Shown here: in pieces, positions 1 through 64,000 of the stretch
Position numbering within the stretch: the stretch's first letter is position 1
Layout: each line of letters starts with the position of its first letter
DNA from: Pseudobdellovibrionaceae bacterium
Lineage (GTDB): Bacteria > Bdellovibrionota > Bdellovibrionia > Bdellovibrionales > Bdellovibrionaceae
Direction of reading: 5' to 3'
Assembly: GCA_019637955.1 (NCBI GenBank)
Contig: JAHBUS010000005.1
Span: forward strand, 124,001-188,000
Length of the DNA stretch: 64,000 bases
The notes under the pieces: generated by a model
The model's input: the letters and a program-made list of their open reading frames with translations, nothing else
The model's database searches: none
Told to the model about the DNA's origin: nothing
Position numbers and translations under genes: made by a program

Positions 1-129
1 CGTTCGTTTTATTTGATCAAACGCGAGGGGCAAGGCCTTTCCGAATGGCTACAAAGCAGGCAAACTCAGGTCGAAATTGTTGAGAAATGGCCGCCGAACT
101 TTGAGGTTTTAAAAATTACTCTTCTATGA
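1..129 (+). CDS. 3' end of an unidentified protein (partial)
   Basis: The first reading frame is open from base 1 to a TGA at 127-129 and gives the last 42 residues of a protein ending in VLKITLL. The stop overlaps the ATG of the next gene in an ATGA arrangement, so the two genes are probably translationally coupled in one operon. The visible part contains no motif that I recognise. It cannot be assigned to a family without the upstream sequence. Confidence 0.55.
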   Translation, partial: RSFYLIKREGQGLSEWLQSRQTQVEIVEKWPPNFEVLKITLL

Positions 130-1328
130 AGTTGATCGTCGCTTTGACCGTCATGATCCTGGGGTACTTCGTGTACGGATTTTATCTGTCGCAGTCCTCC
201 TTTGACGCGATTCCGGTGGGCCTTAAAGAAGAAAATCCCACCGATTTTTATGACTACCGCGGCGTCATCAATGTGCACACGCAGCTTTCGCTGGGCTCGT
301 CGACACCGAATGAAGTCATTGAGGATGCCAAAAAATCGGACCTTGATTTCGTGGTGATCACCGACGTGAATCAGTTCGACCACGTGGAGTCGCTCAACGG
401 TTACAGCGGAAATTTGTTGGTCATGAACGAAGGCGAATACAGCTTTTTAGATTCGCGTCTTTTGTATCTTTCAGACAACCATTTGGAGCGCGCGCAAGAA
501 TCGACACTTTTTTTCACCGACTTGTTGTCGCAGCAAGATCCGCAAATGCGCGAAAGTCTTCTCATCATCGCGCATCCTTTCAAAGATGGACCGACGTGGA
601 CGGGTCCGTTTCCTCCGGGACTCGACGGTCTTGAAATTATGAATCCCAAAGCCATTGCGAGCCGCGCGTGGAAGCGCTCGCCGCTCGACGTGATGTGGAG
701 CTTCGTGATTTATCCGTTCAATCCCCGTTACGCATTTTTGCGGCTTTTCCGCGAACCCACCGACGAACTTTCACTCTGGGATCAGATGAGCCAAGAGCGA
801 CCACTGCTCGGCTTTGGGGGCGCGGATGCTTCGGCCCGCGCCATCCCGCTCACGGATTACCTGATCAAGTTTCCGAGTTACCAAACGTCTTTTCAGATTG
901 TGAACAACCACGTTCTTCTGGATTCTGAACTCACGGGCCGTTACCCGAAGGACCGGCAAAAGATCATGTCGGCTCTCAAGGCGGGGCAATTCTACGTTTC
1001 GCTGGATCTCCTCGGAAATCCCAAAGGCTTCATCGCCAAACTTCAAGATAAAGACGGCAAAGTCTATCCCATGGGTTCAAAAATCAAATTCAAGCCGGGC
1101 CTCAAGCTGATCGCCGAGTTGGGACGCGAGCCTGTTTATTATTACGAGATCGTGTCGTTGCAGAACGGCGACCGCTTTGAAACCGTCAATTCAAAACGTC
1201 TCGAGGCGGAGATCACGGGCCCTGGCGTTTACCGCGTGATCGTGCGCGTGAGCCCGACGTTGCCGCTTCCGGATGGCACTCGTTGGATCACTTGGATTTA
1301 CTCGAATCCTTTTTTCATTCGTCCGTGA
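126..1328 (+). CDS. Membrane-anchored PHP-like protein (degenerate metal site)
   Basis: This 400-residue protein has one N-terminal hydrophobic segment (about residues 3-20) that should anchor it in the inner membrane. Residues 45-85 resemble the start of the PHP (polymerase and histidinol phosphatase) fold, in which HxHT and ITDH normally bind metals. Here the first motif reads NVHT (His51 is kept, the first His is Asn) and the second reads ITDVN (His is Val). A later IIAHPF fits another PHP metal-site strand. The C-terminal 100 residues look like a beta-rich extension. PHP enzymes are metal-dependent phosphoesterases, but the lost ligands make activity uncertain. It overlaps the upstream partial gene by 4 bases, and its 3' end overlaps the convergent ferredoxin gene by 14 bases. 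Confidence 0.6.
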   Translation: MKLIVALTVMILGYFVYGFYLSQSSFDAIPVGLKEENPTDFYDYRGVINVHTQLSLGSSTPNEVIEDAKKSDLDFVVITDVNQFDHVESLNGYSGNLLVMNEGEYSFLDSRLLYLSDNHLERAQESTLFFTDLLSQQDPQMRESLLIIAHPFKDGPTWTGPFPPGLDGLEIMNPKAIASRAWKRSPLDVMWSFVIYPFNPRYAFLRLFREPTDELSLWDQMSQERPLLGFGGADASARAIPLTDYLIKFPSYQTSFQIVNNHVLLDSELTGRYPKDRQKIMSALKAGQFYVSLDLLGNPKGFIAKLQDKDGKVYPMGSKIKFKPGLKLIAELGREPVYYYEIVSLQNGDRFETVNSKRLEAEITGPGVYRVIVRVSPTLPLPDGTRWITWIYSNPFFIRP

Positions 1329-1632
1329 GCTTTTTCGATCGCTGAGGCCTTTCAAGCACGAGACCCTCGCGAGCCTCGTTCTGACAAGCCAAACGCTCTT
1401 CGGGTTTGAAGCCACGGTCCTGCGCGATTTCAGCTTCAAGTTCGCCTCTCGGACCTAGCTTTTCTAAGCCCTCGACAACCTTCACTCGGCACGTGCCGCA
1501 GGTGCCAAAACCGCCACAGGTGTGATCCAGCGGGACTTTTGCTTTGAGTGCGGACTCCAGGATTGTCTGACCTTGACTCGCCTCGACAATTTTACGCTCA
1601 GGAAGAATCAGATAACGGACCTTGGATTGCAC
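1315..1632 (-). CDS. 2Fe-2S ferredoxin (ISC/adrenodoxin-type cysteine spacing)
   Basis: This 105-residue protein has the C-x5-C-x2-C...C pattern of a plant/adrenodoxin-type [2Fe-2S] ferredoxin: Cys39, Cys45 and Cys48 in the HTCGGFGTCGTCR block and Cys83 in RLACQ. It should be a soluble one-electron carrier; its partner is not evident from the neighbours. I chose the GTG at 1630-1632 because a purine-rich AGGGGGGAG lies about nine bases upstream. The gene is divergent from the DnaQ-like gene and overlaps the PHP-like gene tail to tail. Confidence 0.85.
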   Translation of the reverse strand: MQSKVRYLILPERKIVEASQGQTILESALKAKVPLDHTCGGFGTCGTCRVKVVEGLEKLGPRGELEAEIAQDRGFKPEERLACQNEAREGLVLERPQRSKKLTDE

Positions 1633-1706
1633 GCTTGAAACTCCCCCCTCTCTTTTGTATCAGTTAGACAGGCGCGGCGCCAGTCGGGCCTGAGGGGAAA
1701 TTCGAG

Positions 1707-2324
1707 ATGAGATTTGTTGCATTTGACCTTGAGACCACGGGCACCGTTCCCGGCGTTGACCAGATTGTTGAAATTGGAGCGGTTCGATTCGTGGATGGCC
1801 AGGTTGAGGCCGTTTTTTCGACCTTGATCGATCCCAAGGTCTCGATTCCGGCGGGGGCCTCGGCCGTCAACGGCATTTACAACGACATGGTCGCGGGAAA
1901 ACCCACCGTGGATACCGTTCTGTCATCGTTGACCGAATTCTGCGGAGCCGATCCCATGGTCGCGCACAATGCGCCTTTCGATGCACAGTTTTTGATCGCC
2001 GATTACAAACGCCACGAGTTCGCCACTCCCGGTGGCGTGATTCTCGACACCCTTCCGATCGCGCGCAAAATCTTTCCGGGTCTTCCCAATTACAAACTCG
2101 GCACTTTGACTCAACATCTGAAAATTCCGTCGACCGGGTTTCACCGCGCCGAAGAAGATGCGACCTATTGCGGACAACTCTTCCTGGAAATGCTCAAGCG
2201 CATTTCGATCAACGGGCAGGCACCCGCGATCGAGAACTTGATCGCCCTGACGGGCAAGGCGGAGTACCGCTTTCCAATTATCGAGCGCAGTCCGAAGCAG
2301 CTCGACTTTCTCTCTCTATTTTGA
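1707..2324 (+). CDS. DnaQ-family 3'-5' exonuclease (DEDDh)
   Basis: The 205-residue protein carries the three exonuclease motifs of the DEDDh family: FDLETTG at residues 6-12 (Asp7, Glu9), HNAPFDAQF near residue 90, and HRAEEDA near residue 148 with the catalytic His and last Asp. Proteins of this kind act as the proofreading epsilon subunit of DNA polymerase III or as separate RNA/DNA trimming enzymes. The protein is short and has no clear polymerase-binding tail, so dnaQ itself cannot be claimed. A GAGGGGA ribosome-binding site precedes the ATG. The 3' end overlaps nadE by nine bases. Confidence 0.85.
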   Translation: MRFVAFDLETTGTVPGVDQIVEIGAVRFVDGQVEAVFSTLIDPKVSIPAGASAVNGIYNDMVAGKPTVDTVLSSLTEFCGADPMVAHNAPFDAQFLIADYKRHEFATPGGVILDTLPIARKIFPGLPNYKLGTLTQHLKIPSTGFHRAEEDATYCGQLFLEMLKRISINGQAPAIENLIALTGKAEYRFPIIERSPKQLDFLSLF

Positions 2325-3959
2325 TTTGACCAAGACCGACGATGCTTTCTGAGCAATCGGAAAGCGCCGTCCCCGTCCGAAAGAGTGCTTCGAGACCTTC
2401 AAAATGGGCGGGGCTTGCCAACGTTTGAATTCCGAGCGCAAGACGGCGCCCAAAAGCCATTGTTCATCTCGAGAAGATCCGAGCTTCGCCTCAACGACGA
2501 GGCGGTCAACCGCGCGGTCCAAAACATCGTACTCGGGTAAAGAATCTTGATCTTTCTGGTTCGGACGAAGTTCCGCCGACGGGGCACGGGTGAGGATGCG
2601 CTGCGGAATCAACTCATGCTCTCGATTGTAGAGATCGCAAAGAGTATAGACTTGCTTCTTGGTCAGGTCTCCGATCGGCATAAGACCGCCGCACATATCC
2701 CCGTAAAGAGTCGAATATCCCGCAGCGGCCTCAGATTTGTTGCTCGTCGCGAGCAGCATCGAATTGGCCGCGTTCGAATAGGCCATCAAAATGGTCCCGC
2801 GGACACGCGCTTGGAGATTTTCGTGCACCAATCCGAAGTCCTTGAGACCCATCGCCGGATCGATCACTCCGCGCAAGACCTCGTAAGGCTGCTGAATCGA
2901 GACCGTCTTCATTTCGATGCCTAAATTCTTCGCCAGCTTTGCCGCCAGCTCTTCGCTTTCGGACGCGTTGAACTTGCTCGGAAGAGCAAATCCCTTCACG
3001 TTCGAAGGACCAAGGGCATCCACGGCCAGGCAGGCGACAAGAGCGGAATCGACGCCGCCGCTCAGGCCCAAGTGGACTTTGCTCAAACCCGTCTTGCGGC
3101 AAAAGTCGCGAATCCCCAGAACCAAGGCCTGCCGAATTTTTTCGGCATCGGCGACTTTTTCAGTGCGCTTCATGCCTTCCATTTTATCGAGATCCAGAAC
3201 GCCGATGTCCTCTTCAAACGCCATCAGACGCGCCAGTTCACGGCCTTTCGGATCAACGGCGAAACTTTGCCCGTCAAAAACAATTTCGTCTTGGGCACCA
3301 ACCATATTGCAATAAATCATCGGGGCTTTAAACAGGGCGCTGGTTTTGCGAACCAAATCGTCGCGAACTTTTTCTTTTCCCGGGTAATACGGAGACGCGC
3401 TCAGATTCAAAACCAGGTCGATGCCTTTTTCTTTTTTGGCAACGGCCTTCAGTGGATTGGCCGGGTACTGGCTCCGTCCATTTTTATCGTCCCAGGCCCA
3501 GATATCTTCGCAAATGGTGACCAAAATCTTTTGGCCGTTGAATTTAAAGACATTGTCGGCAATGCGTCCCGTTTCGATGAAACGGGCCTCATCAAACACG
3601 TCGCCCGTGGGTAGAAGTTCTTTGTGAAAGAACCGGCTTTTCTTGCCGCGCTCAACGAAAACCGCCGAGTTGTAATAAGGACGCCCGTGCTTGAGTTTGG
3701 TTTGCGTGATGGCACCGAATAAAAGACCGATTCCTTTCGGCGCCGATTTTTCGATGTCTTTGAGAAAACGGTTTTGCGCTTCAACCATTTCGGAGATTTC
3801 GAGCAGATCGAACGGATGATAGCCGAAGAGCGCCGCCTCCGGAAAAATCACCATATCGCAATGCCGCTCCAGGGCCTTGTGGGCGAAATCGAGAATTTTA
3901 TTTTTATTGGATTCAAAGTCGGCGAGGGAGGCGTTGATTTGGGCGATCGCGATTCTCAT
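2316..3959 (-). CDS. nadE: Glutamine-dependent NAD+ synthetase
   Basis: This 547-residue, two-domain enzyme makes NAD+ from nicotinic acid adenine dinucleotide with glutamine as nitrogen donor. The N-terminal nitrilase-like glutaminase domain shows the Glu-Lys-Cys triad: Glu41 in FPEAALFG, Lys113 in FHKELLP and Cys150 in ICED. The C-terminal ATP pyrophosphatase domain has SGGVDS at about 300-305. The frame is open further upstream, but the ATG at 3959 begins the conserved MRIAIAQ strand and overlaps the stop of the DUF2203 gene (ATGA). NadD, the preceding step of the pathway, is encoded in this window at 11-12 kb. Confidence 0.95.
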   Translation of the reverse strand: MRIAIAQINASLADFESNKNKILDFAHKALERHCDMVIFPEAALFGYHPFDLLEISEMVEAQNRFLKDIEKSAPKGIGLLFGAITQTKLKHGRPYYNSAVFVERGKKSRFFHKELLPTGDVFDEARFIETGRIADNVFKFNGQKILVTICEDIWAWDDKNGRSQYPANPLKAVAKKEKGIDLVLNLSASPYYPGKEKVRDDLVRKTSALFKAPMIYCNMVGAQDEIVFDGQSFAVDPKGRELARLMAFEEDIGVLDLDKMEGMKRTEKVADAEKIRQALVLGIRDFCRKTGLSKVHLGLSGGVDSALVACLAVDALGPSNVKGFALPSKFNASESEELAAKLAKNLGIEMKTVSIQQPYEVLRGVIDPAMGLKDFGLVHENLQARVRGTILMAYSNAANSMLLATSNKSEAAAGYSTLYGDMCGGLMPIGDLTKKQVYTLCDLYNREHELIPQRILTRAPSAELRPNQKDQDSLPEYDVLDRAVDRLVVEAKLGSSRDEQWLLGAVLRSEFKRWQAPPILKVSKHSFGRGRRFPIAQKASSVLVKSK

Positions 3960-4339
3960 ACCAGGCTTTCGGGGTGAATTTCTTGTCTCCCCGAAAAGCC
4001 GTCTTGGTAACCGTGAAAAAACCGAATGCTGCTCTCGGGGTATTTCCAGCAATAATAGCCCCGTCCATTGTCAAAGTCAGCAAGCCAAAGACCTTTGGGA
4101 TGCACGCCCAGCCGCGACAGCTTCTGTTGCCAGTGGTCAATTTGCGTTTGAATGTCCTCTTCAAGCTGCTGAGCCGCTTCGGTGCTTCCGTACTTGATGG
4201 CCTCGAGACGGTTCACCATCCGCGACACTTCACGCTGCGATTCGGCGGTGATGTGGATGATCACCGGCAGAAGCTCCTGCGCCTGCTGCAGGGTGAAGGT
4301 GCGTTGTGTCTGTGAAATGGAAACCACGTTGTCCATCAA
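3956..4339 (-). CDS. DUF2203 family protein
   Basis: This 127-residue protein fits the DUF2203 family: an N-terminal FTLQQAQELLP motif, a helical middle and a C-terminal aromatic stretch (KGLWLADFDNGRGYYCWKYP) ending in a GYQDGF-like segment. The family has no established function. Its stop overlaps the nadE start by four bases, so it is probably co-translated with NAD synthetase; that link may be only operonic. Two Met codons begin the frame and the first is used here. Confidence 0.75.
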   Translation of the reverse strand: MMDNVVSISQTQRTFTLQQAQELLPVIIHITAESQREVSRMVNRLEAIKYGSTEAAQQLEEDIQTQIDHWQQKLSRLGVHPKGLWLADFDNGRGYYCWKYPESSIRFFHGYQDGFSGRQEIHPESLV

Positions 4340-4483
4340 ATTCCCCGGTCAAAAACGTCGCCTTCGAGGTGCGTCCTGAAGGAGGCCCTTTCTCGTTCAA
4401 GGATCTCAAACTTACAACTAAAAGGCCGAAAAACAGGACGCCGGCTGTAGAAAATTCTCTTGCGGCGCAACAAGTCTTTCGCG

Positions 4484-5314
4484 TTATTTCTCCATGCTTT
4501 TTGAAATTTGCGAGAGCTGTCCGCCGATGAAAAGAATCATGGCGATCGCGACAACGATGATGATTAACAGACGGAAAATTTTTCCAAACGAGAAACCGTC
4601 TCCAGAAAGATCCACGTCCCGCGGCTTACGAAGCTGCTCACGAACTTCGATTTTTCGGCCCTGTTTCGAGCCGCCACCTTCTTCAGAAACGGCCGCGACT
4701 TTACGGATTTTGTCCTCACGTTTTTTGATTTTTTCTCGCTCGGCCATGAGCATCCCATTGATGCCTGAAACTTGGATTTGTCTCGCGCGGTCGTTGTTGC
4801 GACCACCGCCATATCCGCCACGAAGGTAACCCGGAGAACGCTCTTTGCTCCCGCCACCCTCTTCGACAACGATGGACTTTGCGCCACCGCCGCCATTGTC
4901 AAAGCCGCCGATACGCACCGACCTTTGCCGGCCGCCCGCCTGAGCAACGAGATTCGAACGCTTTGAATCTGACTTTGAGGCTTCCGATTCGTTGTCGCGC
5001 TCCTCGACACCACGTTCTTTTTCCGAAGAGCCCGACGAGCCACCCTTTGAAGCGTTGGATGAACCGCCCTCTTCAAAGGGGTTTGTGAAGTTGCACTCTT
5101 GAACGCCGCTCGCACCGCCGAGACCCGGAAGCTCCCCTTGATCGAGGAGGCACTCCACATAATTGCCGATATAGTGCTGCGCCCATTCACGGAACGGTTT
5201 GAAGAGGCGATTGGCCAAAAGGATCGCCAACGTGATCACCACCACGAGCAAAAGAATGTACTCGACGATCCCCTGTCCGGACTCGGACCGAAGACCTCGT
5301 TTGGCTTTATTCAC
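4484..5314 (-). CDS. Flp-pilin-like protein with a C-terminal membrane segment
   Basis: This 276-residue protein starts with a short basic leader and SESGQGIVEYILLLVV. That matches a type IVb (Flp) prepilin signal: Gly13 before the cleavage point, then Glu and Tyr at mature positions 5 and 6 and a hydrophobic helix. Unlike a normal Flp pilin of about 60-80 residues, it continues with a long Gly/Ser/Lys/Glu-rich region, probably disordered, and ends with a second hydrophobic helix (FRLLIIIVVAIAMILFIGG). It may be a membrane assembly factor using a pilin-like signal rather than a fibre subunit. No pilus machinery sits beside it; pilT lies 12 kb away. The gene is divergent from the TPR gene. Confidence 0.6.
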   Translation of the reverse strand: MNKAKRGLRSESGQGIVEYILLLVVVITLAILLANRLFKPFREWAQHYIGNYVECLLDQGELPGLGGASGVQECNFTNPFEEGGSSNASKGGSSGSSEKERGVEERDNESEASKSDSKRSNLVAQAGGRQRSVRIGGFDNGGGGAKSIVVEEGGGSKERSPGYLRGGYGGGRNNDRARQIQVSGINGMLMAEREKIKKREDKIRKVAAVSEEGGGSKQGRKIEVREQLRKPRDVDLSGDGFSFGKIFRLLIIIVVAIAMILFIGGQLSQISKSMEK

Positions 5315-5351
5315 TAGCGATCTCCATGGACTTCCTCTAAAATTTTAGCAT

Positions 5352-6398
5352 ATGTCGTTGCGGGGAATCTTCAGAAACAATGTAAGCCTTTGTATTTGCT
5401 TGATTTTTATTGGTCTTTGGGCTGGCTCCGCAAGCGCTCAAAACCTTCAAAGCGCCCAGATTGCAGCTCGCAATAAGCAGTGGGACCGCGTGATCGAAAT
5501 TCTTGGTCCCCACGTCGACAAAATGGGTCGCGATGAAATCCATCTTCTCGCCCAAGCCCACTCGGCAAAAGGCAATCACGCCCTGGCCATCAAAACCTAC
5601 GAAGCTTCGCTCGCCACGAATCCCAAGGATGCGGCGGCCAAGCGCCAGATCGGTGTCGAGTACACCCTTATGAATAAAGACAAAGAGGCCATGGGCGCCT
5701 TCCGTGAAGCCCTCGCCATCAACCCGGCTTATGAAGCCGCCTACCTCGATATCGCCAAGATTTACGAACGGCGTGAGTACAAAAACGCGGGCCGCGAATC
5801 CAAAGACTCCAAGTACGAACAACGCTTGCTTTATCAAGATCTGATCGCGCAAGAAAAAGTCGGCCGTAAGCCGACCTACATCTCCAAGCTTTGCGAATTG
5901 ACGGCTCTCGGCGGCCACTACCTGACCAAAAGCGGAAGCCTTGAGTACTGCCCCGAGGGGATCAAGCTCTCGCCGCAAGATCCCTCGAACTACGTTTACC
6001 TGGCCATGACCTACAAAGAGACCGGGGAGGCCAAGAAAGCTCTCGAATACTTTAAAATGGCCGGCGACAAGTTTCCCGCTTCGGAACTCGCGCAGATGTC
6101 GATGGCCAACTACTACGCCGACGACAAGAATTTCGTCCTCGCTTACAAACACTTCCGCCAGGCTTCATTAGCGAACCCCAAATCGATGAAAGCCCTGGTG
6201 GGCTGGGCCACCAGCAGTCTCGAGATTCAAAAGCCTGACGAGGCCTATAAAGCGTTGGAACAGGCCTGCGCCCTTGACCGCTCGGCGAGCGTTCAAGTTC
6301 GCAAAGCCGACGCGATGATGCGCCAACAAAAGAACACCGAATGGGCGCAAAAATTCGACACGTTGTCGGACCGCTGCGGTTTGCGCCAAGAAATCTAA
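5352..6398 (+). CDS. Exported TPR-repeat protein
   Basis: This 348-residue protein has a signal peptide (hydrophobic LCICLIFIGLWAG, then ASA for cleavage near residue 29). The rest consists of tetratricopeptide repeats, for example ALAIKTYEASLATNPKDAAA, EAMGAFREALAINPAYEAA and KKALEYFKMAGDKFPASEL. It should be a periplasmic scaffold for protein-protein contacts; its partner cannot be told from the sequence. The ATG is used without an obvious Shine-Dalgarno sequence. The gene diverges from the pilin-like gene across about 37 bases and is convergent with the gene at 6408. Confidence 0.75.
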   Translation: MSLRGIFRNNVSLCICLIFIGLWAGSASAQNLQSAQIAARNKQWDRVIEILGPHVDKMGRDEIHLLAQAHSAKGNHALAIKTYEASLATNPKDAAAKRQIGVEYTLMNKDKEAMGAFREALAINPAYEAAYLDIAKIYERREYKNAGRESKDSKYEQRLLYQDLIAQEKVGRKPTYISKLCELTALGGHYLTKSGSLEYCPEGIKLSPQDPSNYVYLAMTYKETGEAKKALEYFKMAGDKFPASELAQMSMANYYADDKNFVLAYKHFRQASLANPKSMKALVGWATSSLEIQKPDEAYKALEQACALDRSASVQVRKADAMMRQQKNTEWAQKFDTLSDRCGLRQEI

Positions 6399-6407
6399 GA
6401 AGCCGTT

Positions 6408-6926
6408 CTAGGCCTCGATATCGAAATATTTTTTGAGCAGGCCGGAGGGGGCTTGGATGCGAGTGACCACGTTTCCTTGGACCCGAAGACTCGGGACCGA
6501 ATCATTGGTGCTCGCGGTTCCCGTCAGAATCAACAAACCCCACTTCACGCTGCCGCGGGGAATTTTTAAATCCACGATCTCGTAACCGGCATCGATCGCC
6601 ATCGACGCCGCTAAAAACAAGGCTCCCAACGAGGAATTTTCGACAAAAACCAGGCTCTGGCGCACGGGCGCGTGCTCCAGACTGTAGAAAGCGCGTTCAA
6701 TTTTTTGATTCCAACGGTCAATGAGAGTGACCGCTTCAACATCGCTAACCGACAAACGACGCAAAAAGATCTGAAGTTTTTCGGGCGCGCCCTTTACAAG
6801 GAGCTGCGCTTGCGGGCCCATCGGGATCAATTCGAGACACTCGAGCTCGCTATCCAGACCCACCAAATGCAGGGCTTGGTAGGCGGACCCGTTCGAATTG
6901 AACACGATCACGGCCAAAGACTTCAT
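6408..6926 (-). CDS. Unknown protein with two similar halves (possible BMC-like fold)
   Basis: This 172-residue protein is cytosolic, with no signal peptide or membrane segment. Its two halves look alike: residues 3-55 and about 90-140 each run strand (SLAVIVFN, SLVFVEN), Ala-rich helix (SAYQALHLVG, LGALFLAASMAID), strand, then a strand ending in Gly (QLLVKG, LLILTG). That order resembles tandem bacterial-microcompartment (BMC) shell domains, in which an ET/EN-type strand is followed by an Ala-rich helix. The match is by eye and weak. The start overlaps the rimO stop (ATGA), making it the last gene of a comF-lolA-rimO operon. The function is unknown. Confidence 0.6.
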   Translation of the reverse strand: MKSLAVIVFNSNGSAYQALHLVGLDSELECLELIPMGPQAQLLVKGAPEKLQIFLRRLSVSDVEAVTLIDRWNQKIERAFYSLEHAPVRQSLVFVENSSLGALFLAASMAIDAGYEIVDLKIPRGSVKWGLLILTGTASTNDSVPSLRVQGNVVTRIQAPSGLLKKYFDIEA

Positions 6927-8314
6927 GCATTCAACTCTTCGGGACTCAGGATGCGGCCGATGAGGTCATACTCCATGGCGTCCGTAATTTCGACGTAAAC
7001 CATCTCACCGACCTGAGCTTGGCCGTCATTGATAAGCGTGACGCCGTCGATGTCGGGAGCTTGTTGCGAATTGCGACCCTGCAAAAGAAGGTCGGTTTCT
7101 TCCGAGTAGCCTTCAACCACGACTTGCATCACTCGTCCGATCATCGCCTGATGCTTTTCACGCGAGATGTTCTGCTGAACTTCCATCAGCGCCTCGTAGC
7201 GGCGCTGCTTGGTTTCGTCGTCGATCTGATCGGTCATCTTGCCGCCAGGCGTGCTCTCTTCGGGCGAGTACTGAAAGCAACCGACGCGGTCGAACTGCTG
7301 TTCGGAAATGAACTCCAAAACCTCTTCGAATTGCTCTTGCGTTTCACCGGGAAAGCCGACGATGAACTGCGTGCGGATCACCGCGTCCGGAATTTCGGTG
7401 CGGATCATCGTGAGCGCGCTCTCGATCTCCGCGCGGGTCATCTTGCGGTTCATGCGTTTAAGAACAGCGTCGTTCACGTGCTGCAAGGGCATATCGAAGT
7501 AACGGACGAACTTGGGGTTGTTTTTGATCAAATCCACGAGTTCGGGCGTGATGCCATCCGGGTAGAGATACAAAAGGCGGATCCACTGAATGCCTTCAAC
7601 CTCGGCCAGCGCGCGCAGAAGCTCGACAGGATTTTCTTTTGCCTCGGGATTTTTACGACGCAGGTCCCACCCGTAGTCCGTGAAGTCGTGCGAAATGATG
7701 ATGAGTTCTTTGACGCCGCCGGCAGCGAGCAATTTGGCCTCATTCACGATATTCGAAATCGAACGCGATTGCAGGTTGCCGCGAATCAACGGGATCGCGC
7801 AGAACGCACAACGCTTCATGCAGCCTTCGGAAATCTTCAAATAGGCTCGGTGACCGGGCTGCGAGTTCACGCGGGGCGTGGCTTCTTCTTGCAGGTAGGT
7901 CGGAAGATTGAAGAAGGTTTTTTTCTCTTCGCCCTTGTCGTGGTTTTTTAAAATCTTAGAGATGTTCTGAAACTCGCCCGAGCCGACGAAAAGGTCCGCT
8001 TCAGGAAGACCTTCGACGAGGTCGTCTTTGTAGCGCTGAGTGAGGCAGCCGGCGACGACCAGGCGTTTGATCTGTCCGTTCTCTTTGAGATTTGACATAT
8101 CGAGAATGCGCTGGATCGATTCTTTCTTGCTGTCCTCAATGAAGCCGCAGGTGTTCACGATCACGGTGTCGGCTTGTTCGGCATCACCGACGACTTGAAA
8201 GCCGTCTTTCATGAGCGTCCCGGCCATGATCTCGCTATCGACCAGATTTTTGGGACAGCCGAGACTGATGAAGTGGACTTTTTGAGGGCTTTTGCCCGTT
8301 TGTTCTTTGATCAT
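6923..8314 (-). CDS. rimO: Ribosomal protein S12 (Asp) methylthiotransferase RimO
   Basis: This 463-residue radical-SAM enzyme adds a methylthio group to the conserved Asp of ribosomal protein uS12. The N-terminal MTTase domain has Cys20 (SLGCPKN), Cys56 (NTCGF) and Cys90 (AGCLTQR), which bind one [4Fe-4S] cluster. The radical-SAM cluster motif CMKRCAFC (Cys165, 169, 172) binds the other. A C-terminal TRAM domain follows (about 395-460). The KNLVDSE sequence next to Cys20 is typical of RimO rather than MiaB. It overlaps lolA upstream and the unknown gene downstream by four bases each. Confidence 0.95.
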   Translation of the reverse strand: MIKEQTGKSPQKVHFISLGCPKNLVDSEIMAGTLMKDGFQVVGDAEQADTVIVNTCGFIEDSKKESIQRILDMSNLKENGQIKRLVVAGCLTQRYKDDLVEGLPEADLFVGSGEFQNISKILKNHDKGEEKKTFFNLPTYLQEEATPRVNSQPGHRAYLKISEGCMKRCAFCAIPLIRGNLQSRSISNIVNEAKLLAAGGVKELIIISHDFTDYGWDLRRKNPEAKENPVELLRALAEVEGIQWIRLLYLYPDGITPELVDLIKNNPKFVRYFDMPLQHVNDAVLKRMNRKMTRAEIESALTMIRTEIPDAVIRTQFIVGFPGETQEQFEEVLEFISEQQFDRVGCFQYSPEESTPGGKMTDQIDDETKQRRYEALMEVQQNISREKHQAMIGRVMQVVVEGYSEETDLLLQGRNSQQAPDIDGVTLINDGQAQVGEMVYVEITDAMEYDLIGRILSPEELNA

Positions 8315-8976
8315 GCTTCTGACACCTGAGCGCCTTTCGGCGGACTGTATTTAAACTTTTGCGGCTGAGGATCTTTGAGCAGGCGCTGCTTCAAAATGTC
8401 GTAACGGACGCGGTTTCCGATGTCGTCGACATACTCGATCGACTTCAACTCGCGGCCCTGAACCTGCACGGTGACTTTTTTGAGTTCGGTTTGCTTTTCT
8501 TTCGGAGTGCCTTCGTAAGTCACGAGGCCTTTGTCTTCCGACGTTTTTTCGAGATTGAAATTCTCGAGAAGTTTTCCGTTGGAAATCAGCTCGGAGAGAA
8601 TCAACTGTTTCTTTTGACTGCCGGTGATTTTGGATTTCAAAACTTGAACCGGCCCCGGAAAATCAGGATCGGGATACTGGGCGACCCAAATAAATCGGCC
8701 ATCGTAAACGATAATTTCTTTTTGCGGCCCCGAAACTTCGAGGCGGAACAAAGGACCCGACAACGCCGCGGTCGCCGACACTTTCTTCTCTCCCGAAAAA
8801 TCGCTAAAAGTGGTTTTCTCAATTTTGAAATCCACCATGCTCACGGCGCGGATCGCGCTCAAAGTGTCTTTGAGCGGCTTCAGCGCATCGCTTGATTTCG
8901 TCGCGAAGCTCATCGAACTTGCGAGCAGAATCGCCGCGAAAATCCAGTATTTTGAGAGAGCGAATTGTGGGGTCAT
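8311..8976 (-). CDS. lolA: Outer-membrane lipoprotein carrier protein LolA
   Basis: This 221-residue protein has a signal peptide (IFAAILLASSMSFA) and the beta-rich LolA fold: repeated strands such as FRLEVSGPQKEIIVYDGRFIW and late residues LKSIEYVDDIGNRVRY. LolA shuttles lipoproteins through the periplasm from LolCDE to the outer membrane, which fits a window rich in predicted lipoproteins. I start it at the ATG at 8974-8976, with TTAGGA upstream, rather than at the TTG nine codons earlier. The gene lies between comF and rimO, and its stop overlaps the rimO start. Confidence 0.85.
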   Translation of the reverse strand: MTPQFALSKYWIFAAILLASSMSFATKSSDALKPLKDTLSAIRAVSMVDFKIEKTTFSDFSGEKKVSATAALSGPLFRLEVSGPQKEIIVYDGRFIWVAQYPDPDFPGPVQVLKSKITGSQKKQLILSELISNGKLLENFNLEKTSEDKGLVTYEGTPKEKQTELKKVTVQVQGRELKSIEYVDDIGNRVRYDILKQRLLKDPQPQKFKYSPPKGAQVSEA

Positions 8977-8999
8977 CAATGAACTAGTTCCTAACAGAA

Positions 9000-9668
9000 T
9001 CAAGGACTTGCCGCAAGATGTCTTCGATCAGCCAAACACCAAACTTCGGCACGCTTCAGACGCAAAGCCTGGCGGGCCGCGCGGGCCGTCGAACCCGTTG
9101 TCAGCACATCATCAATGAGGACGATCGTCTTCGCTTTCAGATCTGAAAGTGTAATATCTTCACGACAACGAAGCCGGCGGCGGCGGCGGCTCCATCGATT
9201 TAAGTTTTTTTGCTCCTGAGATTTAGGTCCGTTGTCGATCAGCAAGTAATCGCCGACCTCGGCACTCAGTTCTTCCGCAAGGCCTTGAGCGAAATGAAAG
9301 GCATGCAAACGGCCGGTGGGACTTGGCATCGGCACCAAAACGAGAGGCTTTGCTCGGGTTTGTTTTCGATAAGACGGCCAGATTCCCTCGCGCAGCCAGG
9401 CCCGCGCGATCCAACTCCATTCACGATCGCGATGTCCTTGCTTCAGGTGACGGACGAGACGCGAGATCTTCGCGCCGTCGCCGGGCATCCAGTTGAACAG
9501 TGAAACAGAAATATCGTCGTCACGACGCTCGGGCACGGCACTGCGGAAACGCCGAAGCAGTTGCTGCCAGCAGACCTGGCAGGTCGGCCCCTCACCGCGA
9601 AGATAAGTTCCGCACAGACAACAAGGCTCATTGTAAATAAAATCTCGGATGATCTGCAGTGACCGCAT
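9000..9668 (-). CDS. ComF family phosphoribosyltransferase-like protein
   Basis: This 222-residue protein has an N-terminal zinc-ribbon-like pair (CCLCG at 16-20 and CQVC at 30-33) and a C-terminal type I phosphoribosyltransferase domain with the PRPP-binding stretch IVLIDDVLTTGSTA. ComF/GntX proteins take part in DNA uptake or in use of DNA as a nutrient in some bacteria; the role here is not shown. The frame runs 58 codons further upstream, but the ATG at 9668 begins the usual ComF N-terminus and avoids overlap with the divergent hydrolase. It is the first gene of the comF-lolA-rimO operon. Confidence 0.85.
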   Translation of the reverse strand: MRSLQIIRDFIYNEPCCLCGTYLRGEGPTCQVCWQQLLRRFRSAVPERRDDDISVSLFNWMPGDGAKISRLVRHLKQGHRDREWSWIARAWLREGIWPSYRKQTRAKPLVLVPMPSPTGRLHAFHFAQGLAEELSAEVGDYLLIDNGPKSQEQKNLNRWSRRRRRLRCREDITLSDLKAKTIVLIDDVLTTGSTARAARQALRLKRAEVWCLADRRHLAASP

Positions 9669-9715
9669 GAAAAACTGGCTTGCAAGATCAACCCCTGGTC
9701 TGCTCGACTGTCTCA

Positions 9716-10672
9716 ATGCCTGGCAAGTCTCGTTTCGTCCGATGGATAGCAATCTCTTTGTTTCTTTTGATGGCTCTTGCTTGGTTGTGTTTCGAACGTC
9801 CCTGGTACCGGCCGCAAGTGCCGTCCGTCGTGCTGTCTGCAAACTGGGCTCAAGAGCTTCGGGACTCGGAGGCGCTTCTCGCCACCCGTCCTGGGCAGGC
9901 CAAAGAGGTCAGCTGGGCCGCTGGCGAAGGCCATCCCACTCCTTGGGCCTTTGCTTACCTTCATGGCTTCTCGGCCTCGCGCCGTGAAATCTCGCCGACA
10001 CTCGAACAGGTTTCGCTCGCTCTGGGCGCGAACGTCTTCTGGTCGCGTCTGACCGCCCACGGCTTCGACGGCGAAGCTTTTCGGAAACTCTCCCCCGACG
10101 ATCTGTTTCGTGATTCGGAGGAGGCCTACCAGATCTTGCAAAAGATCGGTCAGAAAAAAGTTTTAGTCGGAACGTCGACCGGCGCGACTCTCGCCGTGGC
10201 GCAGGCCTTGTGGCATCCCGACCTCACGGCCATGATTCTGATCTCGCCCAATTTCGGCGCGGCCAACAAAGCGGCATGGCTCGCGGGCGGTCCGTTTGGA
10301 ACTTACTTGGGACACGCCATTCTCGGAGATTATTATGAGTGGAAGCCCCGCTCGGAACTGCACGGCCAATTCTGGAACACCAAGTACCGGGTCGAAGGCT
10401 TGACGGCACTGCTCGACATGGTCAACGCCGTTCGTCGCATGCCCGTTCGAAATCTCAAGGTCCCTTGCTTGGTCCTTTTGACCGAGAGCGATCTCGTCGT
10501 CGACACCCAAAAAACCCTGCAGTTTTTAGCCAAGGCTCCTGCGGGGACCTGTCAAATCAGGTGGATCAAGGCCGAAGACCACGTGCTTGCTGGCGATATT
10601 CTTTCGCCTTCGTCGACGGCCGCGGTGGTCGAAGAGATCCTCGGATTCTTAAGAGAACTGCCGGCTTCCTAA
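9716..10672 (+). CDS. Membrane-anchored alpha/beta hydrolase
   Basis: From the ATG at 9716 the protein has 318 residues. An N-terminal basic stretch and a hydrophobic helix (WIAISLFLLMALAWLCF) are followed by an alpha/beta-hydrolase fold with YLHGFSASR (oxyanion-region HG), the nucleophile elbow GTSTGA, an acid in LLTESDLVVD and a late His in EDHVLAG. It is a serine hydrolase or lipase-like enzyme, probably facing the periplasm; the substrate is unknown. An in-frame TTG at 9680 is a possible earlier start. The stop overlaps the rlmH stop by four bases on the other strand. Confidence 0.75.
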   Translation: MPGKSRFVRWIAISLFLLMALAWLCFERPWYRPQVPSVVLSANWAQELRDSEALLATRPGQAKEVSWAAGEGHPTPWAFAYLHGFSASRREISPTLEQVSLALGANVFWSRLTAHGFDGEAFRKLSPDDLFRDSEEAYQILQKIGQKKVLVGTSTGATLAVAQALWHPDLTAMILISPNFGAANKAAWLAGGPFGTYLGHAILGDYYEWKPRSELHGQFWNTKYRVEGLTALLDMVNAVRRMPVRNLKVPCLVLLTESDLVVDTQKTLQFLAKAPAGTCQIRWIKAEDHVLAGDILSPSSTAAVVEEILGFLRELPAS

Positions 10673-11139
10673 GCGTTATGATACGGGAGATTTTTAATGA
10701 TCGTGAATGAGCGGTAGATCTGCTCGAGGGCCACGACTTGCGCGACCAGATGATTCATCACGAAGGGCGCGAGCGCAAACTGCACCCGGGCGCGTTTCTT
10801 GACGTCCTCACCGACACCAAAGGCTCCGCCAATTAAAAAGACGATGCGTTTTTTTCCCGAATCGTGAAGGCGGCGGATTTCAATCGCGAATTTTTCGGAC
10901 GTCAGCGCCTTGCCGCGCTCATCGAAAAGGACCAGTTCATCTTCGGGCTTCAGGTATTGCAAAATCGCTTCGGTTTCGTCTTGGACCTTGGCGGCCGCGT
11001 CGGAGCGCGACGCCTTCTTTGGTTTGAGCGCGACGATTTCGAAATCGACGAAGTGCGAAAGCTTTTTAACGTAAAGATCGACGGCCCCGTCGCACCAGTC
11101 CTCGCGGGCGCTGGAAAGGTGCAAAAAGACGAACTTCAC
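10669..11139 (-). CDS. rlmH: 23S rRNA (pseudouridine1915-N3)-methyltransferase RlmH
   Basis: This 156-residue SPOUT methyltransferase has family-typical length and motifs: an LFDERG segment, the SAM-binding loop FLIGGAFG, and the C-terminal knot region ending in EQIYRSFTIIKNLPYH. RlmH methylates pseudouridine 1915 in helix 69 of 23S rRNA on assembled 70S ribosomes. The GTG start overlaps the nadD-rsfS stop (GTGA), and the usual rsfS-rlmH gene order is kept. It closes the rplU-rpmA-obgE operon group. Confidence 0.93.
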   Translation of the reverse strand: MKFVFLHLSSAREDWCDGAVDLYVKKLSHFVDFEIVALKPKKASRSDAAAKVQDETEAILQYLKPEDELVLFDERGKALTSEKFAIEIRRLHDSGKKRIVFLIGGAFGVGEDVKKRARVQFALAPFVMNHLVAQVVALEQIYRSFTIIKNLPYHNA

Positions 11140-12164
11140 GTGCGGGCTTTCTCCAAATCGGGATCTTTGAGTCCCAGATCTTGGCCGGCATTCCAGAGTT
11201 TTTCGAGCGAGTACTCTTGGCGGACAAAGTCGTAGAACAGGTGCACGATCAGCGAGCCGTAATCGAGCAGCACCCAGCGTCCTTCATCCATTCCTTCAAT
11301 GCTCTGGGGATACAGGTTGTACTCTTCTTTCACCGCCTGAATCAGATTTTCACCGAGCGAAGCCGCGTGACGCGTGCTGGTCCCGGAGGCGATCAGCGCG
11401 AACTCGGTCGGAGCCGACATCGAGCGAAGGTCGAAAGCGCGGACCTGAATGCCTTTTTTACTGAAAAGAATGCCGCCGCAAAATTCGGTGAATTTTTTGT
11501 AGTCAGGAATGCGATCGCCGATGGGTGCATAGATCTTTTGGGCTTTGATGTAGTTCTCAACCGAAAGCGGCAAGTACTTGTCGACGTTTTTCGAAATTCG
11601 GATCCATTTACGGAGTTCGCTCGCCGAAATTTCGACGTCTTTGAGACGGACGAACTGGATCGAACGGCCCGTCTTGAGTTCAACGAAATTGAAATCGAAC
11701 TCCTCAACCAAAGGCTGCAAGAATGAAGGCAGTTCCTCCAAAGACGTGGGGAGCTCCCAGCCGGGACGAGAGGTCACGACCAAGTTCGCTTCGCCAAGAA
11801 TCTTTTGGTAGTCCTTCCACTGCGCGAGTTCTTCAAGGTTGTCGGCCCCGATCACCAAGAAAAGATCTTTGGCTTCGACAGATTTGCGCAGATTCATCAC
11901 GGTGTCGATGGTGTAGCTCGCGCCGCCGCGTTTGATTTCTTGATCGTCAACGTTGTACATGTCGCCGATGTCCGAAAACGCGAGGCGGGTCATTTCGAGA
12001 CGCTGCTCCGGCGAGGGCCCTTCGATTTTCATCTTCAAGGGATTCTGCGCGGCCGGAACGACGTGGACTTTTTGTAAACCCGTTTTCTTCGCCACATCTT
12101 GAATGGCGTTCAGGTGACCGATATGGGGAGGATTGAAGCTTCCACCAAAAATTCCGACTCTCAT
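11136..12164 (-). CDS. nadD-rsfS: NadD-RsfS fusion: nicotinate-nucleotide adenylyltransferase / ribosomal silencing factor
   Basis: One 342-residue frame joins two proteins usually encoded by neighbouring genes. Residues 1-210 are NadD, with nucleotidyltransferase motif GSFNPPHIGH (8-17) and EISASELRKWI (178-188); it adenylates nicotinate mononucleotide in NAD synthesis. Residues about 215-335 are RsfS (Iojap), with SGTSTRHA and the signature WVLLDYGSLIVHLF...YSLEKLW; RsfS binds uL14 and blocks subunit joining when nutrients are short. There is no stop or start signal between the parts. The start overlaps the obgE stop and the stop overlaps rlmH, so the order obg-nadD-rsfS-rlmH is the common one apart from the fusion. 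Confidence 0.93.
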   Translation of the reverse strand: MRVGIFGGSFNPPHIGHLNAIQDVAKKTGLQKVHVVPAAQNPLKMKIEGPSPEQRLEMTRLAFSDIGDMYNVDDQEIKRGGASYTIDTVMNLRKSVEAKDLFLVIGADNLEELAQWKDYQKILGEANLVVTSRPGWELPTSLEELPSFLQPLVEEFDFNFVELKTGRSIQFVRLKDVEISASELRKWIRISKNVDKYLPLSVENYIKAQKIYAPIGDRIPDYKKFTEFCGGILFSKKGIQVRAFDLRSMSAPTEFALIASGTSTRHAASLGENLIQAVKEEYNLYPQSIEGMDEGRWVLLDYGSLIVHLFYDFVRQEYSLEKLWNAGQDLGLKDPDLEKART

Positions 12165-13198
12165 GTTTGGAGCTCCTCTTCTGTGAACAGAAATTTGCTG
12201 ATCTCAAAGATCAGGCTTTCGACGTTCTTACCGGTGACCGCCGAAATGGCGAACGGCTTACGTCCCAAGAGTTTTTCGAGTTTAATCATAATGCGATCAA
12301 GGTCATCTTTGGGGATGGTCTCGATCTTATTCAGAACCACGATTTGCGGGCGCTCAAGCAAGGGAAAGAAGCCTTCTTTGCCTTGGTTGTTCTGATCGTA
12401 CATCTCAAGTTCGTACTGGATGTCTTTGTAAGCCTGGATCGGATCGACCATCGTCATGCTCGAGACGTCGATCAGGTGCAGGAAAAGACGGGTGCGTTCG
12501 ACGTGGCGAAGAAACTGCGTGCCCAGACCCGCACCCGCGTGCGCGCCCTTAATCAACCCGGGAATGTCGGCAACAACGAACGACTTGAACTCCGCCGCCT
12601 TCACAACACCAAGATTGGGAGTGAGCGTGGTAAAGGGATAATCCGCAATCTTCGGGCGCGCGGCCGAGATGCGCGAGATGAGCGTGGATTTTCCGGCATT
12701 GGGAAACCCGATGATCCCGACGTCGGCGATCAGTTTGAGCTCAAGCTTGACGTCCATCTCGGAGCCCGGCTCGCCCGGCTGCGAATGCTCCGGGGCTTGA
12801 TTCACGCTGGTTTTAAAGAAGTGATTCCCCTTGCCGCCGCGGCCGCCTTTTAGCAGCGTGTACTCGGTGATACCGGTCATATCGACCAGGATTTCACCTT
12901 CGAGATTCCGCACAATGGTTCCCGGAGGGACCAAGAGGTGCAAATCCTGCCCGGCGGCTCCAAAACAGTTCGAGCTTTCGCCGGGCGCGCCGTTTTGGGC
13001 ACCGTACTTTTTACCGGGACGGTAGTCGACAAGCGAATTGAGATTGTGGGCGACCTTCAAAATCAGATCGCCACCGCGACCGCCGTCGCCGCCATCCGGG
13101 CCTCCACGAGGAGTCATGGCCTCGCGACGGAAACTGGTTTTCCCAGGTCCACCGTGGCCGGATGCAATTGTAATGTGAATTTCATCGATAAAACGCAT
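12161..13198 (-). CDS. obgE: GTPase ObgE/CgtA
   Basis: This 345-residue protein has the Gly-rich Obg domain (1-158, with GGPDGGDGGRGG at 32-43) followed by the G domain: G1 GFPNAGKST at 164-172, G2 region YPFTTLTP, G3 DIPG at 211-214 and G4 NKIE. ObgE helps assemble the 50S subunit and links it to the stringent response. There is no long C-terminal extension. It lies downstream of rplU-rpmA as in most bacteria, but a hairpin terminator sits just upstream of its start. Its stop overlaps nadD-rsfS by four bases. Confidence 0.96.
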   Translation of the reverse strand: MRFIDEIHITIASGHGGPGKTSFRREAMTPRGGPDGGDGGRGGDLILKVAHNLNSLVDYRPGKKYGAQNGAPGESSNCFGAAGQDLHLLVPPGTIVRNLEGEILVDMTGITEYTLLKGGRGGKGNHFFKTSVNQAPEHSQPGEPGSEMDVKLELKLIADVGIIGFPNAGKSTLISRISAARPKIADYPFTTLTPNLGVVKAAEFKSFVVADIPGLIKGAHAGAGLGTQFLRHVERTRLFLHLIDVSSMTMVDPIQAYKDIQYELEMYDQNNQGKEGFFPLLERPQIVVLNKIETIPKDDLDRIMIKLEKLLGRKPFAISAVTGKNVESLIFEISKFLFTEEELQT

Positions 13199-13216
13199 GT
13201 AGGAGCCTCAAACACA

Positions 13217-13240
13217 AAAAGGAGCCAAGTGGCTCCTTTT
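13217..13240 (-). terminator. Intrinsic terminator/attenuator between rpmA and obgE
   Basis: A perfect 10-bp stem (AAAAGGAGCC / GGCTCCTTTT) encloses a 4-base loop and on the minus strand is followed by a run of T. It lies about 20 bases upstream of the obgE start. It probably ends most rplU-rpmA transcripts and lets only part through to obgE. Confidence 0.75.
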
Positions 13241-13279
13241 CGATAACGAATCGCTGTTGCTGTCAATCTCCGCACGGGA

Positions 13280-13310
13280 GCTCAGTCAGATCTTGAAGAT
13301 CTTACTGAGC
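13280..13310. other. Stem-loop spanning the rpmA stop codon
   Basis: GCTCAGT and ACTGAGC flank a second inner repeat (AGATCTT / AAGATCT) with one mismatch between them, forming a long, nearly perfect hairpin that includes the rpmA TAA. No T-run follows, so it is not a classic terminator. It could protect the 3' end of the rplU-rpmA mRNA. Confidence 0.5.
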
Positions 13311-13565
13311 CGTAGCGGGGAGGACGCTCACTTTGAAGCGCTCTTTCGTCGCGCGTTCGAACTTCACGACACCTTCGATCAAAGAATAGATCGTGTAATC
13401 GCGGCCCAAACCGACGTTACGGCCCACTTGAAATTTGGTTCCACGTTGACGGATCAGGATGGTTCCAGCGAGGACTTTTTGTCCGCCGAAGCGCTTAACG
13501 CCCAAGCGTTTACTCTGTGAATCCCGTCCGTTCTTTGTACTACCACCGGCCTTCTTACTTGCCAT
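13302..13565 (-). CDS. rpmA: 50S ribosomal protein L27 (bL27)
   Basis: This 87-residue protein starts with [16 protein letters not shown] and continues with [11 protein letters not shown], the typical bL27 N-terminus that reaches toward the peptidyl-transferase centre. The following [12 protein letters not shown] and [15 protein letters not shown] are also family-typical. The N-terminus has no cleavable extension of the Firmicutes type. It follows rplU in the usual order. An AGAGGTGA ribosome-binding site precedes the ATG, and the stop codon lies inside a long stem-loop. Confidence 0.97.
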
Positions 13566-13630
13566 AGGTCACCTCTGCTTGCTGTTGGTGCCGGTTCTCA
13601 GAAAGACCAGCACCCTTGATTAGTTAGTAA

Positions 13631-14200
13631 TTATGCTTTCTTCGACGTCTTTTTAGCAGCTTTTTTCTTCGCGCCCGCTTTGGAAGCCGGTTTTTTACCT
13701 GCTTTTTTGGGGGCGGCTTTTTTTGCTACTTTTTTCTTCGTCACTTTACGAGCCGCTTTTTCAACGGGACCTTCCGAAGTGCGGTTTTGTTTGGCCGCGT
13801 TTTTAGCTTCGGTGCGAGCCGCGATGCGGTCTTTGCGAGCCTGATCAACGTCGATCACGTTCGCCGTACCTTCAGCCTTCGAAGATTTACCGTCGAGAGC
13901 GATCGCTTTCACGAACAGCTCCGTGAAGGGCTGGCGGTGAGTTTTGAAACGGCGATAGCCTTGACGGCGTTTCTTTTTGAAGATGATGACTTTGCGGTCA
14001 CGTGTTTGTTTGGTCACGACCACTGTTACCAGCGCGTTTTTAACCAAGGGTTGACCGAAAACAGGCGAATCACCGCCCACCATGAGCACGTCAGTGAGGT
14101 TGAACTCAGTGCCCAAGGGGTTTTCGATTTTCTCAACGCGGATCACGTCACCCGCTTGAACTTTATACTGTTTTCCGCCTGTGCGAATAATGGCGTACAT
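13631..14200 (-). CDS. rplU: 50S ribosomal protein L21 (bL21) with a long Lys/Ala-rich tail
   Basis: Residues 1-100 are a complete bL21 (MYAIIRTGGKQYKV at the start, KKKRRQGYRRFKTHRQ near 76-90). The protein then continues to 189 residues, whereas bL21 normally has about 100-105. The extra 85 residues include a charged linker and, from about 148, a run of KKVAKKAAPKKAGKK-type repeats resembling histone H1 or basic nucleoid-protein tails. The tail could bind rRNA, or DNA in addition. The start is the ATG at 14200, preceded by GGAGG, not a Met 11 codons upstream. It is the first gene of the rplU-rpmA-obgE group. Confidence 0.93.
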   Translation of the reverse strand: MYAIIRTGGKQYKVQAGDVIRVEKIENPLGTEFNLTDVLMVGGDSPVFGQPLVKNALVTVVVTKQTRDRKVIIFKKKRRQGYRRFKTHRQPFTELFVKAIALDGKSSKAEGTANVIDVDQARKDRIAARTEAKNAAKQNRTSEGPVEKAARKVTKKKVAKKAAPKKAGKKPASKAGAKKKAAKKTSKKA

Positions 14201-14445
14201 GTCGAACCTCCGACGATACCAAATAGCCCTCAAATATTGGGGGACAGAAGCTCCAGGTTAATGCCAGCCCGGACTAGGGATGTCAACAACGGGACCTGAA
14301 ATAATTGCGGTGAGAACAGGCAGGGTCAAGTGCCTTTTCGCGGGTCCTTGGCGGGAAAATCGCTCTGGGTCTGGACTTTTTGGATTTCCCCCTTTATACC
14401 GATACTTAACGCATCGCATTTGGACCTTTGGTTGGGGGTGAACCC
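14201..14445. other. Divergent intergenic region, no gene seen
   Basis: This stretch separates rplU (minus) from the small reading frame and corA (plus). It should hold the rplU promoter. I could not identify a convincing riboswitch or promoter in it; a CTGGAC (14371) and TATACC (14395) pair spaced by 18 bases is only a weak candidate for a corA promoter. Confidence 0.4.
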
Positions 14446-14523
14446 ATGAGCACTGTCGGAATCTGCCTGCTGATCAGCTTTCTTTGGATCGCCCACCAGT
14501 TCGCCCGTCCGGTCTCGAAGTAA
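14446..14523 (+). CDS. Possible 25-residue membrane micropeptide
   Basis: An ATG preceded by GGGGGTG starts a 25-residue frame with one hydrophobic segment (VGICLLISFLWIA) and a basic tail. It ends 53 bases before corA on the same strand. Small membrane proteins often accompany ion transporters, but nothing here proves that this frame is translated. It is offered as a possibility only. Confidence 0.25.
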   Translation: MSTVGICLLISFLWIAHQFARPVSK

Positions 14524-14576
14524 GCTCTCAACTCGATCCTAGCGCCCGCCGATAAGGCCCAAGGGGGAGGATCACC

Positions 14577-15533
14577 ATGCGCCGCTTGTTGCACCAATGC
14601 GATAAATTTCGCTGGATCGATCTGTCGCACCCCTCGCGCGAAGAACTCAATGAGATTCAGCAGGAATTCAATCTCCACCCCGCCTTTGTGCAAGACTGCG
14701 TGGATCCCATCCATCTGCCGAAATTTGAGCGGCTCGGGGCCACGATTTTTATGATCATCCGGCTCGCCGATGCCGAAGCCGAGCACGATGCCGACACCAT
14801 TCAGGATTTGACCCGAAAAGTGGCGATCTTCGTCGGTCCCGATTTCATCGTGACGGTTCACCGCGTGGACCCGGATCAGTTTCAAATTTTGACCGAGAAG
14901 TGTTTTTTAGACGCCGCCGACCGGCGCACCAATGGCTCCCCCAGCGTCGATAACAAACTCCATTTGGTGCTTGTGAACTTTTTAAATCGGGCGCTGCGGT
15001 CCTACAACATCCCTCTGGAAAAGGCCGAAGACGAGCTGGACAGCTTCGAGTCGGCGCTCTTTGGCCGCGAGGCCGACAACAACATGCTCCGCGGGATCCA
15101 CATCGTCCGCCGCCGGCTTTCGCTCACCAAGCGCATCTTGATCCATACGCAAGACGTGGTTCAACGCCTGAGTCCTCCGGGCGAGTCGCTCTCGCCTTTG
15201 TTTCAAGATTTGCGCGAAAACTTAAGCACGCTGGTGTTTCTCACCGACGAGCTGCTCGAGGATGCGACCAGCCTGTTGAACATTCAGATTTCGCTCAACA
15301 GCCAGAAGACCAACGATGTCATGCGCATCCTGACCGTGTTCTCGGTCTTTTTCATGCCCCTCAATTTCTTGGCGGGAATTTACGGGATGAATTTTGAACA
15401 TATGCCCGAACTGAAAAATGAACACGGCTACTATTACGTCTTGAGCTCAATGGCGCTCATCACGTTTGCCATCGGCGTTTGGTTCTACCGCAAAGGTTGG
15501 CTGCCCGGCTCTGGTGAGCTCGATCGCGACTGA
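14577..15533 (+). CDS. corA: CorA-family magnesium/divalent cation transporter
   Basis: This 318-residue protein has a long soluble N-terminal domain and, near the C-terminus, two membrane helices with YGMNF between them (after FFMPLNFLAGI). The GMN motif forms the selectivity filter of CorA channels, which work as pentamers in the inner membrane to take in Mg2+ (or Co2+/Ni2+). The end of the second helix leads into a short tail (GWLPGSGELDRD). A GGGGGAGGA ribosome-binding site precedes the ATG. Its stop abuts the stop of rng on the other strand with no gap. Confidence 0.9.
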   Translation: MRRLLHQCDKFRWIDLSHPSREELNEIQQEFNLHPAFVQDCVDPIHLPKFERLGATIFMIIRLADAEAEHDADTIQDLTRKVAIFVGPDFIVTVHRVDPDQFQILTEKCFLDAADRRTNGSPSVDNKLHLVLVNFLNRALRSYNIPLEKAEDELDSFESALFGREADNNMLRGIHIVRRRLSLTKRILIHTQDVVQRLSPPGESLSPLFQDLRENLSTLVFLTDELLEDATSLLNIQISLNSQKTNDVMRILTVFSVFFMPLNFLAGIYGMNFEHMPELKNEHGYYYVLSSMALITFAIGVWFYRKGWLPGSGELDRD

Positions 15534-17039
15534 TCAAAGCACGAAAATTTCGTACTGCTCGATGTGATAGCTCGGCTCGATCTTGAAGGTGACCGACCGG
15601 TGGATCTTTTTTTCGATGAAGGCCAGCGTCTCGCCCTCGACTTCGTAAATCCAGTCCACCACGCTCGAGTGGCAATGAACCATCACGTTGGTTTTCTTGT
15701 TCTCGGGCTGAACGTGGTCGCGCTCGAGTTCGCGGAAAATTTCGTTGGCAATGGTCGAACGTCTTTTGATGTGCCCTTTACCCTCACAGTAGCTGCAAGG
15801 CTCGCAGAGCTCCTTGATCAGGCTGGGGCGGATGCGCTTGCGGGTCATTTCGACCAAGCCCAGGGGCGACATCGAGATGATATTGGTTCGCGCACGGTCT
15901 TTTTGCAGCTCTTCGGCCATCATCGAAAGCACTTTTTCTTTGTGCGATTCTTTTTCCATGTCGATGAAGTCGATAATGATGATGCCGCCGCAGTTTCGGA
16001 TGCGGAGCTGGTGCGCGATCTCTTTCACGGCCTCGAGATTGGTTTTCAAAATCGTGTCTTCGAGATCTTTTTTGCCGACAAAACGGCCCGTGTTCACGTC
16101 GATGACGACGAGGGCTTCGGCCTCGTCGACGACGATGTAGCCGCCGGACTTGAGCCAGATCTTACGGTCCATCGAACGCGAGATCTCAAGGTCGATATCG
16201 TACATATCGAAGAGCGGCTTTTGCTCTTCGTACAAAATGATGTTGTGTTTGTAGCGGGGCATGAGCTGGGTCACGAACTTGGAGACTTTTTTGTGAACCT
16301 CTTCGTCATCCACCCAGACGGCCGCGACCTGCTCGCTCATCAAATCGCGAAGCGCACGCAGCTCAACGTCGATCTCTTGATGGATCAGACCGACATTTTT
16401 TTTCTTTTCGTAGTTTTTGAGAATCTCTTTGCTCAAGCGGTCGAGATAGTCGATGTCCGCCTTCAGGCTTTCTTCGGCAGCGCCTTCACCCGCCGTGCGG
16501 ACGATCACGCCCCCCGAAGGGTTGATTTTATGAACCAAAACACGGAGACGTTCGCGCTCCTCTTCGCTCTCGATCCGGCGAGAAATTCCCAGGTGCTTGA
16601 CCGTGGGTAAAAACACCACGAAGCGGCCCGGAAGCGAAAGGTGCGTGGTGAGGCGCGCACCTTTGGTGCCGATCGGATCTTTGGCGACTTGAACCAAAAT
16701 GTGCTGGCCTTCGCGCAACAGATCTTGGATCGGCGTCTTGGGCGTGGGAGGCGGGAGTTCTTCTTCCTCATCGCGCAGATCGCCGGGCTCGCGCTCTTCG
16801 AAATCGTCGCTGTCTTCGCGAATATCGCCGACGTACAAAAAAGCGGCGCGGTCCAAGCCGATATCCACGAAGGCCGCCTGCATTCCCGGCAGAACGCGGA
16901 TGACTTTGCCGCGGTGAATGGAGCCGACCAAGGTCGGGGAGGTTTTGCGTTCGATCTTCAGATCGTTCAGGACGCCGCCCTCAACGTAGGCGACGCGAGT
17001 TTCTTGAGGTCGCACGTTGATCAGAATCTCTGCAGCCAT
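15534..17039 (-). CDS. rng: Ribonuclease G/E family endoribonuclease
   Basis: This 501-residue protein has the RNase G/E core: an N-terminal S1 domain (GSIHRGKVIRVLPGMQAAFVD), the catalytic acidic region (ALVVIDVNTGRFVGKK and IIIIDFIDM), and the zinc-link CEPCSYC (the CxxC-like pair that joins dimers). It lacks a long C-terminal degradosome scaffold, which fits RNase G (about 490 residues) better than RNase E. An acidic Glu/Asp-rich insertion (about residues 75-100) lies inside the S1 domain. It would mature 16S rRNA and cut AU-rich mRNA. Divergent from pilT. Confidence 0.92.
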   Translation of the reverse strand: MAAEILINVRPQETRVAYVEGGVLNDLKIERKTSPTLVGSIHRGKVIRVLPGMQAAFVDIGLDRAAFLYVGDIREDSDDFEEREPGDLRDEEEELPPPTPKTPIQDLLREGQHILVQVAKDPIGTKGARLTTHLSLPGRFVVFLPTVKHLGISRRIESEEERERLRVLVHKINPSGGVIVRTAGEGAAEESLKADIDYLDRLSKEILKNYEKKKNVGLIHQEIDVELRALRDLMSEQVAAVWVDDEEVHKKVSKFVTQLMPRYKHNIILYEEQKPLFDMYDIDLEISRSMDRKIWLKSGGYIVVDEAEALVVIDVNTGRFVGKKDLEDTILKTNLEAVKEIAHQLRIRNCGGIIIIDFIDMEKESHKEKVLSMMAEELQKDRARTNIISMSPLGLVEMTRKRIRPSLIKELCEPCSYCEGKGHIKRRSTIANEIFRELERDHVQPENKKTNVMVHCHSSVVDWIYEVEGETLAFIEKKIHRSVTFKIEPSYHIEQYEIFVL

Positions 17040-17118
17040 GTCACCCGCCTGGATGGAAGTCGAGGAACCTTAAGTCTCCCCGCGATAAGACCGATAGTTT
17101 GTCGGAAGGGGACCCCGC

Positions 17119-18177
17119 ATGGCAAGCATCGATGGACTGCTTAAAGAAATGATTGATCAAAATGCGTCCGATTTGCACATCACGACAGGTGCAAGCCCCT
17201 TTCTGCGGGTTCACGGCGGCATGCTTCCTTTGTCGCAATACCGCGAATTCTCGAATCAAGAAGTCCAAGGACTGATCTTCGAAATCCTCACCGAAAAGCA
17301 AAAGAAAGCTTTCGTTGAAAAGTGGGAGCTCGATTTCGCTTACCACGTTCCCGGCTTGGGCCGTTTCCGTACGAACGTCTTCATGCAGCGAAAAGGACTC
17401 GGCGCGGTCTTCCGCGTGATTCCCGAAAAAATCAAGACGGCCGAGGAGCTCCAGCTCCCCCGCTCTCTCATGGATTTGATCGACTGCGAAAAAGGACTCG
17501 TTCTGGTCACCGGTCCCACGGGTTCGGGAAAATCGACCACGCTCGCCGCCTTGATCCACCACATCAATCAAACCAAAGATTCGCACATCATCACCGTTGA
17601 GGATCCGATCGAGTTCGTTCACCAGAACGTCAAAAGCTTGGTGAACCAACGCGAAGTCGGCACTCACACGAAATCGTTCGCGAGCGCGCTCAAGTCCGCG
17701 CTGCGTGAAGATCCGGACATCATGCTTGTGGGTGAGATGCGTGACCTTGAAACCATTTCGCTCGCGCTCACCGCAGCCGAAACCGGTCACTTGGTTTTCG
17801 CCACCCTGCACACGAACTCGGCCGCGAAGACGATCGATCGTATCATTGACGTGTTCCCTGAAGGGCAGCAGCAGCAAATCCGCACGATGCTCGCCGAGTC
17901 GCTTCGCGGTGTCGTCGCCCAAACGCTGTTCCGCCGCGCTGACGGTCAGGGACGCGTGGCTGCTTACGAAATCATGCGCTGCACGCGCGCCATCGCGAAT
18001 CTGATCCGAGAAGGAAAGAATCACCAGATCCCCTCGGCCATCCAAACCGGATCGCGCCAAGGCATGGTGCTGTTCGAAAAATCAATCGACGAGCTGCTTA
18101 AGCGCGGCAAAATTTCGCGCGAAGACGCGAATTCGTTCTTGGGTAAGAACGAAGACGATATCAACAAAGCGGGCTAA
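17119..18177 (+). CDS. pilT: Twitching-motility retraction ATPase PilT
   Basis: This 352-residue hexameric ATPase drives disassembly of type IV pili from the inner-membrane base. The N-terminal PAS-like domain starts with SDLHITTGASPFLRVHG. Walker A GPTGSGKST is at 132-140, followed by the Asp box (ITVEDPIEFVH), Walker B (DIMLVGEMRD), and a His box (GHLVFATLHTNSA). The AIANLIREGK segment is a close variant of the PilT-specific AIRNLIRE motif. No pilB or pilC is adjacent. The start is the ATG after GGAAGGGGA. Its stop overlaps the acylphosphatase stop by four bases. Confidence 0.95.
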   Translation: MASIDGLLKEMIDQNASDLHITTGASPFLRVHGGMLPLSQYREFSNQEVQGLIFEILTEKQKKAFVEKWELDFAYHVPGLGRFRTNVFMQRKGLGAVFRVIPEKIKTAEELQLPRSLMDLIDCEKGLVLVTGPTGSGKSTTLAALIHHINQTKDSHIITVEDPIEFVHQNVKSLVNQREVGTHTKSFASALKSALREDPDIMLVGEMRDLETISLALTAAETGHLVFATLHTNSAAKTIDRIIDVFPEGQQQQIRTMLAESLRGVVAQTLFRRADGQGRVAAYEIMRCTRAIANLIREGKNHQIPSAIQTGSRQGMVLFEKSIDELLKRGKISREDANSFLGKNEDDINKAG

Positions 18178-18500
18178 TCCCTTGACTCCGGCGCGCGGGC
18201 GTCGGGGCGGATTTCAAATCCGTCTGTCGTTTTCATTGTCGCTTTGATTTTCATGGGAAAAATTTCGACGCGATCGACGCGGCTCAGGGGCGGCCCCGCC
18301 TTGAGCATGCGCACCAGCTCCTCGAGGCGCTCGGGCGAGGCCATCACGCAGCTTTCAACGCGGCCATCGCTCAAATTGCGAGTCCAGCCATTCAACTTCA
18401 AATTTTGCGCACTCTGCTGAACAAAACGGCGATAGCTCACACCTTGCACGAGTCCCTCGGTCAGGATTTGATAAGCTTGGGTGTTTTGACTTTCATTCAC
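18174..18500 (-). CDS. acyP: Acylphosphatase
   Basis: This 108-residue protein has the two acylphosphatase signatures: VQGVSYRRFVQ, with the phosphate-binding Arg, and GWTRNLSDGRVE, with the catalytic Asn. The enzyme hydrolyses acyl phosphates such as carbamoyl or acetyl phosphate. The start is a GTG at 18498-18500 without a strong ribosome-binding site. It is divergent from deoC by 50 bases and convergent with pilT. Confidence 0.9.
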   Translation of the reverse strand: MNESQNTQAYQILTEGLVQGVSYRRFVQQSAQNLKLNGWTRNLSDGRVESCVMASPERLEELVRMLKAGPPLSRVDRVEIFPMKIKATMKTTDGFEIRPDARAPESRD

Positions 18501-18550
18501 GCTATGCTACGCTTTCGTTGAGAATTGATTCTTCTTCAGAGAGTGAGCCT

Positions 18551-19213
18551 ATGCAACTAGCGTCCTACATCGACCACACGCTTCTGAAACCCGAAGCCAG
18601 CAAAGAACAGATCCTTCTCACGTGCCAAGAGGCTTTGGAGCACCAGTTCTTCGGGGTCTGCGTCAATTCCTCTTGGATCCCGACCGTTGTCGAAGCCTTG
18701 AGGGGCGGTAAGGTCGCTCCGGTGGCGGTGGTCGGCTTTCCGTTGGGCGCGATGGCAAGCCGGGCCAAGGCTTTCGAGGCCGAGTGGTGTGTCAAAGCAG
18801 GGGCCCAAGAAATTGACATGGTTTTACACATTGGCGCGCTCAAGGAAAAAAACTTCGCTCTGGTGCAATCGGATATCGCCGAGGTCGTGAAGGGCTGCGG
18901 CGGCGCCCAGCTTAAAGTCATTCTCGAAACAGGTTTGCTGACCAACGATGAGAAAAAAGCGGCCTGCGAACTCGCCGTGAATGCCGGTGCACACTTCGTG
19001 AAAACCTGCACCGGCTTCAATCTTGGATCGGCGACGATCGAAGACATCAAGCTCATGCGCGAAGCCGTGGGTCCCAACATTGGCGTGAAGGCCAGTGGCG
19101 GCATCAAAACGCAGGCGCAGGCTCTGGCCTTTATCGAAGCGGGCGCGACGCGCTTGGGAACGAGCTCGGGCGTTCAGCTTGTTAAGAACGAAAAAACCGC
19201 GGGTGGCTACTGA
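18551..19213 (+). CDS. deoC: Deoxyribose-phosphate aldolase
   Basis: This 220-residue TIM-barrel class I aldolase cleaves 2-deoxyribose 5-phosphate to glyceraldehyde 3-phosphate and acetaldehyde. Characteristic segments are YIDHTLLKPEA, FGVCVNSSW, VVGFPLGA, the EIDMVLHIGALK strand, the Schiff-base Lys in FVKTCTGF, and VKASGGIKT. The chosen ATG at 18551 follows a GAGAGTGAG sequence. Its stop and the next ATG overlap as TGATG, so deoC and deoA are co-translated and form a deoxynucleoside salvage pair that would use nucleosides released from DNA. Confidence 0.95.
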   Translation: MQLASYIDHTLLKPEASKEQILLTCQEALEHQFFGVCVNSSWIPTVVEALRGGKVAPVAVVGFPLGAMASRAKAFEAEWCVKAGAQEIDMVLHIGALKEKNFALVQSDIAEVVKGCGGAQLKVILETGLLTNDEKKAACELAVNAGAHFVKTCTGFNLGSATIEDIKLMREAVGPNIGVKASGGIKTQAQALAFIEAGATRLGTSSGVQLVKNEKTAGGY

Positions 19214-20529
19214 TGTTTATCCCCGCGACGGTCATCAAGAAGAAGCGCGAAGGCGGCGCTCTCGACAAAAACGAGATCGCGGCCTTCATTCGCGGGTACA
19301 CGGCTGGCGAAATTCCGGATTACCAGATGTCGGCGCTCTTGATGGCGATTTTTTTTCAGGGAATGACGCCCGAAGAGACGCTCGCGCTCACCGACGAGAT
19401 GCTTCACTCCGGAATCGTGGTGGACCTCAGCTCGATTAAAAAATTCAAGGTCGACAAACACTCCACCGGCGGTATCGGCGATAAGACCAGTTTAATTCTG
19501 GGTCCGATCGTCGCGGCCGCGGGCCTGCCCGTTCCGATGATTTCGGGCCGCGGACTGGGTCATACCGGCGGAACGCTGGACAAGCTCGAGTCGATTCCGG
19601 GTTTTAACACTCAGCTTTCTTTGGATCAGTTTAAACTGGCGCTCGAGCAAGATTCGATTTGCTTTATCGGCCAGACAAAAGAGATTTGTCCCGCCGATAA
19701 AAAAATCTACGCCCTTCGCGATGTCACGGCCACGGTTGAAAGCCTGCCGCTGATTTGCGCGAGCATCATGTCTAAAAAATTGGCCGAGGGGATCGACGGT
19801 CTCGTTCTCGACGTGAAGTTCGGCTCGGGCGCGTTCATGAAAGATTTCGGAAAATCGCGAGAACTCGCCCAGCGGTTGATGGAGATCGCGCGCGGAGCGG
19901 GCAAAAAAGTCGCGGCCTTGATGACAAGCATGGAGCAGCCCCTGGGGTCTTTCGCCGGCAACGCGCTCGAGGTTTATGAATGCGTGCAGATCATGAAAGG
20001 CCAGCCCGTGCTCGATGCGCGCGGGGTGGACCGCTCGCAAGAGACGCGCGAACTGTCGCTGCAGCTCTCGGCGTGGATGATGTTTTTGAGCGAAAAATAC
20101 CCGAGCATCGAAGCGTGCTACCGCGAAGCGACTCACATTCTGGATTCCGGCAAAGCCCTCGAAAAATTCGAACGCTTGTGTCAGATCCATTCGGGGCGCT
20201 TGGCCGAGCTGCCGACGGCGAAGAACAAGATCGAAGTTCCCTCGGAACGCGATGGATTTGTGGCGGGATTCGAAACCGAGCGTATCGGTTGGATCGGCGT
20301 CAAGATCCGCGCGGGCCGCGCGAAAACCACCGATATCATCGAACCCACGGCGGGCATTGAGTTCCATGCCAAAATCGGCGACTACGTCAAAAAGGGCGAA
20401 CCGCTCTTCACTCTCTACGGAAGCGACAGTTCGGTTCTCTTTAATGTGCAGGCCGAATTGGTTTCATGCGTTTCTTTCTCGGTGAATCCGACCACGGCGC
20501 CCGAACTTATCCGCGAAGTCCTCTCCTAA
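19213..20529 (+). CDS. deoA: Thymidine / pyrimidine-nucleoside phosphorylase
   Basis: This 438-residue protein is a nucleoside phosphorylase II family member with the signature SGRGLGHTGGTLDKLESIPG, the phosphate loop KHSTGGIGDKTS and a C-terminal biotin/lipoyl-like alpha-beta domain. It phosphorolyses thymidine or uridine to free base and (deoxy)ribose 1-phosphate. Length fits both DeoA (about 440) and Pdp (about 433), so substrate range cannot be set from sequence alone. It is translationally coupled to deoC. An imperfect stem at 20551-20589 lies downstream but has no T-run. Confidence 0.92.
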   Translation: MFIPATVIKKKREGGALDKNEIAAFIRGYTAGEIPDYQMSALLMAIFFQGMTPEETLALTDEMLHSGIVVDLSSIKKFKVDKHSTGGIGDKTSLILGPIVAAAGLPVPMISGRGLGHTGGTLDKLESIPGFNTQLSLDQFKLALEQDSICFIGQTKEICPADKKIYALRDVTATVESLPLICASIMSKKLAEGIDGLVLDVKFGSGAFMKDFGKSRELAQRLMEIARGAGKKVAALMTSMEQPLGSFAGNALEVYECVQIMKGQPVLDARGVDRSQETRELSLQLSAWMMFLSEKYPSIEACYREATHILDSGKALEKFERLCQIHSGRLAELPTAKNKIEVPSERDGFVAGFETERIGWIGVKIRAGRAKTTDIIEPTAGIEFHAKIGDYVKKGEPLFTLYGSDSSVLFNVQAELVSCVSFSVNPTTAPELIREVLS

Positions 20530-20685
20530 TCCCGCTCATCTCAAAAACCTCGACCATGGTCCCTCGCTCTGAAGTCCGGACCCTGGTCGCTCTCGAGTTT
20601 CAAAATGAATCATCCGATCAGCTAACCACAAGGGGTCATTCAAGCGTCTTCATGATGAAGCGTGAGACCCACTTGAGGAGTGAAC

Positions 20686-21924
20686 ATGGATGTTCGTGCC
20701 ATCAAAGTCAGTGGGCTTTTGATTTCTCTTCTTGTTATGGCAGCTTGCAGTCAGAAGTCCGTCAGCGGAACCTTTCCCGAAAGCGGCAACAGCGCGTTTG
20801 CCTGCGACGGGTTCAAAATCGAAAATCGATTTCTGGTTGAATGGGAAGACGGGCGGATCACCACCGTCGAAGCCGAGAACAAGAACGTCTTCATCGAAAA
20901 ATTCTTGAAGCCGCAGCTCGATCAAATTCGCTACGTCGAATTCGACCGCCCCGTTTGGCTCAACCAAGAAGACATGCAATTTGAAACGACCGCGATCGGC
21001 ACCCAAACGACTTGGGGCCAAGCGATGATCGAAGCCGATTCGGCTTGGAATCAGGGCGTTCGTGGCCAGGGCGTCAAGGTGGGCGTTGTGGATGCGGCCG
21101 TCGACTACACTCATCCTCAACTCAGTCCTCGTTTGGATGCCAACACCGCCGAAATCAACGGCCAAGGCGGCGTTGACGATGATGGCAATGGTTATGTCGA
21201 TGACAAGTATGGTTGGGATTTCTACGGGAATAAACCGCAACCCACGATCACGTCGGGGAATGTTCACGGCTCGCACGTGGCGGGAATCATTCTTGCCGAT
21301 CACAACACCGGAACACTCCCGGGTATCGCTCCCCGCGCAAGCCTTGTTCCCGCCAATTTCATGGACCAAGGTGGCGGCGGAACGCTGGGCGCGGCGATCA
21401 ATGCGATCAATTACGTCTCGAGCCGCGGCGTTAAGGTGATCAATGCCAGTTGGGGTGGAACTTACTGCTCATCGTCACTCAAAAACACCGTGCGCGCTCT
21501 GGAGCAAAAAGGAATCTTATTCGTGGTCGCCGCCGGCAACGAAGGCAACGATCTCGATATTCAGCCCGAATTTCCGGCCGCCTTTGACTTGCCCGCGCAG
21601 CTCACGATCGGCGCCACGCGCTCGTCGGATTTTTTCGCCGGCTTCTCGAATTCGAGCTACAAATACGTTCACTTGGCCGCGCCCGGAGATCAGATCTACA
21701 GCACGGTTCCCGGTGGATATGCCTACTTAAGCGGAACCAGCATGGCCGCGCCCTTCGTTTCGGGCACCGCCGCGCTCTTGTGGAGTGCCAAACCTCAGGC
21801 CACCTTGGCCCAAATCCGTCAGGCTTTGATGAATTCCGTCGACGTGAAGGACTACCGCGTCATGACTCGGGGCCGTTTGAACGTCCGCAAAGCCCTGGAT
21901 GAGATCCGGCGCCTCGTTCCGTGA
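20686..21924 (+). CDS. Subtilisin-family (S8) serine protease lipoprotein
   Basis: This 412-residue protein has a lipoprotein signal with lipobox VMAAC (Cys21). Residues about 45-95 look like an I9-type propeptide (RFLVEWEDG...IRYVEFDRPV). The S8 catalytic domain follows, with Asp136 (VGVVDAAVD), His194 (VHGSHVAG), Asn in AAGNEGN and Ser352 (SGTSMAAPFVSG). A DxDGNGYVDD-like stretch (165-174) may bind calcium. It should be tethered to a membrane facing the periplasm or outside. I start it at ATG 20686, five bases after AGGAG; the GTG at 20680 lies inside that site. Confidence 0.92.
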   Translation: MDVRAIKVSGLLISLLVMAACSQKSVSGTFPESGNSAFACDGFKIENRFLVEWEDGRITTVEAENKNVFIEKFLKPQLDQIRYVEFDRPVWLNQEDMQFETTAIGTQTTWGQAMIEADSAWNQGVRGQGVKVGVVDAAVDYTHPQLSPRLDANTAEINGQGGVDDDGNGYVDDKYGWDFYGNKPQPTITSGNVHGSHVAGIILADHNTGTLPGIAPRASLVPANFMDQGGGGTLGAAINAINYVSSRGVKVINASWGGTYCSSSLKNTVRALEQKGILFVVAAGNEGNDLDIQPEFPAAFDLPAQLTIGATRSSDFFAGFSNSSYKYVHLAAPGDQIYSTVPGGYAYLSGTSMAAPFVSGTAALLWSAKPQATLAQIRQALMNSVDVKDYRVMTRGRLNVRKALDEIRRLVP

Positions 21925-22007
21925 CGTGACGCTTCTATACTCTTGAAATTCAGGTGCTTCCTGAATTTCGCGCATGATAAAAACTCGAGTTTAATCGAGG
22001 TCAAAAC

Positions 22008-23297
22008 ATGCGCTACTACATTTCCGATCTGGCCCAATACGTGGGCCAAAAAGTTGAACTCAAAGGCTGGGCTTACCAAACTCGCTCCTCAGGCAAAGTG
22101 AAGTTCCTGGAACTTCGCGATGGCACCGGCATCGTCCCCTGCATCTTTTTCCGCGGCGAATGCGCGGACGAGGCTCTCACGACGTTCGAGCAACTCACCC
22201 AAGAAACGTCGGTGAAGGTTGTCGGCACCGTCCGCAAGCATCCCAAGCACGAAGGCGTTTTTGAGATCGGCGCCGAGACCTTGGAGATCATCGGGCAATC
22301 TCCCGACTACCCGATTACACCCAAAGACCATGGAACGGATTTTTTGATGGAGAACCGCCACCTGTGGCTGCGCTCCAAACGCCAACACGCGATCTTGCGC
22401 GTGCGGGCCGAGATTATTGGCGCCATCCGCGACTTCTTCGATGGCCGCGGTTTCACGTTGACCGACGCGCCGATCTTCACGCCCAGCGCCTGCGAAGGCA
22501 CGTCGAACTTGTTCGAAACGCAGTTCTTCGACGAAAAAATGTACCTCTCGCAGAGCGGACAGCTCTACATGGAAGCGACGGCCGCCGCGCTCGGAAAAGT
22601 TTACTGCTTCGGTCCCACGTTCCGCGCCGAGAAATCCAAAACCCGCCGCCACCTGATCGAGTTTTGGATGGTGGAGCCCGAGGTCGCGTTCAACGACATG
22701 TACGACAACATGGAGCTCGCCGAACAATTCGTTGAGTACATCGTTCAGCGCACGATCAAAAACCGCGCGACCGAACTCAAGGCCCTGGAGCGCGACATTT
22801 CGAAACTGGAGCCCATCAAAGGCGCGTTCCCCCGCCTGCATTACCGCGAGGCCGCCGAGATGGTAAAAAAAGAAAATCCCGACTTCATCATCGGCGACGA
22901 CTTCGGCGCTCCGGATGAAACCATTATTTCTTCGAAGTTCGAAAAACCCGTCTTCGTCCATCACTACCCGGCCGCAGTAAAGGCCTTCTACATGAAGGAA
23001 GACCCGAAAGAACCCGGATACGCCATGGGCTGCGATCTGCTCGCAACCGAAGGTTACGGGGAAATGATCGGCGGCGGACAGCGTGAAGACAATCTTGAGA
23101 TCCTCGAGCGCAAGATTCGCGAGCACAACCTGCGCGATGAAGATTTCAAATGGTACAACGATCTGCGCCGCTACGGCTCGTTCCCTCATTCGGGCTTCGG
23201 TTTGGGGCTCGAGCGGACGGTGGCTTGGATTTGCGGCCTTCCGCACATCCGCGAGACCATTCCGTTCCCGCGTTTGTACGGACGCAGCTACCCCTGA
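22008..23297 (+). CDS. asnS: Asparaginyl-tRNA synthetase
   Basis: This 429-residue class II synthetase charges tRNA-Asn. It has the N-terminal OB-fold anticodon domain ([24 protein letters not shown]) and the catalytic core with motif 1 ([15 protein letters not shown]), motif 2 ([21 protein letters not shown]) and motif 3 ([12 protein letters not shown]). The FWMVEPE segment is typical of AsnRS rather than AspRS, which is also longer because of a bacterial insertion domain that is absent here. The carboxylase genes start 43 bases downstream and may be in the same transcript. Confidence 0.95.
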
Positions 23298-23340
23298 TTT
23301 TGATCTTAATTTTTAAGGACTCTCTGAAAGGACAAGTGCC

Positions 23341-24903
23341 ATGGAACTAGAACAAGCCACCCAGGCCAAGCTTCAAGACCTTGAACGGCGCAATGAAGTC
23401 GCCCTTCAAGGCGGAGGCGCTTCTCGCGTTTCCAAACACAAGCAAGGCGGCCGCCTGACCGCACGTGAACGCCTTGATATTCTGCTCGATCCCGGAAGCT
23501 TCGTTGAGATGGACCGCTTCGTCACCCACCGCTGCACGAACTTCGGAATGGACGACAGCAAAGTGCCCGGCGACGGCGTCATCACGGGCTACGGCCGTGT
23601 CAACGGTAAACTTGTCTACGCCTATTCACAAGACTTCACCGTCATCGGCGGATCGATGTCGCGCACCCAGGCGAATAAAATCATCAAGATCATGGATTTG
23701 GCCGTGAAAAACGGCGCTCCCGTTGTCGGTCTTAACGACTCGGGCGGCGCGCGCATTCAGGAGGGCATCGAATCTCTCGGCGGCTACGCGGACATCTTCA
23801 CGCGCAACGTGATGGCGTCAGGCGTGGTTCCGCAAATCACCGGCATCATGGGCCCCTGCGCGGGCGGCGCGGTCTACTCGCCCTCGATCACTGATTTTAT
23901 TTTCATGGTCAAAAAGACGTCGTACATGTTCGTGACCGGTCCGGACGTGATCAAGACCGTCACGCATGAAGACGTGACCAAAGAGGATCTTGGCGGGGCA
24001 ATCACGCACTCGCAAAAATCCGGGGTCGCGCACTTCGCTTGCGAAGACGACAAGCACACGCTTTTGATGATCCGTGAGCTTCTGGGCTTTTTGCCTTCGA
24101 ACAACTTGGACGAACCGCCCGTTCTTCCCACCACGGACCGTCCCGACCGCATGTGTGAAATGCTCAATGCGTACATTCCCGACAATCCAAAAAAACCCTA
24201 CGATATGCTCGGACTCATCACCGAGGTTGTCGATGAGCACTACTTCTTGGAGGTCCATAAGCACTACGCGCAAAACGTGATCGTGGGCTTCGCTCGGCTC
24301 AACGGCCGCTCGGTCGGCGTCGTGGCCAACCAGCCGCAAATCTTAGCGGGCTGCTTGGACATCGAAGCCAGCCGCAAGGCCGCTCGCTTTATCCGTCTTT
24401 GCGATTCCTTCAATATCCCGATCGTGTCTTTTGTCGACGTTCCTGGCTTCTTGCCCGGAACCGATCAAGAGTGGAAAGGGATCATCACCCACGGCGCGAA
24501 ACTCCTCTACGCTTATGCGGAGGCGACCGTTCCTAAAATCACGCTGATCACTCGCAAAGCTTACGGCGGCGCTTACATCGTGATGGGATCGAAATTGCTC
24601 CGTTCGGACATCAACCTGGCCTATCCCACCGCCGAAATCGCGGTGATGGGTGCCGAAGGCGCCGTGAATATCATCTTCCGTGAAAAAATCACGAAGGCGT
24701 CGGACCCCGTCGCCGAGAAAGCGCGCTTGATCAAAGAATACGAACAGAAGTTCTCGAATCCCTATGTTTCGGCCGAACTCGGTTACACCGACGAGGTGAT
24801 TGAACCTGCGCTCACGCGCCGCCGTTTGATCGACTCGCTCGAAATGCTGAAAAACAAACGCGACATCATGCCGCCCAAAAAACACGGCAACATTCCTTTG
24901 TAA
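23341..24903 (+). CDS. pccB: Acyl-CoA (propionyl-CoA-type) carboxylase beta subunit, carboxyltransferase
   Basis: This 520-residue protein has both carboxyltransferase halves: the N-half with [27 protein letters not shown] and [11 protein letters not shown], and the C-half with [38 protein letters not shown] and [11 protein letters not shown]. It transfers the carboxyl from biotin to an acyl-CoA. Length and the single-chain layout match PccB/MmdA-type subunits rather than AccA plus AccD. The substrate (propionyl-, acetyl- or methylcrotonyl-CoA) is inferred from overall resemblance. Two more carboxylase genes follow directly. Confidence 0.9.
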
Positions 24904-24913
24904 GGGGACTTTG

Positions 24914-26434
24914 ATGACAATGCCTAAAAGAGCCATGTTTAAAAAAGTTCTGATCGCCAACCGGGGGGAAATCGCGATTCGCGTGACCCGCGCATGCCGC
25001 GAGCTCGGAATTAAAACCGTCGCCGTCTTTTCGGAAGCCGACCGCGAGTCGCTTCACGTCTTCTTGGCGGACGAGGCCTACAATATCGGACCCGCTCCCA
25101 GCAAAGAGTCGTACTTGAACGTGAATAAGATCGTTGAGGTCTGCAAAACGGCCGGCGTCGATGCCGTTCACCCCGGTTACGGCTTTTTGTCGGAGAACGT
25201 GAATTTTGCCAAGGCCCTGAAAGCGGCCGGCATTACCTTTATCGGCCCGACACCCGAGAACATCGAAGCCATGGGCGACAAACTCTCGGCCAAGGCGCTG
25301 ATGAAAAAAGCCGGTGTTCCGACCGTTCCCGGCTCGGATGGGTCGGTTGAGTCTCTCGAAGACTGCCAAGCGGTCGTGAAGAAAATTGGCTATCCCGTGA
25401 TCATCAAAGCCTCGGCGGGCGGCGGGGGTAAGGGGATGCGCGTGGTTCGCGCCGAAAGCGAACTCGAAAGCGCGTTTCGTGCGTGCCAATCAGAAGGCTT
25501 GAATTACTTTGCCGATAAAACCGTTTACGTCGAAAAATTCGTCACGGATCCCAAGCATATCGAGATCCAAGTCTTTGGCGACACGCACGGCAACGTGGTG
25601 CACCTTTTTGAACGCGAATGCTCGGTTCAACGTCGACATCAAAAGTTGATCGAAGAATCGCCCAGTCCCTCGGTGCCGCCTGAAGTCCGTCTGAAAATGG
25701 GCGATGCGGCCGTACGCGCGGGCAAGCAAATCAGTTACATCGGCGCCGGAACGATCGAGTTCATTTTCGACAACTCGACCAAAGAGTTCTATTTCATGGA
25801 AATGAACACCCGCCTGCAGGTCGAGCACCCGATCACCGAGATTGTTTGCGGCGTGGATCTCGTGAAAGAGCAGATCAACGTGGCGCTCGGAAACCCGCTG
25901 ACCTTCAAGCAAAGCGATATCAAGCAAAAGGGCCACGCGATCGAAGTGCGCGTTTGCGCCGAAGACCCCGTGACTTACAAGCCATCCCCCGGCTTGATTC
26001 GCGCCTGCCGCCACCCACAAGGTCCGTTCGTGCGTGTTGATTCGTACGCGTATCCCGGTTACGAGGTGCCGATCTACTACGATCCCATGATCGCCAAGGT
26101 CATCACCTGGGGCGAAACCCGCACCGAGGCCATCGATCGTATGCAGCGCGCGCTGACGGAGTTCATCCTTTCGGGGATCAAATCCAACATCGTTTTGCAC
26201 CGTTCAATCTTGAAGCACCCGAAATTCATCGACGGCTCTTACACCACGCAGTTCTTGGAAAAGAACTTCGAAGTGATTGAGCCCGAGCTTTTCAAAGAGG
26301 TCGACGATCAGGTCTTTTTGATCGCGGCCGCCATTACGGCCTACAACGATCGTAAATCCAAAGACGTGCGCCAGCTAAACATCTTCTCGAATTGGAAGAA
26401 GGCCGGACGCCGTATGCAATTGAGGATGCAATAA
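24914..26434 (+). CDS. pccA: Acyl-CoA carboxylase biotin carboxylase subunit
   Basis: This 506-residue ATP-grasp enzyme carboxylates biotin with bicarbonate and ATP. It shows FKKVLIANRGEIAIRV, the HPGYGFLSEN motif, the Gly-rich loop ASAGGGGKGMR, the metal-binding FMEMNTRLQVEHP and a C-terminal carboxylase domain. It has no carrier domain of its own; the carrier is encoded by the next gene. The ATG at 24914 is preferred over a TTG three bases before it because the AAGGGGA site is then well spaced. AccC is the alternative name, since the core is the same. Confidence 0.92.
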   Translation: MTMPKRAMFKKVLIANRGEIAIRVTRACRELGIKTVAVFSEADRESLHVFLADEAYNIGPAPSKESYLNVNKIVEVCKTAGVDAVHPGYGFLSENVNFAKALKAAGITFIGPTPENIEAMGDKLSAKALMKKAGVPTVPGSDGSVESLEDCQAVVKKIGYPVIIKASAGGGGKGMRVVRAESELESAFRACQSEGLNYFADKTVYVEKFVTDPKHIEIQVFGDTHGNVVHLFERECSVQRRHQKLIEESPSPSVPPEVRLKMGDAAVRAGKQISYIGAGTIEFIFDNSTKEFYFMEMNTRLQVEHPITEIVCGVDLVKEQINVALGNPLTFKQSDIKQKGHAIEVRVCAEDPVTYKPSPGLIRACRHPQGPFVRVDSYAYPGYEVPIYYDPMIAKVITWGETRTEAIDRMQRALTEFILSGIKSNIVLHRSILKHPKFIDGSYTTQFLEKNFEVIEPELFKEVDDQVFLIAAAITAYNDRKSKDVRQLNIFSNWKKAGRRMQLRMQ

Positions 26435-26435
26435 T

Positions 26436-26966
26436 ATGTATTTCGAAGCCGACCTGAAGGGTCAAAAATACAAAGTCGACGTGATCGAGAACCGCAGCAG
26501 CTGGAAGATCTCGATCCAAAAAGAATCGGATGCCTGGATCCACTACGAGATTTCGAAGAAGGACTACCAGAAAACCGAGTCTTATTTCAGTTTCTTGTTC
26601 AAGGGCGTCTCATACATGATCGACGTCGTTGGCCAGGACACCGAATACACCGTGTTCACGCGCAATTCGTTTCAGACCGTCAAGATCTTCAATGATGAGA
26701 TGCTCTTGCATGAATCTCTCAAACGAGGCGGCGGCATGGGCGGTGATCGCGAGCTTAAGTCGGGTATGCCGGGCAAGATCATCGAGATCTTCGCCAAAGA
26801 AGGCGACGTCGTGAAAGCGAACAAGCCTTTGCTCATCATGGAAGCCATGAAAATGGAGAACGAGATGCGCGCGGCAAGCGACGTGAAGATCAAAGAGATC
26901 TGCGTAAAGCAAGGTGACTCGGTTGAATCGGGTCAGATCCTGATTAAGTTTGAAGATCCCGCCTGA
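26436..26966 (+). CDS. Biotin carboxyl carrier protein of the acyl-CoA carboxylase
   Basis: This 176-residue protein ends in a biotinyl domain (about 105-174) with the attachment motif MEAMKMEN; Lys139 would carry biotin. The first 100 residues form a beta-rich region unlike the Ala/Pro linker of AccB and may dock the carrier to its partners, as the BT domain does in single-chain propionyl-CoA carboxylases. It starts one base after the preceding stop codon. Together the three genes encode a complete biotin-dependent carboxylase. Confidence 0.9.
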   Translation: MYFEADLKGQKYKVDVIENRSSWKISIQKESDAWIHYEISKKDYQKTESYFSFLFKGVSYMIDVVGQDTEYTVFTRNSFQTVKIFNDEMLLHESLKRGGGMGGDRELKSGMPGKIIEIFAKEGDVVKANKPLLIMEAMKMENEMRAASDVKIKEICVKQGDSVESGQILIKFEDPA

Positions 26967-26975
26967 TTCAGTTCG

Positions 26976-27668
26976 TCAGCGGGCTCCAGCCTGGGAGCCC
27001 GTTCCGATCGGACGGGACGTGATTGGCAGCGATGCCGGCACTCTTGACAGCGGCTTGGCCATAACGCCCAAACCCTGATTGTTCAAGGCCACCAAAGGCA
27101 CATTCTTTTTGTCGCAAAAAACTTTAAGTTCGCGACCCTGGTGCAGCGGCGATCTCAAGGTCACCAAAACGGGACCCGTTGGTTTAGGCTCGCCCGGCGC
27201 CAGAAACTCGGTGCAGGGCCTGCTGCTTGCCTGCAATTGATCCGTGCGGCGCAGGTACTGTTCCATGGCCCGGCGCTTTTGCAGGCTTCGGCTCACGGGG
27301 CTCTCGGTCAGCCAATCTTGATCGAAGGTTTGCAGCGCCCGTTGATAGTCATTTCGCATCTGATCGCGACGCTCACGGCGGCAGAATTCGCCGGAGGCTT
27401 GCGTGGGTTCGACGGTCGTCACGGTCCAGCTGCTGGGCTGACGAAGCGTCACGCGGGCTTCGGAGCCCGTCAGGAACATTGAACACTGACTCTCAGTTTC
27501 GCGGTCCACGAACTTATAGATCGCCAGACGCTTTTCGATATTGACGTTGTCGAATTTGAAGTCCGCGGGCAAATCTAAAGTACCGCCGCGGACGATGTGA
27601 TCCATCGTCGCGATCTCTTGCGCTTGGGCTAAAATTGGCAATGTTAAAAGAAAGAAAACCACCCGCAT
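26976..27668 (-). CDS. Secreted protein of unknown function
   Basis: This 230-residue protein has a clear signal peptide (VVFFLLTLPILAQAQ) and a mature part with four cysteines (SQCSM, EFCRR, RPCTE, VFCDK) that could form two disulfides in the periplasm. The first 100 residues look beta-rich, the middle (about 100-150) is helical and basic. I recognise no family. Its tail lies inside an inverted repeat (26980-27001) shared with the convergent carboxylase operon. Confidence 0.6.
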   Translation of the reverse strand: MRVVFFLLTLPILAQAQEIATMDHIVRGGTLDLPADFKFDNVNIEKRLAIYKFVDRETESQCSMFLTGSEARVTLRQPSSWTVTTVEPTQASGEFCRRERRDQMRNDYQRALQTFDQDWLTESPVSRSLQKRRAMEQYLRRTDQLQASSRPCTEFLAPGEPKPTGPVLVTLRSPLHQGRELKVFCDKKNVPLVALNNQGLGVMAKPLSRVPASLPITSRPIGTGSQAGAR

Positions 27669-27796
27669 CCCAAGCTTGCGAGCTGCAACTCGAGGACCAT
27701 CTTGAGACGAAATAAACCGGCGCCGAGCCTTTAAACGCGATTAAGCCCTAAGCGCCTGGCCAAAACTTGATCATTTTGAGAATGGATCGTGGCTTC

Positions 27797-29392
27797 CTAA
27801 AGAGTCGCTTGTCGTGCGCGGATCTGCGCCACCACGCTTTGGAGCCTCGAGGCCCAATCGCCGCCGGTGACTTGCGTGTATCCTTGGCGCTCGAGTTCTT
27901 CGAGCACCTCGGCCAAGTTCAACTCGTCCACGCCGTAGCCTTCAAGAGCGTTTTTCCAATCGTCAGGAATACGGTCCAGAGAAAATCGTGAGGCCAACAA
28001 AAGCTTCAGCTCTTGTTGATAGTCTTGATACATCAAAGGGATCTTTATTTTGAACCGCGCTGAGAACTGACACTCGCTAGCCCACCATTTCCCTTGGCTT
28101 TCATGAACGCGGGCAAAAGAAGCGTAACAACCCTTTCCGGACGAATCCGCATCGACCGAAAACGGTTCGACGGTCACTTCGATTTTTTCGAGCAAATCCC
28201 GGCACAGCGTTTCGACACGGTTGGTCCAATCCTGGCTGCCTGAAAGCTTTTTAAGACGGCAGCTGTCGGCGATCATCGCGCGCACATCGTTCGTTGAAGA
28301 CGGAATCCCGACGCGGGTCAGGCCTTTCGAAATTTGCTGGGTCATTTTTTGCGCGGCCGTGGCGAGCGTCTGCTCGCCATGAACCTTCGAGAACCAACGG
28401 CCGGTTTCCACGTCTTGGTCCAAGACCTTGTTCGCTTCGGACGTCCCGAGCTTTTCAGCTTTGACCCGCAAAGAGGAGCGGAAGAAGCCGAGAATGTTGT
28501 CGGCCAAACGAAGGAACCAGTCGCGGATGTAAATTTTCAAACCGCCATGAACGGCATTGGCCAGGTAAGGAGCTTGAGTCGTCGTCAGCTGGAGGGTGGG
28601 GCTCAGCGAAGAACCCTGCCAACCGAAGTCGGCCGCGAAACATCCTCGGGCATAGTCGTAATTCACCCCGCCCATGTCCACGTCGAAGTCACTGGCGTAA
28701 GAAATTTTAACTCCCAAGACTTTCTTAGACGCCTTGGCCGAAATGGTTTGGCGGTTGGAGGTGACCGTTGAGCCCGGAAGATTCATGCAGAGCTCGAATC
28801 GTGCGGAGGAGCCGGAGGGTGCATAACGTAAGCTCACATCATCACCGAAGACCGTCGAGGACGTTCGAGACTGCACCGTTTTCGTGTCCAGGTTGGCTTC
28901 CGCGTAGGTTCCGGCGCGCTGAGCGCGCGCGATCCAAACCGGCACATTGAACCCGCTGACTTGGTAATTAAATCCGTCTGAGTTGCCCATGACCGGATCG
29001 ACCGGAATCACGGCCAATTGCTTCCAATTTTGATCGATGATCGCGCCGCAAGGAATTTCACCTTTGTTGTAGGCGAACGGCGAGCTGTTCATGAGACCAG
29101 GAATAAACTGACACGTATAAGGAGTGAGGCCGCGGATGAGGCCCGACGACAAACGGTGGATTCGACCGTAAGGAACTTTCATTTCAAACTGAAGCTCGAC
29201 GCTGCTGGAGATCTGGGTTTGCCATGAGAGAGACCCATCCTGCGTCTGAACCTTGGCATCGCGGCCGTTCACCGAGGAGAGCGAGACCGTCTGTTCGAGA
29301 ACCTCTGCGGTTTTAAAACCGGGACCACATCCGGTGGTCAAACCCATCAATCCCAAAAAAGCCAGCATCGTGAATTTCGCCTGAGTTTTCAT
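27797..29392 (-). CDS. Large lipoprotein of unknown function
   Basis: This 531-residue protein has a lipoprotein signal (MLAFLGLMGLTTGC, Cys22). The first 290 mature residues look beta-rich, with strand-like stretches such as VELQFEMKVPYG and FELCMNLPGS. The next part, from about 290 to the end, is mostly helical and contains several Cys. I recognise no conserved family. A lipid anchor, and LolA in this window, suggest an outer-membrane location; no partner is indicated by the neighbours. The tat genes on the same strand end about 120 bases upstream of its start. Confidence 0.65.
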   Translation of the reverse strand: MKTQAKFTMLAFLGLMGLTTGCGPGFKTAEVLEQTVSLSSVNGRDAKVQTQDGSLSWQTQISSSVELQFEMKVPYGRIHRLSSGLIRGLTPYTCQFIPGLMNSSPFAYNKGEIPCGAIIDQNWKQLAVIPVDPVMGNSDGFNYQVSGFNVPVWIARAQRAGTYAEANLDTKTVQSRTSSTVFGDDVSLRYAPSGSSARFELCMNLPGSTVTSNRQTISAKASKKVLGVKISYASDFDVDMGGVNYDYARGCFAADFGWQGSSLSPTLQLTTTQAPYLANAVHGGLKIYIRDWFLRLADNILGFFRSSLRVKAEKLGTSEANKVLDQDVETGRWFSKVHGEQTLATAAQKMTQQISKGLTRVGIPSSTNDVRAMIADSCRLKKLSGSQDWTNRVETLCRDLLEKIEVTVEPFSVDADSSGKGCYASFARVHESQGKWWASECQFSARFKIKIPLMYQDYQQELKLLLASRFSLDRIPDDWKNALEGYGVDELNLAEVLEELERQGYTQVTGGDWASRLQSVVAQIRARQATL

Positions 29393-29503
29393 GTCTTCTC
29401 AAGATGCAGATGCGGAGCCAGGTCAGTTGCAATTGGACGGTCCATCAGCACGGCGGGGACATTTTTTGTTTCGGTCGGCGCCAAAAAAATCGACGTCTCA
29501 GAA

Positions 29504-29529
29504 TGAGATCAGGAACTTAACTGATCTCA
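29504..29529 (-). other. Stem-loop spanning the tatC stop codon
   Basis: TGAGATCAG and CTGATCTCA form a perfect 9-bp stem with an 8-base loop that includes the tatC TAA. On the minus strand a run of seven T begins about 13 bases after the stem, which is too far for a standard intrinsic terminator but leaves termination possible. Confidence 0.5.
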
Positions 29530-30281
29530 GGTGTTTTCGCCAAGGCGGCCTCGCGGGCTTTTTTTCGTTCGAACATACCCACGATGATGATGGAGGCCTC
29601 CAGCAGGAACCACATTGGAGCCAGCATCAAAAGCATACTTAAAAGATCCGGGGGTGTGATCACCGCACAAATGATTGCGATCGTCATGACGGCGTATTTC
29701 CGATTGCGACGCAGGAAAGCCTGATCAACAACACCCAGAAGTGCCAATGTCACGATCACCAGAGGAAGTTCGAAGGAAAGACCGAACATTAAAGCCGTGA
29801 TCGTGACAAAACCCATATACTGATCAATGGTGATCATCGGCTTATCGACGTCTCCGCCATAGGTCATTAGAAAGTGAAAGGCCATGGGCAAAACAACAAA
29901 ATAGGTGAAGGCAATTCCCGTTAAAAAAAGAAGCGTGCCCGAGGTGATGAAACTGATCGCGAGCTTGCGCTCTTTACGGTAAAGCCCCGGCGAGACAAAC
30001 TTCCAAATTTGGTAGAGCAGCCAGGGCGAAGCAATCACCACCCCGCCGAAGAAGGCAATTTTCAGGTGCGCCAAAAATTTGTCCATAGGCCCGGTGAACA
30101 CCAGTCCACCCGTGGGCAGGTAGGGCGCGATCGGCGCGCGCATCCAGTCAAAGATTTGATGCGTGAAGTTGTAGCAAATGATGATGCCGACCAGAACGCC
30201 CCACGCCGAACGCACCAGGCGGAAGCGGAGTTCGCCCAGATGCTCGATCAGTGTTTGGTTTGGAGTCGACGTCTCGCTCAC
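29517..30281 (-). CDS. tatC: Sec-independent translocase subunit TatC
   Basis: This 254-residue inner-membrane protein has six hydrophobic helices and the TatC signatures LIEHLGELRFRLVRS at the N-terminus (Glu in the cytoplasmic HL.ELR motif), PWLLYQIWKFVSPGLY after the first periplasmic loop, and FGLSFELPLVI. TatC binds the twin-arginine signal and forms the receptor with TatB. Its start overlaps the tatB stop (ATGA). A stem-loop covers the stop codon. Confidence 0.95.
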   Translation of the reverse strand: MSETSTPNQTLIEHLGELRFRLVRSAWGVLVGIIICYNFTHQIFDWMRAPIAPYLPTGGLVFTGPMDKFLAHLKIAFFGGVVIASPWLLYQIWKFVSPGLYRKERKLAISFITSGTLLFLTGIAFTYFVVLPMAFHFLMTYGGDVDKPMITIDQYMGFVTITALMFGLSFELPLVIVTLALLGVVDQAFLRRNRKYAVMTIAIICAVITPPDLLSMLLMLAPMWFLLEASIIIVGMFERKKAREAALAKTPEIS

Positions 30282-30634
30282 CCGTTTTGTCCCTCATCTT
30301 TTTTTTGCGGAACTTCGATGACGACCGGCTCGATGGGGCTGTCGTCGTTCACCGGGGGCGAGGGCGCGTGGACTTGATCGTAGTCTTCGTCCTTGTCAGC
30401 GCTTGCGACCGCCTTCTCTTGAGGCTTATTGGGCGAGTAGGGGTCGATTTTAAGATTGTCCTGTGCCGTTCTCGCGCCGGACTCGAACTCGCGTTTGAAC
30501 GTTTCACCGCCGCGCTTGAGCTCGTTCATAAAGCGGCCGAGGGTGCGTGCCACCTTTGGAAGATCGTCGGGACCGATGACGATCAGCGCGATCACGCCAA
30601 GAACAAGAATTTCGGAAAACCCTAAGCCAAACAT
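30278..30634 (-). CDS. tatB: Sec-independent translocase subunit TatB (TatA/B family)
   Basis: This 118-residue protein starts with MFGLGFSEILVLGVIALIVIGPDDLP: one membrane helix, then an amphipathic helix (KVARTLGRFMNELKRG) and a long charged, probably disordered tail. The IGPDDLPKVAR version of the motif favours TatB over TatA, which usually has KLPELGK. A separate tatA is not present in the window. It is translationally coupled to tatC. Confidence 0.88.
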   Translation of the reverse strand: MFGLGFSEILVLGVIALIVIGPDDLPKVARTLGRFMNELKRGGETFKREFESGARTAQDNLKIDPYSPNKPQEKAVASADKDEDYDQVHAPSPPVNDDSPIEPVVIEVPQKKDEGQNG

Positions 30635-30704
30635 GGCTGGAATTTCTCAGACCCTGGCTTTAAGGGTCAAGCTCATTCTCCCCTCGGGCGAGGCCTTTCG
30701 GGGC

Positions 30705-31313
30705 TTATTGGCGGGATTTCTTGGAAAGATCCACCGGCAGGGTCACGACGCCCAGCTCGGTGAGGCGCTCGCGCGCGATTTCAGATCCGGTTTGGAGATA
30801 ATGGTCGTACAGACGGAGCAGATTCTCGTCGGTTTGCACCATCGATTTGCGGCTGATAAATGAGAGAACATCCGCAAACTGCGCAAAGTGCTTCGCGAAC
30901 ACTCGGTACACCTGCGCGGTCGTATCTTCGCGCACGCTCTCCGCCAGGCTCGCATAGGCGGCACCGCCCATATCCGCGTAGTAATCCACATCGACGACCT
31001 TGCGCTGAAGAGAGTCCGAAAAGAAACCGCTGATGTAAAGCGAGCGGTCTCCCAACTGCTTGAGGAGTTCAAAGCGCTGTTGCCCCTCAAGCGAACCCGC
31101 TTTGAGCCACATCTCGGCCATCGTGGGCGCTGAGCGCTGGCCAGAAATTGCATTCTCTTCGGGGAACAGGTTTCGGGTGTCGAGATAGAACTCGAGCAAG
31201 TTAACGAGGTAGAATTGAACGGCCGGAGCCGTCTTGATCTGAAGCCTTTCACAACCGGCCTCGACCAACTCCTCGAAGTGCTGTCTGGGCGTAACGAAAA
31301 GTTGCACGCTCAT
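30705..31313 (-). CDS. Conserved-looking cytosolic protein of unknown function
   Basis: This 202-residue protein has no signal peptide or membrane segment and appears all-helical, with FVTPRQHFEELV at the N-terminus, APAVQFYLVNLLEFYL, and a middle GDRSLYISGFFSDSL segment. I do not recognise the family. A short inverted repeat (30650-30668) lies between it and tatB, so the two may or may not share a transcript. AAGG precedes the ATG. Confidence 0.65.
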   Translation of the reverse strand: MSVQLFVTPRQHFEELVEAGCERLQIKTAPAVQFYLVNLLEFYLDTRNLFPEENAISGQRSAPTMAEMWLKAGSLEGQQRFELLKQLGDRSLYISGFFSDSLQRKVVDVDYYADMGGAAYASLAESVREDTTAQVYRVFAKHFAQFADVLSFISRKSMVQTDENLLRLYDHYLQTGSEIARERLTELGVVTLPVDLSKKSRQ

Positions 31314-31449
31314 GCTACAGACCTTATCGGATTGTTCATGATTTCATCTTATAAAAAAGCGTCTCAATATGGGAATTTTTTGCGGATTCCCGCCCAAAGT
31401 CGGATCTTTAGCCTCATGTTTCTTTTCGAAACGTCCGATGGAAAGCTCA

Positions 31450-31824
31450 ATGGCACTCGCATGGCTGTCGCGCTTATTTTTTGTATTTCTTTTTCTTATC
31501 TCTCAGGCGTCTTTCGCTTTGATCGAAAGCGAGCGTGAGGAGCTGCGCCAGATCCCCGATTGGATGCCCTATCAGGGTTGCCAAGAGACCAAACTGCTCA
31601 AGCAGTGTTTCAAGTGGACGCAAGAAGAGTGCGAGATCATGACCGAGCGTGTTTCGCAAAGCTGCCTCAACATGCACGACTCCCAATTTCGCGATCCACG
31701 CACGGGCAATCTCGATTTCTGGAAAGATAAAATCAAAGACTGCACGATTCGAGATGTGCGCGCAAAAATGAGGGGCCGCATCGTCGATTCGATGATCTGC
31801 CGAAACAAAGGGGTTTACCCATGA
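31450..31824 (+). CDS. Small secreted cysteine-rich protein
   Basis: From the ATG at 31450 this is a 124-residue protein with a signal peptide (LFFVFLFLISQASFA) and six cysteines in a mature part of about 100 residues, including C-x9-C-x7-C-like spacing at the start (QGCQE, KQCFK, EECEI, QSCLN). The Cys number suggests three disulfides in the periplasm. An in-frame ATG at 31438 is an alternative start; neither has a strong ribosome-binding site, although GGAAAG precedes 31450. The stop overlaps the next gene by four bases. Confidence 0.6.
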   Translation: MALAWLSRLFFVFLFLISQASFALIESEREELRQIPDWMPYQGCQETKLLKQCFKWTQEECEIMTERVSQSCLNMHDSQFRDPRTGNLDFWKDKIKDCTIRDVRAKMRGRIVDSMICRNKGVYP

Positions 31825-32609
31825 AGACCCGGATTGCTTTTTGTGTTCTTGCCTTTTGCACGACCGCGATGGCCAGCGAGCCCGATGTCGCTGCGGAAAT
31901 TAAAAAAACTTTGGCCTGTCATCAGTCCTACCTTAAAAGTGCGAGCCCCTTTTACGAGGTTTTCGAGCGTGAGGGCTTGACGTTTGGGCGAGGCATCACC
32001 ACGCTTCCGAACACCACGCCTCGCCGCTCGGCGCTGATGCTTTCGATGACCGATGGAGACCAAATCTACACCGTGACGGTTCCTTCTCCGCAAAGCAGTT
32101 CGCGTGGAACGATCGAGTACGATTTTTATGGCGCTCCTCATGTTTTCAAAATGGTCGTGCCCGCGAAAGACGGCGAAAAGTCTTTTTGCGTTTCTTACGA
32201 GCCCGACATGATCGACAAAGATCACATTCGTAAATTCGAAAAAAGTCCGCCGGCCAGTTGCGACAGTTCACAAACGATCCGCGCACAAACGCAAACGGGC
32301 AAAGACGCGATGATGTACTTGCGTACGATCCAATCGCGCATCCACGACAACATGCGGGCGATGGTTTACAACGCCAACGCTTATTACAACAATCCTGCGA
32401 AGGCGAGCCGCACCGAAAGAGACGCGGCCGACAGGCTGGCTCAGTTCAATGGTCAAAAGTGCCAAGGTCTTTCGTACGAGGGCCTCTTTGGCGCCTCGAT
32501 TGACAAACAGTTGGCCGAGATGGAGAAGGTCCGAGCTCGGGCCGGAACTCCGGCGGCACCCGCCACGACGCCCTCGGGAACCGGCGGCACCGGCACCGGC
32601 CGGCGTTAA
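31821..32609 (+). CDS. Secreted protein of unknown function
   Basis: This 262-residue protein has a signal peptide (FCVLAFCTTAMAS) and a mature part with four cysteines and a Thr/Pro/Gly-rich tail (ATTPSGTGGTGTGRR). The tail is much like those of the proteins at 43.7 and 45.1 kb, which also end in GTR or GTRR. I recognise no family. It is coupled to the small Cys-rich gene before it (ATGA) and is convergent with the M16 peptidase, four bases away. Confidence 0.6.
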   Translation: MKTRIAFCVLAFCTTAMASEPDVAAEIKKTLACHQSYLKSASPFYEVFEREGLTFGRGITTLPNTTPRRSALMLSMTDGDQIYTVTVPSPQSSSRGTIEYDFYGAPHVFKMVVPAKDGEKSFCVSYEPDMIDKDHIRKFEKSPPASCDSSQTIRAQTQTGKDAMMYLRTIQSRIHDNMRAMVYNANAYYNNPAKASRTERDAADRLAQFNGQKCQGLSYEGLFGASIDKQLAEMEKVRARAGTPAAPATTPSGTGGTGTGRR

Positions 32610-32613
32610 TGTC

Positions 32614-35211
32614 TTAGCCCAAGCTTGTTTCGGGTCCTACGATCGCCGTGATCGCCGGGCCCGAGAACACCTCTCGAGCGACTCGGCGCAGATCTTCGGA
32701 CGTGATTCCCGCGATGAGGTCTTTGTAGTTGAAAACCTCGTTGAAATCCAAACCATAAAGATCTTCATAGAGAATCGAACTCGCGATTGAAGCCGTTCTC
32801 TGTAAATCGATGTCATGACGCCCGATCATGTAGCGCTTCGCGCGGTCAAGCTCCTCTTGTGGAACCGGCTCGTTCATCAATTTTTCAAACTCGGTTTTCA
32901 TCATCGAGAGGGCCTTTTTTGTTTTTTCGGGCGAGCAGCCGATGTAGGCACCGAAGTAACCGCCCTCAAGACCCTCAAGTCGGGTCGGCGAAACCGAGTA
33001 CGCGAGCGACTCTTTATCGCGAAGCTCAAGAAACAACCGGCCTCCTTGACCTGCAAGGACGGACTGGATGATCTGCAGCACGTGGCGACGCTCGTCACGC
33101 AAGTCAAAGCTTCGGTATCCCATGAGGACATGCGATTGTTCTTTTTCGGATCTTTCGAAGACCTGCTTGGGGGCCGCAAGTTTACCAAGCGAGAGTGAGG
33201 GCGTCTTGGCGCTCGCCTGGGCATGCGATTTCAGATTCTTTTCGATTTGATCCCGCCAGAATTCGGGGTCGACATTGCCGGCGACAACGAAGTGCAGTTT
33301 GGTGGGATCATAGGTCTGTCGCCAGAACTCACGCACATCTTGTCCCGACATTTTCTGAAGGCCCTCTTCAGTGCCGAGAGGATCTTTTGAATACGGGTGA
33401 CCGGCGAACATTTCTTTCAAGAAAAGATTGAACATAATGCCCGACGGATTGTCTTTTTTGTGTTTGATCTGCTGAATTTGCAGCTTCTTTTCTCGCTCGA
33501 CCACTTCATCAGGAAAGGTTGAATTAAAAAGCGAATCCAAAAAGAGATCGCAGCCCTGATGCTCGAAAGATTTTAAGACATCAAGACTCATGCCCGATGA
33601 GTTTCGGCCCACGACCGGAGACACGCTGCCGGCGATCTGATCGATCTCCTCGAAGAGCTGAGCTTCGCTGCGAGTTTTGGTTCCGGCCACCCACGTGCGC
33701 GAGAACAGCTCAGACAACCCCTGGGACGACATATTTTCATAGCGAAGGCCTCCCATGAAAGCCGCCTTGGCCGAAATCACTTCGGTCGCCGTGGACGGGC
33801 GAACCAGAAGCCGCGCGCCCGTCGAAAGCGGCAAGACCTGAATCTCACCCTCTTTCTTGGTGAGCTTTGTGCTCTTGAACCGTTCGAATTTAGGCTTTTT
33901 GTCAGACGCTTTTTTGAGCGGCGCCTTCTTCACTTTCATGCTGGCAATCCACTTTTTGCACTCGGTTTGCAGCGGCTTCACGTCTCCTTGAGAGGTCAAG
34001 GTGATCGACAAAGTTTCGGGTTTCAAATAGCGAATCGCCGCCTCTTGGATCATCTTGGGCGTCAACGCGCGCAGGGCCTTAAAATATCGATCGAAGGCCT
34101 TGAGGTCGCGGAATTGAAACTCGACCGAGCCGTAACGGCGTGCAAGTCCATCAACGGTTTCCATGGAGTAGTACTCGCCACTCTCCAAATTAACGATCGC
34201 CTTTTTAAGCTCTTCAGCGGTGGGGCCCTCGCGCATGAAGCGCTCGATCTCACCCTGGATGACGGGGTGAATCTGACCGAATTTTTCTTTTTCAAAGCCG
34301 TACGACAGCATGAACAAGCCTCCCTCTTGCGGGAGGTAATTACCGGTGCCGATCGAGCTGACAAGCGGCTCATCGATGCGCAGGCGCTTCACCAGGCGCG
34401 ACGAATCTCCCTGACCGAGCACAAGCGCCAGGACGTCGAGCGCCGGGATGTCTTTGTGGCCCGCCCCCGGAATTTTCCAAGCGCAGTAGCCGATAGACTG
34501 CTGAAACTGCGTCGACTGCACGGCCACGCGGGGCGTGGTTTGCTTGGGTTCTTTGACGCGCTTCACTTTTTTGAGCGGCGTTTTTTCGAGGCGCGAAAAG
34601 ACTTTTTCGATTTTCTTCTGACCGTCTTTAAGATCGAAATCGCCCGTCACGACCAAGAACATGTTCGGCGGCGTGTAGCGTGAACGGTAGTAGTCTTGAA
34701 TTTTCTTAGCCGAGACCTTCATGATGTTTTTGTCAAAACCGATCACGGGAATTCGGTACGCCGACTTTTTGAACGCGGTCTTAAAGAGAAGCTGGCTCGC
34801 TTGTCGGCCGAGCGAATCATTGCCCCGCTTGATCTCTTCGATCACCACTTCTCGCTCGTTGTCGATTTCGGCTTTGTCGAAAGTCGGGAAACCCATCATC
34901 TCGGCGATGACGTCCAAGCCTGTCTCGAAATAGGCCTTGGAAATGGTCACGTAGAACACGGTTTGATCGAAAGAGGTGTAGGCGTTGAGCTCTCCGCCCG
35001 ATCCCTCGACGATCGAGGCGATTTCGCCCACTTTGTACTTTTGCGTGCCTTTAAACACCAAATGCTCGATGAAATGCGAAATTCCTTCAACGCCGCGGCC
35101 TTCGTCGGCAGAGCCTGTTCTCACCCACATTTGAACTGAGACCACTGGGGACTTTGCGCTGGGGACCATGATGACTTGCAGGCCATTTTTCAGTTGAATT
35201 TTTTTGATCAT
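32614..35211 (-). CDS. M16 (insulinase/pitrilysin-family) zinc peptidase, two-domain
   Basis: This 865-residue protein contains two M16 halves in one chain. The N-terminal half has the inverted zinc motif HFIEH (His46, Glu49, His50) and the third ligand Glu126 in VVIEEIKRG, with the GGELNAYTSFDQT segment between them. The C-terminal half starts near 445 and has lost the zinc site (GLSELFSRTW replaces HxxEH), as in many M16B or PqqL-like enzymes where it shapes the chamber. There is no signal peptide, so it appears cytosolic and would degrade peptides. It is divergent from hemW by 21 bases. Confidence 0.92.
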   Translation of the reverse strand: MIKKIQLKNGLQVIMVPSAKSPVVSVQMWVRTGSADEGRGVEGISHFIEHLVFKGTQKYKVGEIASIVEGSGGELNAYTSFDQTVFYVTISKAYFETGLDVIAEMMGFPTFDKAEIDNEREVVIEEIKRGNDSLGRQASQLLFKTAFKKSAYRIPVIGFDKNIMKVSAKKIQDYYRSRYTPPNMFLVVTGDFDLKDGQKKIEKVFSRLEKTPLKKVKRVKEPKQTTPRVAVQSTQFQQSIGYCAWKIPGAGHKDIPALDVLALVLGQGDSSRLVKRLRIDEPLVSSIGTGNYLPQEGGLFMLSYGFEKEKFGQIHPVIQGEIERFMREGPTAEELKKAIVNLESGEYYSMETVDGLARRYGSVEFQFRDLKAFDRYFKALRALTPKMIQEAAIRYLKPETLSITLTSQGDVKPLQTECKKWIASMKVKKAPLKKASDKKPKFERFKSTKLTKKEGEIQVLPLSTGARLLVRPSTATEVISAKAAFMGGLRYENMSSQGLSELFSRTWVAGTKTRSEAQLFEEIDQIAGSVSPVVGRNSSGMSLDVLKSFEHQGCDLFLDSLFNSTFPDEVVEREKKLQIQQIKHKKDNPSGIMFNLFLKEMFAGHPYSKDPLGTEEGLQKMSGQDVREFWRQTYDPTKLHFVVAGNVDPEFWRDQIEKNLKSHAQASAKTPSLSLGKLAAPKQVFERSEKEQSHVLMGYRSFDLRDERRHVLQIIQSVLAGQGGRLFLELRDKESLAYSVSPTRLEGLEGGYFGAYIGCSPEKTKKALSMMKTEFEKLMNEPVPQEELDRAKRYMIGRHDIDLQRTASIASSILYEDLYGLDFNEVFNYKDLIAGITSEDLRRVAREVFSGPAITAIVGPETSLG

Positions 35212-35232
35212 TTCTTAGTTTGCTCCTCAACG

Positions 35233-36423
35233 ATGAAGTTCGGCATTTATGTTCACATTCCCTACTGCCTGCAGCGCTGCACTTACTGCGATTTCGCCAC
35301 TTACGAGCGCGGCCAAATTCTGCCGCCTGAGCAGTACATCCTGCTTTTGAAAGAAGAAATCCGGCAAAAGCAAAAGGCTTTTCCCAAGGGCGAGCTCACC
35401 ACGCTGTACTTTGGCGGCGGGACCCCCAGCCTTCTTCCCTCGCAGCAGATTTTAGCCGTGATTCAAGAACTTGCAAACACGGGATTTGCTGTAGGTCCTG
35501 CGACAGAAGTGACCATCGAGATCAACCCCGCGACCATCGATGCGCGCAAACTCGATCACTACCTCGAAATGGGCGTGAACCGCTTTAGCGTGGGAGCGCA
35601 GACTTTCAACGATCCGCTCCTCAAATCGGTCAAGCGCGAGCACAACGCGCTTCAAACGCGTGAAACGCTCGAATTGCTTTCGAACCGGAAAGTGAATTTC
35701 AGCTTCGACCTCCTGTTCGCTTTGCCGGGCCAGACCCTCGAGATCCTCGAGAACGATTTGGCTGAAGTGGTTCGCCTGAAGCCCGCGCATGTCAGCCCTT
35801 ATTGCCTCACCGTTCCCGAGGGCCACGTTCTTTCTAAAGGCCGGCCGCTTGAAGACACGCAGCTGGACATGTTCGAAATGATCCGCAAGACCTTGGTGAC
35901 AGAGGGTTACCACCGCTACGAGATTTCGAACTTCTCTCTGCCGGGCTTTGAATCGCGCCACAACTCTCTGTATTGGGATGACGAGGCCTATTGGGGCCTT
36001 GGTCTCAGCGCCCATTCTTACGCCCCCAAATCGGGTCCGTTCGGCACCCGTTACTGGAACCCAAATTCGATCGGCGGCTACCAAAAGCTCATCGAATCGC
36101 GCTCCGAAACCGTCTCGGAGCCTCATGGCAACCTTCAACCCGAACTTTATGAAGTTCTCGAGGCCCACCAAGCCCTTACCGACTTTTGTCATACGTCGCT
36201 GCGCCGTGAACGCGGCCTCGATTTGGAGCATGTGCGGCGCAAGTTTGGACCCGCCGGATTGCGTCTTGTCACCGGCCCACTGCAAGATCTTGTTCAGCGC
36301 GGTTGGCTCAGATCCCCGCAAACCGGCGTTTTCACGCTCACGGAAGAGGGCCTTCTTGTGAGCAATCAAGTCTTCTCGAACCTCGCGTTTCTGCAGGAAG
36401 AATGGGCGAAGGCCGCCACTTGA
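35233..36423 (+). CDS. hemW: Radical SAM heme chaperone HemW
   Basis: This 396-residue protein has the HemW radical-SAM motif (HIPYCLQRCTYCDF: Cys12, Cys16, Cys19), the GGGTPSLLP segment and a C-terminal HemN-like domain (RGLDLEHVRRKFG). It resembles coproporphyrinogen III oxidase (HemN) but lacks the extra N-terminal region, and HemW proteins serve as heme-transfer factors for respiratory enzymes. The chosen ATG starts at the conserved first strand; a Met 19 codons upstream would overlap the divergent M16 gene. Confidence 0.9.
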   Translation: MKFGIYVHIPYCLQRCTYCDFATYERGQILPPEQYILLLKEEIRQKQKAFPKGELTTLYFGGGTPSLLPSQQILAVIQELANTGFAVGPATEVTIEINPATIDARKLDHYLEMGVNRFSVGAQTFNDPLLKSVKREHNALQTRETLELLSNRKVNFSFDLLFALPGQTLEILENDLAEVVRLKPAHVSPYCLTVPEGHVLSKGRPLEDTQLDMFEMIRKTLVTEGYHRYEISNFSLPGFESRHNSLYWDDEAYWGLGLSAHSYAPKSGPFGTRYWNPNSIGGYQKLIESRSETVSEPHGNLQPELYEVLEAHQALTDFCHTSLRRERGLDLEHVRRKFGPAGLRLVTGPLQDLVQRGWLRSPQTGVFTLTEEGLLVSNQVFSNLAFLQEEWAKAAT

Positions 36424-36426
36424 CTT

Positions 36427-36456
36427 TTGCTTGTCCCGACACAAGTTCTCTAGGTA
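36427..36456 (+). promoter_or_regulatory. Candidate sigma70-like promoter upstream of grpE
   Basis: TTGCTT (36427-36432) and TAGGTA (36451-36456) are separated by 18 bases and lie about 60 bases before the grpE start. The match to consensus is moderate. No inverted repeat of CIRCE type is seen, so heat control is not indicated by an HrcA site. Confidence 0.3.
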
Positions 36457-36513
36457 ATGTGAACGACGTGCTGCGGCCTTGCCGTTGCGCGCCTTTTTAT
36501 CCTGGAGTCACTT

Positions 36514-37041
36514 GTGAACGAAAATCAAAAGCCTGGTGAGAACAATCCTGACGTGAACGGCGCTGCCGATGCCAAAGCGGTCGATCCCGTGGCGGACGCC
36601 CTGGCCCAAGCTGAAAAATTTAAAAACGACTATCTGTATCTGCGCGCGGAGTTCGACAACTACAAGAAGCACGCCATCAAGGAACGCGCCGATCTGTTGA
36701 AATACGGATCGGAGCGCGTGTTGATCGATATCTTGGGCGTTCTCGATAATTTTGAACGCGCTTTGGAAACGAAAGCGACACCCGAAAATCTTTCGCAATA
36801 CGTAAAAGGCGTTGAACTCACCGCCAATGATCTCCGCACAGCCCTGACAAAGTTTGGGGTGACCGAAGTTCCCGCCTTGGGTCAAAACTTTGACCCCGCC
36901 ATGCATGAGGCTTTGAGCTCGGAAGAAACGGCCCAATACCAGCCGGGCCAGGTTTCACGCGTGTTCAAAAAACCCTACAAGCTTCATGACAAACTCATTC
37001 GCCCTGGCCAAGTGGTCGTGGCGAAAAAGCCTGCAACGTAA
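36514..37041 (+). CDS. grpE: Nucleotide exchange factor GrpE
   Basis: This 175-residue protein has the GrpE layout: an acidic N-terminal region, a long dimerising coiled coil (DYLYLRAEFDNYKKHAIKERADLLKY) and the C-terminal beta domain with KPYKLHDKLIRPGQVVVAKKP. GrpE releases ADP from DnaK. The start is a GTG preceded by CTGGAG. The J-protein follows 12 bases downstream, but dnaK itself is not in this window. Confidence 0.95.
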   Translation: MNENQKPGENNPDVNGAADAKAVDPVADALAQAEKFKNDYLYLRAEFDNYKKHAIKERADLLKYGSERVLIDILGVLDNFERALETKATPENLSQYVKGVELTANDLRTALTKFGVTEVPALGQNFDPAMHEALSSEETAQYQPGQVSRVFKKPYKLHDKLIRPGQVVVAKKPAT

Positions 37042-37053
37042 GGAGCATTCACC

Positions 37054-38043
37054 GTGCCGAAAAAAGATTATTATTCGGTTTTGGGCGTGGCCCGCGGTGC
37101 TTCGGCGGATGAGATCAAAAAATCTTACCGCAAGCTCGCTATGAAGTTTCACCCGGATAAAAATCCGGGGGATAAAAAAGCGGAAGAAAAATTCAAAGAA
37201 CTGAATGAGGCCTATGAGGTCCTCTCGGACCAAAAACGCCGCGAGATGTACGACCAGTTCGGGTTCTCGGGAGCCAACCAAGGCTTTGCGGGAGCGGGGG
37301 CTGGCGGTCCGGGCGCGGGTGGATTCGGGGGCTTTGGCGGCTTCAATCCTGGCGGCGAGAACCCCCAAGACTTTCAAGATATTTTTGGCGATATCTTCGG
37401 TGACGTTTTCAACGCTCGCGGAGGGGCGCGCGGGGGGCCGGCGCGCAAACAGCGTGGCGCGGATCTCCGCTACACGCTGAACGTCACTTTCGAAGAGGCG
37501 GCGCTTGGCTGCGAAAAGTCGATTCACTTCGTGCGCAGCCGCGGTGGACGTGACGAAACCTCGCGTTTGGCCGTGAAAGTCCCTGCGGGCGTGAAACAAG
37601 GCCAACGGCTGCGTCTCGCGGGCGAAGGGGATGGCAGTCCCAACGGCGGGAGCACGGGCGATTTGTTCGTGATTATCAATGTTCAAGACCACGTGTTGTT
37701 CAAGCGCGAAGACGACGATGTCGTGCTGGACTTGCCGATTCCCTATGTCGACGCGATCCTAGGAACCGAGGCCGAGATTCCGACCCTGACAAGCAAGGTG
37801 CAGATCAAGATTCCGATGGGAACGCACTCGGGTCAGATCTTACGCCTCAAAGGCAAAGGTTTTCCGAAGGTGGGCGGCTTTGGGTCGGGCGACATGCTCG
37901 TGCGGATCCTTGTCGACACGCCCGAAAACCTCAATGCGAAACAAAAAGAATTGCTCGAAGAGCTGGCGAAAATGAAGCAAGAGACTCCCATGGTCAAATC
38001 GTTTCAGGACAAAGTCGGCGAGTTGATGAGGAAGCGCAAATGA
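37054..38043 (+). CDS. DnaJ-family co-chaperone without a zinc finger (class B)
   Basis: This 329-residue protein has a J domain with HPD at 33-35, a long Gly/Phe-rich linker (about 72-125) and two C-terminal substrate domains ([15 protein letters not shown] and [14 protein letters not shown]), ending in a dimerisation segment. The CxxCxGxG zinc repeats of class A DnaJ are absent; the CTD I strand runs through with no insertion. It therefore resembles CbpA or class B J-proteins, although it sits where dnaJ often lies. GTG is the start. Its stop overlaps the next gene by four bases. Confidence 0.9.
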
Positions 38044-39944
38044 AGAAGACGTTGGTTTTTGCGGGATTGTTTTTGATTCTGACTTCTTGCGGAACGCCGT
38101 CAAGACGCGGCTCCGCTCCCCCGCAAAGAACCGCGGTCCCCGAGCTTCCGGCACCGAACATGGCTCCCCGCCAGGCGGTTCCAAAAACCACTCTCGATAA
38201 TCTGTACCAGATGGGCCAAAAAGCCTTCCAGGCCAAAGATTACGCCAAAGCCTTCGATTACTTCATCGCCGTCAGCAATGGCTACAAAGACAACCCGAAA
38301 GAATTTGAGACAAAGTTTTGGGCGGCACGTGCGGCCGTGCGCTTGGCGCGCTGGAGCGAAACGCTGGCCTTGACCGAAGAACTTTTGAAGTATCCCAAAT
38401 GGCTCCCGGTGCAAAAATCTGAGCTCGTGAACTACCGCCTTCGCTCTTACGAGGCCGTCGGCGATAACGCCAAGCTCTTAGAAACTTTAGCTTCGGCGCG
38501 TGCCGATCAATCGCTGGCCCAGGAACACGAAGCGTTTCGCCTGAAGGCTTTGGAGGTCGTTGAGTCGCGCATGAGTCACGGCGATCTTGAAGACCTCTAT
38601 GACAAAAGCCGTGACGCCGAACTGCGAGCCGCGGCCGCCTATCGTTTAGGCGAAATCGCGCTCGAAAACAAAGACATGGGCCAGGCGCAGAGCTATTTTA
38701 AGAAGGCCGTTTCTTTGGGCGAGAACAACGAGACCGCTCGTCGCGCGCAAGAGGTTCTCAATCAACTCGAGACTCTGAATAAGGTCGAGTCGAAGACCAT
38801 CGGCGTGGTCCTGCCGCTCACCGGCCGGCACGCCGCCGTCGCGCAAAAAACTCTGCGCGGAATCCAAATGGGTCTGGGCCTTTACGGTAAGAATGTCTCG
38901 TCCTTCAAACTCGCCGTCGTGGACGATGAGGCCAATCCCGACCGCGCCCGTCAAGGCGTTGAGCGCCTCGTGCGCGAAGACAACGTAATCGCGGTGGTCG
39001 GCAGCCTCTTGAGCAAGACCGCCTCGGGCGTGGCGTCCAAGTCCGCCGAACTCAATGTCCCCAGCATCGCGCTGTCGCAAAAATCGGGCATCACCGATTT
39101 GGGACCGACGGTCCATCGCAACTCTCTCACCTCCGAAATGCAGGTGCGTCTGCTCGTGAAGCAGGCGATGGAAGAGATGAACATGCGCAAATTCGCGATC
39201 ATCTACCCGAACGACGCCTACGGCGTTGAGTTCGCCAATCTCTTCTGGGACGAGGTCCTGGCGCGTGGAGGGCAGGTCACGACCGTTCAGCCCTACTCGC
39301 CGAAAGAGACGGATTTTCGCTATGTCGTACAGCGCCTCGTGGGCACCTTCTACGTGGATGCTCGCGCGGATGAATACCGTTTGCGCATGAAGGAGTGGTC
39401 CGACAATCCTCGCAACAAGTCGGCGCGCGCGAGCGCTCCCGACAATCTCCTGCCGCCCATCACGGATTTCGACGCGATTTTCATCCCCGACTCCGTCAAA
39501 GCTCTCGGCCAAATTGCGGCGATGCTTTCGTTCAACGATGTTAAGAACGTGAAACTCTTGGGAACCAATCTTTGGAATGTTCCGGGACTCACCAAGCGTG
39601 CCGGTAACTGGTCGAAAGATCTCTTGTTCGTGGACAGCTTCGTGTCGACCGATCCGGGCTACCAGAACTCGGCCTTCGTCCGCGATTACAAGGCGCTCTT
39701 TGGCGAAGAGCCCGGTATTTTCGAGCTTCAGGGCTACGATTCGGCGCTGATTCTTCGCCAATTGATCTCTCAAGGGTATTCGTCACGCGACTCACTCAAC
39801 CGCGCCTTGGGCCAGTTGCGCGATTTGCCGGGCTCCCTCGCCCGGCTCAATATGAGCCCTGACCGTGAAATCCAGCGCCCCCTGGTCACGCTGACGTTGG
39901 AGAACGGAAAGATCGTTCCTTACCGCGAGTCCAAGACCCCTTAA
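38040..39944 (+). CDS. LpoA/LppC-like lipoprotein (TPR plus periplasmic-binding domain)
   Basis: This 634-residue protein has a lipoprotein signal (FLILTSC, Cys19), an N-terminal helical region with TPR-like repeats (about 60-245), and from about 255 a type 1 periplasmic-binding fold starting [20 protein letters not shown] and including [12 protein letters not shown] and [12 protein letters not shown]. The same architecture is seen in LpoA, an outer-membrane activator of the class A enzyme PBP1A, and in branched-chain amino-acid binding proteins. The Lpo role is inferred from the fused TPR and lipid anchor. It is coupled to the J-protein gene (ATGA), an odd partner. Confidence 0.8.
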
Positions 39945-40025
39945 TACGGCCCATAAGAAACTTTTAGAGCTCGACATTTAACCCCTTTGCGGCGCGACAC
40001 GGTCTTAGACGCCAAGGAGGGACAC

Positions 40026-40400
40026 ATGTCTCAGATACTTTCAAACGACCTGATCCGTGAATGTAAACAGAAGCTCCTCATGTTGAAGCAGGAGCTGATG
40101 AACCGCGTCCGCGCGGGTCATCTCGAGTTTTCGGCGCTCGAAAAGGCCTCGGGCGACGAGATCGATCAAACGATGGCCCATCTGGCCGAGAACAACTTTC
40201 TGGCGGCGCAGGAGCGTCTTCGATTCCAGTTGATGGAAATTGAGTATGCCTTGGCGCGCATTCAAAACGGAAACTTCGGAACATGCGAAGAAACCGGTGA
40301 GCCGATTGAAACGGATCGTCTCTTGGCACTGCCCTACACTCGTCTCAGCATTGAAGGCGCCGAGATGCGCGAATCGGTAGGACGACGCTATGCCAGATAA
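40026..40400 (+). CDS. DksA/TraR-family protein with a degenerate zinc finger
   Basis: This 124-residue protein has the DksA coiled coil (about 10-75; DEIDQTMAHLAENN holds the acidic tip) and a C-terminal globular part reading GTCEETGEPIETDRLLALPYTRLSIE. Of the four zinc cysteines only the first is kept, as in Cys-poor DksA variants that work without zinc. DksA binds RNA polymerase through the secondary channel and helps ppGpp adjust initiation. A strong AAGGAGGG precedes the ATG at 40026. A terminator follows at 40441. Confidence 0.85.
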   Translation: MSQILSNDLIRECKQKLLMLKQELMNRVRAGHLEFSALEKASGDEIDQTMAHLAENNFLAAQERLRFQLMEIEYALARIQNGNFGTCEETGEPIETDRLLALPYTRLSIEGAEMRESVGRRYAR

Positions 40401-40440
40401 TGCAAATCCATTTGAACCATCAATTTTCCTCGACAAATAG

Positions 40441-40485
40441 ACGCCTCGCCCGAGTGTGGATAACCCCAAGGCGAGGCGTTAATTT
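40441..40485 (+). terminator. Intrinsic terminator after the degenerate dksA-like gene
   Basis: ACGCCTCGCC (40441-40450) and GGCGAGGCGT (40470-40479) form a perfect 10-bp GC-rich stem with a 19-base loop, followed by TTAATTT. It lies about 40 bases after the stop codon and separates the two DksA-family genes into different transcripts. Confidence 0.7.
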
Positions 40486-40591
40486 CTAGCCTCATCTTTC
40501 AGCATCCCGCGAATTTTCTTGAAACTTCCCTCTGAAATCAGTTTTATCGCCCCCACTGCGAACGCGGTCTTTATCATCCGGGGGGATTTTG

Positions 40592-40954
40592 ATGAAGCTT
40601 ACCGACATGCAATTCTTCAAGTCGTTTTTGATTGAACAAAAAAGTTCGATCTTGAATAAAACGGCCGAATTCAAAAGCGAACAACGCGAGGAGCACGAGC
40701 GTCTTTCTGAAGATGCCGAGGTCGCGTCCGCCGATGCCACCCTCAATCTTTCGTTGCAGCAAATGGAGCGCCAGCGCGCGACTCTTTTCCAGATTGAACG
40801 TGCCCTAAGCAAGATCTCGGATGGGACCTATGGCCAGTGCGAGTCCTGCGGTTCCGAAATTGGCATCGCCCGCTTGCGTGCGCGCCCTTTCACGCCTCTT
40901 TGCATCGAGTGCATGGAAGACCAAGAAGATCAGCGCCACCACCCCCTGCATTGA
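40592..40954 (+). CDS. DksA/TraR-family zinc-finger protein
   Basis: This 120-residue protein has a coiled coil (about 10-75) and the full C4 zinc finger CESCG...CIECME, in the form C-x2-C-x17-C-x2-C typical of TraR/DksA. The acidic tip differs from that of the first copy (SEDAEVASADAT). It probably also targets RNA polymerase, but with a different effect. The ATG at 40592 lies a few bases after GGGGGA; a TTG just before it is rejected as too close. It precedes lon by 190 bases. Confidence 0.88.
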   Translation: MKLTDMQFFKSFLIEQKSSILNKTAEFKSEQREEHERLSEDAEVASADATLNLSLQQMERQRATLFQIERALSKISDGTYGQCESCGSEIGIARLRARPFTPLCIECMEDQEDQRHHPLH

Positions 40955-41146
40955 GCCTCTGCGGCCTCTAAAACACGTTAAAACGCAATTCTCAAGGGAT
41001 GAGACCCTCCGACAAGGACGTCGGTCTTAGCCCTCACGCTTGCAAACCGGACTATTTCAGGCCGTTGGCCCCTTTTAGGGATTCGAGTCTCATTCCGAAA
41101 TAAAACTCACACAACTGTTGATTCCCGCCACCTGCGGAGGAGCTGT

Positions 41147-43561
41147 ATGAGTTTTGACGATAAGGTTCTTGAAATTCCCGCGACACTGCCGATGCTGCCC
41201 GTTCGAGATATCGTGGTGTTTCCGTACATGATCCTGCCTTTATTCGTAGGACGTGAGGCCTCGATTCGTTCGGTCGAAGATGCATTGGCAAAGAACCGCC
41301 TCATCTTCCTCGCCTCACAAAAAGAAATCACCGAAGAGAACCCCTCTCCGGACTCGATTTACACCACCGGTACGATCGCGATGATCATGCGCATGCGCAA
41401 GCTCAGCGACGGCCGCGTGAAAATTTTGATTCAAGGTGTGGCCAAAGGCCGCATCAAAAACTTCACCAAGACCACTCCCAGCTTTGAAGTCGCTGTCGAG
41501 AAAGTCGAAGAAGCCGCGCCCGCTCAGTCGCCCGTCGAGTACGAAGCACTGACCCGCACCGCCAAAGAGCAGATCGAAAAGATCATCGCTCTGGGCCGCG
41601 TTCTTCCCCCCGACATCCTCCTTGTTTTGGACGATGTCAGCGATCCCGGCCGCTTGGCCGACTTGATCGCGAGCAACTTGGGCATCAAAGTTTCGGACGC
41701 TCAGCGCGTTTTGGAAACGACCGATCCCAAAGAGCGCTTGAAACTCGTGAATGAAATTTTGGCCAATGAACTTGAAGTCATCGGCATGCAGCAAAAAATC
41801 CGCACGCAGGCGAAGGACGAAATGTCGAAGTCTCAGCGTGAGTATTTCTTGCGCGAGCAAATGCGCGCTATAAAGTCCGAACTCGGCGAGGGACAAGACT
41901 CGAAGTCCGAGGAAATGGAAGAACTGCGCGAGAAGATCGTCAACTCCGGCATGCCCGCTGCGGTTGAAACCGAAGCTCTCAAACAATTGGCCCGCCTCGA
42001 GCGCATGCACCCCGACGCTTCTGAAGCATCGATGGTTCGCACGTACCTCGACTGGATGGTCGATCTCCCCTGGAATAAAAAAACCGAAGACCGCATCGAC
42101 CTGAATCAGGCCAAAGCGATCTTGGACGAAGATCACTACGATCTGCAAAAAGCCAAAGACCGCATCTTGGAATTCCTCGCCGTGCGCAAACTCAAGCATG
42201 GGATGAAAGGTCCGATCCTTTGCTTCGGTGGTCCTCCCGGCGTTGGTAAAACCTCGCTCGGAAAATCCATCGCCCGCTCGATGGGACGCGAATACTTCCG
42301 CGTCGCTCTCGGCGGCGTGAAAGATGAAGCGGAGATCCGTGGTCACCGCCGCACCTACGTCGGCGCGATGCCCGGCAAAATCATCCAAGCCATGCGTCAG
42401 GCCAAAACCAACAATCCCGTCATCGTTCTCGATGAAGTGGATAAACTCGGCAGCGATTTCCGTGGTGACCCCTCGGCCGCGATGCTCGAGGTGCTGGATC
42501 CCGAGCAAAATCACTCGTTCCGCGACAACTATCTGAACGTGGACTTCGACTTGAGCAACGTGCTGTTCATCGCAACCGCCAACGTGCTTGAGAACATTCC
42601 GCCGGCTTTGCGTGACCGTATGGAAATCATCCAGATCAGCGGTTACACCGAGAATGACAAACTCTTGATCACCAAGAAGCACTTGATCGACCGTCAGATC
42701 GAGGCCAACGGGATCACGGCCGAGAACATCAAGTTCACGGACGAAGGGATCAAATACTTGATCGCTCACTACACTCGCGAAGCCGGTCTTCGCAATCTGG
42801 AGCGCGAAGTGGGCTCGGTGTGCCGTAAGGTCGCCAAGCAAGTGGTTCTCGGCGAAAAAAGTTTCGTTGAAGTGAATCCCGAGTCGGTTCCCGAACTTTT
42901 GGGACCTCCTCGCTACCTGCGCGACGAAAAAATGGACGACTCGCAAATCGGCGTGGTCACGGGCCTGGCCTGGACCCAAGCCGGCGGAGAAGTCCTCTAC
43001 GTTGAAGCTTTGAAATACAAAGGCCGCGGTGGTCTGGTTCTGACCGGACAACTCGGCGACGTCATGAAAGAATCGGCCCATGCGGCGATGGCTTATGCCC
43101 GCGCCCACACCGAAGAGCTCGGTATTCCCGAGGACTTCTTCGAAAAATGGGACATTCACGTGCACTTGCCCGCGGGCGCCATCCCCAAAGATGGACCTTC
43201 GGCCGGTATCACGATGACCACTGCGCTCTTGAGCTTGATGACTGATACCCCCGTTCGTCACGACATCGCCATGACCGGCGAAGTGACGCTGCAGGGTCGA
43301 GTCCTGCCCGTGGGCGGGATCCGTGAGAAGTGCTTGGCCGCTCTGAACCAAGGCATCCGCGAAATCATCATCCCCTTGGCGAATCAGAAGGACTTGGCGG
43401 ACATTCCGAAAGAGTTCAAAGACAAGATGAACTTCATCTGCGTCGAGAACGTCGACGAAGTGTTCTCGGTGGCCTTCGACAAGTCCGCCAAAACTGGCAA
43501 AAAGTCGGCGCCCAAGTCAGGAAAGAAATCCAAAGGATCGGCCGCGGCGAGCGCGGCCTAA
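41147..43561 (+). CDS. lon: ATP-dependent protease Lon
   Basis: This 804-residue protein is a complete Lon. The N-terminal substrate domain starts [23 protein letters not shown]. The AAA+ module has Walker [11 protein letters not shown] (Lys368) and Walker [10 protein letters not shown]. The C-terminal protease domain has the Ser-Lys dyad: Ser685 in KDGPSAG and Lys728 in [10 protein letters not shown]. The last 25 residues are Lys/Ser/Ala-rich. Lon degrades misfolded and regulatory proteins in the cytosol. A ribosome-binding site GGAGGAG precedes the ATG and a strong terminator follows at 43603. Confidence 0.97.
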
Positions 43562-43602
43562 CAAAGTTAGATTCTAGTTCCCAAAACAGTGTGTGTAGGA
43601 CT

Positions 43603-43635
43603 GGCCTTGATGAACTCAAGGCCGTCTGTTTTTAT
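43603..43635 (+). terminator. Intrinsic terminator of lon
   Basis: GGCCTTGA (43603-43610) and TCAAGGCC (43616-43623) form a perfect 8-bp stem with a 5-base loop, followed by GTCTGTTTTTAT. The stem lies 42 bases after the lon stop and separates lon from the secreted-protein genes. Confidence 0.85.
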
Positions 43636-43668
43636 AAGGTATCGTCCACGATTTGTTTTGGGGGTCCC

Positions 43669-44991
43669 ATGATGAAATTCATCACTCTTCTTGCGCTTTT
43701 CTTTGCCGCATCGACATCGCTGGCTAAAGACAAAACTGCGGAACCAGAAATGTACATGATGAATGCCGAGGTCGTTTTGAAGATGAACGATCAGGAGCGC
43801 ACCGAGTACTTTGAGGCGCTCCGCGAATTCATGGCAGCCAACTCGGACAAAATTCCTGGCGTTTCACAGATGCTGATCGACTCGTTGCTCGGTGAGCAGG
43901 TGGCCATGGCCGCCGACAATTTGAGACTTCCGCCAGAGTGTATAAAGGGCGATGAAATTCAAAGCGGTTCTGTCGACAATTGGGCCTGCTATTCTTGGTT
44001 TCGCTCTGCCGCTCGCGGAGGAGTCCTGGGAGAGTGCTCGGGAGCCGTTGCTGAAGGAAAGTTTTCGGTCATCACTTGCGGAGGCAAGACTTACCGCCTT
44101 CCCCGTCCTTCCGAGAGAGACGCCAGAACCCAGGCTCAAGACATGAATAGCGGGTGGGTCCCCGCTTCTCGCGATGCCGCCGCCAAGAGACAGCAGACGG
44201 CCAATCCCGCTCCCGGCACATCCCCGTCAGGGCGCCCCGAACCAGCGGCAGCTCCGGGTGCAAATCCCAACGATCCCTACCACAACCGTGATGCTGGAAA
44301 TTCGGCCCGATGTTTTTTTGGAGGCTTTGCGATTGCCCGAGATGGCAACAAGCCCTGCTCTCCGTTTCAGGATCTTTGCGCCCCGAACTTGCGGATGCGA
44401 GGACCCAAATCAGACCTCTTAAAAGAAGTCATGAAATGCTCGACCGATGAGGAAAAGAAAAAAGCGCGATGTGGCGGAGCCACAGCTCCGGCACCAACCG
44501 GCGGTGCGACGATCAAAAGGAGCCGAGCTGCTGGCGGAAACCAAATCGTTTGCAACCCCGTCCTCTACGGACTCAAGGATGATGGGTCGGTCATTTGCGT
44601 CCCCCGCAGCGGACAAGCTTCGCAAAAATGCGCGGCCGAGGCCAAAGACGACGCCATCAAAAAACTCTTGCAAGATGCCAAAGGTAAACTCGCGTTCGAC
44701 AGCATGCTGGCGACGCTCACTTTTGAATGCCGCACGCACTGGCGTATTGAAAATCCCGGCGATGTTGAGCAAGCCACGGTCGTGGCTCGAGGTGGAAACG
44801 GCGAATCCCGTGATGGAGATAAAAGCACGACCGATTTTAAAGACACTTGCAAAACTCTGGTCGATCGCGTGATCCAGATCGGGCGCAAAATTCCCGAAGT
44901 TAAAGACAATCCGACTTTCAAAACGATGATGAGCGCTTTCGGCAACACGTCGGCGGCGGGCAACCGACCGCCCGCTCCCGGCACGCGATAA
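43669..44991 (+). CDS. Secreted 14-cysteine protein, paralogue A of an unrecognised family
   Basis: From the ATG at 43669 (after GGGGGT) this is a 440-residue protein with a signal peptide (FITLLALFFAASTSLA). The N-terminal helical motif LKMNDQERTEYFEALREF is shared with the next gene, as are LPPEC, SARCFFGGFA, a DLC-(M)RGP(K/R)S block, VCNPVLYG, ICVPR, an FEC/W-IE block and FKDTCKTLVDR. The mature part has 14 Cys and a central Pro/Ala/Gly-rich linker. I recognise no family. Seven disulfides and a role in the periplasm or at the surface are plausible. The open frame extends upstream into lon, but that part is not used. Confidence 0.75.
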   Translation: MMKFITLLALFFAASTSLAKDKTAEPEMYMMNAEVVLKMNDQERTEYFEALREFMAANSDKIPGVSQMLIDSLLGEQVAMAADNLRLPPECIKGDEIQSGSVDNWACYSWFRSAARGGVLGECSGAVAEGKFSVITCGGKTYRLPRPSERDARTQAQDMNSGWVPASRDAAAKRQQTANPAPGTSPSGRPEPAAAPGANPNDPYHNRDAGNSARCFFGGFAIARDGNKPCSPFQDLCAPNLRMRGPKSDLLKEVMKCSTDEEKKKARCGGATAPAPTGGATIKRSRAAGGNQIVCNPVLYGLKDDGSVICVPRSGQASQKCAAEAKDDAIKKLLQDAKGKLAFDSMLATLTFECRTHWRIENPGDVEQATVVARGGNGESRDGDKSTTDFKDTCKTLVDRVIQIGRKIPEVKDNPTFKTMMSAFGNTSAAGNRPPAPGTR

Positions 44992-45009
44992 GTCCAGAGA
45001 ATCTCGAAA

Positions 45010-45065
45010 CGAGACGTTTTAAAACGATTCAGGCGTGAGACACGCTCTGGTCTTGAAACGTCTCG
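45010..45065 (+). other. Long intergenic stem-loop between the two paralogues
   Basis: CGAGACGTTT (45010-45019) pairs perfectly with AAACGTCTCG (45056-45065), and inside the loop GCGTG/CACGC (45033-45045) forms a second stem. TCTCG at 45002-45006 could instead pair with CGAGA at 45010-45014, giving an alternative fold. GTCTGTTTTC follows, so it may end the first gene's transcript. Confidence 0.55.
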
Positions 45066-45111
45066 CCGGGTCTGTTTTCATGAAGGAGAACCGTTTTCTT
45101 TGGGGGGAATT

Positions 45112-46530
45112 ATGCGAAGATCCTTTTTCGCGACCATTGGCTTTTTGTCCGTGCTGATGCTGGCTCTGCCGGTCCTCGCACAGGGCTCCCCGGCCCGCTC
45201 TCCGGCCAAGAAAAAAATTGAAATGCGGTTGTTTAGCGCCAGCGACTTTAATCGCATGAGCGATGTTGAAAAAGAGCAGTATCTCGAGGCGCTTCGTGAG
45301 TTTCATGAAGCTCGCCAAGAACGTGCACAAAGCGCGAGTTTTTTCTTTTTGGACGAAGTTCTCGGAAGCTTCCGTGCGTCAGCAATGACCAGGTCCGATT
45401 GCCAACAACAAATTCTCGCGGCAAAGCCTCGGGTCGCCGGGGCGGCGTATACTCCCGTCATTTTACCTCCTGAATGTGCCCTCGTTTTTCAACAAGCCAT
45501 TGGTCAGCATACCTTTGAGAAATGTTTGCCTGGCCCCATCGGTCAAGATGGAACGGACAATGCTCTGAGCGCGACAACGTTCAATTGTACGAATCAGCGG
45601 GGTGAGCCCGTACAGTACACGATTCGTGGGAGACGAGGCGACCTTCAGCAAATCGGATCGACCGCCACTGATTATCGCCGTCCTGGCTCTCGGCCCGAGT
45701 CCGCGACCGCAGAGGGCGCCCCCCGACCCGCAGCCGTATCTCAAGCGGCCCCAGGTGCTCCTTCATCGACTACGACCCAGCCCCCGGCGGCGCAGCCGGG
45801 CGCAAGGCCACAAGCACGTCCGTCTAATGACGACTCCGCCCGGTGCTTCTTCGGCGGCTTTGCTTTGAACAAACCGGCAGAAGGCTCAAAGTGCCTTCCC
45901 GTGACCGATCTCTGCAAACAAACGCATTTGCGCGCTCCACGATCTGAATCATTAACTAAGGCCATCGGTTGTGGGCCAAACAATGTCGAAATTGGAAAAT
46001 GCGGAGGGCGCAAAGGCGTGAGCGAAACGGCGGCCGCACCGGCGGCGGCGCCGGCGGGAGGCACAAACCCCATTCGCGCTGCGGATAAGCAGGTCGTGTG
46101 CAATCCGATTCTGTACGGAACACAAGCCGACGAAACGATGATCTGTGTTCCGCGCAACTCGCGCGCCTCTGCCAATTGCGGCAGTAAAAAGAATGATGAA
46201 ACCTTGAAAAATCTGCTGAAGAAACCCGATGGCATCAAAGCCTTTGATGAAATGATCAAGTCGCTCGAAAAGGAATGCCTGCCTTACTGGAAAATTGAGG
46301 GAACCAACGTCACCGAAAAATCCGAGGGTGTTCCCGAACGCCAAGGAGATGATTTCAAAACGGACTTCAAGGACACGTGCGGCGTCTTGCTTCGCCGGGC
46401 CTTGGAAATCGGCGCCGCAAGCGAAGATCCGCAAATCAAAGGCAAGGTCGAAGCTCTCAAACGATCGCCTCAGGCCCCGACCGCTCCAGCCACTGCTCCC
46501 ACCGCAGCGCCCACCGGAACAAGACGATAA
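45112..46530 (+). CDS. Secreted 14-cysteine protein, paralogue B of the same family
   Basis: This 472-residue protein has a signal peptide (IGFLSVLMLALPVLA) and aligns along its length with the preceding gene: MSDVEKEQYLEALREF, ILPPEC, SARCFFGGFA, DLC and LRAPRS, VVCNPILYG, ICVPRNSRAS, KEC-PYWKIE, and DFKDTCGVLLRRALEIG. The mature part has 14 Cys. A Pro/Ala/Gln-rich linker separates the N-terminal region from the conserved Cys-rich half, and the tail is Ala/Pro/Thr-rich ending in GTRR. Start ATG 45112 follows GGGGGGA. The pair looks like an old tandem duplication, since conserved blocks are separated by diverged linkers. Confidence 0.75.
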   Translation: MRRSFFATIGFLSVLMLALPVLAQGSPARSPAKKKIEMRLFSASDFNRMSDVEKEQYLEALREFHEARQERAQSASFFFLDEVLGSFRASAMTRSDCQQQILAAKPRVAGAAYTPVILPPECALVFQQAIGQHTFEKCLPGPIGQDGTDNALSATTFNCTNQRGEPVQYTIRGRRGDLQQIGSTATDYRRPGSRPESATAEGAPRPAAVSQAAPGAPSSTTTQPPAAQPGARPQARPSNDDSARCFFGGFALNKPAEGSKCLPVTDLCKQTHLRAPRSESLTKAIGCGPNNVEIGKCGGRKGVSETAAAPAAAPAGGTNPIRAADKQVVCNPILYGTQADETMICVPRNSRASANCGSKKNDETLKNLLKKPDGIKAFDEMIKSLEKECLPYWKIEGTNVTEKSEGVPERQGDDFKTDFKDTCGVLLRRALEIGAASEDPQIKGKVEALKRSPQAPTAPATAPTAAPTGTRR

Positions 46531-46544
46531 CTGTCTTCGCTGGT

Positions 46545-46571
46545 CCAACGTCTCAACTTGAGAGACGTTGG
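46545..46571 (+). other. Perfect stem-loop after paralogue B
   Basis: CCAACGTCTC and GAGACGTTGG form a perfect 10-bp stem with a 7-base loop, and GCTGG/CCAGC outside it can extend the stem. It contains the same AACGTCTC/GAGACGTT core as the hairpin at 45010-45065. No T-run follows directly, so termination is uncertain. Confidence 0.55.
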
Positions 46572-46662
46572 AATCCAGCTCGACTAAAACTTGCTTTGGC
46601 CGAGAGGCTATTTACGCTCCCCCGATCTTCCTTCATAATAAAGCCAAGGGTTGGGGGAATCT

Positions 46663-47997
46663 GTGAAACACAGTTTCATTCTATTTTTATTTATCTTTGG
46701 CCTGTCTCTTAAAACCATTGCGGAAGAGCCGCCGGGTCAAGCGCCGCCCGCGCCCGCAACGCAACCCCAAGCCGGGAACGACACACCTGCGGGAGGAACT
46801 CCCCGCGCCACGGACCCCACCCCCACTGGAACGGCCGCTCAGCAGAAGGCCATGGAAGAAAATAAGCAACTCACCGAGGCAGAAGCCTCCAAAAGTAAAC
46901 TGACTGAGGGAACCAAGGGATGCGAAGAGGCCATTACGGCCGCAAAAACCGCCTGTGTCGAAGACTTCAGCCCCTTTCTTCAGGCGGCCATGCAGGGCCT
47001 GACCGCCGCGATGGCCGCCCAACAGGGCGCTGCGGGAGCCAGTGGCCAGTGCCAGCAAGCACAACAAGCGCAACAGCCGGCTCAGCAAAATATGCAGAAG
47101 TACAACGCCGATTGTGCGGCGAAGAAGACCGCTTGCGAACAAAAGTGCGGACAGGCCGCGACCGGCGCCGACACCGTGAGCACGTCGACTTGCGAAGCCG
47201 ACGCCAAGAAGTCAGCGCCCACGGATCAAGCCAAGCAGCAAATGATTAAGGCCAAGTGTACAAAGGCCGCTCAGGCCAATAAGCAGGCGAACGAGCAAGG
47301 AAAAGCCTCGTGCGCGAAGCTTTCTCAGAATCAAGCGGGCGGCATGGCCGGCATCGGCGAACTTCTCAAAGGCCTCATGAAGTCCGGCCAGTGTCAGCAA
47401 GAGGTGGCCGTCGACTGTTCGAAAAATCCGACCGCTCAAGGCTGTCCCCAGGCTCTGGATTGTAACAAAGCCGAGAACGCCGCGAACCCTCGTTGTATTT
47501 GCGAAAAGAATCCGCGCGCGCCCGGCTGCGGCGGTCAGGCCGAATCGGCTCCGATCACGGATCCCACGCGCGATGACAATCAAACCACCGGCGCCAACGA
47601 TGGGTCTCTCGGAAGTCCCACCGATGGCACACCCGCGAAGTACGGTTCTGACAGCCCGGCGGCGGGCGGCGGTCTTCCCGCAAGTCCCGGGGGCGGTGGG
47701 GGCGGAGGCGGCCTCGGTAAGGGCGGCGAGCTTGCCGACAAAGGCGAAAAACCCAAAGGGATCGACACCAATGTTCTCGGTGAAGGGGGAGGCGGAGGCG
47801 GAGGCGCTTCGGCCACATCGAATGGTCTTGCGGCCTCGGACGACCCCACGGGTAAATACGGAAAGTATCTTCCTGAAGATCCGGCTCGCAAACCGACGGC
47901 CTTGGCCGATCAAGTCTCGGGAGCTGCGGGACTTTCAAATTGGGAAAAGATCCGAAAGCGTTACTCCGAGAACCGGCCTTCGCTGCTCAGACCTTAG
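46663..47997 (+). CDS. Secreted Cys-rich, Gly/Gln-rich low-complexity protein
   Basis: This 444-residue protein has a signal peptide (FILFLFIFGLSLKTIAEE), a Pro/Gln/Thr-rich start, a helical Ala/Gln/Lys/Cys-rich middle and a run of short Cys repeats (DCSKNP...GCPQ...DCNK...RCICEKNP...GCGG). Gly-rich stretches (GGGGGGGG) follow and then a hydrophilic tail. About 16 Cys are present. No family is recognised; the composition suggests an extended surface or matrix protein. GTG 46663 follows GGGGGA. It shares the leader pattern of the two preceding genes but not their conserved domain, and overlaps the phosphoesterase gene by 11 bases tail to tail. Confidence 0.65.
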   Translation: MKHSFILFLFIFGLSLKTIAEEPPGQAPPAPATQPQAGNDTPAGGTPRATDPTPTGTAAQQKAMEENKQLTEAEASKSKLTEGTKGCEEAITAAKTACVEDFSPFLQAAMQGLTAAMAAQQGAAGASGQCQQAQQAQQPAQQNMQKYNADCAAKKTACEQKCGQAATGADTVSTSTCEADAKKSAPTDQAKQQMIKAKCTKAAQANKQANEQGKASCAKLSQNQAGGMAGIGELLKGLMKSGQCQQEVAVDCSKNPTAQGCPQALDCNKAENAANPRCICEKNPRAPGCGGQAESAPITDPTRDDNQTTGANDGSLGSPTDGTPAKYGSDSPAAGGGLPASPGGGGGGGGLGKGGELADKGEKPKGIDTNVLGEGGGGGGGASATSNGLAASDDPTGKYGKYLPEDPARKPTALADQVSGAAGLSNWEKIRKRYSENRPSLLRP

Positions 47998-49207
47998 TTT
48001 TCGAGTCCTCTCCACGAGTGAGTTCCAAGATCGTGATCTCACCGTAGGTTCCAAGTCGAGTGGGCGGGCCCCAAAAGCCCGTTCCCTGATTCACGTAAAG
48101 CCATAAGTCTTGAAGGCCCTTTTTTCCGCACTTGTCTTTTTTGATGCGGTAAAGACCCTTCGAGTATTTCTGAAAAAAGAGAATTAAAAAATTCCACGGA
48201 AAGAATTGGCCTGCGTGCGTATGCCCTGAAAGCTGCAGCTGAAACCCTTTGTGAACGGCCTCATCGGCCAGATACGGTTGGTGCGCGAGCAAGACCCGGT
48301 ATTCACCATCGCTCGCCGGTGAAATCTCATCCCAGTTAAAGGCTCGAGCTTTCGGAAAGAATCTGGAAACCGGGTCCGGAAGACCGGTGAAGGACAGTTG
48401 CTGCCCGCCCCGATTGAGGTAGGCCGTTTCGTTTTGCAGAACTTGGATCTTGGTTCCGTCAAAAACGGGCCGAACCTTTTCGAAGCCCCAATAGTACTCA
48501 TGATTTCCGGTACAATAATAAACACCCTCCGGAGCCTCGAGCTCGCGAAGGCCCCAAAGACGTTCTCGGTACATGACAGGGTCGCAGTCGACGATGTCGC
48601 CCGTCATCACGAGCGCGTCATACTTCTCGCGGCGAAGCTTGCGTAACATCCGGTCGATCAAACGGTCGGTCATCATCGGACCCATATGAATGTCGCTCAA
48701 ATGCGCGATCCGAAACCCCTCAAATTCCTTCGGGAGCCGGGGGTCACGAACTTTGACATGATGAACGAAGGGGCCGAGCCACACCGTGAGATATCCAAGG
48801 CCCAGCAACAAGAGCGGAAGAAATAAAGACAAGATGGTCCAGGTCGCCGAGTACAACGAGTACCCGTCCCAATCCCACCATTGAAAGAGAAAACCGCCCC
48901 ACGCCGCAAACCCGATCAGGTCGCGGAGCAGGATCATCACCAACAAGTCACTCACATAAGGAAAGGCTAGGTAACCGACGACGTTCAGCCGCTCGACCCA
49001 GATCGAATCCGAAAGGCTTTCGTTTCCCCAAAAATAGAGCGGCTGCGACAGCGCGATCGCAAAGACAAAGGTGATCCAAAAGATGGTGGCGAGAAATCCG
49101 ATCCAGCCCCATCCCGCATAACGAAGCAGCTGATGGGTGATGTAAATGCCAAGCGCGACGAAGACAACGAGGACGACCATCTGAAAAACGGACCAGTTCT
49201 TTTTCAT
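47987..49207 (-). CDS. Membrane-bound metallophosphoesterase (calcineurin-like)
   Basis: This 406-residue protein has several N-terminal membrane helices (up to about residue 150) and a calcineurin-like phosphoesterase domain with all metal motifs: AHLSDIHMG, TGDIVD, GNHEYY, a LLAHQP His and SGHTHAGQ. This is the YkuE/YaeI-like layout, in which family members act on lipid-linked or other phosphoesters; the substrate is not known here. The conserved domain probably faces the periplasm or cytosol depending on an uncertain number of helices. It is convergent with the Cys-rich gene. Confidence 0.85.
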   Translation of the reverse strand: MKKNWSVFQMVVLVVFVALGIYITHQLLRYAGWGWIGFLATIFWITFVFAIALSQPLYFWGNESLSDSIWVERLNVVGYLAFPYVSDLLVMILLRDLIGFAAWGGFLFQWWDWDGYSLYSATWTILSLFLPLLLLGLGYLTVWLGPFVHHVKVRDPRLPKEFEGFRIAHLSDIHMGPMMTDRLIDRMLRKLRREKYDALVMTGDIVDCDPVMYRERLWGLRELEAPEGVYYCTGNHEYYWGFEKVRPVFDGTKIQVLQNETAYLNRGGQQLSFTGLPDPVSRFFPKARAFNWDEISPASDGEYRVLLAHQPYLADEAVHKGFQLQLSGHTHAGQFFPWNFLILFFQKYSKGLYRIKKDKCGKKGLQDLWLYVNQGTGFWGPPTRLGTYGEITILELTRGEDSKTKV

Positions 49208-49225
49208 CGGACTTGGGTTCGGAAT

Positions 49226-49738
49226 TTAGAACAGATCTTTTTTCAGGCGCTCGTTCTCGGACTCGAGGACCCGCACCAGAGTTTTCAAATCTGCGACTTC
49301 TTCTTTCAAGTGCAGAATCTGCTCTTCCTTCTCCTGAAGGATCTGAGTGTAGGCCTTCTTGAGTTCGGTCAGCAAGCGATTGGCGGCCGTGAGAATCGGC
49401 TCCTCGCCCGCTTTGGTCGAGAGCGTCGTTTCGCTGAGCGCAGCGGGCGCGCCCGAATCTTCGGACGCGCGCCGCTCGCCGGGCCCGGCGCCCGAGCCAA
49501 AGCTCGGGGCCATCTCTTTGACGACAGGCGCGTTGTACGGGGCACTCACCAAAGTGTCTTCAACTTTATGGGAGGGGCGATGAAGCCTTTGATGAGAGCC
49601 CATGGGTTCGTCGAGAACTAAATAACGACCGTCCTCGAACATGAATTGGATATCCTCAGCCTTGATCCGTCTTCGCAAGGTCGACAAGCTCACCTTATAT
49701 TTAGATGAGTAGTCGGTCAGTGGAAGATAGTTAGTCAT
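49226..49738 (-). CDS. HTH (excisionase/MerR-like) protein with a C-terminal coiled coil
   Basis: The first 45 residues look like a winged helix-turn-helix of the excisionase or MerR type (YSSKYKVSLSTLRRRIKAEDIQF, then DGRYLVLDEP). A Ser/Gly/Pro-rich, probably disordered linker follows, and residues about 118-170 form a strong heptad coiled coil (LLTELKKAYTQILQEKEEQ...VRVLESENERLKKDL). It may bind DNA as a dimer. No phage genes are nearby, so this is more likely a chromosomal regulator or nucleoid protein than an excisionase. Confidence 0.6.
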   Translation of the reverse strand: MTNYLPLTDYSSKYKVSLSTLRRRIKAEDIQFMFEDGRYLVLDEPMGSHQRLHRPSHKVEDTLVSAPYNAPVVKEMAPSFGSGAGPGERRASEDSGAPAALSETTLSTKAGEEPILTAANRLLTELKKAYTQILQEKEEQILHLKEEVADLKTLVRVLESENERLKKDLF

Positions 49739-49958
49739 TTTGAATCTCCAATTGCTTTCAAAATGATCATCCAGTTCTGAGTGGTCAGAGTCAAACTTGA
49801 ATACCTAAAATTCAAGCTGGGCGCGGTTTTCCCGGCTGAAGGTCTGGATACTCAGGACCTTTGTCGCGAGTGGTCACTGGACTTTGGTTTATGTTCGGTG
49901 AAGATCTTATGGAATACTCAGAAGCTAAGGGCGCGCGTCAAGGCGCCAGAGGTATCAA

Positions 49959-51167
49959 TTGGCTCTCAGGCTGCGCAAAAAAAAGAAGGTCGCGCTGGTC
50001 CTCTCCGGTGGAGGGATCAAGGCCGCGGCCTTCCATATCGGGGTCTGCCTCGCTCTAAAAGAAAAGGGCTTTAAATTTGCCGGCGGGGCCAAAGACCAGG
50101 TTCGCAGGAGCTTCCCCGAAGATGACCCGATGACGATCCGTCTTTATGTCGGATCCTCGGCGGGCGCCTTTGTCAGTTCAATTTTGGCGGCTGGTTATAG
50201 CATTGAAGCCCTCGTGAATGCTTTTGATGTCGGTGCCGGAACCGCCCCTCATTTCACCGACCAAAACTCCTTGGGCAGTTTGAAGCCGATCCGGTATCGC
50301 GATATTTTTTCGATCAATGGGCGTGGTTTGATCGGGTCGATCCCCAGCGTGCTGTTGGCAAAGTCGATTATGTCGGGCGGCGTCGAAGCTCTCTTGAAAG
50401 ACAAGTTCAAGGTCAACGGCCTCTTCACCACCAAGGCCATCGAAAAGTATCTGCGCAATTATGCGCTGTCCCATAACGAATTTCGCCAACTTGGCGTCGA
50501 GCTTTTCATCATCGGAACACAGCTGAACCACACCCGAAAAGCCATCTTCGGGAACTTTCCGGAAACCACAAAGACCGAGTATCTGAAGTTCGTGAACTAC
50601 GCGACCATCAGCCAGGCGGTTGCGGCCTCGACCTCCCTGCCACCGGTGTATGCACCTTACGGAATCAAAGCGCCGAACGGCAAAGAGATGCACTTTTTTG
50701 ACGGCGAAATTCGCGACACCCTTTCGACCCACGTCGCCGCCGATCACGGGGCCGACCTGGTCATCTCGAGCTACTCGGTTCAGCCCTATCACTACACTCC
50801 CGAGATTGGATCGCTTCAGCAGTTTGGAATTCCGGTCATTTTGAACCAGGCTTTGTACCAGGTGATCGAACAAAAGATCAGCCGGCACATCAATCATATG
50901 GCGGACACCCGCGCGATTTACAACTCGATCGATTCTTACTTTAAAGAGCACAAGATCGGCGACGAGCACCGCGAGAGTGTTTTAAAAATCATTCGCGACC
51001 GCGTGAACTACAAGCCTGAGGTTGATTACATCTATATCCATCCCCGTGCGCAGAACCATGAGATGTTTTTCGCGGATCACTTCAACCTGAATCCTTACGT
51101 CCTTGAACGCATTGTTCGCATTGGATTTAAGTCGGGCCTCAACGCGCTTCGCGCCCACGACCTTTAA
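49959..51167 (+). CDS. Patatin-like phospholipase
   Basis: This 402-residue protein has the patatin motifs: the oxyanion loop VLSGGGIKAAAFHIG, the nucleophile elbow GSSAG and the dyad Asp in FFDGEIRD. Patatin-like proteins hydrolyse acyl chains of phospholipids. The mature C-terminal part (about 280-400) is helical and has no recognised domain. There is no signal peptide. The frame is blocked by a TAA at 49926 and has no ATG or GTG start near the conserved region; TTG 49959 with AGAGGT upstream is the best candidate. The 220 bases before it hold no clear gene. Confidence 0.82.
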   Translation: MALRLRKKKKVALVLSGGGIKAAAFHIGVCLALKEKGFKFAGGAKDQVRRSFPEDDPMTIRLYVGSSAGAFVSSILAAGYSIEALVNAFDVGAGTAPHFTDQNSLGSLKPIRYRDIFSINGRGLIGSIPSVLLAKSIMSGGVEALLKDKFKVNGLFTTKAIEKYLRNYALSHNEFRQLGVELFIIGTQLNHTRKAIFGNFPETTKTEYLKFVNYATISQAVAASTSLPPVYAPYGIKAPNGKEMHFFDGEIRDTLSTHVAADHGADLVISSYSVQPYHYTPEIGSLQQFGIPVILNQALYQVIEQKISRHINHMADTRAIYNSIDSYFKEHKIGDEHRESVLKIIRDRVNYKPEVDYIYIHPRAQNHEMFFADHFNLNPYVLERIVRIGFKSGLNALRAHDL

Positions 51168-51215
51168 AAAACCGAGTTCTTTCAGCTTCTTAGCTCCAGA
51201 CGTATTATTTTTAAA

Positions 51216-51256
51216 ATAGTACCTTGCATTGTATAGTACCTTGCCGTAAATACTAT
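51216..51256. promoter_or_regulatory. Direct and inverted repeats upstream of the padR-like gene
   Basis: The 12-mer ATAGTACCTTGC occurs at 51216-51227 and 51233-51244, 17 bases apart (about one and a half helical turns). ATAGTA at 51233-51238 also pairs in inverted sense with TACTAT at 51251-51256. They lie just before the PadR gene in an A/T-rich stretch and probably serve as its own operator over the promoter. Confidence 0.5.
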
Positions 51257-51272
51257 GCATCAGGAGCCACTC

Positions 51273-51590
51273 ATGAACTCACAGTTTAACAAGGGCGTGA
51301 TCGAAATGTGCGTCCTCGCGCTCGTCGCCCAGAAAGACCGCTACGGTTATGAGCTGGTCGAGACGATCTCCAAGAAAATTGAGATCTCGGAGGGCACGAT
51401 TTACCCGATCCTTCGCCGGCTTACCCAAGAAAGCTTCTTTGAGACCTATCTCAAAGAATCGAGTGAGGGGCCGCCCCGCAAGTACTACCGGATGACCCCT
51501 GCCGGAAAAGAGCAGACCGAGAAACTGCTCAAAGAATGGGCCCGCTTTGTATCCGATGTCGACTTTGTTCTTTATGGAGAATCGAAATGA
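51273..51590 (+). CDS. PadR-family transcriptional regulator
   Basis: This 105-residue protein matches the short PadR type (winged helix with KGVIEMCVLALVAQKDRYGYELVETISKK, then EGTIYPILRRLTQESFF and KYYRMTPAGKEQ). PadR proteins usually repress an adjacent operon. The ATG at 51273 follows AGGAG; Met six codons before is rejected. The stop overlaps the next gene (ATGA), and repeat elements upstream suggest autoregulation. Confidence 0.9.
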   Translation: MNSQFNKGVIEMCVLALVAQKDRYGYELVETISKKIEISEGTIYPILRRLTQESFFETYLKESSEGPPRKYYRMTPAGKEQTEKLLKEWARFVSDVDFVLYGESK

Positions 51591-52192
51591 AACGAGAGCA
51601 GTTCATCCAGACCTTACGTCAACACCTGGCCCATCTACCCGTGAGCGAAGTGAACGACATCGTTCGCGACCAGGAGGAATTTCTCCAAGACGCGATGAGC
51701 GCGGGTCGAACCGAAGAGCAGGCCGTCGCCTCCTTGGGCGATCCCAAGGTGTTTGCTTCAAGCATCTCGGCCGAAACCAAAATTAAGAGGGCCCAGCAGT
51801 CTTCAACTTTGAGTCAGCAGGTTAGTCAAACCTTCGGCGCTGTGTTTGCGATCTTGGCGCTCGCACCTTTGAACATTATTTTTGTCCTCGGACCGTTCTT
51901 GTTTCTGTCGGCGATGGTCTTTGCCGGCTGGGCCGCTTCGTTTGCCATTTTTATCGCCGCGTGGGCCTTTCTTCTGGGATTCGTCTTTAAACTGGCGTTC
52001 GTGGGAGTCGGTTTTTGGATTCACGCTTCGTCTTTCTTCTTCGTCGTGGGCTGGATCGGCGTGAGTCTGCTGATGTTCGCCTCGATGTACGCCGTGACGA
52101 GCTTCTTCGCCAAGGGCGTTCTGGCTTACTTGAAATGGAATATCAATTTTATCTCCACCCGCGCGCCGAAGGCCGCCGCTGGACAACGATAA
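51587..52192 (+). CDS. HAAS/DUF1700-like membrane protein
   Basis: This 201-residue protein begins with a helical HAAS-type domain (KREQFIQTLRQHLAHLP and EQAVASLGDPKVFA) and is followed by three or four hydrophobic helices. Such proteins are commonly encoded between PadR and DUF4097 genes in bacteria, with a proposed but unproved role in envelope-stress control. The start is the ATG at 51587, overlapping the padR stop. Confidence 0.82.
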   Translation: MKREQFIQTLRQHLAHLPVSEVNDIVRDQEEFLQDAMSAGRTEEQAVASLGDPKVFASSISAETKIKRAQQSSTLSQQVSQTFGAVFAILALAPLNIIFVLGPFLFLSAMVFAGWAASFAIFIAAWAFLLGFVFKLAFVGVGFWIHASSFFFVVGWIGVSLLMFASMYAVTSFFAKGVLAYLKWNINFISTRAPKAAAGQR

Positions 52193-52202
52193 GGATATCA
52201 AA

Positions 52203-53102
52203 ATGAAAAAGGGAAATGTCATTCTCAAGATTTTTTTCGGAACGATCGGTGCTTTCGCGCTCTCTTACGTGTGCGCCGCCGCCGGCAACGTGAACGACTC
52301 TTACCCAACTTCGCTCGCGCTGAAATACTCCGAAGAGGTCAACGATCAAATCGATCTAAACTACAGCAAAGACTTCGATGAAAAGGATCTGGATTCGCTT
52401 GAGATCGAAACGGTTTCGGCCGACCTCGCGGTCGAGCGCGGTGAGGCGGATCACGTGAGCCTGAATATTCAGGGCCGGTTTTCGGCACCCAACAAAGATC
52501 CCGAACAAATCATCAAATACAAAATTGAGGGTCGCAAACTCCTCATCAAAACCCGCGAGGCCGAACAAAGCGACAAGTCGTTTTTTCGTTTCAACATGGG
52601 TCCGCAAGACGGCATGGCCCGGCTTCGGCTTCCCGCGAGCATCAAGAATGTGGTCATCAAGACCGTCTCTGGCGATGTGGGAATGCAAAAATTCGAGCTC
52701 GATTCCTTGGCGGTTAAGACGGTGTCGGGAGATTTTAATAGCGACACGATCTCCTCAAAAAATGCCGATTTCAAAACCGTCAGCGGCGACTTTCACTTGA
52801 TCGGGTCTTTTGACAGCTTGGGCTTTCAAAGCATTTCGGGCGATTTGGACTTGGGATTTTTTAGCGGCACCACCCGCGCGAACATTTCGTCCACCTCGGG
52901 CGACGTCAAACTCAAGCTCACCGATGCACCGGATTTAACCCTCAACTTCTCGAGCGTCTCGGGGGAGCTCGAATACGATCCCGAGTTCGGCGAGCCTGAG
53001 TCCGAGAGCAGCAAACAATCGAAGACTTTCGGTCGGGGGACGGGCTCGATCAACGTGAAAACGATTTCGGGCGACGTTTCCGTCGCCCGACAGAGACTCT
53101 AA
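52203..53102 (+). CDS. DUF4097-like exported beta-repeat protein
   Basis: This 299-residue protein has an N-terminal hydrophobic segment (KIFFGTIGAFALSYVCAAA) for export or anchoring. Its main part is built of repeated strands with SGD turns (KTVSGDVGMQ, KTVSGDFNSD, KTVSGDFHLI, QSISGDLDLG, SSTSGDVKLK, KTISGDVSVA), a right-handed beta-helix of the DUF4097/adhesin type. It starts 10 bases after the HAAS gene and is the last gene of the padR operon. The ligand is unknown. Confidence 0.85.
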   Translation: MKKGNVILKIFFGTIGAFALSYVCAAAGNVNDSYPTSLALKYSEEVNDQIDLNYSKDFDEKDLDSLEIETVSADLAVERGEADHVSLNIQGRFSAPNKDPEQIIKYKIEGRKLLIKTREAEQSDKSFFRFNMGPQDGMARLRLPASIKNVVIKTVSGDVGMQKFELDSLAVKTVSGDFNSDTISSKNADFKTVSGDFHLIGSFDSLGFQSISGDLDLGFFSGTTRANISSTSGDVKLKLTDAPDLTLNFSSVSGELEYDPEFGEPESESSKQSKTFGRGTGSINVKTISGDVSVARQRL

Positions 53103-53118
53103 TTCTTAGAGATCGATT

Positions 53119-54591
53119 TTAAGACAGGGTTCGCTCGATGACTTCAAAGAGCGGACCCGAGATCAGACCCAAAAACACGATAAAGAACGAAGACACCAAA
53201 ATAGCCGTACGGGTAGCGAACATGCCGCCGGCATCCATCGCCTCTCCCTCTTTCATGTACATCACGACGATCGGGCGCAAATAATAATAAACGCTGATCA
53301 CCGAGTTGAGCACGGCCCAGATCGCCAGCCACAACAGGCCCTCACCGATCGCCGAGGTGAAGAGGTAGAATTTACCGAAGAATCCCAGCGTCGGCGGAAC
53401 CCCCGCCATTGAGAGCATCAAAACGGTGAGGCACAAAGCCATCAAAGGTCTTTTGCGCGCGTAACCGGCAAGGCTATCGATGCTGATCGAATGGTTTTCG
53501 TCGCGTTCCATGAGGCTCACGATGGCGAAGGCGCCCAAGGTCATGAGCGAGTACGCCACCAAGTAGAAAATGACGCTCGATGCGCCGAACGACATGTCGT
53601 CGCTCACACCCGTGGTGATCACGCCCACGAGCAGGTAGCCCGAATGCGCGATGCTCGAGTAGGCCAGCATTCGTTTGAAGTTGTTTTGAAGAATCGCGGC
53701 CACGTTACCGACGATCATCGTGATCACGGCGAGCCATTGCATGAAATCAAAAAGATTCTCAGATCCCACGAGCGCGTTCGAGGCAATGATTCGCAAGAAA
53801 GCCGCAAACGAAACAGCTTTCACGGCCGTCGCCATGAAGGCTGTGTGGGGCGTGGGCGAGCCCTGATAAACGTCGGGCGTCCAAGCATGGAAAGGCGCGA
53901 TCGAAACCTTGAAACAGAAGCCCAAGATCACCATCGTGATTCCGAACAAAAATAAACGGCTGCTCGAAATGAGAGCCCCGGTCGAAGCGATGACCTGAGG
54001 CAGGTAAGTCGATCCCACGGTCCCGAAGATGAAGGCCACGCCATACAAGAACAGTGCCGAAGCAAAGCCGCCCAAGATGAAGTACTTCAGGGCCGCCTCT
54101 TTCGAAAGTTTTTGCTCGTGCGAAATCGCGATCATCATATAGAGAGACAACGACATCGTCTCCAAACCGATAAAGACGACCAACAAGTCCACCGCCGAAA
54201 CCAAAATCAACATTCCGGTGATCGAACTCAGCGCCAAGAAAATCAGTTCTGAAAACTGGTTTCCGCGTGTTGCTGGATTGTCGTACATCAAAAGCAAAGC
54301 TCCCGCCGAGACCAGCAAAGTCATTAAGCCAACGGAGACGGTGACACCATCCAGGACCAGCGCGTTCGCGAAGGCCGTCGGATTGAGCTGTTGGCCGCGC
54401 AAAACAAAAACGGTCAAGAGCAAGATGGCCGCCGCCAAGATGCCGCCAAGACCTTGAATGAGGGTCGCAAACGGTGGTTGCTCGACGTTGCCGCGAAGAA
54501 CCTTGACCGTGATCGGGATCAAGCTCGCCAGGAACAAGGCGATCATCGGAGAGATACTGAACAAATCGCCGAGGCCGATTGTCGTTGTCAT
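53119..54591 (-). CDS. nuoN: NADH-quinone oxidoreductase subunit N
   Basis: This 490-residue antiporter-like membrane subunit of complex I has about 14 hydrophobic helices, the conserved Glu in FIGLETMSLSLYMM, KVSIAPFHAWTPDVYQGSPTPH (the lysine-helix region), and the late KFYLF segment. It is one of three proton-pumping modules in the membrane arm. Its start overlaps the nuoM stop (ATGA) and it is the last gene of the cluster. Confidence 0.95.
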   Translation of the reverse strand: MTTTIGLGDLFSISPMIALFLASLIPITVKVLRGNVEQPPFATLIQGLGGILAAAILLLTVFVLRGQQLNPTAFANALVLDGVTVSVGLMTLLVSAGALLLMYDNPATRGNQFSELIFLALSSITGMLILVSAVDLLVVFIGLETMSLSLYMMIAISHEQKLSKEAALKYFILGGFASALFLYGVAFIFGTVGSTYLPQVIASTGALISSSRLFLFGITMVILGFCFKVSIAPFHAWTPDVYQGSPTPHTAFMATAVKAVSFAAFLRIIASNALVGSENLFDFMQWLAVITMIVGNVAAILQNNFKRMLAYSSIAHSGYLLVGVITTGVSDDMSFGASSVIFYLVAYSLMTLGAFAIVSLMERDENHSISIDSLAGYARKRPLMALCLTVLMLSMAGVPPTLGFFGKFYLFTSAIGEGLLWLAIWAVLNSVISVYYYLRPIVVMYMKEGEAMDAGGMFATRTAILVSSFFIVFLGLISGPLFEVIERTLS

Positions 54592-56120
54592 TGTGCCACC
54601 TCTTTACCGGATTGAATCGCGAGTTCGTAGTGCGCTTGATTTTTAACGAAGTGATCGAGGCTCGCTTTCGAGTAATTCAAGAAGAACGAGGGGTAGAGGC
54701 CCATCCAGAAGACCAACACGATCATCGGCGCCAAGACGAACATTTCGCGGACGCTCAAATCGTGCAGCGGATGGTGTTCATCTTTGACCAGCTCACCTTG
54801 AGGTCCAAAGAACACCCGCTTAAACATCCACAGCATGTAGACCGCTCCCAAGACGACGCCACTCACCGCGAAGTAGCCCCAGACGCTGTTCGCTTGGAAC
54901 GCACCAAGAAGGATCAAGAATTCACCGATAAAACCGTTGGTCATCGGAACCGCGATTGAAGACAGCGTCACGATGAAGAAGGCGATCGTAAAGAACGGCA
55001 GCACGCCCGCGAGTCCACCGTACCGGGAAATCTCTCGCGAATGCGTGCGTTCGTAAATCATCCCAACGAGCAAGAAGAGCGCGCCGGTGCTGATACCGTG
55101 ATTGAGCATTTGATACAGACCGCCCGTCACGCCGAACTCATTCAACGCAAAAAGACCGATCAAGATATAACCCATGTGCGAAACCGATGAGTACGCGACC
55201 AGTTTTTTAATATCCGGCTGAACCATCGCGACCAGGGCTCCGTAGATGATCCCGATCACGCCGATCAACATGAAGAACCAGGCATAGTGCACGGTCGCTT
55301 CGGGGAATACCGGCATCACCCAGCGCATGAAGCCGTAAGTTCCCATTTTGAGCATCACGCCGGCCAGGATGACCGACCCGGGCGTGGGGGCCTCAACGTG
55401 GGCATCGGGCAGCCACGTGTGAAGGGGAAACACGGGAACTTTGATCGCGAAAGCGAGGGCAAAGGCCGAGAACATCAATGTTTGCGGCGACAAGAACTGA
55501 CCGGAGATGAACGGAATGTCCAAACGGTAGAAATCCAAAAGGCTCGCGCTCATCGTACCGAAAGCTTCGGCGGTCAGGAACATCATGTAGATGATCGCGA
55601 CGAGCATCAGCACCGATCCGACCATCGTGAAGATAAAGAACTTCACGGTCGCGTAGATCCGGCGGGCGCCGCCCCAGATCCCGATCATGAAATACATCGG
55701 AACGAGTGAGAGTTCCCAGAACAGGTAGAAGAAGACCGCGTCCATGGCGAGAAAGGTCCCGAGCATCGCGGCTTCAAGGATGAAAACGCAAGCCAAGAAT
55801 CCCCGCACACGTTCTTCGATCGACTTCCAAGCGCCGAGCAGCGCGACCGGCGTCAGGAACGTGGTCAAAATCACGAGCCACAAAGAGATCCCGTCGATCC
55901 CAAAAAAGTAGGTGATTCCAAACCGTTCGATCCAAGGATAGCGCTCAACGAGTTGAAGCGCGGAGCTCGAAGGATCGAAGTAATAGAAGATCCCAAGGCT
56001 CAGCGCAAATTCGATCAGCGCAAAACCCAGGGCCAAGGGACGAAGGGTCCGTTGATTGGGCCAAAGGGCGACAATCAGGGCGAACAGCATCGGAAGAAAA
56101 ACAACGGCGCTCAATAACAT
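54588..56120 (-). CDS. nuoM: NADH-quinone oxidoreductase subunit M
   Basis: This 510-residue subunit has the conserved Glu helix (YLFWELSLVPMYFMIGIWGG), KVPVFPLHTWLPDAHVEAPTPGSV and YSSVSHMGY, all typical of NuoM. About 13-14 helices are expected; it pumps protons beside NuoN and NuoL. A 16-base gap separates it from nuoL. Confidence 0.96.
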   Translation of the reverse strand: MLLSAVVFLPMLFALIVALWPNQRTLRPLALGFALIEFALSLGIFYYFDPSSSALQLVERYPWIERFGITYFFGIDGISLWLVILTTFLTPVALLGAWKSIEERVRGFLACVFILEAAMLGTFLAMDAVFFYLFWELSLVPMYFMIGIWGGARRIYATVKFFIFTMVGSVLMLVAIIYMMFLTAEAFGTMSASLLDFYRLDIPFISGQFLSPQTLMFSAFALAFAIKVPVFPLHTWLPDAHVEAPTPGSVILAGVMLKMGTYGFMRWVMPVFPEATVHYAWFFMLIGVIGIIYGALVAMVQPDIKKLVAYSSVSHMGYILIGLFALNEFGVTGGLYQMLNHGISTGALFLLVGMIYERTHSREISRYGGLAGVLPFFTIAFFIVTLSSIAVPMTNGFIGEFLILLGAFQANSVWGYFAVSGVVLGAVYMLWMFKRVFFGPQGELVKDEHHPLHDLSVREMFVLAPMIVLVFWMGLYPSFFLNYSKASLDHFVKNQAHYELAIQSGKEVAQ

Positions 56121-56136
56121 GACTTTGACCCTTCCC

Positions 56137-58071
56137 TTATCTCACCAACAAGAACAGCAGCGTCGCGACCAACCCCAAAGAGATGTACATCGCGTAGACT
56201 TGAATATTTCCGTTTTGGAGTGACCGCACGAGGCTTCCGCCTCCGCGCACGACGTCCGAAATCACGTACGTCGTTTTGTCGATGAAATTCACGTCGATGT
56301 AGTACCACAGTCCCTTGCTCGCTTTCACGAGAGGGTTGATGATGCCGGCGAAGTAGGCCTCATCCACGAAGTACTTGTTGTAGATAACTTTATAAACAGG
56401 ACCGATCGCTTTGGCGACTTTCTCGGGTTTCTGCGGAGCTTGAACGTACATGTGGTACGCCACGAACGCCGAGCAGATCGCGAGCGTCACGCTCACGCCC
56501 ATCAAAACCCATTCTGTCGTCACATCAAACGGAGTCAAACCGGGGATCGGCTTGATCGAATGGTGCAGCCAGTGCTCCAAGAAATTCTCGGGATGGCCCG
56601 GAAGAATCGCGCCGATCACGTGCGGGATTCCGATCCAACCACCCACGATCGACAGCACCCCCAAGACGATCAGCGGAATCGACATGGTCGGAGGAGATTC
56701 ATGAGGATGCGTGTCTTTCGGCACGCGGCTTTTGCCCCAGAACGTCAGCGCCATCAGCCGGGTCATGTAGAACGCGGTCAAAGTCGCGCCGAGCGCGCCC
56801 ACCGCCCAGAGAGCTTCGTGGCCGAGAGGCGAGAAGAACGCGAAGGCCAAGATTTCATCTTTGGAGAAAAAGCCCGCGAACGGCGGCAAACCGATGATCG
56901 CGACCCAACCAAAGAAGAACGTCCAATGCGTGATCGGGAGGTATTTTTTAAGTCCTCCCATTTTGCGGATGTCTTGCTCTTCGTGCATCGCGTGGATCAC
57001 CGATCCCGAGCCCAAGAACATCAAGGCTTTGAAGAAGGCGTGTGTCATGAGGTGGAACATCGCCGCGCCGAACGCACCAACCCCGCAGGCCAGGAACATG
57101 TAGCCCAGCTGCGAAACCGTCGAGTACGCGAGAACCTTTTTGATATCCCATTGGGTCATGCCGATCGTCGCGCCCAACAAAACGGTGAGCGCCCCGATGA
57201 TCGCAATGATCATCATCGTGTTCGGAGCCGCCAGGAAAAGAGGATTCAAACGAACGATCATGTAGACGCCGGCGGTGACCATCGTCGCCGCGTGGATCAG
57301 CGCCGACACCGGCGTTGGACCGGCCATCGCATCCGGCAGCCAAACGTACAAAGGAATCTGCGCCGATTTACCCGTCGCGCCGATGAACAAGAACAGCGTG
57401 CCCAAGGTCACGGGATTCATCCAAGCCAAGGTCGGGTCTGTGGGCGCAAGCTGGTTGATCTCCGAGAACGTCAAAGTTCCAAAGGAGAGGAACAAGATGA
57501 ACATGCCGAGCAAGAAAGCCGCATCCCCGACACGGTTCGTGACGAAGGCTTTCATTCCGGCCGCCGCTTTTTGATCGTCGGTGAACCAGAAGCCGATCAA
57601 AAGGTACGAACAAAGGCCCACGCCCTCCCAGCCCACGAACATCACCGGCAGGCTGTCGCCCAAAACCAGGATCAACATGTTGAAGAGGAAGAGATTTAAG
57701 TAGGCGAAGTATTTCGCCGCGCCCGCATCGTGGTGCATGTAACCGATCGAGAACAAATGGATCAACGAGCCGACACCCGTGATCACCAGGATCATAATCG
57801 CGCTCACGGGATCCAGAACGAAGCCCGCATTGATTTTGAGGCTCGCGACCGAGATCCATTCAAAGAACTTCACCGAAATCACGCGGGTTTCGGGGGGCAG
57901 ACCCACGAGGTCAACCACCAGCAAGATCGCCGAAATGAACGAGATCACAACCGCCGTGGTCGCAATCACGCCGGCAAGATTGGCGCTATGACGTTTGTAT
58001 CGGAGTCCGTTGATCAAAAATCCAACGAACGGAGCGAGCAGCAGCGTGGCCATCAAGATGGGATGATTCAT
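56137..58071 (-). CDS. nuoL: NADH-quinone oxidoreductase subunit L
   Basis: This 644-residue, longest subunit of the membrane arm has FVGWEGVGLCSYLLIGFW (Glu149), GKSAQIPLYVWLPDAMAGPTPVSAL, and the C-terminal lateral helix region that lies along NuoM and NuoN. It sits at the far end of the arm. It has the normal length for NuoL (about 610-650). It is in the standard K-L-M order. Confidence 0.96.
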   Translation of the reverse strand: MNHPILMATLLLAPFVGFLINGLRYKRHSANLAGVIATTAVVISFISAILLVVDLVGLPPETRVISVKFFEWISVASLKINAGFVLDPVSAIMILVITGVGSLIHLFSIGYMHHDAGAAKYFAYLNLFLFNMLILVLGDSLPVMFVGWEGVGLCSYLLIGFWFTDDQKAAAGMKAFVTNRVGDAAFLLGMFILFLSFGTLTFSEINQLAPTDPTLAWMNPVTLGTLFLFIGATGKSAQIPLYVWLPDAMAGPTPVSALIHAATMVTAGVYMIVRLNPLFLAAPNTMMIIAIIGALTVLLGATIGMTQWDIKKVLAYSTVSQLGYMFLACGVGAFGAAMFHLMTHAFFKALMFLGSGSVIHAMHEEQDIRKMGGLKKYLPITHWTFFFGWVAIIGLPPFAGFFSKDEILAFAFFSPLGHEALWAVGALGATLTAFYMTRLMALTFWGKSRVPKDTHPHESPPTMSIPLIVLGVLSIVGGWIGIPHVIGAILPGHPENFLEHWLHHSIKPIPGLTPFDVTTEWVLMGVSVTLAICSAFVAYHMYVQAPQKPEKVAKAIGPVYKVIYNKYFVDEAYFAGIINPLVKASKGLWYYIDVNFIDKTTYVISDVVRGGGSLVRSLQNGNIQVYAMYISLGLVATLLFLLVR

Positions 58072-58078
58072 TCCTCAC

Positions 58079-58405
58079 TCAACCTTTCAAATGCTCGAAG
58101 TAACGGATGTTCACTTCGCGGAAGCGCTTAAAGATCGAAACCGCGAGCGCCAGGCCCACGGCCGCCTCGGCCGCCGCGATCGTCATCACGAAAAACACCA
58201 TGATTTGGCCTTCTTGCTGGCCCAAGTATCGGCTAAAGGCCACAAAGCTCACGTTGACGGCGTTGAGCATGAGCTCAATTGACATCAAAAGAACGATCGC
58301 GTTTCGGCGCAAAAGAACGCCGGCCATTCCGCAGCAGAACAAAAGGGCCGAAAGAACCAGATAGTGGCCAAGGCCGATCTGGGTAAAGAGATCAGTGCTG
58401 AGCAT
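58079..58405 (-). CDS. nuoK: NADH-quinone oxidoreductase subunit K
   Basis: This 108-residue subunit has three helices with two buried acids that carry protons: Glu44 ([10 protein letters not shown]) and Glu80 ([14 protein letters not shown]), equivalent to Glu36 and Glu72 of E. coli. The ATG follows AAGGGGG and lies inside the end of nuoJ, a 14-base overlap. It is in the order J-K-L. Confidence 0.96.
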
Positions 58406-58928
58406 GCGTGCCCCCTTTCGCGCGCGCGAGCGCCACCGCGCCCACCGCGACCACCAAGAGCAAAACGCCCAAGGCTTCGAAGCCGAACAGATATTGCGAG
58501 AACAGAAGCTTTCCGAGCGCTTTGGTCGAATCGCCTTCGATCACGGTTTGAATCCCGTTGTTTTCGGTTTTCATCAGCGAGTTCGCCGACAGCGCGATCG
58601 CGCCGACGATCATCCCGCCCAAAAGGCCAACCGCCGCGATTTTAATCGCGCCCGTCACCGGCCCGCGCGTGAACGCGTGGATTTCGTGTTTCAAGTCGAA
58701 GAGCATGAGAACCATGACGAACAGAACCAGGACCGCGCCGGCATAGACGATCAGCTGAACGCCCGCCAAAAAATAAGCGCCCAAGGTCACGAAGATCGCG
58801 GCCACTCCCACCATGGTCATCACGAGCGAAAGAACCGAGTAGATCGGATTCGCCGAAATGATCACGCCCAGAGCGGCCAGTACGGTCGTCAGGGCCAGAA
58901 ACCAAAAGAGAAATACATCAGGTGTCAC
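58392..58928 (-). CDS. nuoJ: NADH-quinone oxidoreductase subunit J
   Basis: This 178-residue subunit has five hydrophobic helices and the conserved [15 protein letters not shown] region of NuoJ, where helix TM3 carries a pi-bulge. I start it at GTG 58928, since AAGGAG has proper spacing to this codon; the TTG at 58934 directly follows the AAGGAG. Downstream it overlaps nuoK. Confidence 0.9.
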
Positions 58929-58938
58929 GAGCAACTCC

Positions 58939-60090
58939 TTAAGTGTGGGCCACGTAAATCAGGGCCGCGGTGAGGATCGTGTTGGCCAGAGCCCACGGCA
59001 GCATTGTTTTCCATCCCAAATCCATCAGCTGATCGTAACGGAATCGGGGCAGCGTCCAACGGACTTGGATAAAGATCCAAACGAAGACCGCCATTTTAAT
59101 CAAGAACACCACATGGTGAAGAAGGCCGTTCACGATGGCGGCGGCATTGCCCGCGCCCATCAGGCCTTGCACATGCACCAACATCTCATCGGGAGTGATG
59201 AGCGGAATTTGGTACCCGCCAAAGAAGAAGGTCACCATCAACGCCGAAGCGACCAGGCAGTGTCCGTATTCACCGATGAAGAACAAGTTGAATTTAAAAC
59301 CGCCGTACTCAACGTGGAACCCGGCGACAAGCTCCGCTTCACCTTCGGCCAAGTCGAACGGTAGACGGTTGGATTCCGCAAAGGCCGCCGCGTAGAAGAT
59401 CAGCGCGGCCAGGGGTTGATAGAAGATTCCCCAGTTCGGCAGCCAACCCAGCGTCACGGTGTGACCTTGGAACAAGAAGCTCAGAGGGCCTTGCTGTGAC
59501 GTCACCATGTCGGTGAGATTGAATGTCCCGTAGAGAAGAATCACGCCCACGATCGAGAGGCCCATCGCGAGTTCGTACGAAATGGTTTGCGAACTGGCCC
59601 GGAGCGCGCCCAAGAGAGCGTACTTATTGCCCGAGCCCCAACCGGCCATCAAAATCGTGTAGGCCGCGAGCGAAGACACCGCCAAGATGAAAACGATACC
59701 GACGCCGATTTCGTATCCTTGGATCAAAAAGGTGTAAGGTCCCCAGGTCTGTCCGAACATTTCAAACGTGTCGAGCTTGATCGGAGCGCCGAGCGGGATC
59801 GCCAAAAACGCCAGCGTTGCCGGGATCAGCGCCGAAACAGGGGCGGCGTAGTAGAGAAATTTGATTCCCTTTTCGGGGAAGAACTCTTCTTTGGTCAAAA
59901 ACTTCACCGCATCCGCGAGGAGCTGCAACAGACCCAAGGGGCCGACACGGTTGGGACCAAAGCGGTTCTGAATGAAAGCAGAGCCGCGGCGCTCAAGCCA
60001 AACCAGAATCGGAACGACTTGAACCATCATCAAGAAAATCACGATCATCTTCACGCCATTGACGATGATCTCGAACGAATCACGACCCAT
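58939..60090 (-). CDS. nuoH: NADH-quinone oxidoreductase subunit H
   Basis: This 383-residue subunit has VPILVWLERRGSAFIQNRFGPNRVGP, the loop that forms part of the quinone chamber, and FDLAEGEAELVAGFHVEYGG near the centre, both conserved in NuoH. Eight or so helices are expected. It begins just after the nuoA stop. The usual neighbour nuoI is absent, and nuoJ follows directly. Confidence 0.96.
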   Translation of the reverse strand: MGRDSFEIIVNGVKMIVIFLMMVQVVPILVWLERRGSAFIQNRFGPNRVGPLGLLQLLADAVKFLTKEEFFPEKGIKFLYYAAPVSALIPATLAFLAIPLGAPIKLDTFEMFGQTWGPYTFLIQGYEIGVGIVFILAVSSLAAYTILMAGWGSGNKYALLGALRASSQTISYELAMGLSIVGVILLYGTFNLTDMVTSQQGPLSFLFQGHTVTLGWLPNWGIFYQPLAALIFYAAAFAESNRLPFDLAEGEAELVAGFHVEYGGFKFNLFFIGEYGHCLVASALMVTFFFGGYQIPLITPDEMLVHVQGLMGAGNAAAIVNGLLHHVVFLIKMAVFVWIFIQVRWTLPRFRYDQLMDLGWKTMLPWALANTILTAALIYVAHT

Positions 60091-60093
60091 AAA

Positions 60094-60462
60094 TCAGTCC
60101 CACTCCAAAGCTTTAGATTTCACTTCCCAGAAGAGGCCAAAGATGAAGATCAGTAAGAACGCGCCCATCGACAGAAGCACGTACAGACCCTGGCCCGCCG
60201 CGAGCGAATCTTTGAACGTCGTCGCCCAGGGGTACATAAAGATGATTTCGATATCGAAGATGATGAAGAGAATCGCGGTCAGATAGAATTTCACCGAGAT
60301 CTTGGTGTCTTTCTTTTCTTGAACCGGAATCCCGCACTCGTAGCTTTGGTACTTCACGGGATCGGCGATTTTTTGCGTTCCCAGTTTTGACGCCAACCAA
60401 AGCATCAAGCAACCGAACGCGATCAAAAACACAACGATGAATAGGACTCCGCCTAATGGCAC
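60094..60462 (-). CDS. nuoA: NADH-quinone oxidoreductase subunit A
   Basis: This 122-residue subunit has three helices and the conserved YQSYECGIPVQ loop and FDIEIIFMYPWA. The frame is open five codons further to a GTG at 60477, but AGGGAGG is correctly spaced only from the GTG at 60462. It is the first gene of the cluster, with a good promoter about 170 bases upstream. Confidence 0.92.
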   Translation of the reverse strand: MPLGGVLFIVVFLIAFGCLMLWLASKLGTQKIADPVKYQSYECGIPVQEKKDTKISVKFYLTAILFIIFDIEIIFMYPWATTFKDSLAAGQGLYVLLSMGAFLLIFIFGLFWEVKSKALEWD

Positions 60463-60630
60463 TGCTGCCTCCCTCACTCTGCGCGCCTCTGGCGCGACGG
60501 ATGAACACCCTCATGCTGAAGGCGGCTCTCGTTTGTCCGCTTTCGACGCGACTCAAACTGAAAGCAAAACGATACTCGGCCCCCGAAAGAGCGCGGTCAC
60601 GCCAACGGCGCGCCTTGTTTAATAATGGCA

Positions 60631-60659
60631 AATATAGCCAGCCTGCATTTGATTTCCAA
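60631..60659 (-). promoter_or_regulatory. Sigma70-type promoter of the nuo cluster
   Basis: On the minus strand TTGGAA (60659-60654) and TATATT (60636-60631) are separated by exactly 17 bases. The expected start site is near 60624, leaving about 160 bases of leader before nuoA. It is the best promoter match that I found in the window. Confidence 0.55.
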
Positions 60660-60709
60660 GAAATATAAGTTGGCGAGAACCCTTGGGTTCTGGCAAAAAT
60701 CGAGAGTCG

Positions 60710-63700
60710 ATGTCGTCCTCAATTTTGAACTCCCGATTTGAATCCCTGATCGCCCGCGAATGGTCGCTCGGTCGTCATTATGTTCGGCTTGTCGGAAGTT
60801 CGTCGTCACTGCCTCTTGCGATGGCACTCACACAACCGAATTCAAAAGAATTCAACGACTTACCTCATTTGGTGGTCGTCGCAAAGTCCGCCGATGCTTG
60901 GCGCTTCACTCAGAGCTTTCAGTTTTTTGATTCACAGCGAAACTGCCTGCTTCTTCCGCACTTTGATGTTTCCCCGTACTCAGGTCTCTATCCAAAGAAT
61001 CAAATTCTCGCGGACCGGCTGCGCTTTTTGTTCGAAGCGCAAAAATCAAAACCCGGTTCTGTTTTTGTTGCGCCGATTGGGTCTTTGCTTCAGAAAACGC
61101 TTCCATTTAATGCCCTTTCCAACCGGACTGTGACTCTTCGCAAAAACTTAGATCTTCCTGAAAACATTAGCGAAGTTCTGAACGATTGGGGTTATTCAGC
61201 AACCCCCATGGTCGAAGACGTCGGGCAGTTTTCGATTCGGGGCGGCATTATCGACATCTTCTCGCCGGCTCAAGATTCTCCCGTCCGTTTGGAGCTTTTT
61301 GGCGAGACGATCGAGTCCATCCGAAGTTTCTCTCCACAGGACCAGCGCACCATTTCAGAAATCTCGGAAGCCGCCATCATCCCGTGCCGCGAAATCATCT
61401 GGCAGGATGACCATCTTGAAGACTTGATTTCGAAAATCCGCGGCACCTTTCAAGACCGCAACGTCGATAAAGCCGAGGCCGAAGAGGCCCTTCGTGCCTT
61501 GGTGCGTAAAAACCGGTTTGATGGCATCGACTTTTTACTGCCTTGTTTTTACTCAGGTCTCGCGAGTCCGCTGGACCACTTTTCATCGAGTCTCAACATC
61601 TGGTTGGTCGACCCCATCGAAATTTCGCGTCACGCCGATCAGATTCATGAAGAGCTGACAGCGGAATACCGCACCTCCACCCGTCAGCTCGTGCGGCCTG
61701 CGCCCGAATCGATTTACCAAAAATTCGAAGATCTTCCCTGGCCCGCAGACTCTCGGACCGCGGAGCTGACATCGATTGACACGCAAGAGCTCAAAATCGA
61801 GACCCAAAAGGTCTCCTCGTTGAACTACCCGTCTTCGCATGTCTTGGAGCTTTCCAATCTCTTGGCCTCGCAAACCCCCGGAAGCGAGGGCTGGCTCGGG
61901 TCGGTGCGCACTAAGTTCAAAGCTTGGACCGAGCAGGGCTACGCGTTCTTGATTGGCTCGCGCTCGCAGAGCCAAAGTGAACGACTTCGTTTGTTTCTCG
62001 AAAAAATTGAAGTGCCTTGCCGGATCGCCAAGCCGAACGAGGACATCTCTGAACCTCACGGGGTCGTGATCGTCCCGCGCGTTTTGCCTGAAAGCGTGCG
62101 TCTGCCCGAAGAGCGAATCATTTTTCTTCGTGACGAGGATCTTCTCGGTAAAAAGACGCGCGTGCGCGAGAGCCGTGCGAGCGACGAGTTTTCAAAAAAG
62201 GCCAAGCGTCTCAACTTTGGCGATCTTCAGCCCGGCGATTGCGTGGTCCACTTTCAACACGGGATCGGCGTTTACGAAGGTCTGAAGGTCATGGACATTG
62301 GCGGAGCCCAGTCCGAGTTCATCCAGATCGCCTACAAGGACAAAGACAAACTGTACCTTCCCGTTTACCGCGTCGGCCAACTGCAAAAGTATGCGGGCCA
62401 TGCGGCCACGGCTCTTTTGGACAAGCTCGGCGGAACCGGATGGGAAAAAACCAAATCCAAAGTCAAAGGCGCCATCCGCGATCTCGCCAGCGATCTTCTT
62501 CAGCTCTATGCCAAGCGCGCCGAACTCCACCGGCCCAGAATTCCGTTTCCCGAAGAGGACTTCGCGGCCTTTGAGGCTTCATTTCCATTTGATGAGACCG
62601 AAGATCAACACCGCGCGATTGATGACATCATCAAAGATTTCCGCTCGACCCGTCCGATGGACCGCCTGATTTGCGGCGACGTCGGCTTCGGCAAAACCGA
62701 AGTCGCGATGCGGGCCGCCTTCGCGATGGCGCAAACCAAGAAGCAAGTGGCGGTGATCGCGCCGACCACGGTCTTGAGCTTTCAGCACTTTGAGACCTTC
62801 AAGAAACGCTTTCAAGGATGGCCGCTCGAAATCCGCGCGCTCAACCGCTTTGTCTCAAGCGCCGACGTGAAAAAGACCCTTCAAGAAGTCAAAGAAGGAA
62901 AGGTCGACATTCTCATCGGCACGCACCGGCTCTTGAGCAAAGATGTGGTGTTCAAAGATCTCGGACTCATGATCGTTGACGAGGAGCAAAAGTTTGGCGT
63001 CGCTCACAAAGAGCGTCTTCGCAAGATGAAAACCAGCGTTGATACCGTGGCGATGTCGGCGACACCCATTCCACGCACGCTCAATATGAGTCTGGTCGGC
63101 ATCCGCGATTTTTCGCTGATCAACACCGCGCCGGTCGACCGCCTTCCCACGCGAACGTTCATCACCAAGTGGGACGAAGAGACCATTCGAAAATCCATTC
63201 TGAGCGAGATCTCGAGGGGCGGACAGGTCTACTTCATTCACAACCGCGTCCAGAGCATTTACGGTCTTGCCGATGAGCTGCGCACGCTCGTTCCCGAGGC
63301 GCGCCTGCGCGTCGGGCACGGACAAATGGAAGAAGAAGATCTCGAAAAAACCATGATCGATTTCTTTAATCACGAGATCGACGTTCTGGTTTGCACCACC
63401 ATCGTCGAATCCGGCATGGACGTTCCTCGGGCCAACACCATGTTTATCGACCAGGCTCACATGATGGGGCTGTCGCAGCTCTACCAACTGCGCGGTCGCG
63501 TCGGACGTTCGAAACAACGCGCGTACTGCTATTTGATTCTTCCGCGTGGCAAGCAGATCGACAAACAAGCGCAGGAGCGCCTGAAGGTGATCCAAGAGAA
63601 CACCGCGCTCGGCTCCGGAATCCGCATTGCTCAGTACGACCTCGAGCTTCGCGGCGCGGGCAATATTTTGGGCGAAGATCAATCGGGTCATATCAACTCG

Positions 63701-64000
63701 GTCGGTTACGAGCTCTACATGGATCTTTTGAATGAGACCGTGGCCTCCATGCGCGGCGAGCCGGTGGATGAAATGCACCTGGAACCCGAGATCAATCTGC
63801 GAATCCCCGCGATGATTCCCGATAACTACATCCCTGATATCCGCATGCGCCTGTCTTATTATAAGGCCCTGGCGGATATCAGAACCCCCGACGAACTCGA
63901 GGAGATCGAACGCGAACTCAAAGACCAATTCGGCGAGATTCCCGAACCCGCACTGAATCTGATGGGACTCATGCTGATCCGTGCGCAGTGCAAAGCCTTG
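60710..64000 (+). CDS. mfd: Transcription-repair coupling factor Mfd (3' end beyond window)
   Basis: The open frame covers 1097 codons up to the window edge and lacks roughly the last 50-80 residues of a normal Mfd (about 1150). It has the UvrB-like N-terminal domain ([24 protein letters not shown]), the RNA-polymerase-binding domain ([23 protein letters not shown]) and the RecG-like translocase with Walker A GDVGFGKT (Lys662), DEEQ from Asp757, SATPIPRTL and QLRGRVGRS. It removes RNA polymerase stalled at DNA damage and recruits UvrA. The ATG at 60710 has only a weak GAGAG upstream, so the exact start is not certain. Confidence 0.94.

Follow-up and report, generated by a model that had tools for sequence, protein, structure and literature searches.

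The neighbouring genes P0001 and P0002 encode members of an exported protein family, built around a core of eight cysteines, that is widespread in Bdellovibrionota. They lie in tandem in the window analysed here, a stretch of 64,000 nucleotides from a Pseudobdellovibrionaceae bacterium. Many of the proteins that predatory bacteria secrete have no known function. A single domain that occurs in nearly all genomes of a predatory family and again in a distant second branch of the phylum, joined to varied parts, would unite many 'hypothetical' genes into one testable family. Its signature and the coordinates given below (Table 1) also allow a direct check of existing proteomes and knock-out libraries.

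Table 1. Features of the P0001/P0002 region, in window coordinates.
Feature	Position	Strand	Basis or remark
Terminator-like hairpin, lon/P0001 gap	43602..43624	+	Consensus scan; count in the region equals chance expectation
P0001, exported 14-Cys protein, 440 aa	43669..44991	+	ORF and translation; core profile match
P0001 signal peptide MMKFITLLALFFAASTSLA, AxA-like end, then KD	43669..43725	+	Predicted by eye
P0001 conserved pre-helix NDQERTEYFEALREFMAAN	43786..43842	+	Aligned block; equivalent helix in members phylum-wide
P0001 hydrophobic stretch and A-x-A before first Cys, MLIDSLLGEQVAMAA	43870..43914	+	Family-wide motif
P0001 N-block, four lineage-specific Cys, LPPEC first	43924..44088	+	Alignment; outside the phylum-wide core
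P0001 core domain C215-C394, 8 family Cys and 2 extra (DLC..KC)	44311..44850	+	
16-nt inverted repeat CGAGACGTTT../..AAACGTCTCG, P0001/P0002 gap	45010..45065	.	Repeat search
P0002, exported 14-Cys paralogue, 472 aa	45112..46530	+	ORF and translation; 164 bits against P0001
P0002 signal peptide MRRSFFATIGFLSVLMLALPVLA, then QG	45112..45180	+	Predicted by eye
P0002 conserved pre-helix SDVEKEQYLEALREFHEAR	45259..45315	+	Aligned block; equivalent helix in members phylum-wide
P0002 hydrophobic stretch and A-x-A before first Cys, FFFLDEVLGSFRASAM	45340..45387	+	Family-wide motif
P0002 N-block, four lineage-specific Cys, LPPEC second	45400..45606	+	Alignment; outside the phylum-wide core
P0002 core domain C245-C423, 8 family Cys and 2 extra	45844..46380	+	
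11-nt perfect inverted repeat TCCAACGTCTC/GAGACGTTGGA, after P0002	46544..46572	.	Repeat search
P0003, exported Cys- and Gly-rich protein, own family	46663-47997	+	

The preliminary description of this DNA had presented the pair as paralogues with signal peptides, 14 cysteines in each mature part and a shared series of sequence blocks, and in these respects it was accurate. Both signal peptides are typical by inspection. The count of 14 is exact on the translations, all cysteines falling after the end of the signal peptide. The same blocks succeed one another in the two proteins: ERTEYFEALREF in P0001 or EKEQYLEALREF in P0002, then LPPEC, SARCFFGGFA, DLC..P(K/R)S, VCNP(V/I)LYG, ICVPR and FKDTC. 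The proteins are 38% identical, far more alike than chance would produce (BLASTP 164 bits, E = 5e-50); because the scoring was composition-adjusted, the similarity does not stem from a shared Pro/Ala bias. The notion of a 14-cysteine family, on the other hand, had to be abandoned: the conserved unit is the eight-cysteine core, and the remaining six cysteines are lineage-specific. When the two proteins are aligned, the ten C-terminal cysteines pair one to one and the four N-terminal ones only in part. Since the cysteine of LPPEC is the first of the N-block in P0001 but the second in P0002, it is in part a coincidence that both proteins have 14.

The core cysteines are C215, 230, 268, 295, 310, 321, 354 and 394 in P0001 and C245, 261, 297, 330, 345, 356, 389 and 423 in P0002. 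They follow the order C-x3-G-[WFY], C, C, CNPxx[FY]G, C[VI], [AS]T..C, C, TC..l..R, which is fixed throughout an alignment of 45 sequences, and all eight are retained by 84 of the 96 non-redundant members. The pattern by which members were selected was anchored on C1, its Gly and CNP, and the conservation of those columns is therefore partly by construction; the cysteines that did not serve as anchors are present in 100% (C2 and C6), 99% (C3 and C5), 92% (C7) and 89% (C8) of the 96 members. A hydrophobic N-terminus was found in 80 of these 96 proteins. Polar positions show a different picture: the highest conservation reached by any core column is 8% for His, 22% for Glu, 32% for Asp and 29% for Lys. 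Across the 96 members, then, neither acidic residues nor His are conserved in the core, an argument against catalysis within the domain, and His, Asp, Glu or Ser of a catalytic type are not conserved there either.

Membership of the pair in this family is supported by profile and single-sequence searches. P0001 matches the core profile at E about 1e-80, the profile containing P0001 itself, and the 39-row profile (A14), which includes both proteins, detects P0001 at E 2.4e-30 and P0002 at E 3.0e-23 in their own genome. With P0001 as sole query, relatives in other genera emerged at E 4.6e-10 and 1.1e-6. Comparison of alignments by hhalign connects the subfamily of the window with the membrane-type subfamily (98.0%, E 1.7e-13) and with an f17 subfamily (97.6%, E 2.8e-12).

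The distribution of the family became visible in steps, with increasingly broad queries. A search with P0001 alone retrieves relatives in five other genomes, the matches being weak yet genuine; an alignment of the Cys-rich half finds matches in 29 of 60 relatives, and the 39-row core profile does so in 183 of 369 Bdellovibrionota genomes, or 128 of the 235 of good quality. Within the family to which the window belongs, 63 of 66 genomes are positive, its own genome included. Genomes that have the family harbour one to seven members. The preliminary description had envisaged the case that no homologues exist beyond this one genome; relatives turned up well outside it. As to its question whether the genes always occur as pairs, members elsewhere are mostly single genes: among the fetched loci, genus g3 has tandem pairs of the membrane type in two other genomes, and one further genome has a divergently oriented pair of neighbours. 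The genome of the window carries four members, namely P0001, P0002, a 476-residue protein on contig C8 and a membrane-type protein of 549 residues on contig C13. A pattern scan of 84,980 species matched only Bdellovibrionota loci, those named being from Bdellovibrionaceae or Bdellovibrionales metagenome-assembled genomes, and viral contigs and plasmids yielded no relatives with the queries used. The family is likely to be specific to Bdellovibrionota, with the reservation that such narrow patterns do not show absence elsewhere.

The duplication that gave rise to the pair had been taken to be old. P0001 and P0002 group as sisters, with support of 100/99, in a tree built from 36 core domains, a position that indicates a duplication in the lineage of the window itself, after its split from the sampled genera; the event is lineage-specific rather than ancient.

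That the domain was not recognised at the outset is borne out by the libraries, as the core has no model in Pfam-A, NCBIfam, PHROGs or PADLOC. Scans of P0001, P0002 and distant members against Pfam, NCBIfam, PHROGs and PADLOC gave nothing near a curated cut-off, and the best chance matches, PepSY_2 (E 0.17, P0001) and HdeA (E 0.07, a distant member), cover other parts of the proteins. PDB sequences did not match the profile: only chance helical hits appeared, the best being a designed helical protein at E 0.76. Structure prediction yielded a model of the P0002 core with mean pLDDT 55.6 from a 6-row alignment, good only in its helical half, and a poor model of a second member, L059 (pLDDT 46.6, 4-row alignment). 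For the P0002 core model Foldseek gave no match at E <= 0.001 and VIA none above Z 2.7, and since this predicted structure is too weak, the absence of a fold match proves nothing. No description of the family was encountered in the literature searched, in which full texts were partially covered; the domain thus appears undescribed in these libraries and papers. We file it as a disulfide-framed exported module, a kind already known. Small disulfide-rich extracellular modules such as the eukaryotic EGF, kringle and WSC types are likewise exported and framed by cysteines, have few conserved polar residues and are found joined repeatedly to other parts. The CNPxxFG and CxxAGW signatures and the cysteine order of the eight-cysteine core are not known from EGF, kringle or WSC.

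Most members share an N-terminal segment that consists of a helix of the form L..eF..Ls..q...Y...lr, a short hydrophobic stretch and an A-x-A motif, followed by the first cysteine; the arrangement looks like a pro-segment. In the window the motif reads IDSLLGEQVAMA-A in P0001 and FLDEVLGSFRASA-M in P0002, and variants in other members include EAYA, EAHA, EAWA and EAEA. A strict hydrophobic-A-x-A pattern lies no more than 40 residues before the first cysteine in 44 of 86 members, and is thus absent from about half of them; composition-preserving shuffles gave a mean of 9.7 (sd 2.9, maximum 19, n=500), an enrichment that rests on the genomes used here and on a pattern composed after inspection of the data. 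The frequency of the motif is 6.8% in windows further downstream in the same proteins and 7.5% at the same position in 107 control exported proteins. A second cleavage at this position would, if it takes place, be an uncommon way of maturation. The segment could also belong to a buried helix, and that it is an attached helix which packs on the core and stays uncut has a probability not far below one half; this concerns a single step and is compatible with the other readings of the family. The first cysteine is close (median distance from A-x-A 6 residues) and a signal peptidase acting on a chain already exported would be out of the ordinary, both of which fit a packing helix. Small residues at -3 and -1 with varied residues between them, however, are what signal peptidase prefers, and it is not obvious why a packing helix should need both alanines.

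Beyond the core the members diverge, ending in Pro-rich tails, in a membrane segment (15 of 96) or in very long regions; f17 proteins with such regions downstream of the core attain 1490 residues. Long proteins of this type (L129-L136, from f17 and from elsewhere in the phylum) are exported, measure 950-1490 residues and bear the module near the N-terminus, followed by hydrophobic hairpin-like stretches; they may be large secreted predator proteins. A C-terminal Arg is present in 33 of 87 non-redundant members and in 12 of 141 control exported proteins, and often belongs to a GxR that closes a Pro-rich tail. In the C-terminal region of four proteins (L045, L053, L054 and L055) conserved C-x-RYVK and PG[HQ][IV]EIK motifs are discernible, which look CHAP-like by eye. 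The CHAP amidase/peptidase domain (PF05257) shows comparable Cys and Gly-His patterns, seen by eye in some f17 tails, but its pattern is missing from the eight-cysteine core itself. A CHAP tail in the f17 members was rejected: the Pfam scan gave no match at E<=10, hhalign returned 0.4%, the genomes G102 and G148 carry such members yet give no CHAP match, and in L053 the His is replaced by Gln.

The explanation we prefer, tentatively and with a confidence slightly short of an even chance, is that the domain is non-catalytic and stabilised by disulfides, and serves for binding or as a structural module in the envelope or secretome of the predator, exported by Sec. A binding module is favoured over an enzyme mainly because conserved residues of catalytic type are lacking. 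The proteins would be exported by Sec and the core oxidised into four disulfides by a Dsb-type pathway, a DsbB homologue above the curated cut-off being encoded in the genome. The N-terminal segment would act as a pro-segment, which an enzyme resembling signal peptidase may cut at A-x-A, and the mature, presumably protease-resistant domain would function as a non-catalytic binding or structural module, either on the envelope of the predator or in the periplasm of its prey. Both proteins of the window have two Cys-rich parts joined by a flexible Pro/Ala linker, an arrangement that would suit a two-headed binding or tethering protein. A bolder version, in which the helical pro-segment of phylum-specific pre-pro-proteins is removed after export at a second signal-peptidase-like site and the freed, disulfide-locked domain, carried on varied secreted and membrane proteins, binds surfaces of the prey or the bdelloplast, seems to us quite unlikely. 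Also rather unlikely is a housekeeping function without particular importance for predation, in which the protein is a structural part of the cell's own envelope, either associated with peptidoglycan or as a scaffold in the periplasm. Near-universal presence in the family of the window (63 of 66 genomes) agrees with it, as does the genomic setting of some members: the membrane-type gene keeps ttcA, an RlmD-like methyltransferase gene and a membrane protein gene as neighbours by eye (L069, L070 and L081), and in several genomes from a single genus the soluble type adjoins ligA. The family is nevertheless missing from about half of the genomes in the phylum, and one to seven members per genome with widely divergent architectures are unlike most housekeeping envelope proteins.

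A secreted hydrolase or its inhibitor, with the cysteine framework holding the active or inhibitory site and the N-terminus serving as a zymogen-like autoinhibitory pro-peptide, is improbable in our estimate. Predators are established to secrete many hydrolases (e.g. PMC12546842), the N-terminus resembles a pro-segment and four f17 members have the C-terminal motifs C-x-RYVK and PG[HQ][IV]EI, CHAP-peptidase-like by eye; against this, the core offers no conserved catalytic-type His, Asp, Glu or Ser and the CHAP likeness failed every test run. Least credible, and in our view highly improbable, is a use of the cysteines in redox or metal chemistry, as thiol reservoir or metal carrier instead of structural disulfides: 14 cysteines per protein would be in keeping with it, but those of the core are widely spaced, form no CxxC pairs and are accompanied by no His, and DsbB is present in the genome.

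As regards the surroundings of these genes, no conserved gene partner of the family was found, and a stable neighbourhood exists only in the membrane-type subfamily; even there, the member of the window's own genome (L066, contig C13) adjoins the suf operon instead of ttcA. P0001 comes after lon. No Rfam match was obtained near P0001 and P0002. The inverted repeats that follow each of the two genes both contain the core AACGTCTC, a word with six occurrences in the window (2.9 expected), four of which are located here; the repeats are possibly terminators that lack a T run, or regulator sites. Downstream lies P0003, whose start is probably the GTG at 46663 and not the TTG at 46651. It was considered as an obligate partner of the eight-cysteine genes and rejected: it represents a separate family, the relatives of which (in 29 of 60 related genomes) are found at other places, and a paralogue 59% identical to it resides on contig C1 of the same genome, so the linkage to the eight-cysteine genes is not conserved.
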